A DNA stretch of 32,949 nucleotides, from IMG/VR virus record IMGVR_UViG_3300034104_005676, positions 1 to 32,949 of that record; one strand, written 5' to 3'. The stretch is from a virus. The number at the start of each line of letters is the position of its first letter. The first letter of the stretch is position 1. Position numbers and translations under genes: made by a program. Under the pieces are notes generated by a model that saw only the letters and a program-made list of their open reading frames with translations, had not been told where the DNA came from and ran no database searches. Below, piece by piece: positions 1-32,949 of the stretch.

Positions 1-15
1 TCTTGGATTCAAAAT
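1..15. other. Inverted end sequence, likely assembly artefact
   Basis: The first 15 bases match the reverse complement of 41-55 at 14 of 15 positions. They do not agree with what precedes the same sequence at the other end of the window (32835-32849, inside the 230-aa tail gene). They therefore look like a fold-back added at the contig end and not genuine genome sequence. A real terminal hairpin is the less likely alternative. Confidence 0.6.
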
Positions 16-115
16 CGGCAGCGTATGAGTCTTCCCGTCGATTTTGAATCCAAGGCGCGCGGGGCCAAAAGCGCTTCTGGCGGTGGCTACCCGGTGCAAA
101 TTTCGGCGGGCGACC
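16..115 (+). repeat. Terminal direct repeat, left copy
   Basis: These 100 bases are identical to 32850-32949 at the other end. Joining them restores an uninterrupted reading of the 230-aa tail gene into the 89-aa gene with a 4-base ATGA overlap, so this is the overlap of a circular or circularly permuted assembly. The circle is about 32,834 bp. Confidence 0.9.
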
Positions 116-294
116 TCATGCGCAATTTTACGTATGCAGCCCTCGATGCAGACGCCTCGCTTATTGAGACCACAACCGGCACAGGCGGTCACCCGGCGCG
201 AAAGCTCAAAATACCCGCCGTGCCGGGAAGCGGCACCTATGTCCTCGGCGCGGTGGATGGCGCGCTTGCATGGGTGGCAACGGAGGAGTGCTGA
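25..294 (+). CDS. Hypothetical tail-region protein, 89 aa
   Basis: Short protein of unknown function whose ATG overlaps the stop of the 230-aa tail gene once the circle is closed (ATGA). It has no signal peptide or membrane segment. The second half contains a Gly/Pro/Ala-rich stretch (VPGSGTYVLGAVDGALAWV) of the kind seen at the end of small phage tail proteins. It lies between the tape-measure block and the fibre genes, so a structural or tail-tip role is inferred from position only. It stops two bases before the next start at 296, which implies translational coupling. Confidence 0.75.
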   Translation: MSLPVDFESKARGAKSASGGGYPVQISAGDLMRNFTYAALDADASLIETTTGTGGHPARKLKIPAVPGSGTYVLGAVDGALAWVATEEC

Positions 295-295
295 T

Positions 296-910
296 ATGAC
301 CCTCGGGCGCTCCACATCCGGCGCGATCAAGATCAAGACCGACGGCGGCCTCCGCGCTGTCGGGTGCGCGTGTTGCAATCCTTGCGATGGCCTCAGCGGC
401 CCAATTTCTGGTCAAAATGTTTTTCAAATAACCAAAGAGGAATACTATGCTTATTTAAGAGGCGGAACATGGACTTTAATTTCTACTTGGAGCCAATACG
501 AAGCGGTTGATCAGCGAACTTCGTATGGGAACGGAAGTGCATCTGGAAGCGGGGCTACGGAGGGGTGTGCGGGGTATGTCTCTATTGAAGGCACGGCCAA
601 TGTTACTTATACTTACGATGGGGAAATTACAAACCAGTTTGATTATGGAATTTCATGTAGCATAATCTATTGGCTAGGCCGAGACCCTGTAAATGACGCT
701 TATTTTGTAAACCTTTATGGAACCGCTCATGTAGCTGACTCCTCCGCTGAAACTTCGCCATGTGGCTACCCTGCGTCGGTCACTATAACCGTAGATGGGA
801 ACAATCTTGTAGCGTTTGGAACATGGTGTCCAGGTTGGATGGGGGAGGTTGGATACAATAACAACTCTTCTTCAACACTAACTGCAACTTATTCGCCAAA
901 CCCAGAATGA
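296..910 (+). CDS. Hypothetical tail-region protein, 204 aa, Cys/Gly/Ser rich
   Basis: Start chosen at ATG 296, which has GGAGG upstream and follows the preceding stop by two bases; longer in-frame extensions overlap the upstream gene. The N-terminal 45 residues are basic and contain a Cys cluster (CACCNPCDG). The rest is rich in Tyr, Thr, Ser and Asn in a beta-structure-like pattern, as in surface-exposed tail proteins. Codon use changes visibly: from about 415 onward the gene is AT-richer than its neighbours, suggesting the distal domain was acquired or exchanged separately. I do not recognise a family. The end overlaps the next start by four bases. Confidence 0.75.
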   Translation: MTLGRSTSGAIKIKTDGGLRAVGCACCNPCDGLSGPISGQNVFQITKEEYYAYLRGGTWTLISTWSQYEAVDQRTSYGNGSASGSGATEGCAGYVSIEGTANVTYTYDGEITNQFDYGISCSIIYWLGRDPVNDAYFVNLYGTAHVADSSAETSPCGYPASVTITVDGNNLVAFGTWCPGWMGEVGYNNNSSSTLTATYSPNPE

Positions 911-1296
911 ATTGCGAATTCCGTAGTTCTTCACACCCAGTTTGCCTTTTAGGAATGTATGGCGGTATGCCCAGCGCAGGCACATGCCGCCTCTGCATCG
1001 AGCGCGGCGAGAACACGCCCGAGCACGCGGGCAAAACACCGATGCTCGCCAAGCGAGCGGCCAGCCTCGGCAAGTCGCTCGCAAGCTGGACCGCCTCCGG
1101 CTTCGCCGCCACCCCGCCTGACATCCTCGCCGAGCGCGAAGCTGCTTGCCGCGCCTGCCCTGAGTGGGACGCTAAGGCTCTGAACAACACCGGCCGCTGC
1201 CGGATTTGCAAATGCTCGACCTGGGCAAAACTCCGCATGGCGACCGAGCGCTGTCCGCTGGGCAAGTGGGAGAGTTTGACACCACGCCAGCAATAG
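907..1296 (+). CDS. Cysteine-rich putative zinc-binding protein, 129 aa
   Basis: Contains CRLC at 27-30 and a compact C-terminal cluster: C81, C84, then C98, C101, C103 and C116, ending in the motif CPLGKW. This CxxC / CxxC layout should bind zinc. I recall similar small CPxGKW-ending proteins from phages and prophages, but no function is established. It starts by ATGA overlap with the preceding gene and lies among tail genes, which is an odd place for a zinc protein; a role in tail assembly is possible but only inferred. Its stop is separated from the next start by six bases in the same reading frame. Confidence 0.75.
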   Translation: MNCEFRSSSHPVCLLGMYGGMPSAGTCRLCIERGENTPEHAGKTPMLAKRAASLGKSLASWTASGFAATPPDILAEREAACRACPEWDAKALNNTGRCRICKCSTWAKLRMATERCPLGKWESLTPRQQ

Positions 1297-1305
1297 CCCG
1301 CCATG
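1275..1305 (+). promoter_or_regulatory. TTTGACA start element (variant) before 1303
   Basis: TTTGACA at 1275-1281 lies 21 bases before the ATG at 1303, inside the last codons of the preceding gene. The 3' part (GCCCGCC before ATG) lacks the terminal GGC seen in the other copies, so it is the weakest member of the family. Confidence 0.35.
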
Positions 1306-2196
1306 CTGGTCGATGGGTTGGACCGACAAGTGACCTCGTGGTCTGCGAGCGGCCTGCCAGCAGGGTTAAGTATTAACGGCTCGACGGGCCTCATCTCCGG
1401 CACCGCGACGGTGAAGGGGCAATTCTCCGCGACCATCACAGCCACGAATCCAGACGGCTCCTCTACCGAGACCGTTCAGTTTATCGTGCAAAGTGCCATC
1501 CCGATCTTTGCTGGAGCACTCCGCGCTACGGCCATCTACGCCGGAGCGGCGGCTGCAAGAGCGATCTACTACGGTGCAAAAAAGCTGTGGCCTGCACCGG
1601 AGCACCACGAAATTCTGGAATCCCTGGCGACAATAAATCCGGCAGACGGCTCGCGCGGGTATTCGAAATTTTTAGATACCGGTTTGAATCTGGCCGCGTC
1701 GAATCTGTCCCGAATTGGATTTAAATTTGGAGGCGCGGTGCGGATAAAAAATGCAACGATCACAACTCCCGCAGGCACCTATTCTTTCGGAGTGGCGACA
1801 AATTGGAATCTCGTAAAATATTTCACCTCGCACGATCTCACAATCACTGGTAACGGCATCGGCCGGTCAGGATCAGGCAATTTCGGCGGCGGGTGGCAAC
1901 ACGATGTCTGCGGCTTTTGGGTAGACATCCCAGCATCCAGCCTCACTTCCGCAGACAAAATCACCGTAGATTATGAATACATCGGAGACTCTCCAGGAAA
2001 ACATGGAGTCTGTTTTTGGGATGCTACCACCACGGCCGGGGGAACTGTAGAATCGTATATCGGCACATGGGGTAACAATCCACTCGCCAGGTTCCCCACA
2101 ACCGTAGATCTCCCGCTCATCGTAGTAACAAATCAATCCTCTCTGATTTCAAACACCCTCTGCCGTCGCAGAGTCATTATTCGCAATAATCCGTAG
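1303..2196 (+). CDS. Tail protein with Ig-like (putative Ig, He_PIG-type) domain, 297 aa
   Basis: Residues about 10-62 read as a putative Ig domain: SASGLPAGLSINGSTGLISG is the hallmark turn, followed by a VKGQFSATITATN strand. A short Ala-rich linker (about 70-95) then leads into a 200-residue C-terminal region with Gly/Ser-rich, beta-like sequence and no family I recognise. Ig-like domains decorate many phage tail proteins and are thought to bind carbohydrate or stabilise attachment. Position between tail and fibre genes fits a surface-exposed tail component. The C-terminus (CRRRVIIRNNP) is basic. Confidence 0.7.
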   Translation: MLVDGLDRQVTSWSASGLPAGLSINGSTGLISGTATVKGQFSATITATNPDGSSTETVQFIVQSAIPIFAGALRATAIYAGAAAARAIYYGAKKLWPAPEHHEILESLATINPADGSRGYSKFLDTGLNLAASNLSRIGFKFGGAVRIKNATITTPAGTYSFGVATNWNLVKYFTSHDLTITGNGIGRSGSGNFGGGWQHDVCGFWVDIPASSLTSADKITVDYEYIGDSPGKHGVCFWDATTTAGGTVESYIGTWGNNPLARFPTTVDLPLIVVTNQSSLISNTLCRRRVIIRNNP

Positions 2197-2226
2197 AACC
2201 CCTCCGCACCGCTCCTGATGCGGTGA

Positions 2227-2256
2227 TTTGACACCTTGCCGCGTCGTAGCGGCATG
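2227..2256 (+). promoter_or_regulatory. TTTGACA-hairpin start element before tail fibre
   Basis: TTTGACA (2227-2233) is followed by an inverted repeat TGCCGC (2237-2242) / GCGGCA (2249-2254) whose right arm runs into the ATG at 2254. No Shine-Dalgarno is visible. Arrangement is nearly identical to the copy at 3914. Confidence 0.6.
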
Positions 2257-3900
2257 AAGCTCTATATCGACCTCGCAACCCGGCGGTTCGTGCGCGGCCA
2301 GGGAGGCACGAGCACCGCTCTTTCGCGCCTTACTTTTAAGCGGCGCGATGTCATCGCGTTGGACATCGATTTCTTGCAGCGAGGGGAAGTCGTCCCGACC
2401 CCAGCAGGCACAACGATCATCGCCGCACTGAAAAGCAAATTTTCCGACGGCGAGTTTTTGGCGGTTGCCGACTCCGCTGGGACGCTCGACCTCTACACGC
2501 AGCCGGTCGAGGATCTCTTCGTCGGCAACACGGCCAGCGTCTCCGCACTCATCGAGGTGAAATGGAGCGCTCCTGGCGAAGCCATGCGCACCGCCACGCT
2601 CGCCGTGGAGCTGCAAAACTCCGTCATACTCGGCGACGAAGGCATCCCTGCCTCGGTGCCAAGCCTCAAGGCAACCCTCGCCGAAGCCGAAGCAGGCACC
2701 TCGAATGAAAAGTGGATGACGCCGCTTCGCGTCTGGGACGCCATCCGCAAGTCGGCCAGCGCGGCCGTCACCTGGGCAACCCTCGCGGGCAAGCCCTCAA
2801 CCTTCCCGCCAGATACGCACACGCACACGACCATCCAGATCACGGATTTACGCGGCGGTGGAAATATCGCGTCGAATACAGCCCTCGGGCCTTCCGCACT
2901 TGCAAACAATACGACTGGCGACAAAAACACCGCGCTAGGCCCCTCCGCCCTTCAAGCAAACACCACGGGGTCAGGCAACACCGCCATCGGCCCATCCGCT
3001 CTTGCATTGTCCAACGGCAGTTTTAACACCGCGATCGGCCAAGACGCGCTCTCATTCCATCTCACCGGAACGAATAACACGGCGATCGGTATCGCCACTC
3101 TGTTGCAGTTTGAAAACGGGTCTTTTCTCACAGCCATCGGCTCAGGAGCACTCGCGTATTTCAAAAACGGAAATGCCAACACGGCAATCGGCAACGCCGC
3201 CATGCTCGGTCTCGGAGCCAATACAAAAACTCACTCGAACAACACGGCAGTAGGCGACGCATCGCAGCTCAAAATCGACACCGGAAACGGCAACTCCTCG
3301 TTCGGCGCTTTTTCCCTCATAAACAACACCACCGGATCGCAAAACACCGCAGTCGGCAATGGTGCTCTGGTGGATAATGTATCCTACAACAACACCTCTG
3401 GGCTAGGCTACAACGCTGCCGTTACCGGGAACAATCAAGTCCAACTCGGTAATTCCAGCGCCAATACATTTGCCTACGGCGCTGTGCAAGACCGATCCGA
3501 CCTCCGCGACAAAGCAGATGTCCGCGATACCACTCTCGGCCTCGATTTTATACTCAGCCTCCGCCCGGTGGATTTCCGCTGGGACATGCGAGAGGACTAT
3601 CGTCCAGAACCGACTTACGACCATTCCGGCGCGCCCATCCCTTCCAAGCCTCTCGCAGAAATAACGCACGACGGCACAAAAAAAAGATCCCGCTACCACC
3701 ACGGACTCATCGCGCAAGAAGTGCGCGACCTCTTGGAAAAAAAACAGATCGATTTCGGGGGGTATCAAGACCACTCGGTAAAAGGCGGCGATGATGTCTT
3801 ATCGCTGGGCTACATTGAGCTGATTGCTCCACTCATAAAGGCCGTGCAAGAGCTAAGTGCGAGAGTTGAGAAATTAGAATCCCTCCCGCCCGCTCCCTGA
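2254..3900 (+). CDS. Tail fibre with S74 intramolecular chaperone, 548 aa
   Basis: Start chosen at ATG 2254 because the paralogue at 3943 begins the same way (MKLYIDL / MKLFVDL); a TTG 18 bases upstream is the alternative. Residues 1-165 form a baseplate-attachment-like N-domain ending in AEAEAGTSNEKWMTPLR. Residues about 200-400 are head-like repeats of the form NNTAIG.SAL, typical of trimeric beta-roll adhesins. The C-terminus is a peptidase S74 intramolecular chaperone: SDLRDK with candidate nucleophile S415, then RYHHGLIAQEV, then a terminal coiled coil (IKAVQELSARVEKLE). S74 domains trimerise the fibre and then cut themselves off, so the mature fibre should end near residue 414. Confidence 0.88.
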   Translation: MKLYIDLATRRFVRGQGGTSTALSRLTFKRRDVIALDIDFLQRGEVVPTPAGTTIIAALKSKFSDGEFLAVADSAGTLDLYTQPVEDLFVGNTASVSALIEVKWSAPGEAMRTATLAVELQNSVILGDEGIPASVPSLKATLAEAEAGTSNEKWMTPLRVWDAIRKSASAAVTWATLAGKPSTFPPDTHTHTTIQITDLRGGGNIASNTALGPSALANNTTGDKNTALGPSALQANTTGSGNTAIGPSALALSNGSFNTAIGQDALSFHLTGTNNTAIGIATLLQFENGSFLTAIGSGALAYFKNGNANTAIGNAAMLGLGANTKTHSNNTAVGDASQLKIDTGNGNSSFGAFSLINNTTGSQNTAVGNGALVDNVSYNNTSGLGYNAAVTGNNQVQLGNSSANTFAYGAVQDRSDLRDKADVRDTTLGLDFILSLRPVDFRWDMREDYRPEPTYDHSGAPIPSKPLAEITHDGTKKRSRYHHGLIAQEVRDLLEKKQIDFGGYQDHSVKGGDDVLSLGYIELIAPLIKAVQELSARVEKLESLPPAP

Positions 3901-3913
3901 GCGAGCCAGAGCA

Positions 3914-3945
3914 TTTGACACCCATGCCGCATGCAGAGCGGCATG
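3914..3945 (+). promoter_or_regulatory. TTTGACA-hairpin start element before second fibre gene
   Basis: TTTGACA (3914-3920), then inverted repeat ATGCCGC (3924-3930) / GCGGCAT (3938-3944); the right arm contains the start codon at 3943. An ATG at 3931 lies in the loop and is an alternative start four codons earlier. Confidence 0.6.
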
Positions 3946-4575
3946 AAACTTTTTGTAGACCTTACCACCCGGCGGTTCGTCAAGTCGGCGGCATCCTCCG
4001 CCGCACTGCCGACGCTGGTGCTCAAACGCCGCGACCTGCTCCCGATCGAGGTCATCTTTGTGCAGCGAGGCGCGCCTGTAGCGGCTCCAAGCGGCACGGT
4101 CACCAAAGTCGCCCTCAAGCAATCATTCGGCGACTCCAACTTTCTCGCCGTAGCAGACTCAGGCTACCTCGATCTCTATACCGCCGGAGTCGAAGCCCTC
4201 CTCCCTGGCGACACCGAAAAAGCCGCCGCCCTCCTCGAGGTGCGTTACGCCCGCCCCGGCGAGACCACCCGCACCGCCACCCTCCAGGTCGAAATCCAAA
4301 ACTCCGTCATCATCGGCACCGAAGGCACCCCCACCGCCGTGCCGGACGGGAAAGCCACGCAGGCCGAAGCCGAGGCGGGCACATCGAACGAAAAGTGGAT
4401 GACGCCTTTGAGGACGGCGCAAGCCATCGCGGCAATCGCCGCCAGTTCAAAATCTACCTTCGTCAGCGCAACACCACCGAGCCCTGTTGTGAACGGCACA
4501 ATATGGGTCAACTCAGCCACTCTCCGTGCCCATGTGCTCATCGAAGGCGTGTGGGCAGAAATCTCAACCAACTAA
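3943..4575 (+). CDS. Fibre-like protein, paralogue of the S74 fibre N-domain, 210 aa
   Basis: Residues 1-160 align along their whole length with the N-domain of the preceding fibre, including MKLFVDL, KRRDLLPIEV, FLAVADS, LDLYT, VEIQNSVI and AEAEAGTSNEKWMTPLR. The repeat shaft and S74 chaperone are absent; in their place is a short C-terminal motif (GTIWVNSATLRAHVLIEGVW) also seen at the end of the next gene. It is therefore a truncated duplicate, perhaps an adaptor connecting fibre and tail. Start chosen by alignment with the paralogue; ATG 3931 is possible. Confidence 0.8.
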   Translation: MKLFVDLTTRRFVKSAASSAALPTLVLKRRDLLPIEVIFVQRGAPVAAPSGTVTKVALKQSFGDSNFLAVADSGYLDLYTAGVEALLPGDTEKAAALLEVRYARPGETTRTATLQVEIQNSVIIGTEGTPTAVPDGKATQAEAEAGTSNEKWMTPLRTAQAIAAIAASSKSTFVSATPPSPVVNGTIWVNSATLRAHVLIEGVWAEISTN

Positions 4576-4581
4576 AATACC

Positions 4582-5475
4582 ATGATCGCATTCCCGACTA
4601 CCCCGCAGCCGCAACCCGGAAATACTTACACCCACACGCCCACCGGAAGGACTTGGACATGGAACGGCGTGGCGTGGCAACTCAATCCCCGCACGCTCAC
4701 CGCTGCGGACATCACCGACTTCACTACGGCAGTAGAAGGCATCGCTGATGACGCCGACAATCTCACCAGCGGAACACTTCCCGACGCTCGCCTCTCTTCT
4801 GCCGTCACAGCATCGCTTGGCAAGGCGGACACCGCGCTCCAACCCGCTCCAGTCACTTACCTCGGTGACTATAACAACGGCGCGAGTTACAACCTCAACG
4901 CAGTCGTGAAATTTAACGGGGCGCTATACAAAAAAATTTCAAACCCACTCAATCCCGGCTACCCTCCGAGCGGTTCGGATTGGGAGTTGTTTGTCGCTGA
5001 GATTGGATCGCCCGCCTTTGATCTCTTCATTCAGACCGCTCTCGCTGGTAAACAACCAGTCGGCAACTATGCCACCTTGGAAAACGGTTTCGTGCCATCC
5101 ACGCAGCTCCCGTCCTTCGTGGACGATGTGGTTGAGTATCCAAACTATGCGGCAATGCAAGCCGTGGCTGGGGAAAGCGGTAAAATCTACATCGCTCTCG
5201 ACACGGCAAAAGTCTACCGCTGGAGCGGTTCCGTCTATGTCGAGATCGTCGCCGCGCCCGGTTCTTCGGATTCCGTCACGGAAGGCACCACAAACAAATA
5301 CTTCACCACCGAGCGCCAGACAGCGCTAGAAACCGCCATCGCGGCAAAACAGGCCAAGACGGTCTACAGCACTACCGCTCCAGATCATGCCGCTGGATTG
5401 GAATGGGTGGATACCACTACGCTTCGCTCCTACCGCTCCTACAACGGGGCTTGGGTGGAAATCGACCGCGCTTAA
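4582..5475 (+). CDS. Tail fibre or receptor-binding protein, modular, 297 aa
   Basis: N-terminal motif FPTTPQPQPGNTY...TWTWNGVAWQ is a small repeat module common at the start of tail-fibre proteins and is also present in the next gene. Residues about 90-135 (LGDYNNGASYNLNAVVKFNG, then W) resemble a chitin/carbohydrate-binding CBM5/12 fold. The C-terminus (LEWVDTTTLRSY..NGAWVEI) matches the end of the 210-aa protein upstream. A role in attachment to surface polysaccharide is inferred. It begins six bases after the previous stop. Confidence 0.75.
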   Translation: MIAFPTTPQPQPGNTYTHTPTGRTWTWNGVAWQLNPRTLTAADITDFTTAVEGIADDADNLTSGTLPDARLSSAVTASLGKADTALQPAPVTYLGDYNNGASYNLNAVVKFNGALYKKISNPLNPGYPPSGSDWELFVAEIGSPAFDLFIQTALAGKQPVGNYATLENGFVPSTQLPSFVDDVVEYPNYAAMQAVAGESGKIYIALDTAKVYRWSGSVYVEIVAAPGSSDSVTEGTTNKYFTTERQTALETAIAAKQAKTVYSTTAPDHAAGLEWVDTTTLRSYRSYNGAWVEIDRA

Positions 5476-5477
5476 CC

Positions 5478-6557
5478 ATGGCTCTAAACTTCCCAAGTAG
5501 TCCAACAGTCGGGCAGGAATTTCCAAGCGGCGGGCGCACTTGGAAATGGGACGGCTCCCGCTGGCAATCCCTGCAATCCGCTCCCGCCACGCACAAATCC
5601 TCCCACGCCACAGGCGGAACGGATGCGCTCACGCCAGCGGATATTGGCGCAGAGCCGACCATCACCACGCTCCCGATTTCCCAAGGCGGCACAGGTGCAA
5701 CGACTGCCGCAGCGGCGCGAGACGCTCTGGGGGCGAAGTCCCCGCAGATTGACCGATTCGTAGGTTCTGGCACATGGACAAAACCCGCAGGCGCAAAGCA
5801 AGTTGTAGTTGAATGCGTTGGTGGTGGTGGCGGTGGTGGCAGAGGAATTCAAGTTGCCGCTGGAGCTTCCGTATCTGGAGGTGGTGGCGGTGCGTCTGCT
5901 GGTTACACAAGGGTATTGGTAAATGCCGCCGATTTAACAGATGCAACATATACAGTAACAGTTGGTTCTGGTGGGTCTGGAGGAACCACGGGAAATGCAA
6001 CAGCAGGAACTCCGTCAAATGTAAGGGGATCAACTTTAGGTGTTTTTGTAAACGCCAACGGAGGGGGTATTGGTGGGGTTGGAGTGGCAGGAGGGGCATC
6101 AACTGCGGGTTTGCCCGGTGCGCCTGCTGGAAATTTAGGAGGTTCTGGAAACATAACTGCCGCTGGAGGAAGTGGATCAGGACAAAGTTACGCCCCGTCA
6201 GCTGGTGGTGCTGGAGGCGGATGTTCAATAACAACTCCATTTAACGGAGGAACGGGTGGAGCAGCGCAGTTTATTTCGGGCGGAACTGGGGTTGGCGGAA
6301 TTGCCTCAACTACTGGCAATGGAGGGAATGGAGCAGCTGTTACCCCTCGCGCAATACCATCGCTCGTAATCAATGGTAGTGGTGGTGGGGGTGGGGGTGC
6401 ATCTACATTTGCTGGAGGAAATGGCGGGGCAGGAGCAAATGCCACTGGGTTTGGTTGTGGCGGTGGCGGTGGAGGATCGGTATCTGCTGCAACAGGAACT
6501 GGCGGCAACGGAGGTAATGGCGCACCCGGAATTGTAATGATCACAACTTATTTTTAA
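5478..6557 (+). CDS. Glycine-rich tail fibre tip / adhesin, 359 aa
   Basis: Start chosen at ATG 5478, two bases after the previous stop; an in-frame ATG at 5403 lies within the upstream gene. Residues 1-33 repeat the FPSSPTVGQ...TWKWDGSRW module. ISQGGTGATT (about 70) is a classic tail-fibre linker. From about residue 100 (GSGTWTKPAGAKQVVVE) the protein is a Gly-rich domain with many G4-G8 runs, like the polyglycine-type adhesin tips that form host-range determinants. Codon use in the Gly-rich part (5800-6550) is AT-richer than the flanks, so this tip may be exchanged between phages. Confidence 0.8.
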   Translation: MALNFPSSPTVGQEFPSGGRTWKWDGSRWQSLQSAPATHKSSHATGGTDALTPADIGAEPTITTLPISQGGTGATTAAAARDALGAKSPQIDRFVGSGTWTKPAGAKQVVVECVGGGGGGGRGIQVAAGASVSGGGGGASAGYTRVLVNAADLTDATYTVTVGSGGSGGTTGNATAGTPSNVRGSTLGVFVNANGGGIGGVGVAGGASTAGLPGAPAGNLGGSGNITAAGGSGSGQSYAPSAGGAGGGCSITTPFNGGTGGAAQFISGGTGVGGIASTTGNGGNGAAVTPRAIPSLVINGSGGGGGGASTFAGGNGGAGANATGFGCGGGGGGSVSAATGTGGNGGNGAPGIVMITTYF

Positions 6558-6559
6558 TT

Positions 6560-6730
6560 ATGGAAATCGACGACTGGCTTATTGTTAATTCTGAAACGCA
6601 CGAAGTTGAAATGGGAATTCGTTGGGACGGGAATACCGAAACTTGGCCGCTCCCCGAAGGCACATACGCAGTTAAACGAAACGAAGCTGACTTTTCAAAA
6701 ATCCAACCCAAACCGGAGGAGGCTCAATGA
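6560..6730 (+). CDS. Hypothetical small acidic protein, 56 aa
   Basis: Starts three bases after the fibre stop and ends by ATGA overlap with the next gene. The sequence begins MEIDDWLIVN and is rich in Glu, Asp and Trp; it has no membrane segment. Small acidic proteins directly after a fibre tip may be fibre-assembly chaperones, but this is position-based inference. Base composition follows the AT-richer tip of the fibre, which suggests the two travel together. Confidence 0.6.
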   Translation: MEIDDWLIVNSETHEVEMGIRWDGNTETWPLPEGTYAVKRNEADFSKIQPKPEEAQ

Positions 6731-6978
6731 ACGACCTCGCCAAATACTTTGACATCGGCCTTAAAGTCGCAAGCACCGTGGCACTCCTCGCCGTGGCCCT
6801 CCTCGGCACGAAATTCGTGACCAAGGAGGAGTTCATCGCCGCAAATACTCGCATCGAAAAGATCGAAGCCGTCCTGATCCGCATGGAGCAAAATGCCGTC
6901 ACCGATGCCCGCCACGACAACCTGCTCAACGACCACGAAAACCGCATCCGCACACTTGAGAGGGGAGCGCAGCGATGA
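6727..6978 (+). CDS. Small membrane/coiled-coil protein of the lysis cassette, 83 aa
   Basis: One hydrophobic segment at about residues 12-29 (LKVASTVALLAVALLGTKF) is followed by a charged helix (residues 32-83) with heptad character (ARHDNLLNDHENRIRTLE). This layout fits a holin partner, an i-spanin-like protein or a haemolysin-XhlA-like membrane anchor. The start overlaps the previous stop (ATGA), with GGAGGAGG seven bases upstream, a strong ribosome-binding site. The next gene overlaps by four bases and is a three-TM holin-like protein. Confidence 0.65.
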   Translation: MNDLAKYFDIGLKVASTVALLAVALLGTKFVTKEEFIAANTRIEKIEAVLIRMEQNAVTDARHDNLLNDHENRIRTLERGAQR

Positions 6979-7382
6979 CTTGGGATGTCCCAGCCATGAT
7001 CAAATCGGGCGTCGATCTCATCGACAAATTCATTCCCGACACCGACGCCAAAAACCGCGCAAAAGAAGCCTGGCAGTTGCGCGTCCTCGAAATCGCCGCA
7101 CAAGAAGCCACCCAGCAAAGCCAGACCAACACCGCCGAAGCCGCCCACGCCTCCCTCTTCGTCTCGGGGTGGCGTCCCGCCGTAGGCTGGGTATGTGCCG
7201 CCTCCTTCGCATGGGTTTGCGTCGGCCAGCCGTTGTTCTCGTGGATTTATGTGCTCACCACAAAACAACCCGCGCCAGTCATAGCCCTCCCGACCGAAAT
7301 GTTGATGACAACCCTCCTCGGCATGCTCGGCCTCGGCACCCTCCGCACCCTCGAAAAAATCAAAGGAGTCAACGCAAAATGA
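6975..7382 (+). CDS. Holin, 3TM superfamily-like, 135 aa
   Basis: An N-terminal amphipathic, charged region (1-55) is followed by the signature GWRPAVGWVCA and two to three hydrophobic segments (about 68-90, 105-125). GWRPxxGW is typical of the 3TM holins found beside phage endolysins. It would form the membrane lesion that releases the endolysin encoded 74 bases downstream. Starts by ATGA overlap with the preceding membrane protein. Confidence 0.75.
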   Translation: MTWDVPAMIKSGVDLIDKFIPDTDAKNRAKEAWQLRVLEIAAQEATQQSQTNTAEAAHASLFVSGWRPAVGWVCAASFAWVCVGQPLFSWIYVLTTKQPAPVIALPTEMLMTTLLGMLGLGTLRTLEKIKGVNAK

Positions 7383-7459
7383 ACCCCGGCCACATCGCCC
7401 TCGGTCTCATCCTAATCTCCTTCGGCTTCGCCATGCTCGCCTTCCTCCTCCGCCCATGA
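7379..7459 (+). CDS. Tiny single-TM protein in lysis cassette, 26 aa
   Basis: Encodes MNPGHIALGLILISFGFAML plus six more residues: essentially one transmembrane helix with two prolines near the ends. AAAGGAG lies 10 bases upstream of the ATG, and both ends overlap neighbours by four bases (holin upstream, endolysin downstream), which supports translation despite the size. It may tune holin timing or act as an additional lysis peptide; there is no family evidence. Confidence 0.5.
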   Translation: MNPGHIALGLILISFGFAMLAFLLRP

Positions 7460-7935
7460 CCCTCGACGACCGCAGCGAGCGCAACATCGCCACGCTCCAC
7501 CCCGATCTCCAACCCCGCGCCGTAGCCTTCATCAGCGCCGCCAAGAGCCTCGCCGCACAGCGCGGGCTTGATGTCAAGTGCATCTGCGGCCTGCGCTCCT
7601 TCGACGAACAAGCCGCCCTCTACGCCAAAGGCCGCACCGCCCCCGGCAAGATCGTGACCAAGGCCCCCGCAGGTCACTCCATGCACAACTTCGGCCTCGC
7701 CCTCGATATCGGAGTCTTTTCAAAGGACGGCAAAACCTACCACGGATCGCACGCACTCTACCGCGAACTTGGCCCCCTCGGCGAATCCCTCGGCTTCGAA
7801 TGGGGCGGCCGGTGGAAGTTCTTGGACGAACCCCACTACCAATTCCGCCCGGCCTGGTCAAAAAACATGACAGAGCGAGAACTCCTCGCCAGCCTGCGCC
7901 AGCGCGTGGCGGACCGCGTCGATATCCTGGCATGA
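7456..7935 (+). CDS. Endolysin, M15-type L-Ala-D-Glu or D-Ala-D-Ala peptidase, 159 aa
   Basis: Peptidoglycan peptidase of the M15 family. Zinc ligands are visible in SMHNFGLALDIG (H77, D84) and EPHYQF (H127), with D124/E125 as catalytic acid/base candidates; the GLRSFDEQAALYAKGR block is the usual N-terminal motif of this group. There is no signal peptide, so it needs the upstream holin to reach the wall. Length matches single-domain phage M15 endolysins. The C-terminus (after about 132) is a short helical extension. It overlaps its neighbours by four bases at each end. Confidence 0.9.
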   Translation: MTLDDRSERNIATLHPDLQPRAVAFISAAKSLAAQRGLDVKCICGLRSFDEQAALYAKGRTAPGKIVTKAPAGHSMHNFGLALDIGVFSKDGKTYHGSHALYRELGPLGESLGFEWGGRWKFLDEPHYQFRPAWSKNMTERELLASLRQRVADRVDILA

Positions 7936-8153
7936 GCAATCCACCCGCCCGCACCGAGATTCCCCGCAGCGAATTGCTCGCGCTGATTTCAAACTGGAAG
8001 CAGATCGCCCAAAGAAAATTCATTGATGCCGGAAAAGCCTCCGGCATGGAGGCTCGATTCATTGAGCACGGAGCCATGTGCTATTTTAACGCCGCTAACG
8101 AACTGGAGGAACTCCTAAAGCTGCACCAAGCTGCCGCTGAGCCTCTGCCTTGA
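7932..8153 (+). CDS. Hypothetical helical protein after endolysin, 73 aa
   Basis: Start at ATG 7932 overlaps the endolysin stop (ATGA). Predicted mostly alpha-helical, with no membrane segment. Last gene of the rightward late operon; its final 59 bases overlap the 3' end of the oppositely oriented DUF2513 gene, so the two operons converge here. Function unknown. Confidence 0.6.
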   Translation: MSNPPARTEIPRSELLALISNWKQIAQRKFIDAGKASGMEARFIEHGAMCYFNAANELEELLKLHQAAAEPLP

Positions 8154-8451
8154 GAAATTCAAAGACGATAGAAAATGTCCATGAAATGCCGGGCTTCAAG
8201 AACTTCTCCTTGGCTTTGCTCCAGATCGTATCGTCCCTGGCTGCATCAAGAAAATCGTGTCCCTGCCAAGTGAGCCGAAGAATCATGGCTGTATTCGGGA
8301 GAGTCGGTGGGGAAAAGCGTCCCTCAATGAGCCCCGCATCAGACAGCAGCACCGCATTGTATATCTCCTCTGGGGTTTCGCACCGGAAGGCCTCGCTGCT
8401 GGCTTCTGCTTTAAGCAGAATGCTGCGGATCGTCTCAAGGTCTCGTTTCAT
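8095..8451 (-). CDS. DUF2513 family protein, 118 aa
   Basis: The N-terminus MKRDLETIRSILLKAE, the central LLSDAGLIEG and the following LTWQGHDFLDAARDDTIW are characteristic of DUF2513, a small phage/prophage-associated family of unknown function with a winged-helix-like pattern. It lies leftward of the regulator gene, the usual position for superinfection-exclusion or accessory lysogenic genes; that role is inference. It converges on the late operon with a 59-base overlap. Confidence 0.8.
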   Translation of the reverse strand: MKRDLETIRSILLKAEASSEAFRCETPEEIYNAVLLSDAGLIEGRFSPPTLPNTAMILRLTWQGHDFLDAARDDTIWSKAKEKFLKPGISWTFSIVFEFLKAEAQRQLGAALGVPPVR

Positions 8452-8480
8452 GACAAAGCGACATATCTAAAAAAATCACG

Positions 8481-8581
8481 CCACGGGAGCAATAAAGTGG
8501 GAATGCGGCGGAAGCGCGGGTCGCGCTCTGGTCAGACAAGTCCCCAGCTCTGGAACCGCATAGAAGCAGGGCCTCCCGTGG
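8481..8581 (+). ncRNA. Candidate structured RNA, nested stems
   Basis: CCACGGGAG (8481-8489) pairs with CTCCCGTGG (8573-8581). Inside, ATGCGG (8503-8508) pairs with CCGCAT (8556-8561), and inside that AGCGCG (8513-8518) and CGCGCT (8522-8527) form a hairpin with loop GGT. The outer stem is followed by TTTTT on the plus strand, like an intrinsic terminator; on the minus strand a T7 run follows four bases later, so strand is uncertain. No ORF fits the segment. Could be a small regulatory RNA, or an elaborate terminator between the two leftward genes. Confidence 0.4.
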
Positions 8582-8584
8582 TTT

Positions 8585-8887
8585 TTACTGCTCGTAGCGG
8601 GAGTTCAGATCCGTGACGGAATCCGCGATGTCGGCCAGTAAGATCGAGGCTTCTTTGAGCACCGCCCCGGCGATGACGAAAAGCGTGGAAACGATTAAGG
8701 CCGCCGCCGCGATCGGGAACCAGAAAGCGCCTTTTGCAGCCAGCCCTCCGACCACGATTGAGATCGCAAAAATCATCAGGGCTATCGTGTAGAAAACAAA
8801 GGCCACAAATGTGGAAAGTCGGCGAATCCACGGATACGCGCTCTGGGAGCGGATGCGCAGGAGGTAGTGTTGTTTTTGTTCGTTCAT
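8585..8887 (-). CDS. Hypothetical membrane protein with two TM segments, 100 aa
   Basis: Two hydrophobic stretches are clear, about residues 24-45 (LSTFVAFVFYTIALMIFAIS) and 53-80 (AFWFPIAAAALIVSTLFVIA), with a basic N-terminus and an acidic C-terminal helix. No Shine-Dalgarno; the start is preceded by CCCTTTTTTT. It lies in the leftward, probably lysogenically expressed block between the RHH regulator and DUF2513, which suits a superinfection-exclusion protein, but no homology supports this. Confidence 0.6.
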   Translation of the reverse strand: MNEQKQHYLLRIRSQSAYPWIRRLSTFVAFVFYTIALMIFAISIVVGGLAAKGAFWFPIAAAALIVSTLFVIAGAVLKEASILLADIADSVTDLNSRYEQ

Positions 8888-8900
8888 AAAAAAAGGGCTT

Positions 8901-9065
8901 CTACTCGCTCTGTTCGGTGAGGTCGATCACTTCTGCGATCCAGTTTTGAGGGAGTGGTTCGTCGTAGGAGTTGAGGACCCACAGCCTAAATTCTCGGACA
9001 GTTTCGTGATCTTGGAACCAGCACGCGCGGCCGCCTTGGTCTTCGCGGCATTCTGGTATTTTCCC
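8901..9065 (-). other. Minus-one-frame extension of leftward RHH gene
   Basis: On the minus strand a frame opens directly after a TAA (9068-9066), at heptamer G GGA AAA (9065-9059), in the correct phase for a -1 shift from the RHH gene. It continues to TAG at 8903-8901 and has no start codon. Its product contains WFQDHETVREFRLWVLNS and PQNWIAEVIDLTEQSE, more protein-like and with better C-ending codons than the zero-frame tail. Downstream nested stems (ACCAG/CTGGT, GCCGC/GCGGC) could stimulate slippage. It could be programmed frameshifting, a natural frameshift mutation, or a sequencing error in the A-run. The fusion would be about 128 aa. Confidence 0.45.
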
Positions 9066-9286
9066 TTAGTCTTGTCCTGTGGCAGATCAACGCTCTCGTG
9101 GGTCTCTGCGGCCATGAGTGTGGGCCTGAAAAGCGCCGCTGTGTCTTCTTTGATGAGGTCCTGAACATAGCGGGAAAACATATCGACCTGCCGCTCCTCC
9201 ATGCGTTGCAGCGCCCGCTCATAAAGCTCTGGTTTGATTGAAATGGAAGGTCTTACCAAATCCTCTTTTTTTCTCTGCTTCTTCAT
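8927..9286 (-). CDS. Ribbon-helix-helix regulator, probable repressor, 119 aa
   Basis: Basic start (MKKQRKKEDL) followed by a beta strand (VRPSISIK) and two helices (PELYERALQRMEERQ, DMFSRYVQDLIKEDT): an Arc/MetJ-type RHH DNA-binding fold in residues 10-50. Divergent from a second RHH gene across a 112-base region full of TCTGAAA-type sites, one of which touches its own start codon, so it probably autoregulates. The C-terminal third in this frame is Lys/Thr/Ser-rich and looks non-natural after residue 76; see the -1 extension. Functionally it stands where phages usually keep CI. Confidence 0.75.
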   Translation of the reverse strand: MKKQRKKEDLVRPSISIKPELYERALQRMEERQVDMFSRYVQDLIKEDTAALFRPTLMAAETHESVDLPQDKTKGKYQNAAKTKAAARAGSKITKLSENLGCGSSTPTTNHSLKTGSQK

Positions 9287-9344
9287 ATTTCTGAAAATTT
9301 CACACCCATTCCTAAAAAATCAAATTTTTTCTGAAAATAAGGTG

Positions 9345-9373
9345 TTGACCTACCTCTGAAAGTTTCATACTTT
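9345..9373 (+). promoter_or_regulatory. Sigma70-type promoter for rightward early operon
   Basis: TTGACC (9345-9350), 17-base spacer, TACTTT (9368-9373). The start of transcription should fall near 9380, about 20 bases before the ATG at 9399. An operator half-site lies in the spacer, and the palindrome covers the -10 and start. Confidence 0.65.
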
Positions 9374-9393
9374 TTCTGAAGTAATCAGAAAAA
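9371..9393. promoter_or_regulatory. Perfect operator palindrome
   Basis: TTTTTCTGA (9371-9379), 5-base spacer AGTAA, TCAGAAAAA (9385-9393): 9-base arms without mismatch. It overlaps the -10 region and the likely transcription start of the rightward operon, an ideal position for repression. Confidence 0.7.
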
Positions 9394-9398
9394 CTCGT

Positions 9399-9566
9399 AT
9401 GAAATCAACCGTGAAAAAAACAGTCTCAATGCCCGCAGAGCTGCTTGAAATGGCGCTCCGCAAGGCTCGTGAGCAACACAGAAGCCTCTCCAGCTACATC
9501 CAATTCCTCATCGCTCGAGACGCCGAAAAGGCCCGCGAAGCACAACAAACTTCCTCCCCCGCCTAA
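9399..9566 (+). CDS. Small ribbon-helix-helix regulator, 55 aa
   Basis: A beta strand (KKTVSMP) is followed by helices AELLEMALRKAREQ and LSSYIQFLIARD, the whole of an Arc-like RHH domain, then a short charged tail. First gene of the rightward operon, expressed from the promoter at 9345 and covered by operator sites. Together with the divergent RHH gene it resembles an Arc/Mnt- or Cro/CI-like pair in which both members use the RHH fold. There is no Shine-Dalgarno; the leader is only about 20 bases. Confidence 0.75.
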   Translation: MKSTVKKTVSMPAELLEMALRKAREQHRSLSSYIQFLIARDAEKAREAQQTSSPA

Positions 9567-9588
9567 CCCACGAAAAAAACGAGAAACA

Positions 9589-10050
9589 ATGAACGAGAAA
9601 ACCGCCAAACAATCCCCTGAGTTCAGCAATACTGAACACAGGTCTCATAACTATGGCGTCGGTAATGCCGACACCATTAGTCATTCACTCCCGCTCTTGC
9701 AGCGCGGAGGAAATGGAGCTGAGCCCGTCACGGAGGGCTATGCCGACAAACTCAATGGCTCCAGGAGCGTGCTGGTTGCCATTTCCCAGGCTGCGCAAGG
9801 CGCTGGCCACATCCTTCAAAGAATCCGCGATGGCTTGGGCGGAGTCTTTATTGCTCTTGGCAAGGTTATCGAGGGCCGTGATGAGAGGATCGCTGGTGGG
9901 CATAGGGTGGGCGATGTCATCACCTACCGGCCAGTAGGTCAAGCCTCGTCACTGCAAGCGCGCATCGTGCGGATCGTGGGCGAAGCGGCCAAGCTCAGCA
10001 ACGGGGCCGTGGTGTCTGCCGACCGCATCCGGGAAAGGGGGCTGGCATGA
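9589..10050 (+). CDS. Hypothetical early protein, 153 aa
   Basis: Start chosen at ATG 9589, 22 bases after the RHH stop; the frame stays open further upstream but would overlap the RHH gene. No recognised domain. Residues about 108-150 (GDVITYRPVGQ, then RIVRIVGEAAKLSNGAVVSA) resemble a small beta-barrel. The opposite strand holds a tidy 72-85-codon ORF at 9685-9942 that also reads like protein, so coding strand is not fully certain for the middle part. It ends by ATGA overlap with the antirepressor gene, which favours the plus strand. Confidence 0.55.
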   Translation: MNEKTAKQSPEFSNTEHRSHNYGVGNADTISHSLPLLQRGGNGAEPVTEGYADKLNGSRSVLVAISQAAQGAGHILQRIRDGLGGVFIALGKVIEGRDERIAGGHRVGDVITYRPVGQASSLQARIVRIVGEAAKLSNGAVVSADRIRERGLA

Positions 10051-10829
10051 AAGGCGAAATCCAGACATTTGATTTCAAGAGCACGCCTGTTCGAGCCATG
10101 GATCGCGCTGGGCAAACATGGTTCGTCGCCGCCGATGTCTGCCGGGCTTTGGATATTTCAAACCACCGCGATGCTGTGCAAGGGCTCGAAGATGATGAAA
10201 AGGGTGTCGCTATTGCCGACACCCTTGGCGGGGCTCAAAAGATTCAGACGATTTCCGAGTCCGGCCTGTATGCCTTGATCTTCAAATCCCGCAAGCCGGA
10301 GGCGAAGGCTTTCCGCAAGTGGGTGACCGGCGAGGTGCTGCCTGCGATCCGGCGCACGGGCGGGTATGCGGTGCTCACCGGCATCGGCCGCATCCAGCAG
10401 GTGCTGGAACTGGCGATCTGCGATCTCTACGAGGGCCGCATGTCGGTGGAGAAGGCCACGGCCATGGCTGGGCTCGTGGGCCAATACTACCGCAATGGCT
10501 GGAAGCTGGGCCAAGCCACCGAGACCACCCAAGCCCTCGAGGTGCTGGACGGGGAGCACAAGGAATTTTCCGCGTTGGTGGCAGCTCTCTGGAGCCGCGA
10601 CCAGGATAAGGAGTGGAGCAGCCTGGAGATGCGGCAAGTGGCCGTGGCTGAGGGCCTCTTCTCCCCATGGCTCAAGACCAAGACAATCCTGAGCCCCTCC
10701 ATCGCCTCCCGCTTCGGCCTGCTCTGTGACCGGCAGTGCAGCAAGGCCTTCGACGGCATCCTCTTTCAACGCCACGGCAAGAACCGCGCCCGCGTCTTCA
10801 CGCTCACCCAACTCGCTCAACCCGAATGA
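10047..10829 (+). CDS. BRO-family antirepressor, 260 aa
   Basis: Residues 5-110 form a BRO-N domain: VRAMDRAGQTWFVAADVCRA, then ALDISNHRDAVQGL, ISESGLYALIFKSRKPEAKA and FRKWVTGEVLPAIRRTGGY are diagnostic. BRO-N proteins bind DNA and in phages act as antirepressors that push lysogens towards lysis. The C-terminal half (110-260) is a separate helical/winged region ending in a short CDRQCSKAFDGILFQRHGKN segment that I do not assign. It overlaps both neighbours by four bases. Confidence 0.88.
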   Translation: MKGEIQTFDFKSTPVRAMDRAGQTWFVAADVCRALDISNHRDAVQGLEDDEKGVAIADTLGGAQKIQTISESGLYALIFKSRKPEAKAFRKWVTGEVLPAIRRTGGYAVLTGIGRIQQVLELAICDLYEGRMSVEKATAMAGLVGQYYRNGWKLGQATETTQALEVLDGEHKEFSALVAALWSRDQDKEWSSLEMRQVAVAEGLFSPWLKTKTILSPSIASRFGLLCDRQCSKAFDGILFQRHGKNRARVFTLTQLAQPE

Positions 10830-11026
10830 AAATCGCCGACCTCCAAAAAATCTTCGTCGATGCGGACCACGCGGCCGAGCACGCCTCGGTGCTGTGGGAT
10901 GCCTCGCTCGAGGAGGCTTATGCCGCCCTTCGTGACGCGTCGGCGGCCTGCCTCACGGCGCGCGGGCAGGATTCCCTCGTCGCCAAACTCCAATCCAACT
11001 CCACCCACCAGCCGACGCCGGTATGA
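10826..11026 (+). CDS. Hypothetical helical protein, 66 aa
   Basis: Begins by ATGA overlap at 10826 and ends by ATGA overlap at 11023. Predicted helical (MKIADLQKIFVDADHAAEHA), acidic, soluble. Unknown function in the early operon. Confidence 0.6.
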   Translation: MKIADLQKIFVDADHAAEHASVLWDASLEEAYAALRDASAACLTARGQDSLVAKLQSNSTHQPTPV

Positions 11027-11178
11027 AACGCCCAAGGCAATTCCTCTGCGAGGTCATCGACCCCGTGCGCGGCATCATCCGCTCGATCATCACGGCCTGC
11101 GGCTTCGGAGATGCCAAGACCAATTTTTTCAAAACCCACGGCATTCAAGCCACCCACATCACACCCACAAAACAATGA
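11023..11178 (+). CDS. Hypothetical basic protein, 51 aa
   Basis: Encodes a basic peptide (MKRPRQFLCEVIDPVRGIIR, then a further 31 residues ending HITPTKQ). Both ends overlap adjacent genes by four bases, the main evidence that it is translated. No known family. Confidence 0.5.
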   Translation: MKRPRQFLCEVIDPVRGIIRSIITACGFGDAKTNFFKTHGIQATHITPTKQ

Positions 11179-11294
11179 TAGATCCAAACGACCCCGCAGC
11201 CGTATGCCGCAGCATCGGCTATTTCATCCAATACCTCACCACCATGCTGCCGCTCGTCGGCCTCGCATGGGCAACCTGGAGGCTCGCCCGATGA
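11175..11294 (+). CDS. Small membrane protein, 39 aa
   Basis: Contains one hydrophobic segment (about 14-34, YFIQYLTTMLPLVGLAWATW) and a short positive tail. Four-base overlaps at both ends. Function unknown. Confidence 0.5.
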   Translation: MIDPNDPAAVCRSIGYFIQYLTTMLPLVGLAWATWRLAR

Positions 11295-11551
11295 GATACT
11301 GGGCAATCGACACCGAAATCGAAGGCATCAACCTGGGAACCAAGAGCGTTTTTGGTCCGTTTCCGACCCGCAAGGATGCCGATGCGTTCATCTGCCGAGA
11401 TTTTAAGAACTGGTGGCAGGAATCCGATGTGCCTCTCTGCAACCGCGATGCTCAGGCGTCTGGTGCGTGGATCATTCTTGAGGAAAAAGCCGTGGTCCGT
11501 CCGGTCGGCATCCACCAAGTGAAAGTCCAACTCGTGGAGGCCTCCAAATGA
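11291..11551 (+). CDS. Hypothetical protein, 86 aa
   Basis: Mixed alpha/beta, aromatic-rich sequence (MRYWAIDTEIEGINLG; FGPFPTRKDADAFICRDFKN). The GPFPT..DA pattern resembles small early phage proteins that carry a field-modifying loop, but I cannot place it. Four-base overlaps on both sides. Confidence 0.6.
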   Translation: MRYWAIDTEIEGINLGTKSVFGPFPTRKDADAFICRDFKNWWQESDVPLCNRDAQASGAWIILEEKAVVRPVGIHQVKVQLVEASK

Positions 11552-11697
11552 GCGCCATTTTTGCCCTCTGCATCGCCGCGCTCACGCTGGGCTCCTGCAT
11601 CGCCTCCTACTACCTCGGACGCGAGAGCATGCGCTCGGACATCCGAGATCACCAAGAACGCCGCCGACGCTGGCAGGAATGGGAGGACCAAGACTAA
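11548..11697 (+). CDS. Small membrane-anchored protein, 49 aa
   Basis: An N-terminal hydrophobic helix (residues 3-22, AIFALCIAALTLGSCIASYY) is followed by a highly charged helix (RESMRSDIRDHQERRRRWQE). Shape resembles a spanin or single-pass anchor, though it is far from the lysis cassette. The stop TAA shares a base with the next ATG. Confidence 0.55.
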   Translation: MSAIFALCIAALTLGSCIASYYLGRESMRSDIRDHQERRRRWQEWEDQD

Positions 11698-11903
11698 TGA
11701 ACCTCATCGACCTGCCCGAGTGCCAGCAAGGCACCCTCTGCAACATCTGTGGCGATGGTGACGGCCACACACTGGCCGATCTGCAAGACCGCGACCTCGG
11801 CCCCCTCTGCCACGAGTGCTTCGCCCACGCCCTGCGCGCCACGGTGGCCCTGCGCTGGGCCGCCGCGACCACACAGCCACCCAACTTAAAACTTAATCCT
11901 TAA
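11697..11903 (+). CDS. Putative zinc-finger protein, 68 aa
   Basis: Two CxxC pairs (CNIC at about 17-20 and CHEC at about 42-45) are separated by a Gly/Asp-rich loop and followed by a helix (FAHALRATVALRWA), the layout of a small treble-clef or zinc ribbon. ATG 11697 is adjacent to the preceding stop; an in-frame upstream ATG at 11679 overlaps that gene. Likely a DNA- or protein-binding early protein. Confidence 0.6.
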   Translation: MNLIDLPECQQGTLCNICGDGDGHTLADLQDRDLGPLCHECFAHALRATVALRWAAATTQPPNLKLNP

Positions 11904-11913
11904 AACTTAAGAC
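11883..11913. repeat. AACTTAA-rich short repeats
   Basis: Three imperfect copies of AAAACTTAA follow each other between 11883 and 11913. Such AACTTAAA tracts are common dispersed intergenic filler in some bacterial genomes; here they span the end of the zinc-finger gene and the spacer to the next start. Confidence 0.4.
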
Positions 11914-11921
11914 TTCGACCC

Positions 11922-12110
11922 ATGACCCTCTCCGCCCACCTCGCCGCCGCCCGCCGTCACCTCGCCGCCGTGGACCGCCTCGCCCGCAGGCCATCCACCC
12001 CGCCGAAACGCGAAACATGGCCCCCGCAGCCCCCCGCCGGCGACCGCTGGTGCACACCGGAGGAAGTCGCGGAGGCATGTGCCGAGTTGCGCAAGCAGCT
12101 CAGGGATTAA
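11922..12110 (+). CDS. Hypothetical Arg/Ala/Pro-rich protein, 62 aa
   Basis: Helical N-terminus (AHLAAARRHLAAVDRLARR), Pro-rich centre and acidic helix at the end (TPEEVAEACAELRKQLRD). Its TAA stop is the first part of the dispersed repeat that follows. No family recognised. Confidence 0.5.
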   Translation: MTLSAHLAAARRHLAAVDRLARRPSTPPKRETWPPQPPAGDRWCTPEEVAEACAELRKQLRD

Positions 12111-12139
12111 CCACAGAGGACACGGAGAACACGGAGGAG
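12109..12139 (+). repeat. Dispersed CACGGAGG repeat, plus orientation
   Basis: AACCACAGAGGACACGGAG followed by AACACGGAGGAG. This iterated ACACGGAG sequence is a widespread dispersed repeat in some bacterial phyla (established, from memory). A second copy lies at 22461 in reverse orientation. Here the 3' part provides GGAGGAG as ribosome-binding site for the gene at 12146. Confidence 0.7.
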
Positions 12140-12145
12140 CAGGAA

Positions 12146-12718
12146 ATGAAGCCCACGCCGCAAGAACTCGAGCAGGAAGCCCTGCTCCGAAACTGGCTCG
12201 ACGGCCTCGAGCCGCTCAAGCGCGAGGAGGTATCTGCCGCCCTCGAGCCCGTCGCCGCTCTGCCCACGGTGGAGGATGAGTATCTGGAGACATTCCCCGA
12301 CCCCGATCCATTCGATGTAGACAAGGACGAGTGGAAACTGGCCGAAAATCTGAACCTCGGCCTCGAGGAGGCCACCCGCGTGCTGGAGTGGCACCAAGTC
12401 GCCGTGGCCCGCGAAGTGGACTGGGCCAAAGCCGAGCAGCTCAACCTCATCGTCTCCTTCCTGATCAAGCCGACCAAAAACCTCCGCGCCCTGGTGCGCG
12501 CCCTCGCCCTGGCAACCGGCCTCGCCGAACTCAACGGCACCCACTCCCAAGCCGAAGTAGCCCGCGAACTCGGCGTAACCCGCTCGCTCATTTCCTACTA
12601 TGTCACCACTTGGGCCGACCTCCTCAAAATCGGCGTCTTCAAATTTCGCAAGGCCTCCAGCTCACGGGAGATCTACCGCGAAGCAGCAAAAACCTCGTGG
12701 GCAAAACGAAAGGCATAA
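12146..12718 (+). CDS. HTH DNA-binding protein, 190 aa
   Basis: Start at ATG 12146 with GGAGGAG eight bases upstream; longer in-frame readings run through the repeat and the previous gene. Residues about 135-165 form a helix-turn-helix (HSQAEVARELGVTRSLISYY). The N-terminal half is acidic and helical, and the C-terminus is basic and ends WAKRKA. Probably a transcriptional regulator or replication accessory of the early region. Its last codons are part of a 17-base repeat that recurs after the next gene. Confidence 0.7.
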   Translation: MKPTPQELEQEALLRNWLDGLEPLKREEVSAALEPVAALPTVEDEYLETFPDPDPFDVDKDEWKLAENLNLGLEEATRVLEWHQVAVAREVDWAKAEQLNLIVSFLIKPTKNLRALVRALALATGLAELNGTHSQAEVARELGVTRSLISYYVTTWADLLKIGVFKFRKASSSREIYREAAKTSWAKRKA

Positions 12719-12719
12719 A
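12703..12719 (+). repeat. 17-bp direct repeat, left copy
   Basis: AAAACGAAAGGCATAAA, identical to 13570-13586. It spans the end of the HTH gene, its stop and the first base of the next start. Brackets the ParB-like gene with the right copy. Confidence 0.8.
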
Positions 12720-13567
12720 TGAAAACGAAAAATGAATCGGAAGAAATGGCGCTTTCCTTTGGAAGGCAATCAAAACAATCAAAAGTAGAGCGGTATAAGT
12801 GGACAACCAAAGACTCGCCTGGGGAGTATCAACTTATTGATAAAAACTTGTTACTGATTTCCCCTGAATATCAGAGGGAAAAGGTAACTCTGGATAAGGT
12901 GAGAATGGTAGCCCAAGACTGGTCATGGGTTGCCTGTGGAACAATAACTGTTGGCCTCCGGGCAGGCCAATACTGGGTCATCGATGGCCAGCACCGGGTG
13001 CTTGGGGCAAAGCGCAGAGCTGACATAGAATGCCTCCCATGTCTTGTTTTTGATACCTACACGGTTCAAGAGGAAGCTAAGGGGTTTTTAAATGTAAACA
13101 CTGGCCGCAAACCGATCACCAGCATCGATAAATTTCGCGCTGCTCTTGCTGCCGACGATGAAATTGCAAGATTCGTTCAAGAAACATTTAACGAATTGGG
13201 CGTAGTAGCTAAAGCGACTGCAAATAATCCAAAGGAGATAAAGGCCTTAGATTGGGCAATAAAACGCGCCACAGAGAATAGGGTCGCTTTTTCACAGGTC
13301 TTATCCATGGCCGCTGAACTCTGTGAAAGCATGCCGATACAAAACATCCTTCTGGACGGGCTTTATTACATTCATACCCATACTTCTGAAACGATTTACG
13401 ATAAACGAATTTATCAAAAAATAAAGAAAATAGGGGCAAAAGGGCTTGTCGATGCGGCAAAGCGAGCCTCGGCATTTTTTGTATCAGGAGGCTCTACCGT
13501 GTGGGGCACAGGAATGTTGGAAGAAATTAACAAGGGTTTCCGCGAAAAAATTGCTTTTATCAAATAA
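12719..13567 (+). CDS. ParB-like nuclease-domain protein, 282 aa
   Basis: The segment LLISPEYQREKVTLDKVRMV ... YWVIDGQHRVLGAKRRADIE is a ParB/Srx-type fold with the conserved DGQHR motif (about 82-86), as in DndB/DGQHR-like and ParB-like nuclease proteins. The C-terminal part is helical. The gene is clearly AT-richer than its neighbours and is bracketed by a 17-bp direct repeat, so it looks like a recently inserted cargo gene. Roles might include DNA binding or nicking, or host interaction; the family does not settle this. Confidence 0.75.
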   Translation: MKTKNESEEMALSFGRQSKQSKVERYKWTTKDSPGEYQLIDKNLLLISPEYQREKVTLDKVRMVAQDWSWVACGTITVGLRAGQYWVIDGQHRVLGAKRRADIECLPCLVFDTYTVQEEAKGFLNVNTGRKPITSIDKFRAALAADDEIARFVQETFNELGVVAKATANNPKEIKALDWAIKRATENRVAFSQVLSMAAELCESMPIQNILLDGLYYIHTHTSETIYDKRIYQKIKKIGAKGLVDAAKRASAFFVSGGSTVWGTGMLEEINKGFREKIAFIK

Positions 13568-13569
13568 CT

Positions 13570-13586
13570 AAAACGAAAGGCATAAA
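13570..13586 (+). repeat. 17-bp direct repeat, right copy
   Basis: Identical to 12703-12719. Here it is non-coding and lies just before the ATG at 13589. It corresponds to a duplicated KRKA-stop end of the HTH gene. Confidence 0.8.
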
Positions 13587-13588
13587 AA

Positions 13589-13843
13589 ATGACAAGAAGA
13601 TTAGCAGACATGACAGATGATTACGATGAATTGGTAAAAGATTACCAAGTAACATCTACAGCCGCAGCTATTTTAATTTTAGCAGACGCTATTACCAGTT
13701 TAGGTAACTGCCCGTTCCAGCCAGCTATGCATGAATTTGGGCATGAATTAGCATTATCATTAAAAAATGTTTTAAAAGAATCAGTTATTCAAACTGAAAC
13801 TGAAATAAACGGAAATTTAGCCGTTACCGTTGAAAAACTATGA
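13589..13843 (+). CDS. Hypothetical AT-rich protein, 84 aa
   Basis: Acidic, helical protein (DDYDELVKDYQVTSTAAAIL). The most AT-rich gene of the early region, with A/T-ending codons unlike the surrounding GC-rich genes, so probably acquired with or near the ParB-like cassette. AAAGG 13 bases upstream is a weak ribosome-binding site. It ends by ATGA overlap with the next gene. Confidence 0.65.
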   Translation: MTRRLADMTDDYDELVKDYQVTSTAAAILILADAITSLGNCPFQPAMHEFGHELALSLKNVLKESVIQTETEINGNLAVTVEKL

Positions 13844-14502
13844 CCAACAACGAACTCACTCTACCGGAAGGGCTCTGCACATTTTCACGCGGGTCCCTTG
13901 TATTTACACGCACCCCGACCCAAGAGGAATGGGAGCAGATCGGCCGCTATGTCCACGCGGCTCGAGGATCCAGCCTGCGATGGATGGCCGACTGGCGAAT
14001 GGAGGGCAGGCGGCAATTCGGCGACTCCGTGGTGGAATCTGCGGAGAAGCAGTTGGAATTTGAATTTAAAGACCTAAAGGCTGCCGAGGCCCTGGAGAAA
14101 CTCGATGGTGTGCACCCCGCCGCGCCTTCGGATGCCCACGCCTTCGTCGCCGCGAAGCTCTGTAAAGACTCCTACGAAGCACAGGATTGGCTCGAAAAGG
14201 CCCGAAACGAAAACCTCACGCCCGTGGAGCTGCAAAACAGCATCAAGGCCGGAGAGATCGTGCGCGAAGACCAGGAAGAGAAGCCCCGCCTGAACGCGAA
14301 CGACCGCAGCGTGGGCCTCGTGACGATCGAGGGCGTCCACATGCAATTCAACCTCTGGCTCAAAAAAGTGCGCGAGGACGATGGATTCCCTGCCGAATGG
14401 GACGCCCGCCGCCTCCGCATGGTCCGAGACTTACTTACCCCGATGGCCGATATCCGCACCGACATCGGCGTGATGATTTTGGAGAAGGGGGGAGAGGTAT
14501 GA
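13840..14502 (+). CDS. Hypothetical early protein, 220 aa
   Basis: Begins MTNNELTLPEGLCTFSRGSL; residues 30-75 (EEWEQIGRYVHAARGSSLRW, followed by MADWRMEGRRQFGD) resemble an N-terminal module found in several phage proteins of unknown role. Central and C-terminal parts are helical. No catalytic motif seen. Overlaps both neighbours by four bases. Composition returns to GC-rich here. Confidence 0.65.
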   Translation: MTNNELTLPEGLCTFSRGSLVFTRTPTQEEWEQIGRYVHAARGSSLRWMADWRMEGRRQFGDSVVESAEKQLEFEFKDLKAAEALEKLDGVHPAAPSDAHAFVAAKLCKDSYEAQDWLEKARNENLTPVELQNSIKAGEIVREDQEEKPRLNANDRSVGLVTIEGVHMQFNLWLKKVREDDGFPAEWDARRLRMVRDLLTPMADIRTDIGVMILEKGGEV

Positions 14503-14945
14503 GCTACCGAAACAACCAAGCCATAATCATCTCCAAGCTGAGGGAATACAATCAGTGGCGTAGGGGAGATGACGAAATCAAACAGCCAGATCCTTTTGAG
14601 ATCGGTGCATACATAGACGACATCTGCGACATCGCTGAAAATCTAGAGCGCCAACTCGACGAGGCCAAGGAGGATGTCAGCACGCTGCAAGACATTAAAC
14701 GAAAACATGAGCATGAAGAGTTGGTCGCAGCGCAAGAGAATGACCGACTAAATCGCGAACTCGACGAGGCGAGGGCAAGGCTTCACCCGGATCGTGCATT
14801 GGAATGGCTGCGCGTTCATTACCAATCATGGTTCGGAGATCGCACGGAGTGGAGCGACGATATTGCAGATCGCTTTTACAAAGACACGGCAACGCTGACT
14901 TTGTTTTGCCAGAATTTTAAATTCTCCAAGGAGGCCGCGAAATGA
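14499..14945 (+). CDS. Hypothetical coiled-coil protein, 148 aa
   Basis: Start ATG 14499 overlaps the preceding stop. Residues about 40-95 form a charged coiled coil (ENLERQLDEAKEDVSTLQDI, then KRKHEHEELVAAQEN). C-terminal aromatic region (WLRVHYQSWFGDRTEW). Function unknown; ATGA overlap to the next gene. Confidence 0.65.
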   Translation: MSYRNNQAIIISKLREYNQWRRGDDEIKQPDPFEIGAYIDDICDIAENLERQLDEAKEDVSTLQDIKRKHEHEELVAAQENDRLNRELDEARARLHPDRALEWLRVHYQSWFGDRTEWSDDIADRFYKDTATLTLFCQNFKFSKEAAK

Positions 14946-15262
14946 GCCGCCATCCCCGCACAGATGACATTGCGCGAGGCAACCATGTGGTGCCTGTAGA
15001 ATTTGCGCAAGAGATGGAATCAGAGCTCCTGACCATGAGTCGCCTCTGCGACCACCTCGCATTCTGCGCAAAGCACGAGCCGCTCTGGCGGTCGGTGGAC
15101 GAAGACATGCCGGACGACGACCAGACAGTGATCCTCCACCTCCAAGGAGGCGAAGTCTGGACCGGCTTCCACGATGCTGGCCAGTGGCGATTCGTCTCGG
15201 CCGATCCGATCAACGAGCCCGTCCTGCACTGGATGCCATTCCCCACTCCACCCGAGCTATGA
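14942..15262 (+). CDS. DUF551-like protein, 106 aa
   Basis: The C-terminal 60 residues match DUF551: WRSVDEDMPDDDQTVILHL, then GEVWTGFHDAGQWRF, then VLHWMPFPTPP. DUF551 proteins are common small phage early proteins without known function. Four-base overlaps with both neighbours. Confidence 0.75.
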   Translation: MSRHPRTDDIARGNHVVPVEFAQEMESELLTMSRLCDHLAFCAKHEPLWRSVDEDMPDDDQTVILHLQGGEVWTGFHDAGQWRFVSADPINEPVLHWMPFPTPPEL

Positions 15263-15525
15263 TGGATCAAGACCGGCTTTATTTTCCCTGCGAGATTGCC
15301 GAGGTGATCGGCCTATCTCTGCGGGAGATCGCTTATATGAAGGCTAAAGGCTGCCCCTTCTACGGCCGGAAGACGACGGTGCGGTGGGTGCGTGATTTTA
15401 TAGCCCGGCAGGCGGGGGCACCAATGCCGCAGCCGCCTGAGCATCCGCAAAATTCAGCCGCGAGTAGATCAGGTGGACGAGACGAGTGGAGTGGTTTGTC
15501 AACCGCATCGCTTGCGACTCGCTGA
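15259..15525 (+). CDS. Excisionase-like HTH protein, 88 aa
   Basis: Residues 7-50 (LYFPCEIAEVIGLSLREIAY, then KAKGCPFYGRKTTVRWVRDF) read as a MerR/Xis-like winged helix: a recognition helix followed by a wing and a second helix. Start ATG 15259 overlaps the DUF551 stop; a longer in-frame ORF exists upstream. The last 128 bases run antisense over the 3' end of the integrase gene, so a recombination directionality factor expressed from the lytic operon is the best guess. The Pro/Ser tail (after 55) may be partly constrained by the integrase. Confidence 0.6.
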   Translation: MMDQDRLYFPCEIAEVIGLSLREIAYMKAKGCPFYGRKTTVRWVRDFIARQAGAPMPQPPEHPQNSAASRSGGRDEWSGLSTASLATR

Positions 15526-16432
15526 GCCCAGCCCTGTGACATCGAGTAATGAATGAGACGCGCAATGAATGGGAGGTGGCTCCGGTGGCTGCCTTGAGAG
15601 TTTTATTGAACTGGCGGTTGTGCTCTCCGCTCTTGTCGAGTGGCGGGGTGGTGCGGTCGCGCTTGTCGAATACGGCCTTGAGATGCGAGGCGAGTGTGTC
15701 GGGCAGTGGGACGCAAAAGCGTTTGCGCGGGTCGGTATCGTCACGCTTGGAATCCACGAGAGTGACCATCTTTTTCTCAAAATCCACGGCATCGCGGCCA
15801 AGCTCAGACTCGGAGAATCGGCAGCCGAGATGCGAGCAGACCTCGAAGGCGGTGAGCATCCACGCGGCCCCGCTGCGCTCGGTGAATGCGGCGCGCGCGG
15901 CAATGAAGTCCTCGGGAGTGAGCTCCTTTTTTACCTTTGCCGCTTTGCGGGGAACCTTCGCCAGGGCGAGGGGATTTTTCTCAGTCAGCTCACGGCGCAT
16001 GGCCTCCTGCATGATGCTGGAGAAAAACTTGATCTCGAGGCGGGCGGTATTCTTTGAAGCGCCCTGTGCCGTGCGCCAGTCCAAAAAATCCTGCACATGC
16101 TCGAAGCGGACGGCTGCCGGATGCCTGACCCGCCGCAATCTCTGCCACTCGACGATCCTCGCCCAGGCGAGCCGATACCGCTTCACCGACCTCTTATTCG
16201 TGTAGTGCCGCTCTATGAACTCAGGAACCCAAGCCACAAAATCCCCCTTTTCCGTCGGCGCGACCTGCGCCTCGCGGCGGGACTCCTCCTCAGCCATGCG
16301 CTGCGCCCGGCGGGTCGCCTTCGCATCGTCGGCATCGCACTTCGTGGACCTTTCCCTCCACTGCCCAGAATCAAGGTCTCGATACCTCAAAACCCAAAAG
16401 CGGGTCTTCTCGCTGCGAACCAAGTGTGCCAT
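15398..16432 (-). CDS. Tyrosine integrase, 344 aa
   Basis: Site-specific recombinase for integration and excision. Numbering from the ATG at 16432: R205 (HLGCRFSESE), K229, H288-R291 (SHSLR), H314 (TNHST) and nucleophile Y323 (LIYSRLN) complete the catalytic set. Residues 60-150 are a core-binding SAM-like domain, and 1-55 an arm-binding domain. Start 16432 chosen because GGGAG stands nine bases upstream; ATG 16450 is possible but overlaps an arm-site repeat. A minus -10-like TATAGA lies at 16469-16464. It overlaps the excisionase-like gene at its 3' end. Confidence 0.9.
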   Translation of the reverse strand: MAHLVRSEKTRFWVLRYRDLDSGQWRERSTKCDADDAKATRRAQRMAEEESRREAQVAPTEKGDFVAWVPEFIERHYTNKRSVKRYRLAWARIVEWQRLRRVRHPAAVRFEHVQDFLDWRTAQGASKNTARLEIKFFSSIMQEAMRRELTEKNPLALAKVPRKAAKVKKELTPEDFIAARAAFTERSGAAWMLTAFEVCSHLGCRFSESELGRDAVDFEKKMVTLVDSKRDDTDPRKRFCVPLPDTLASHLKAVFDKRDRTTPPLDKSGEHNRQFNKTLKAATGATSHSLRVSFITRCHRAGLSESQAMRLTNHSTRLVHLIYSRLNFADAQAAAALVPPPAGL

Positions 16433-16441
16433 ATCGGCAAA

Positions 16442-16608
16442 CTCCCACATGCTCCCACATGCGTCTATAAAAATATTGCAAACTGATGCAGGCTATTGCT
16501 GTAAATCAACAATTTACGCGAGCGGGAGATTCTTACCATTACACCACAGGGCAAGTTTAGTTCTTGATTTTGTTGCACTTGCGGGAGACTCCCACACGGC
16601 TCCCACAA
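16442..16608. other. Probable attP region
   Basis: Four same-orientation CTCCCACA repeats flank the spacer: 16442-16449 and 16452-16459 on the integrase side, 16589-16596 and 16600-16607 on the replication side. They look like arm-type integrase sites. Between them lie the inverted repeat GTAAAT (16501-16506) / ATTTAC (16512-16517), a good core-type site, and a minus-strand tRNA-like 5' half (16552 to about 16518) with a D-loop-like TAATGGTAA. The tRNA similarity is weak and would be the unusual half for an attP. Confidence 0.5.
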
Positions 16609-16663
16609 ATTTCTCTGGGGTTGCCGGTGTGCAACGGACGGCACTCTGCACGGGGAGGTCGCT

Positions 16664-17860
16664 GTGAGCAAGGAAAAAGTTCCGGTAGTGGAGCGGGCGC
16701 GCCGGTATGTCTCGAAGATTGGTCCGGCGATTTCTGGGGCTGGTGGGCACACGCACACTTTGCTGGTCGCTAAGGCTCTTGTGAAGGGATTTTTGCTTCC
16801 GCATTCGGATGCGCTGGCGCTCCTCGAGCAGTGGAACCAGGGGAATGCTGATAAGTGGACGACGGGAGAACTCGAGCACAAGCTCCGGTCTGCTCTGAAT
16901 GGTCCTGGGGCGGATGGGTATTTGCTCCAAGGGGCTGAGGCTCCGCAGGGGCAGCGCTTGGAGCAGCGGCCGGTCAGTAAACCTCGGCCGAAGCCTCAGT
17001 TTGATGTGGAGGCGCTGCGGCGAGTGGCTGGGGATTTGGCTGAGGCGGTTGATCTCCCTTGGCTGGCGAATCGCTCTGAGGTGGATCCGGCGACGGTGTC
17101 GGCTGAGGATTTCCTCGCTCGTCTCTATAATGCCTCCGCTGGGGAGCGTGTGGTAGTTTTTTCGGAGTATAAATCGCAAGGGCAGGCGATCTGGCCGGTG
17201 GAGCGGATCCCGACTCGGGGACCGGAGGGGATTTGGTTTCTCGCTCAGCCGGTGGATGGTCAGTCTCGCCCGAATCCTCGCCTGGGGAAAATGTCGCGCC
17301 GATCGGAGGAGTCGGTGCTGGCTTGGCGCTGGATGGTTCTTGAGAGCGATGAGGCTCCGGTGCGTTTGTGGCTGGGGGCTTTGGCGCGGCTCGTGCCTAA
17401 CATCGCGGCCGTTACGACTTCTGGCGGGCGCTCGGTGCATGCTCTGGTGCGCGTCGATGCCTCGACGAAGCGGGAGTGGGATGAGGCTAAGAGGGCTATC
17501 ATAAATTTGGTGGTGACTGGGGCGGATCCGGGGGCTCTCTCGGCTGTTCGGTTGACTCGACTGCCTGCGTGCTGGCGTGGGCAGAAGGAGCAGAAGCTCC
17601 TGTATTTCGCTCCATCGGCACCGGATTTGACGCTCGAGGACATCGTGCCTCGGCGGGATGTGCTGCGGAATTGGCGTGAGGAGGCCGTGCGTGTCTCAGC
17701 GGCAGCGGACAGGGATGGGCAGTATCCGCAACCGGATACGGCGAGGACGGCACAGGCGTGCCGGTTTTACGGAAAATTTGACGCTTGGCTGCATGACGCG
17801 GCGGGCGAACTGGAAAGGCAAATGAAAGGCAATGAGCAAACTGACGGATACAATAAATAG
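16664..17860 (+). CDS. Replication protein, AEP-type primase-like, 398 aa
   Basis: GTG start with GGGGAGGT eight bases upstream. Residues 9-77 match the N-terminal domain of many phage/plasmid primases (ARRYVSKIGPAISGAGGH, LVKGFLLPHSDALALLEQWN, EHKLRSAL). The middle carries LESDEAP (E227, D229, E230) and SGGRSVHALVRVDA (253-266), the metal-binding and phosphate-binding motifs of an archaeo-eukaryotic-type (RepB/Prim-Pol) primase palm. It overlaps the helicase gene by 29 bases, so the pair is probably a replication initiation module synthesising primers for the helicase-unwound origin. Confidence 0.75.
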   Translation: MSKEKVPVVERARRYVSKIGPAISGAGGHTHTLLVAKALVKGFLLPHSDALALLEQWNQGNADKWTTGELEHKLRSALNGPGADGYLLQGAEAPQGQRLEQRPVSKPRPKPQFDVEALRRVAGDLAEAVDLPWLANRSEVDPATVSAEDFLARLYNASAGERVVVFSEYKSQGQAIWPVERIPTRGPEGIWFLAQPVDGQSRPNPRLGKMSRRSEESVLAWRWMVLESDEAPVRLWLGALARLVPNIAAVTTSGGRSVHALVRVDASTKREWDEAKRAIINLVVTGADPGALSAVRLTRLPACWRGQKEQKLLYFAPSAPDLTLEDIVPRRDVLRNWREEAVRVSAAADRDGQYPQPDTARTAQACRFYGKFDAWLHDAAGELERQMKGNEQTDGYNK

Positions 17861-19454
17861 CAAACTGGCTGAATATGGGATTGTTCCTTCCCCAGAGGAC
17901 AACAACGAAAAGAAGACCGAGGCGGCTGGGTTGCCTTACATCGAGCTTGTGCCGGTGATCTCGACGATGGCGAGGGAGATCGGCGGCGTGCTGTGCAATA
18001 ATGGTGTTTTCGTCCGGCAGCGCTCGGCTATGACGATCTCGCAGGATGGCCGACTGGTCGAGATGTCGGCGCGGCGTTTCCGCACCTACTGCGAGGACCA
18101 CCTGGTGACTTTCAAGTGGGATGCGACGAAGCCTAATGTGTTTGAGAAAAAGCCACAGACGATGACGGTGGAGGCTGCTGCGACGATTCTGGAGAGTGAC
18201 CAGTTCCTGGCGCGACAACGGGAGCTGATGCGGGTGGCCACGGTGCGGCAGCCGGTGAAGAGGAAGGATGGCCGGATCGAGTTGCTGGACTACGGATACG
18301 ACCACGAGGCTCAGACATTCACGCAAAACTCTGGCGTGGAATATGAGATGGATATGCCGCTCGATGAGGCTCAGACGATCCTGCGAAATTTCACAAAGGA
18401 GTTTCCTTTTGGTGACAGGAAGGCGGATGGCCGGTCGAGGAATGAGGCTATCGTGATGACGGCGATGTTGGCGATGTATGCGGCTCCGCTTCTGCGGCCT
18501 TCGGCTCGTAGGCTTAATTTTATGTTCAGCTCGAACTCGGTGGGGTCGGGTAAGACTCTCCTGGCTCAAATGGCGATCATCACGACCGTCGGGAGTTGCG
18601 ATGTTCAACCGGTGCCACAGGCTGAGGAGGAGTGGCGGAAGATTTTGGACACGGAGAGCTTGGCAGGATCCCCTTATATTCTATTCGACGACTGCAATGG
18701 GTTTTTCAAAAGCCAGATTCTAAACGCATTCCTCACAGCTCCAACATGGAGCGGCCGCCGAATGCACAGCCAGCAGAAGTTCGCGGTGCCTAAGATCGCC
18801 AGTGTGTTTCTGACTGGTAACAACCTGGAGGTCTCGCCCGATGTGGCTCGCAGATTTTTGCACTGCAAGATGATGACAGACGAGTCGGACCCTCAGGCGC
18901 GTCGGATCGAGAAGGTCATCTCAGATGAACACCTGGAGAAGCCTGAGGTGCGTGGGCAAATCCTCGCCGCCTTGTGGGCTGTGGTGCGGGAATGGGACGC
19001 CGCAGGCCGTCCGCAGGCAAACCGCTTGGTGCGTGGATATGAGCAATTCTGTCAGATATTCGCGGGAATGGTTGAGTTCGCCGGGTTCGGAGATCCGATC
19101 GAGCCGCTGCCGGTCGAAGAGTCCGGCAACTCAGAACTCGCTGACATGATGGCTCTGGTGGCTGAGTTGGCAAAAGGAGTGGATGATGTGGCAGAGTTCT
19201 CCTTCCAAGATGTTGTCCAGGCAGCGCTCGACTGCAACTCATTCGTCTGGATGCTGGAAGGTAAGGAGGAGCGAGAAGGTAAGGACGGCCCTCGCCATTA
19301 TGTTCTCACGGCAAAGGCCAAGAGCAAGTTCGGGAAGCTGCTTGCCGAGCAGTATGGCGGCAAGAAGTTCACTTTGCCTACCGGACGTGTGGTCAAGTGG
19401 GGCCAGCAAGGAAAGAACCGCCAGCGCCTCTACACGCTCACCGTCCTTAACTAA
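17832..19454 (+). CDS. Replicative AAA+/SF3-like helicase, 540 aa
   Basis: Walker A SNSVGSGKT (234-242), Walker B YILFDD (282-287), sensor-1-like FLTGNN (326-331) and arginine-finger candidates R340/R341 define an ATPase similar to phage D5/SF3-type helicases. The N-terminal 200 residues contain a probable DNA-binding region, and the C-terminus (480-540) a winged helix. Start ATG 17832 lies inside the end of the primase gene. With that primase it forms the replication module; a strong terminator follows 20 bases after the stop. Confidence 0.8.
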   Translation: MSKLTDTINSKLAEYGIVPSPEDNNEKKTEAAGLPYIELVPVISTMAREIGGVLCNNGVFVRQRSAMTISQDGRLVEMSARRFRTYCEDHLVTFKWDATKPNVFEKKPQTMTVEAAATILESDQFLARQRELMRVATVRQPVKRKDGRIELLDYGYDHEAQTFTQNSGVEYEMDMPLDEAQTILRNFTKEFPFGDRKADGRSRNEAIVMTAMLAMYAAPLLRPSARRLNFMFSSNSVGSGKTLLAQMAIITTVGSCDVQPVPQAEEEWRKILDTESLAGSPYILFDDCNGFFKSQILNAFLTAPTWSGRRMHSQQKFAVPKIASVFLTGNNLEVSPDVARRFLHCKMMTDESDPQARRIEKVISDEHLEKPEVRGQILAALWAVVREWDAAGRPQANRLVRGYEQFCQIFAGMVEFAGFGDPIEPLPVEESGNSELADMMALVAELAKGVDDVAEFSFQDVVQAALDCNSFVWMLEGKEEREGKDGPRHYVLTAKAKSKFGKLLAEQYGGKKFTLPTGRVVKWGQQGKNRQRLYTLTVLN

Positions 19455-19473
19455 CCCCGGCTCCATACCTCAC

Positions 19474-19502
19474 AAGGCCCGCCAACTCGGCGGGCCTTTT
19501 TG
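19474..19502 (+). terminator. Intrinsic terminator after helicase gene
   Basis: GGCCCGCC (19476-19483), loop AACTC, GGCGGGCC (19489-19496), extended by AA/TT pairing and followed by TTTTTG. A textbook rho-independent terminator that closes the replication operon. Confidence 0.9.
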
Positions 19503-19930
19503 TTTCCGCACAGGTCATGCGCAGGTCATCGCGCTTCCACTTCTTCATCACCCATCCCACACCCTTTTTGATAGAGATTGCACGCGACCTATGCACCTAC
19601 GCAGCACCTTGTCTCTTTAGCTGGCTCACAAGTTGTTTGCCAAGAGTTTCGTGCGTTTCTGTTCTGCAAGGTGGCATAGGTAGCATAGGTCTTCTGAGTT
19701 TTTTATTTATGGGTGTGGGTATCGTCAGAGAGAAAAGTTTTCGACCTGCGCACCTGTGCTTCGAGTTCTCCAAGTTCCGCGTGAAAGGAATCTCTTCGCG
19801 GGGTTCGAACATGCAGTTTGCCCGTCTCCCGTAATTTTTGAGAGAGCGCGCTTGAAACTATACGGAACCGGAACCGAGGAACCCGTTCCGCTTCCGTTCC
19901 GTTTGACAATTCGTCGTTCCGTAAACACCT
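19503..19930. other. Intergenic region before terminase (427 bp)
   Basis: No convincing gene; a 105-codon open frame at 19517-19834 is Phe/Ser/Cys-rich without domain signs. Short tandem repeats are present: CAGGTCAT(G/C) with an 11-base period from 19511, and GCATAGGTA with a 9-base period at 19674-19690. A cluster of GGAAC/GTTCC motifs lies at 19864-19920, then a TTTGACA element. The region separates replication and packaging modules and is the likely place for late regulation and the packaging site. Confidence 0.6.
19864..19920. promoter_or_regulatory. GGAAC/GTTCC cluster, candidate pac/cos site
   Basis: Three GGAAC copies (19864, 19870, 19878) are followed by three GTTCC copies (19885, 19896, 19916), giving an extended imperfect inverted repeat directly upstream of the small terminase gene. 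Iterated sites of this kind next to terS are typical of small-terminase binding sites. TTTGACA (19902) lies within it. Confidence 0.45.
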
Positions 19931-19933
19931 ATG
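19902..19933 (+). promoter_or_regulatory. TTTGACA start element before small terminase
   Basis: TTTGACA (19902-19908) is 22 bases before ATG 19931; the last 11 bases up to the start (AAACACCTATG) are identical to those before the tail gene at 27449. No Shine-Dalgarno. Confidence 0.5.
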
Positions 19934-20530
19934 CGTCACGGAAGGGAACAAGCGGACCTCATCAAGGCATGTGCGGCCAAGCACGGCGTGACAACTCGTG
20001 CCGTGCGCAAGTGGCGCGACTCGGCGGATCCGCGATGGAATGGATTTCTGGCTGACCGGGCGGTCGCCGGGATGGTGCCGATGGGGGCAGCGGCACCGGC
20101 TCAGGCGGCGGCCGGTCCGGTAAGGGAGTGGACTGATGAGGAATTGGCGCTCGATAACCAGGTGCGGAAGATGAAGGAGGCCACGGCCGACCTGCGGGAG
20201 CGGGCGGAACTTGCCAAGCTCACCGGCGACCTGGATGCGGAGATGGCGCTCAGGCGCATGTGGCTCCAGCATGCCGAGGCGTTGCGCCGGTTAGAAAAGG
20301 ACGCGCCCTCGATCCAGCGGGAGTCTGGAGACATGGTGCCTCGCAAGGTTGCTATCCAGCTCGTCATTCAATACTCGGCAGCCATCGCGGCTGCCGTCAC
20401 AAATTTACCCGACCGGCTGCTCTCCCTGCTGCCGCAGGTGGGCGATGACATTGCCTCAAAGGTCCGCGCCGAGACCGATGAGATCATGCGCGCGGCGAAG
20501 GACATAAGACTCGATGCCCTCGCTTCTTGA
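19931..20530 (+). CDS. Terminase small subunit (Nu1-like), 199 aa
   Basis: An N-terminal HTH (QADLIKACAAKHGVTTRAVR, then KW) should bind the packaging site. An Ala/Pro linker (50-66) is followed by a coiled coil (VRKMKEATADLRERAELAKL) and a C-terminal helical region. This HTH plus coiled coil arrangement is that of Nu1-like small terminases, and it precedes a GpA-type large subunit with a 17-base overlap. No Shine-Dalgarno; a TTTGACA element precedes it. Confidence 0.8.
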   Translation: MRHGREQADLIKACAAKHGVTTRAVRKWRDSADPRWNGFLADRAVAGMVPMGAAAPAQAAAGPVREWTDEELALDNQVRKMKEATADLRERAELAKLTGDLDAEMALRRMWLQHAEALRRLEKDAPSIQRESGDMVPRKVAIQLVIQYSAAIAAAVTNLPDRLLSLLPQVGDDIASKVRAETDEIMRAAKDIRLDALAS

Positions 20531-22220
20531 AGAGCTCCAAGAGCAGCTCGACCGGATCTGGGACCCCGGTCGCCGGCCGACCGCTTTGGAGTGGGCTCAG
20601 GAGAATGTCACTCTCGACAAGCGCTTCTCGCCACGACCTGGTCGCTACGATGCCGACTACACGCCTTATCTCCGGCAGCTCCACTTGTGGTTCTCGGATC
20701 CGAAAATCCGTCAGCTCACTTTTGTGAAGTCCGCTCAGGTCGGAGGAACCACCTGGTTGGCGAACTGCCTCATGTGGGCGATCTCGGAAGACCCCGGCCC
20801 GATCTTGTATGTGACCAGCACCAACGAAAACGCAAAGTCGTGGTCCGAGCGCGAACTCCATCCGCGCCTCCGCTCCTGCCAGGCGATCAAGCACCTGCTC
20901 CCTTCAAACGACGACGACTTCCGCAAGACCGAGATGCACTTCTCCACCTGCACGATCAAGCTCGTCGGTGCCTGTTCCGAGGGTAATTTGGCAAGTCGCG
21001 CAATCCGCTACCTTTTCGCCGATGAGGTCGACAAATGGCCAGACGACTCATCCCTCGAGGCCCCAGCGCTCGAGCTTGCCATGGCTCGCCTCAATTTCTA
21101 CCGGCGCGTCTCGAAGGCCTGCCTCACCTCCACACCTACCGTGGAGACCGGCGCGATCTGGCAGCAATTCCTCGCCGGGAGCCAGCACCGCTTCCATGTT
21201 CCATGTCCCGAGTGTGGCCACGCACAAGCCCTGCGCTTCGAGCAACTCAAGTGGCCCGAGCACCACCGCGATCTCGCCGCCCAATGGGATCTCGCCGGGG
21301 TCGAGCGCGACACCACCTATGCCTGCGAGTCATGCGAAGCCCGCTGGCCTCAGTCCATGCAGAGCGACATCATCCGCCGTGGCGAGTGGGTCGCCTCAAA
21401 TCCCCGCGCCCACGCCGACCACATCTCCTGCCACATCTCCGCGCTTTATTCCCCGCAGCTCTCCTGGGGCGACCTCGCCCGCATCTTCCTCCAAAAAAAA
21501 GAAACCCCCGGCGGCCTCCACGATTTCCACAATAACTTCCTCGGTATCCCGTGGGAAAACCGTGCCGCCACCGTCAAGGACGATGCCATCCTCGCCCTTC
21601 GCTCGCCGTACTACCGACTGCGCGAGCTCCCCGTCGAGCCACTCGTGCTCACCCTCTGCGCCGACCCCGGCGAACGCCAGACCCACTGGACCGTCGAGGC
21701 CCGGATCCAGAGCGGTGAGTCGTGGGTCATCGATTACGGCACCGTCCTCGCCATCGAGGACCTCATCTCGCCAGCGTTCCTCGAGGCTCGCCGCTACGCC
21801 TTTGGCGAAAAAATCTTCACCCCCCGCTTCGGCCTCATCGACTCCGGCTGGAGTGCCGAGCGTGTTTACTCCATCTGCTCCCGCAGCGGCGGCCTGTTCA
21901 TCCCATCCAAAGGCTCCACCGCAGCCTTCGGCACATGGAACCAATCCGCCATCAACGGCTACCCTGGCCTGCGCCTCGTCACCTACATCGACCACACCGC
22001 GAAGCTCGAGCTCTACCTCGAGCGCATCAATAAAAAGATGCCCCCACCGCTCCATCTCCCTGCCGACATCGGCCAAGACTTCGTCTCAGGCCACAGTGGC
22101 CAACAACTCCTTCAAAACAAAAACTCCCGCCTAGCTCCCTTCTTCTGGAAAAAAGTCCCCGAAGATCACTACGGCGACTGCTCGAAACTCCACGGAGTCG
22201 CGTGGTGGGTCCTGAAATAA
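20514..22220 (+). CDS. Terminase large subunit, GpA type, 568 aa
   Basis: Packaging motor ATPase plus nuclease. Walker-A-like KSAQVGGTT (72-80), Walker B LFADEV (167-172) and coupling motif TSTPT (205-209). A zinc-binding insertion has CPECGH (231-236) and CESC (271-274). The nuclease domain has acidic residues D384 (CADPGERQTHW), D443 (LIDSGW) and D555 (HYGDC). The order and the zinc insertion are those of lambda GpA, which usually cuts at cos. Length is somewhat shorter than lambda GpA (about 640 aa). Confidence 0.93.
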   Translation: MPSLLEELQEQLDRIWDPGRRPTALEWAQENVTLDKRFSPRPGRYDADYTPYLRQLHLWFSDPKIRQLTFVKSAQVGGTTWLANCLMWAISEDPGPILYVTSTNENAKSWSERELHPRLRSCQAIKHLLPSNDDDFRKTEMHFSTCTIKLVGACSEGNLASRAIRYLFADEVDKWPDDSSLEAPALELAMARLNFYRRVSKACLTSTPTVETGAIWQQFLAGSQHRFHVPCPECGHAQALRFEQLKWPEHHRDLAAQWDLAGVERDTTYACESCEARWPQSMQSDIIRRGEWVASNPRAHADHISCHISALYSPQLSWGDLARIFLQKKETPGGLHDFHNNFLGIPWENRAATVKDDAILALRSPYYRLRELPVEPLVLTLCADPGERQTHWTVEARIQSGESWVIDYGTVLAIEDLISPAFLEARRYAFGEKIFTPRFGLIDSGWSAERVYSICSRSGGLFIPSKGSTAAFGTWNQSAINGYPGLRLVTYIDHTAKLELYLERINKKMPPPLHLPADIGQDFVSGHSGQQLLQNKNSRLAPFFWKKVPEDHYGDCSKLHGVAWWVLK

Positions 22221-22229
22221 AAAAAACCA

Positions 22230-22250
22230 TTTTCCTGACGTCAGGGAAAA
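22230..22250. promoter_or_regulatory. Palindrome after large terminase gene
   Basis: TTTTCCTGACGTCAGGGAAAA: a perfect 12-base palindrome with matching T/A flanks, nine bases after the terminase stop. Either a dimer-binding operator or a weak terminator; the hairpin has almost no loop. Confidence 0.4.
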
Positions 22251-22460
22251 GGTATCTGCCCGCCGCGCTTGTGTTCCACATTTGACTCTCCCGTAGTAGC
22301 ATCACCCGTCACGCCTCTGGCTCGCCATGCGCAACTTGACAGTCTGAATCGACAGATGAGGCTCAAGGACGCTTGGGAGTAGGGTTTTAATTTATATGGT
22401 CGGCGGATGAGGTCGGTGCGCTTTTAAACGCCCTTACCGATAATGCCGAGTTAACCCGGC

Positions 22461-22484
22461 CACCTCCGTGTCCTCCGTGGTCAA
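22461..22484 (-). repeat. Dispersed CACGGAGG repeat, minus orientation
   Basis: Reverse complement reads TTGACCACGGAGGACACGGA followed by GGTG, matching the copy at 12109-12139. Confidence 0.7.
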
Positions 22485-22491
22485 TCCACCC

Positions 22492-22514
22492 TTTGACACT
22501 CCGCCTCCGGCGTG
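22492..22514 (+). promoter_or_regulatory. TTTGACA-hairpin start element before 22512
   Basis: TTTGACA (22492-22498), then 13 bases containing CGCC-TCC-GGCG, then GTG at 22512. Same 13-base spacing as the elements at 22789, 24618 and 26678. Confidence 0.65.
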
Positions 22515-22793
22515 ACCGCATCCGATACCGCCCGCGCAGGCTACAAGGCCTATCTTAAAGCCCTCGGCAAATCGAAGGCTGAGCTTCTCACCATGGCCGC
22601 CGCCGTTGAGTCCGGCATCGAGGAGACCATCATCACCAGCCTCTCGGGAGATGGCACCGGCACCGGCGCGCAGGTCAGCGACCTTCCCAAGACCGCACGC
22701 CTCGCCGTGATCATGGAGGTCTATGCCGAAGGCAACTCGGCGCGCTCCCTGTGCGCCGTGGTGGACCGCTCCCTCTACGCCTCGCCTGTTTGA
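22512..22793 (+). CDS. Hypothetical head-region protein, 93 aa
   Basis: GTG start directly after the hairpin element. Helical sequence with the stretch GYKAYLKALGKSKAELLTMA. It occupies the position between large terminase and portal where lambda has gpW, but I see no gpW sequence signature, so head-completion function is inferred from position. Its TGA stop lies within the TTTGACA of the next element. Confidence 0.65.
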   Translation: MTASDTARAGYKAYLKALGKSKAELLTMAAAVESGIEETIITSLSGDGTGTGAQVSDLPKTARLAVIMEVYAEGNSARSLCAVVDRSLYASPV

Positions 22794-22811
22794 CACGCCG
22801 CAGCGGGCGTG
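22789..22811 (+). promoter_or_regulatory. TTTGACA-hairpin start element before portal
   Basis: TTTGACA (22789-22795), then CACGCC / GGCGTG inverted repeat (22794-22799 and 22806-22811), the right arm containing the GTG start at 22809. The upstream gene's stop codon is inside the motif. Confidence 0.7.
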
Positions 22812-24254
22812 CCGCAAATCAAACAAAATTCAAAAAAATCAAACCGAGGCGGAGCCCGCCCGGGTGCAGGTAGGCCCAAGGCCGCCGCTTACGAAGCCGC
22901 CGAGTTCTCGCGTAATCGCGGCCTCATCTTTCTCAACACCGTGGATCCTCAGCGCGAGGCCCCACCGCAGACCCGCATCGATCTGCTCAAAAAATCCCGC
23001 TGGCTCTACAATAATGTCGGCATCGCCGCCTACATCATCGAGCACCTCGCCCAGCGCGCCGTCGGCACCGGCATCGTGCCGCAGGCCCGCACTGCCGACG
23101 CCGCATGGAACCGCCGCGCTGAGCGGCATTTCGAGGACCGCGCCTGCGCTGAGGCGTGGGCATTCGATGCCGCTGCTCAGGTCAATTTCTACGGCGCGCA
23201 GTCCCTCATCCTCCGGCAGGTCGCCGTGGATGGAGACTTCTTCGGCCAGTTCCTGCAAACTCAAGGCGGCGGCACCCGTGTGCGATTCATCGGAGGCGAG
23301 GCCGTAGGCTCCACGGCCGACTCCAGCGACCGCGCTTTCGACGGCGTGCTCCTCGACCGCTTCGGCGCGCCCGTCTCCTACCGCGTCATCACCGACCGGT
23401 CCGCCGGGAAATACCAGGATGTCCCAGCCTCCGACATCCTCCACTTCCGGCATGTCCGCCGGGCAGGCTACCCGCGCGGCATCTCCTGGCTGCATAATGC
23501 CATCATAAATTGCCAAGACCTCAGCGAGTTCATGGCCTACACGAAAGGCTCCGCCAAAGCCGCAAGCCAGATCGCCTTCGCCATCACCAGCAACGAAGCC
23601 GTGCGCCTCGGTGGCGGTCTCTCCAGCCTGCAAAGCGGCGACGCTGTGCCGCAGGACATCACCACCGAGACCCTCTACAACGGGACGCTTATCCCCAAGC
23701 TCCGTCCTGGCGAATCCATCCAGAGCTTCAAAAACGAGCACCCCGGCCAAGCCTTCGAGCCATTCATCCGGCAGCTCATGGGCGAGATCGCCCGAGGCAT
23801 CGGCCTGCCACCCGAGGCTCTCATGGTCTTCGTCGGCACCGCAGGCACCGAGTTTCGCGGCCTCCTCGAGGTCGCGCAAAATTTCCTCGAGCGGCTCCAG
23901 CAAATGCTCGTGGATCAATTCTGCCGCCCGCTGTGGAAATACTGGCTCTGGCAGGAAATCCAAGCCGGTCGCCTCCCTTACCCTGGCGAAGATTGGTGGA
24001 GGCACGACTGGGTCACGCCTCGAAAAATCACGGTCGATAATGGCCGCGACGGCCGCCTCTACGCCCAGCTCCTCGACTCCGGCTACATGTCTTGGGAGCG
24101 CTACTGCAACCTCCACGGCCTCGACGCCGAGGCTGAGGAAGACGACATCCTCCGCGCCTATATCCGCCGCCAGGAGAAGTGCGCCGCCCTTGGCCTCAAC
24201 CCCGCCGATGTCTTCCCCTCGCATGAAACCGCCCGCACTCAAGCCCAACCCTGA
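22809..24254 (+). CDS. Portal protein, lambda gpB type, 481 aa
   Basis: Forms the dodecameric DNA gate at the capsid vertex. Residues about 55-420 read as a lambda-type portal: SRWLYNNVGIAAYIIEHLAQ, RAVGTGIVPQARTAD, ILRQVAVDGDFFGQFL and RGISWLHNAIINCQDLSEFM are typical blocks, and the length fits. The N-terminus carries RGGARPGAGRPK (13-24), a basic motif otherwise found in small DNA-binding phage proteins, an unusual addition. GTG start inside the hairpin arm. Confidence 0.9.
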   Translation: MPQIKQNSKKSNRGGARPGAGRPKAAAYEAAEFSRNRGLIFLNTVDPQREAPPQTRIDLLKKSRWLYNNVGIAAYIIEHLAQRAVGTGIVPQARTADAAWNRRAERHFEDRACAEAWAFDAAAQVNFYGAQSLILRQVAVDGDFFGQFLQTQGGGTRVRFIGGEAVGSTADSSDRAFDGVLLDRFGAPVSYRVITDRSAGKYQDVPASDILHFRHVRRAGYPRGISWLHNAIINCQDLSEFMAYTKGSAKAASQIAFAITSNEAVRLGGGLSSLQSGDAVPQDITTETLYNGTLIPKLRPGESIQSFKNEHPGQAFEPFIRQLMGEIARGIGLPPEALMVFVGTAGTEFRGLLEVAQNFLERLQQMLVDQFCRPLWKYWLWQEIQAGRLPYPGEDWWRHDWVTPRKITVDNGRDGRLYAQLLDSGYMSWERYCNLHGLDAEAEEDDILRAYIRRQEKCAALGLNPADVFPSHETARTQAQP

Positions 24255-24399
24255 GCACCTGCCGTTTCTGAACGCCCAGCGCGCAAAGCTCGGGCGGCCG
24301 CTCCACAGCGTGCCGCCCGCTCCTCAGCCAAAGGCAGAGCCGCCAGTTCAACTGAACCTCGCCGACTACATCCGGCAGCAGCGCCATGCAAAAGCGTAG
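24223..24399 (+). CDS. Hypothetical Pro-rich protein, 58 aa
   Basis: ATG 24223 overlaps the portal end by 32 bases. The product is Pro/Lys-rich with a short C-terminal helix (LNLADYIRQQRHAKA). No family; its role may be in head assembly, judged by position. A much longer upstream open frame is a shadow of the portal gene. Confidence 0.5.
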   Translation: MKPPALKPNPEHLPFLNAQRAKLGRPLHSVPPAPQPKAEPPVQLNLADYIRQQRHAKA

Positions 24400-24622
24400 G
24401 ACACGCGCACGAAAGTCCATCCACCTCGCCGATACGGCAGGCTGTCTGGAAATCAAAGAGCAGGCGTGGTGCGCGCGGCTGCGCGCCGATCTGTATCGTG
24501 CCGAGGCCTACTTCTGGGCTCAAACCGAGGAACGCCGCGAGATCCAGCGCCGGTATCTGCTCGCCAAGCACCGCTTCGGCAAAGACTCCTTTTTCTTCGG
24601 AAAATCCAGCGCCGCCTTTTGA
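24386..24622 (+). CDS. Hypothetical basic helical protein, 78 aa
   Basis: Arg/Lys-rich start (MQKRRTRARKS) then helical region with many aromatic and charged residues (YRAEAYFWAQTEERREIQRR). It overlaps the previous gene by 14 bases, and its stop lies in the next TTTGACA motif. Unknown function. Confidence 0.55.
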   Translation: MQKRRTRARKSIHLADTAGCLEIKEQAWCARLRADLYRAEAYFWAQTEERREIQRRYLLAKHRFGKDSFFFGKSSAAF

Positions 24623-24640
24623 CATGCCACCGGAGGCGTG
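24618..24640 (+). promoter_or_regulatory. TTTGACA-hairpin start element before protease
   Basis: TTTGACA (24618-24624), CATGCC / GGCGTG pairing with one G-T pair, GTG start at 24638 after 13 bases. The upstream stop codon is inside the motif. Confidence 0.7.
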
Positions 24641-25723
24641 AACACCTGGTATGCCATTTCTCCGAAAGCCGAGCTCAAGCAAACCGAAATCTCCATTTTC
24701 GACGAGATCGGTATGTGGGGCGTCAGCGCCAAACAATTTATCTCCGACCTCCAGCGCGTCCCTGCCGACCACTCCATCCTGCTCCGCATCCACTCTCCCG
24801 GCGGAGAAGTCTTCGACGGCAACGCCATCGCAAATGCGCTCCAGCGCCGTGGCAATGTAGAGGTCCAGATCGAGGGCCTTGCTGCCAGTATGGCCACCGT
24901 CATCAGCCTTTCCGGGGCTCCGGTGAAAATGGCCGAGAACGGTTTCTACATGATTCACAACCCCTGGGGCATGGCCATGGGAGACGCCGCCGAGCTGCGC
25001 GACCAAGCCGAGCTCCTCGACAAGATCCGGCTCAACATGGTGAACGCCTACGCCGCCAAGTCCGGCCAATCCGCCGAGCAGATCACCGAGTGGATGGATG
25101 CCGAGACATGGTTCACCGCCGCCGAAGCCCAAGCCGCCGGATTCATTGACGAAGTCACCGACGGCATGGCCATCGCCGCCACAGCGAACAAATTTACCCG
25201 CCTCGCCCGGTTCAAGAACCCACCGGCCAATTTGACAGCCTCCGCTTCGCGTATGCAAATCGAAGCCGAAACCCAACCCGCTGCCGAGCCAGAGGTCACT
25301 GAGACCCCTGAGGCCACCGTCGTGAGCGAATCCGCTCCTGAGCCCCAGCCTGAAGTCGTGGCTGATGTCGAAGAGCCCGTCATCGAAGAGCCTGCCACGC
25401 CCGTGGCCATCGCCGCTGCCGACTCCATCCTGGCAAAATACAACGCCATCTCCGCCGAGCGCGACTCGCTCCGCGCCGAGCTCGTCGCCGCCAAGGGCCA
25501 ACTCTCCCGCGAACGCGAAGCCCTCGCCCGCCTCGAGGCCAGCCTCGGCCTCGCCGCCGCCCGCGTCGTCCCCGTGATCGAGAACGCCTCGCCTGAGGCC
25601 GCCGATCCCGTGGCCGAATACATCGCCGCCGTCGAGTCCGGCGACCGCAAAAAAGCCGCATCCCTTTTCGAAAAGCACAAGGCCGCCATCTGGCAGCACC
25701 GCAATAAAATTTCCAAGGCCTGA
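24638..25723 (+). CDS. ClpP-type head maturation protease with C-terminal scaffold, 361 aa
   Basis: Residues 1-190 are a ClpP/S14-type serine protease: LRIHSPGGEVFDGNAIA (49-65), catalytic S84 (GLAASMAT) and H107 (YMIHNPWG); the acidic member is probably D154 or E156 near WMDAETWF, which I cannot assign. From 206 onward the sequence is a Glu/Pro/Ala-rich linker and then coiled coil (SAERDSLRAELVAAKGQLSR), the layout of a scaffold domain. The protease would cleave scaffold and itself during capsid maturation. GTG start in a hairpin element. Confidence 0.88.
   Translation: MNTWYAISPKAELKQTEISIFDEIGMWGVSAKQFISDLQRVPADHSILLRIHSPGGEVFDGNAIANALQRRGNVEVQIEGLAASMATVISLSGAPVKMAENGFYMIHNPWGMAMGDAAELRDQAELLDKIRLNMVNAYAAKSGQSAEQITEWMDAETWFTAAEAQAAGFIDEVTDGMAIAATANKFTRLARFKNPPANLTASASRMQIEAETQPAAEPEVTETPEATVVSESAPEPQPEVVADVEEPVIEEPATPVAIAAADSILAKYNAISAERDSLRAELVAAKGQLSREREALARLEASLGLAAARVVPVIENASPEAADPVAEYIAAVESGDRKKAASLFEKHKAAIWQHRNKISKA
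25231..25255 (+). promoter_or_regulatory. Internal TTTGACA element within protease gene
   Basis: TTTGACA (25231-25237), hairpin CGC-TTC-GCG, then in-frame ATG at 25253 after 15 bases. It is the only copy inside a coding region in phase with an internal start. Confidence 0.6.
25253..25723 (+). CDS. Nested scaffold protein (internal start), 156 aa
   Basis: In-frame internal ATG (M206 of the protease) directly at the border between protease and scaffold domains, preceded by a TTTGACA-hairpin element. The product would be the acidic linker and coiled coil only, analogous to Nu3 made from within lambda gene C. The nested product is inferred, not proven, but the coincidence of start motif, frame and domain border is strong. 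Confidence 0.6.
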   Translation: MQIEAETQPAAEPEVTETPEATVVSESAPEPQPEVVADVEEPVIEEPATPVAIAAADSILAKYNAISAERDSLRAELVAAKGQLSREREALARLEASLGLAAARVVPVIENASPEAADPVAEYIAAVESGDRKKAASLFEKHKAAIWQHRNKISKA

Positions 25724-25761
25724 GCCAAGGAGAACCCAACCAACAACCCAACACCACCAAA

Positions 25762-26616
25762 ATGCCTAATTCATTCGACAGCTCACTGGTTGCTGACTCC
25801 ATCGCTCAGCAAACCAAAAACGTCCTCGCCAACCGCCTCGCGCCTCTCAATATCTTCGCTTCGGATTTCTCCAGCGATGTTAAGATCGCAAAGGACACCG
25901 TCCAAGTGCCGCTCGTCACAGCCGCAGCGTCCACCCTCACAAACCCAACCAACTTCGAGCCAGGCGGTGGCAACACCGTTGGCAAGATCACAGTTACACT
26001 CGACCACTACTTCCAATCTTTTGCCATCACCGCTGCTGAGCTGGCTCAAGGCCACCGCCTCGATCGCCTCATCATCAGCAACATCAACGCCCTCGCCGAT
26101 AAGATCTGGGCCGTTGCGACAACTCCGATCACTGTGGCAAACTTCGGCGCAGCCGCTGTCACCACGGCGGACCTCACCGGCACAAACTTCGCGAACCTCA
26201 AAGCCCTCTGGGCCGCCCTGTCGAAGAGCGAACGCAAAGGCCTTGTTTTGAGCCCATCGCTCTACAGCCAACTCCTGCCCACCAGCACCCAGAGCCTCCC
26301 GCTCTCCGCAGGGGCATACGGCTTCGACGCTGGCATCTACTACGCCAATGTGTTCTCCGGTGAACCCGGCATGGCAGGCTTCGCTTGCTCGCCCGACGCT
26401 GTGGCCATGGCCGCCGCCGCTCCGGCGATCGACGACGCCGTGCGCAGCCAGTTCGCCATCTCCGAAATCGTGACCCTCGACGGCCTCGGCCTCTCGGTCC
26501 AATACAATGTCTGGGGATCGACAGCCAACCGCCAGGTCAACGCCTCGCTCGAGCTCATGTTCGGCGCAGCCAAAGGCGTCACCGGCGGCACCATGGCGAT
26601 CATCGACATCGCGTAA
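25762..26616 (+). CDS. Major capsid protein, 284 aa
   Basis: Position after protease/scaffold, size, and beta-rich sequence with PNSFDSSLVADSIAQQTKN and the long N-arm-like start fit an HK97-fold capsid protein, although I cannot assign a family by eye. The absence of a long cleavable N-terminus agrees with scaffold being a separate domain. AAGGAG lies about 27 bases before the ATG, too far for ordinary use, so start initiation may be unusual. A stem-loop terminator follows. Confidence 0.75.
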   Translation: MPNSFDSSLVADSIAQQTKNVLANRLAPLNIFASDFSSDVKIAKDTVQVPLVTAAASTLTNPTNFEPGGGNTVGKITVTLDHYFQSFAITAAELAQGHRLDRLIISNINALADKIWAVATTPITVANFGAAAVTTADLTGTNFANLKALWAALSKSERKGLVLSPSLYSQLLPTSTQSLPLSAGAYGFDAGIYYANVFSGEPGMAGFACSPDAVAMAAAAPAIDDAVRSQFAISEIVTLDGLGLSVQYNVWGSTANRQVNASLELMFGAAKGVTGGTMAIIDIA

Positions 26617-26637
26617 TTCCCGCACACCAAGCCCGCA

Positions 26638-26680
26638 AACGCCCGGCCGGAAGCCTTTCCCGGTCGGGCGTTCTGCTTTT
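26638..26680 (+). terminator. Stem-loop after capsid gene
   Basis: AACGCCCGGCCGG (26638-26650) pairs with CCGGTCGGGCGTT (26660-26672) with one G-T pair, loop of nine, followed by CTGCTTTT. Likely terminator or attenuator giving excess capsid transcript. The T-run is also the start of the next TTTGACA. Confidence 0.75.
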
Positions 26681-26700
26681 GACACATCCGCACAGGCATG
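26678..26700 (+). promoter_or_regulatory. TTTGACA start element before 26698
   Basis: TTTGACA (26678-26684), 13-base spacer with CC-GCACA-GG stem, ATG at 26698 preceded by GGC. Confidence 0.65.
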
Positions 26701-27021
26701 TCGCCCGCGCAAAAAGACCACCTCGAAAACCTCGCCGCCACCGCGCGAAACACGCTCCTCGGCAAGCCCGCCACATTTCGCGGACAGACCATCCGCGTCG
26801 GCCTCTCGGCCATCGCCATCGGCCTTGATCTGGAGACCGGCGGCCTGCGGCAAGGCGGCGAGTTCACCGCGCGCTTTCTGGCCTCCGCCCTGCAATCCGC
26901 TCCCCGTCGTGGCGAGCAACTTCTGGTGGATGGCAAGACTTACACCGTGGCCACCGTGCGCGAGCAGACCGGCACGCCCTTCGAGTTCGTCGCAACCATC
27001 GTCCCCGGCTCCTCACTATGA
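26698..27021 (+). CDS. Head-tail connector, FII-like, 107 aa
   Basis: The N-terminal helix (KDHLENLAATARNTLLGKPA) and C-terminal beta hairpin (GEQLLVDGKTYTVATVREQ) resemble lambda FII-type head completion proteins, which seal the portal for tail docking. Similarity is structural and by position only. It overlaps the next gene by four bases. Confidence 0.6.
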   Translation: MSPAQKDHLENLAATARNTLLGKPATFRGQTIRVGLSAIAIGLDLETGGLRQGGEFTARFLASALQSAPRRGEQLLVDGKTYTVATVREQTGTPFEFVATIVPGSSL

Positions 27022-27419
27022 ACGCCTCCATCGAAACATCCCTCCGCGAGTGGCTCCTCTCAACCGTCTCGTTCGCCGACTCCGCGATCTTCACCGGCCA
27101 ATCCGCCGAGACCATCCCAGGCGATGCGCCCGTTGTATTCTGCGCCTGCGAGACCGTCGAGCCGGTGGCGCTTGGTCTCTACAAGGTCACGGCCCAGATC
27201 GTCATCTCCACGCCATGCGTGATTGAAGAATCCTTGCCGACACATCAGGCACTCTCGGACGCTCTGAAGGCTGAGATTTTGGACCCGTCCGCACTTGTCG
27301 ATTTCCTGCCGCCATCGCTCCACCTCGCCGGTGCCGTGCTCAATTCTTTTTCCCAATCCACCGCAAACGAGCGGTGGCTGACCTCCTCGGAAATCGTCCT
27401 CGGGCTGACGCAAATTTGA
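27018..27419 (+). CDS. Tail terminator or minor tail protein-like, 133 aa
   Basis: Alpha/beta sequence with SLREWLLSTVSFADSAIFTG and a middle beta strand (LGLYKVTAQIVIST), in the size range of tail terminators (gpU/gp10-like). It lies between connector and tube-like genes, where the terminator belongs. Its stop is inside the TTTGACA motif of the next element. Assignment is positional. Confidence 0.55.
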   Translation: MNASIETSLREWLLSTVSFADSAIFTGQSAETIPGDAPVVFCACETVEPVALGLYKVTAQIVISTPCVIEESLPTHQALSDALKAEILDPSALVDFLPPSLHLAGAVLNSFSQSTANERWLTSSEIVLGLTQI

Positions 27420-27451
27420 CACCCGCCAGTCGGTGAACCCAAACACCTATG
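27415..27451 (+). promoter_or_regulatory. TTTGACA start element (long spacer) before 27449
   Basis: TTTGACA (27415-27421), stem CACC/GGTG, an out-of-frame GTG at 27433, then ATG at 27449 after 27 bases. Ends with AAACACCTATG, identical to the terminase-small-subunit element. Confidence 0.5.
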
Positions 27452-27814
27452 GCAGCATCAATTTACCGCTCATCCGCAGTTTCCTCGGCCACCTTCGGCA
27501 CTCCCGATGTGTCTGGCCTCATCGTCACCGGCCTCACCAAAAGTGAGTCCACATCGCTCTCCGAGGTCAAGGATGACCAGGGCAGTGTGGTTGCCGTTGC
27601 CGCATCGGAACCAGTCACCGAAATTTCGATTGAAGGCATGCGCACCGGCACCTTCGCGGCCACCGTGGGCGGCACGCTCTCGATCTCCGGCGCAGGTCTC
27701 CCCTCCGGCGGCACGACCATCGTCACTGGCCTCGACACGACCTTTGCTGCCGAGCAGTTCGAGTCGATGAGCCTCACCGCTCGCCACTACGGCACCACGA
27801 TGACCGCTGCCTAA
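27449..27814 (+). CDS. Probable tail tube protein, 121 aa
   Basis: Beta-rich Ser/Thr/Val/Gly sequence (SLSEVKDDQGSVVAVAASEP) of the kind found in small major tail proteins; 121 aa is short but within range for compact tube proteins. It directly follows the terminator-like gene and precedes the tail chaperones. No signature motif, so moderate certainty. Confidence 0.55.
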   Translation: MAASIYRSSAVSSATFGTPDVSGLIVTGLTKSESTSLSEVKDDQGSVVAVAASEPVTEISIEGMRTGTFAATVGGTLSISGAGLPSGGTTIVTGLDTTFAAEQFESMSLTARHYGTTMTAA

Positions 27815-27828
27815 TTCCTCACCTCCTC

Positions 27829-27858
27829 GCCGGGGCAGCCGCGTAGCGGCTCCCCGGC
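27829..27858. terminator. Strong hairpin after tube gene
   Basis: GCCGGGG-C-AGCCGC, loop GTA, GCGGCT-CCCCGGC: 13 pairs with one bulge, 14 bases after the tube stop. It lacks a T-run, so it may stabilise the tube transcript or attenuate transcription and not terminate it. Confidence 0.55.
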
Positions 27859-27887
27859 AGGCCCACCGGGCGAACCGGCCAGAAATA

Positions 27888-28295
27888 ATGAGCAAACAGA
27901 TACTCCAACTTTTTTCGACGCAGAACCTCAAGGTCGCGTCAGTCCTCACGGCGCTCGGTTTTAATTTTGAAAACGACGCCGCCCCAGTGACCCGCGTCGC
28001 TCGCCAGAATGGCAACGAAAGCACGGTCTTCTGGTTCCACGCCTTGCATCCCACCACAGGCCAGACTGCCGACCAGGTGAACCGCTGGATGACCGTCGAG
28101 GGCGACGACTTTTGTGAGAAGAACCCCGAGCACCCGGTGGCCTACATGCGCGCCGCCCTGATGAACCGCGACGAGCTGGTGGGTGTCGTGAAGCGCACGC
28201 CGCGCATGTGCGTGATCGAGCGCAACGGCAAGACCATCGCCATCTCTGAGCACGCCACCGACGAAGATAAAAAACGCTTTGCAAAATTCCTATGA
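27888..28295 (+). CDS. Hypothetical tail-region protein, 135 aa
   Basis: Mixed alpha/beta soluble protein (SKQILQLFSTQNLKVASVLT; RTPRMCVIERNGKTIAISEH). No recognised family. It lies between the tube and G/GT, so it may be a tail assembly factor. No Shine-Dalgarno. Overlaps the G gene by four bases. Confidence 0.6.
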   Translation: MSKQILQLFSTQNLKVASVLTALGFNFENDAAPVTRVARQNGNESTVFWFHALHPTTGQTADQVNRWMTVEGDDFCEKNPEHPVAYMRAALMNRDELVGVVKRTPRMCVIERNGKTIAISEHATDEDKKRFAKFL

Positions 28296-28696
28296 AACAA
28301 AAACCCAAAAATACAGACCAAGACGAACTCACCACGGACGACGAAATCCTCCGCATCAAAGGCATGGAGGACGGCCCCAAGCAGGTCGCAGGCCGCGAAC
28401 TCCGCCCGATCTCCGCACTCACGCTCTCGTGGATGCAGCGCAACAAATTCTTCGGCGAAGGCCGCGACCTTATATGGAAATGCGCTGCCTTTATGTTCCT
28501 CCACAGCGAACCGATTCCCAAGGTGCGCAGCGTGGTGAACGATAACGACGCCTTCATGATCACCGTGGATCAGTGGATCGAGAAAAACATCCTGCACCGC
28601 GACGATGTGCAGACGCTCTCAAAGGCGATGGATGAAGCCTTCGAGCTTTACATGTCCGCCTCTACCCACTCGCAAGGCACCGCAGCGGGAAACTAA
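28292..28696 (+). CDS. Tail assembly chaperone G-like, 134 aa
   Basis: Helical protein with an acidic N-terminus and a central helix (SALTLSWMQRNKFFG; TVDQWIEKNILHRDD). Its position directly before the tape measure block and the slippery heptamer just ahead of its stop identify it as the short member of a G/GT chaperone pair that coats the tape measure during tail assembly. Confidence 0.75.
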   Translation: MKQKPKNTDQDELTTDDEILRIKGMEDGPKQVAGRELRPISALTLSWMQRNKFFGEGRDLIWKCAAFMFLHSEPIPKVRSVVNDNDAFMITVDQWIEKNILHRDDVQTLSKAMDEAFELYMSASTHSQGTAAGN

Positions 28697-28923
28697 ATGG
28701 CCCCAACTGGCTCGCAGGCTATGTCTACCGACTTGCCAAGATTACCGGCTGGGGCTTCAGAGAGATCGTTGAAGAACTGCCATTCTCGGCAGGGTTGCAA
28801 CTCCTACACGCCGAAGCCTGGGCAAATGGGCAGAAAAAATACTGGGCGCGAAACAACTCGCAGTCCGTTTTTGACTCCGTGGCTGAATTAGACGCTGCCC
28901 TTGAGAAAATAAAAAACCGATGA
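28292..28923 (+). CDS. Tail assembly chaperone GT (via -1 frameshift), about 210 aa
   Basis: Join 28292..28693 with 28693..28923. The -1 frame downstream of the G stop has no start codon but reads as clear protein, for example NWLAGYVYRLAKITGWGFRE, then IVEELPFSAGLQLLHAEAW, to TGA at 28921-28923, which overlaps the next ATG. Combined with slippery GGGAAAC this makes a G-T fusion by -1 ribosomal frameshifting, as in lambda. The T part would recruit the tube protein. Confidence 0.8.
28687..28693 (+). promoter_or_regulatory. Slippery heptamer GGGAAAC with downstream stem
   Basis: In frame as G GGA AAC directly before the TAA stop (28694-28696). After a six-base spacer, GCCCCA (28700-28705) pairs with TGGGGC (28750-28755), a stimulatory stem at the usual distance. 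Lambda uses GGGAAAG. Confidence 0.8.
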
Positions 28924-29561
28924 ACCGAGGACTTTCACTCACTGTTGCAAATTTAGGACTCATGCGCGCCTTTGACGAAATCGCAAAGGCCGCAGGAGTT
29001 ACCTACGAGCAGGTGGTGAAGAGCGAGACTCAGAAAATCCTCGAGGCCGCAGCGCGCAATACCATCGCCGCTCAAGTCCAGAAGATCGAGGCAGACATCC
29101 AGAGCCGGTTTGCGCGAACGGTGGGCAACAAGACCTACCTCATGCGTGGCCACCCAAATGCTCCACGCGGATGGAAGCTCCGCGATGATGCCTGGGCATC
29201 CGTGCAGGCTCAGATCGCCGCCTCCCGCAAACGCCGCAAAGAGGCACGCGGCCTTTCCAAGAAAAGCTGGAAGCAACTCGCCGAGCGCCTCGGCTTCGAC
29301 ATCGATGTGCCAGGCTATGTCGCCGCAGCCACCACGAAAAACGGCGACTATCCCGAGGACGCCAAAGCACGGGAAAACCGAGAAGGATCGGATTTTTCCA
29401 TCACTCTTCAAAACTCCCGCACCTACTCATCCAGCGTCTACGACGCCATCCGTAAGGCCATGAATGGCCGCGAGAAGTTTTTCAAAGAGAACCTAAAAAC
29501 AGGCGTCTTTAAATCCATCGAAACCATTGCCGCCAAATATCCCGGCTTGAAAATGTCATGA
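28920..29561 (+). CDS. Hypothetical minor tail protein, 213 aa
   Basis: Helical N-terminus (FDEIAKAAGVTYEQVVKSET), basic centre with LMRGHPNAPRGWKL and a basic helix (QIAASRKRRKEARGLSKKSW). No family recognised. It lies between GT and the tape measure with ATGA overlaps on both sides, so a tail assembly or tape-measure-associated role is inferred. Confidence 0.6.
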   Translation: MNRGLSLTVANLGLMRAFDEIAKAAGVTYEQVVKSETQKILEAAARNTIAAQVQKIEADIQSRFARTVGNKTYLMRGHPNAPRGWKLRDDAWASVQAQIAASRKRRKEARGLSKKSWKQLAERLGFDIDVPGYVAAATTKNGDYPEDAKARENREGSDFSITLQNSRTYSSSVYDAIRKAMNGREKFFKENLKTGVFKSIETIAAKYPGLKMS

Positions 29562-32173
29562 GCGACACCCTCGAAGTAAAAATCGGCGCATCCGACGCCG
29601 GGCTGGAAGCCACACTCAAGACCGTGCAGGCCGAGCTTGCCAGCATGGAAGCCAAGGTCAAAAGCGGCGACCTTTCATTTAACGAGCTGGAAAAAACCAT
29701 GCGCCGGATGGGTCAGGTGGAGGGGCTTGAGAAGAAGCTCAAGGAAATGGGCGACGAAGCTGCTGGGGCTGCCCCTAAGGTCGACAACCTCAGCAAGGAA
29801 TTGGAAGGCGTGGGCGCTAAAGCCAGCGGTCTCGGAGGTTTCTTTGACGAATCATTTACCAAAATGGCCGGTGCCGTGTCTGTCGGCAACATCGCCGCCG
29901 CTGGGTTCAACAAAGCGGTGGATCTTGCATTTACAGGTGCTCAAGCAGTGGTGCAGGGCTTTGGAGATGCACTTGATCTTGGCGGACGCCTGAGCGAACT
30001 CAGCGCCCGCACAGGGGAATCGGCAGGCAAATTACTCGTGCTGGAGACTGCCTTCAAAAATGCCGGTCTCGGCGCAGAGACGGTTGGCACCTCAATCAAT
30101 AAGCTTCAAAATTTCATGCAGGATGCGGCCAATGGCGGCGACAAGCAGGTCGACACCATGAAGCGCCTCGGTATTTCCATGACCGAGCTTCAAGGGAAAA
30201 CGCCCACCGAGCAGATGCAGATTTTTGCAGACAAGATCGCCGCGATCGACGACCCCACACAGCGCGCTGCGACGGCTTCGGATGTCTTCGGCGACAAGCT
30301 CGGCGGAAAGCTCCTGCCGCTCCTTACGGATTTCTCCCCGGCGCTTGACGATGCCAGGGAAAAGGTCGGTTCCATGGAGCAGGTCATGGATGACAATGCC
30401 GCAACCTTTGACGCTGCCGGTGAAAAAATCGACGCAGTGAAAGGCAAGATGGCCGCATTTGCGGCAGGCGTTTTATCCGAGGTCATCCCTGCCGTGGACG
30501 ACCTCGGCTCCAGCATGGAGAAGGTGGACGCTGCCGGGCTTGGCCAGAGGGTGGGGGAATATCTGACTCCCATCTTGGTTAATCTCACAGACGCCACACG
30601 CGGAGCCATTGACATTTTGGGCGACCTTGGAGATGCGAATACCAAAGCGGCCAATGACACCGGCATCCTCGGCACCGCATACCGTGGAGTCACGACATCG
30701 CTCGATGGCTTCAATAAAATGATGGCCGATTCTTTTAATAAGTTCACTCCATTTGGATTCCTCATGGAGACGCTTGCTAGCCGTGGCAAAGATTTGCGCG
30801 CAAGCCAAGACTCCGCAGCCCAAGGCATCGATAATGCAGGAGATGCCGCTACGGCGGCGGCAGGGAAAATCGGCGAAGTTGGCACAGCCTCCAGCACGGC
30901 CACTGGCAAGGTCGGCGCGCTCGGGAGGCAAGCCGATGCCACAGGCGAGAGTATCGCTTCCTCATTTTCACTTAACGCAGAGTTTGCACCTCAACTTGAC
31001 GGTGTGGCTTCAGCCTGGGCAGGCGTCAACGAGCAGGTCACCGGCAACCAAGAACTGCTCTCCAGCAATCTGTCGCTCGGCGAATCCCTTGTGGGCAAAA
31101 CCGAGGAGCAAAGCCAATCCCTTGGCGGTTTGAATGAACAGCTCTCCGTGCAAGATCAGCTTTCAAAAACGCTGGTCGATACATACGGCAAGCATGCCGA
31201 GAGGGCCGCAGAAGTCGCTGCCAAGCAAGCTGAGATCGCGGCCAAAGAAGCCGAGCGCACAGCGCAAGCTCAAGCCACCCTGCAAGTAGAGTTGGAACTC
31301 GCCGAAGCCAAAGGCACCGGGAACAAGGAGGAAATCGAATACCTTACCAAGAAAAAGGAATGGCTCGACGCTTGGAAGAAAGCTATCGCCTCCGGCATGG
31401 GCGAGGAGCAGGCGGCAGCGTTTGCCAACAACCTCGCCGCCGCGAAGATCAACGCCGACAACATCAAGCCGCCAGCCTTTACCACCGCTAAGGAAGATGC
31501 GCAGGCCATGGAAAACGCGCTCGGAGGCTCCAAGTCTTTCCTTGAGGCGATGGGCAAGATCGAAAAATCCAAGGCCGTCGAAGAAGCTAAGCTCGACGCC
31601 AAGGCCGCGCGCGCCGAGATCGAGGCATTCGGCCAATACATGAATGTCGATTTGCAAAATATGTCTTTTGCCGACATCGCCGAAAAACTCGGCGTCCGCG
31701 ATCTCTCGCTGACCGGCAAGGAACAGCTCAAAGCCATCATCGATTTTGTCGGAGAGTCGAAAGACAAGCTCGCCGTCAACCCAATCGACTCGGATGGATT
31801 CAATCGCACCTGGCAAGGCATCCAAGACACCATCACCGGCAAGAAAACGATCCTGCCGCTCGAGGCCAACACCACCACCGCCGAGCAGCAAGTGGCCACT
31901 CTGGCGAACCCAAAGACCGTCGAAGTCAACGCCGACATCACCAAAGCCGAGGAGCAAGTCGCCGGCCTCGGCGGAGGCGTCGCCGTCGAACTCGACGCAG
32001 AAAACTCCATCGAAAACATCCGCCAGCAACTCAAGGAAGGCATCGAACTCGACATCGCCGCCAAGAGCGGCACGAGCGGCATCCTTGAAACGATCAAAGG
32101 CTTCGTGGAGCAGATCAAAATCGCCGTCGAAAAAATCGAACCGCGTCTGCCTGTTGCTGCCCTCACCGTATGA
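29558..32173 (+). CDS. Tape measure protein, 871 aa
   Basis: Long helical protein with small-residue-rich regions (GAVSVGNIAAAGFNKAVDLA, IDDPTQRAATASDVFGDKLG, then GKLLPLL), characteristic of PhageMin-tail type tape measures. Coiled-coil segments occur near both ends (AKQAEIAAKEAERTAQAQAT). By the usual 0.15 nm per residue its length predicts a tail of roughly 130 nm. It begins by overlap with the preceding stop. It sets tail length and may help DNA passage. Confidence 0.9.
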   Translation: MSDTLEVKIGASDAGLEATLKTVQAELASMEAKVKSGDLSFNELEKTMRRMGQVEGLEKKLKEMGDEAAGAAPKVDNLSKELEGVGAKASGLGGFFDESFTKMAGAVSVGNIAAAGFNKAVDLAFTGAQAVVQGFGDALDLGGRLSELSARTGESAGKLLVLETAFKNAGLGAETVGTSINKLQNFMQDAANGGDKQVDTMKRLGISMTELQGKTPTEQMQIFADKIAAIDDPTQRAATASDVFGDKLGGKLLPLLTDFSPALDDAREKVGSMEQVMDDNAATFDAAGEKIDAVKGKMAAFAAGVLSEVIPAVDDLGSSMEKVDAAGLGQRVGEYLTPILVNLTDATRGAIDILGDLGDANTKAANDTGILGTAYRGVTTSLDGFNKMMADSFNKFTPFGFLMETLASRGKDLRASQDSAAQGIDNAGDAATAAAGKIGEVGTASSTATGKVGALGRQADATGESIASSFSLNAEFAPQLDGVASAWAGVNEQVTGNQELLSSNLSLGESLVGKTEEQSQSLGGLNEQLSVQDQLSKTLVDTYGKHAERAAEVAAKQAEIAAKEAERTAQAQATLQVELELAEAKGTGNKEEIEYLTKKKEWLDAWKKAIASGMGEEQAAAFANNLAAAKINADNIKPPAFTTAKEDAQAMENALGGSKSFLEAMGKIEKSKAVEEAKLDAKAARAEIEAFGQYMNVDLQNMSFADIAEKLGVRDLSLTGKEQLKAIIDFVGESKDKLAVNPIDSDGFNRTWQGIQDTITGKKTILPLEANTTTAEQQVATLANPKTVEVNADITKAEEQVAGLGGGVAVELDAENSIENIRQQLKEGIELDIAAKSGTSGILETIKGFVEQIKIAVEKIEPRLPVAALTV

Positions 32174-32862
32174 GTTACAAAATTTTAAATTCCGTAACGC
32201 CCTCCACTCTCATAGCTCAACCGGGCAAATCCGTTTCCTCGTTTCCAAGCGGACTGGTCCGCGTAGAGCAATCGTTTCTTACAGAGTCATCAGCCCTACT
32301 CACCAGTAGAGCTTTTCTGGCTGTAGGCACTGACGTGCCAGGGCTTGATTCATCGCCCTCGATTGACGGGCTGAAAATCTTTCCAGAAGCCCAAGAGAGG
32401 CACCGCGAGGACGGTTTTACCGAGTTTATAGTGACAAGCTACGGCCGCTCAAATTACGCAGGCTCCGCTGTCTTAGGCGTGCAACTCTTGAGCCTGAGCG
32501 CAAGCTACACTCACACGTTTACTCCGCAGGCCACGGCCGAAACTCCCAATCCAGTCGCTGTGAATTTTGCTTGGACAATAAACGAAGTGTGGCTTGCGGA
32601 CACTTACACGGTGACCCGCACTATGCTGGCGAGCGCGTCGAATTCCACCATTTCCATCACGCCTCCGACGCTCGGAAAGGCTTTAAAAGAGCGGAAAATT
32701 ACCGGAACGCGACCAGGCATGAACATCCCTGGTTACTTTAGCATCCCGGGATTAAATGAGATCTCAGCAACTTGGACGTCGGCACTCGAATCCATTGACC
32801 GGCGGAATTTCGGTTACTTCGACGAGGTTGTGATTGTTTACAAATACAACGGCAGCGTATGA
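32170..32862 (+). CDS. Hypothetical tail-tip region protein, 230 aa
   Basis: ATGA overlap with the tape measure stop. Beta-rich protein without recognised domain; segments include YTHTFTPQATAETPNPVAVN and a C-terminal VVIVYKYNGSV. Its location where lambda has gpM/gpL or Gram-positive phages have Dit suggests a tail-tip component, inferred only. Its last three codons cross into the terminal repeat. Confidence 0.65.
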   Translation: MSYKILNSVTPSTLIAQPGKSVSSFPSGLVRVEQSFLTESSALLTSRAFLAVGTDVPGLDSSPSIDGLKIFPEAQERHREDGFTEFIVTSYGRSNYAGSAVLGVQLLSLSASYTHTFTPQATAETPNPVAVNFAWTINEVWLADTYTVTRTMLASASNSTISITPPTLGKALKERKITGTRPGMNIPGYFSIPGLNEISATWTSALESIDRRNFGYFDEVVIVYKYNGSV

Positions 32863-32949
32863 GTCTTCCCGTCGATTTTGAATCCAAGGCGCGCGGGGCC
32901 AAAAGCGCTTCTGGCGGTGGCTACCCGGTGCAAATTTCGGCGGGCGACC
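32850..32949 (+). repeat. Terminal direct repeat, right copy
   Basis: Identical to 16-115. Includes the start of the 89-aa gene (ATG 32859), which is truncated by the window end; the full gene is at 25-294. Confidence 0.9.

Follow-up and report, generated by a model that had tools for sequence, protein, structure and literature searches.

How is lysogeny held in a temperate phage whose immunity position carries two divergent genes that both encode ribbon-helix-helix (RHH) proteins? The best-known phage switches use helix-turn-helix (HTH) repressors, and the known double-RHH system of a bacterial phage, immI of P22, is an accessory one. The window, by which we mean the whole stretch of DNA analysed, is an entire IMG/VR virus record of 32,949 bases. 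Comparison with related loci makes it fairly likely that the pair is a lysis-lysogeny switch of the CI/Cro kind in which divergent RHH proteins take both roles and a -1 frameshift gives the repressor two isoforms. The genes concerned are the following.

8095-8451, minus strand: gene for a DUF2513 protein, 3' of the left gene
8927..9286, minus strand: left RHH regulator, frame-0 short product of 119 aa, proposed lysogeny repressor (open reading frame, profile-profile comparison, model, conserved divergent partner)
9287..9398, no strand: control region, AT-rich, 112 bp, 29% GC against 58% for the window (sequence composition)
9399..9566, plus strand: right gene, a 55-aa RHH regulator with a proposed Cro-like early role (open reading frame, Pfam, model, Foldseek)
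9589..10050, plus strand: 153-aa open reading frame after the right RHH gene and ahead of BRO
10047..10829, plus strand: BRO/Ant-type antirepressor gene, accessory to the window phage (Bro-N 2e-22; PHROG anti-repressor Ant)
10826-11026, plus strand: 66-aa gene (directly after the right RHH gene in L007)
12107-12718, plus strand: HTH protein, possible replication or late regulator (conserved in almost all early-region relatives)
12719-13567, plus strand: ParB-like/DUF6551 protein, its N terminus weakly matching GmrSD, within the early operon
15398..16450, minus strand: tyrosine integrase, which marks a temperate lifestyle

A sequence-only reading had assigned the 119 aa leftward and 55 aa rightward products to the RHH class; both open reading frames are exact, and profile comparison, structure model and Foldseek support the assignment. 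In Pfam the right protein matches RHH_5 (4e-4) and Arc (5e-3), both below the curated cut-offs; its distant relatives clear the cut-offs of RHH_1, RHH_5 and RHH_3. The AlphaFold model (mean pLDDT 87) has helices at residues 13-25 and 30-51. P22 Arc leads the Foldseek matches (TM 0.7); the other leading ones belong to RHH proteins too, and CopG is also matched. Model and matches place the protein in the RHH (MetJ/Arc) superfamily, which is defined by a short N-terminal strand, two helices and a dimeric fold. The Pfam score does not extend to membership of the Arc family at the sequence level, yet Arc is still the top structural match. The right proteins of seven close relatives are 55-67% identical to that of the window; no convincing relative was found in named phages.

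The left protein of the window, taken alone, gives no Pfam match, and a single-sequence search for close relatives returned none; in a wider set some members match Arc and RHH_1. Alignment of the left and right protein profiles with hhalign gives a probability of 97% (E 2e-11), and 97% again with wider sets, by which measure the two profiles are homologous. Weak matches to the RHH domains of NikR and MatP were found among solved structures. In the model both RHH helices are present and the remainder and tail are disordered, and the profile evidence points to an N-terminal domain of the RHH (MetJ/Arc) type. A 'conserved GSSTxTT tail' was considered as a motif of the left protein and discarded, being the shadow of a conserved -1 frame described below.

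Comparison establishes the pair and its conservation. Divergent RHH genes are kept in 11/11 close IMG/VR relatives and, with different RHH sequences, in four distant prophages of Chthoniobacter/Spartobacteria hosts (a Chthoniobacter MAG, a 'Burkholderiaceae' bin, a Verrucomicrobia MAG and the second phage on a contig of ~57 kb). They occur in some 30 further loci, and a divergent RHH right gene is present in nearly all of 35 loci that bear the tail described below, a set that includes the window and overlaps with some of the close and distant relatives. Integrase was found in 11/12 close records (window included), the exception being a 7.6-kb fragment, and in 16/20 other records or genomes tested. 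The early operon lies to the right of the pair. The integrase gene adjoins the left gene in two distant prophages, which have an HTH_17 (excisionase-like) gene after the right gene. That neither regulator is of the CI/Cro HTH type, as the earlier reading had it, agrees with the RHH assignments of both, and no HTH_3 or CI-type repressor matched above cut-off in the 12 records. In several of them the best sub-threshold HTH_3 match is the conserved HTH gene some 2.6 kb downstream (12107-12718), a possible further regulator. The DUF2513 gene was rejected as a candidate repressor: its position beside the left gene is not kept in the close relatives read. The Chthoniobacter prophage (L125) has an ORF similar to DUF2513, and L002 and L007 carry other genes there. 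The pair seems to be the only switch of the window phage, placed at the head of the early operon.

The control region contains the following elements.

9288..9294, plus strand: TTTCTGA half-site near the left gene start
9328..9334, plus strand: TTTCTGA half-site in the middle of the control region
9345..9373, plus strand: rightward promoter-like TTGACC-N17-TACTTT (sequence, alignment of relatives)
9363..9370, plus strand: TTTCATAC, left arm of the putative main operator, overlapping the -10 box
9371..9393, plus strand: nested inverted repeat TTTTTCTGA-N5-TCAGAAAAA, a second half-site type found in the window phage only
9397..9404, plus strand: GTATGAAA, right arm of the putative main operator, overlapping the right start codon

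A generic promoter scan of the control region found nothing. The -35 (TTGACC) and the 17-base spacing of the rightward promoter are conserved in relatives; the -10 (TACTTT) is weak. The two arms TTTCATAC and GTATGAAA are separated by a 26-bp gap in the window, and the arrangement is conserved in relatives, where the operator takes the form TTCATAC-N14-GTATGAA. Throughout the relatives the left arm sits in the -10 box, while the right arm coincides with the start codon or immediately precedes it; next to the left gene start there is a second operator copy, whose gap is short. The inverted-repeat arms are 11-14 bp long in L004, L006 and L007 (up to 14 bp in L004, 11 bp in L006), and 0/500 shuffles equal those of L006 or L007. 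In L006 GTATGAA occurs four times (0/1000 shuffles). The arms change together: L002 and L007 have TTCCTAC and GTAGGAA, and in these two the strand of the right protein reads KKSISI against K[KR]T[IV]SM in the others. Repeated words are more frequent than in shuffled sequence when 21 distinct control regions are taken together (combined P ~2e-13). Symmetric, co-changing operators are thereby established by comparison.

The sequence-only reading had placed a perfect palindrome over the rightward promoter and at least four sites of one type between the genes. The inverted repeat is there (9371-9393), with 9-bp arms that are separated by a 5-bp gap. Since it is equalled by 31/500 shuffles (6%) of this AT-rich stretch, it is not significant alone, and we rejected it as the main operator; the pair TTTCATAC...GTATGAAA appears the better-supported element. 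Exact TTTCTGAAA occurs only twice (9288 and 9328), whereas TTTCTGA is found four times over both strands (9288, 9328, 9373 and, reversed, 9385), a number reached by 1/1000 shuffles. A switch of two divergent RHH regulators, as proposed there, is well supported by the comparison, with operators more specific than the TTTCTGAAA sites. In alignments the left protein of the window has S at a position that is T in relatives whose sites are GTATGAA. From these few lineages we infer that in the window TTTCATAC is the target of the right protein and TTTCTGA that of the left, and that in the L006 type both would read GTATGAA.

The earlier reading missed what appears to be the most novel part of the locus, a predicted second product of the left gene made by frameshifting.

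9059..9065, minus strand: slippery heptamer G_GGA_AAA in the X_XXY_YYZ phase of the left gene (sequence, locus comparison)
8901..9065, minus strand: -1 frame extension, 54 codons from GGG, GKIPECREDQGGRACWFQDHETVREFRLWVLNSYDEPLPQNWIAEVIDLTEQSE (conserved tail in 35 loci)

Three-frame reading shows that the -1 frame overlaps the 3' end of the left gene, passes its stop and ends at 8901. In the window it begins right after a TAA, at the in-phase G_GGA_AAA, and the predicted long form of the left protein has 128 aa. The tail has the consensus FR.WVLNSYDG.LP..W.AEV.DLT in loci of 31 viral contigs and two MAGs. In 35/35 loci it is out of frame (-1) with the upstream DNA-binding ORF, and in none is it in frame. 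GGGAAA stands in phase at the junction in 24/35 loci, against 3/3,786 other codon boundaries. Ten of the 35 (L134-L136, L138-L141, L144-L146) have instead CAAAAAT, not a standard heptamer, with ..QKSS.. in frame 0, which is perhaps a single-tRNA slip on A_AAA; the junction of the remaining locus, L147, is unassigned. Past the frame-0 stop, substitutions at tail-frame positions 1, 2 and 3 number 9, 5 and 29 (29/43 in third position; P=5e-6). Where the frames overlap they number 154, 125 and 173, a pattern as would be expected if both frames are constrained. The -1 frame and its slip site are therefore established from comparison; slippage itself we infer. Of the features by which a -1 frameshift is recognised, an in-phase heptamer at the junction (24/35) and a conserved protein frame lacking a start are present; folding for simple stems gave no strong or consistent downstream stimulatory RNA structure (z -1.6 to +1.7). 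The assembled features argue for programmed -1 slippage at G_GGA_AAA in the left gene. The close relatives L002, L003, L004 and L006 have the switch without the tail, all without the GGGAAA heptamer, so the long form would not be essential everywhere. Searches of Pfam, PHROGs and solved structures found nothing of weight for the tail domain. In L153, L156 and L157 the tail frame runs into tandem SHQPPAT repeats and then into lipoprotein-like sequence (MKPLLALLALLLAACAS) with no stop.

Heads and tails of the left protein combine separately. L135, L136 and L138 have identical tails and unrelated heads; L136 and L146 share a head and differ in their tails. The similarity of heads correlates with that of the right proteins (rho 0.44) and of the tails (0.40), the right protein-tail correlation being weaker (0.21). 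Because heads and tails combine separately, with the weaker link between right protein and tail, the slip site is also the place where recombination joins a specificity part to a conserved one. DNA-binding heads appear to be exchanged between phages ahead of a conserved tail, the join falling at the slip site.

In the proposed mechanism, the left protein would bind in the lysogen to the half-sites that cover the -10 box of the rightward promoter and the right start codon, and turn the early operon off. It would also regulate itself from the sites beside its own start. Upon infection or induction, the right protein, product of the first gene of the early operon, would bind related sites and turn the left gene off. 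The roles in repression and immunity are part of this proposal. The left gene would yield the short form and, via -1 slippage at G_GGA_AAA, the long form, in which a conserved Cys/Trp-rich domain replaces the frame-0 tail. By analogy with Mnt, whose C-terminal domain adds tetramerisation in P22, this domain would probably serve oligomerisation or response to an inducing signal. In the window phage the BRO protein may serve as an added antirepressor.

The layout is that of lambda CI/Cro, where a divergent repressor and early regulator have shared or overlapping operators on the early promoter. It differs in that RHH proteins replace HTH proteins, no CI protease domain is present and the repressor is predicted in two isoforms. 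An RHH protein can maintain lysogeny: F55 of SSV1, a small protein of an archaeal virus, is reported to do so through repression of early promoters and of the promoter of its own gene (PMC5569661). It is, however, a single archaeal regulator acting on tandem repeats, with no divergent RHH partner or frameshift described. Heptamers of the form G_GGA_AAN, as in the window, are found in lambda gpG/gpGT and in archaeal tailed viruses, and G_GGA_AAC and G_GGA_AAG are listed among sites that are prone to shifting or that tailed viruses use (PMC5009743). These -1 frameshift cases concern mostly tail and head proteins, unlike the regulator of the window; a frameshift in cro of phage A2, seen in E. coli, was judged apparently irrelevant in the phage's own host. 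Searches of open-licence papers turned up neither an all-RHH primary switch of a bacterial phage nor a lysogeny repressor with a conserved frameshift.

P22 Arc/Mnt, named as the nearest parallel in the sequence-only reading, matches in layout: mnt is divergent from arc (83 and 53 aa), ant follows, and the window likewise has an RHH pair of about the same sizes with operators between the genes and an antirepressor gene to the right. The main repressor of P22 is C2. It is conceivable, if unlikely, that the pair of the window is likewise an accessory that controls only an antirepressor or early timing, with another gene as the main immunity repressor. The shared geometry and the BRO gene in the rightward operon speak for this, and the P22 module is indeed an 'ant moron' located in the late operon (PMC2629481). 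In the window, by contrast, the pair heads the early operon, and several relatives have an HTH_17/excisionase-like gene directly 3' of it; no CI-like protein, and so no counterpart of a separate C2-type HTH repressor, scored above cut-off in a six-frame search of the 12 records for HTH_3; and the left gene has its conserved -1 frame extension. BRO, although correctly recognised in the earlier reading as an antirepressor gene (Bro-N 2e-22), is not a conserved partner, Bro-N being confined to the window (0/11 relatives) while the pair is kept in all 11. In L007 the 66-aa gene follows the right RHH gene directly, so BRO and the 153-aa ORF look inserted in the window. The P22 likeness holds for the layout and does not seem to extend to the accessory, late-operon role. 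A reversal of roles, in which the right protein keeps lysogeny and the left acts early in lytic growth, we regard as improbable. Both proteins are RHH proteins with sites that are likely shared, and the sequence carries no measure of expression; against this, the right gene is the first of a long early operon (HTH, ParB-like and other early genes), and the left gene faces away and adjoins integrase in L127/G006b.

An improbable alternative to frameshifting is that the -1 frame is a separate small protein translated from a non-standard start, or a DNA or RNA element that merely looks coding. It would account for the lack of a clear stimulatory RNA structure, and a few tail loci do have a TTG or ATG upstream in the tail frame. 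In 31/35 loci, the window included, no ATG, GTG or TTG precedes the tail core, the slippery heptamer falls exactly at the junction, and the third-position bias indicates protein-coding constraint in the tail frame, all of which favour a frameshifted repressor isoform. That the pair are RHH antitoxins or plasmid copy-control or partition proteins we consider very improbable: Pfam matches do include CopG and antitoxin RHH families, but neither a toxin gene nor one for a replication initiator could be recognised next to the pair, which stands in integrase-bearing phage or prophage contexts.

If the CI/Cro-like switch is correct, a whole phage group relying on RHH pairs would have solved the lysis-lysogeny decision independently in a second way, and a repressor isoform made by frameshifting would be a new way to tune such a switch. 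Recombination would then change the immunity type, and the part for signal sensing or oligomerisation would stay constant; head-swapping before a conserved tail would offer a direct handle on the evolution of immunity types. The paired changes in half-site and recognition strand are ready-made specificity tests. We regard it as rather more probable than not that a widespread group of temperate Verrucomicrobiota phages has an all-RHH switch with a two-isoform repressor made by a conserved -1 frameshift, and with heads swapped before the out-of-frame tail.

Verrucomicrobiota are common in soil and water and their phages are little studied. The terminase of the window is 82-84% identical to those in two MAGs, one of Chthoniobacter flavus and one of an uncultured member of the Spartobacteria; the host is therefore probably a Chthoniobacter-like member of the Verrucomicrobiota from soil or freshwater. 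In the Chthoniobacter MAG, host genes adjoin the phage genes, as for a prophage. By terminase the nearest named phage is Akkermansia phage Moulinsart (36%), in whose annotation no RHH pair was seen and whose regulators match HTH models, mostly weakly. Among 384 genomes of the class of the Chthoniobacter prophage, RHH matches were found in 28; the loci read are mostly small chromosomal RHH genes and not the switch. A terminase 74% identical to that of the window (L062/G013) lies in a MAG labelled Burkholderiaceae, a label that is probably explained by misbinning or by hosts beyond the Verrucomicrobiota. The 57.5-kb contig G006 (loci L056-L058) carries two related phages, both of which have a terminase, an integrase and a double-RHH switch of their own.
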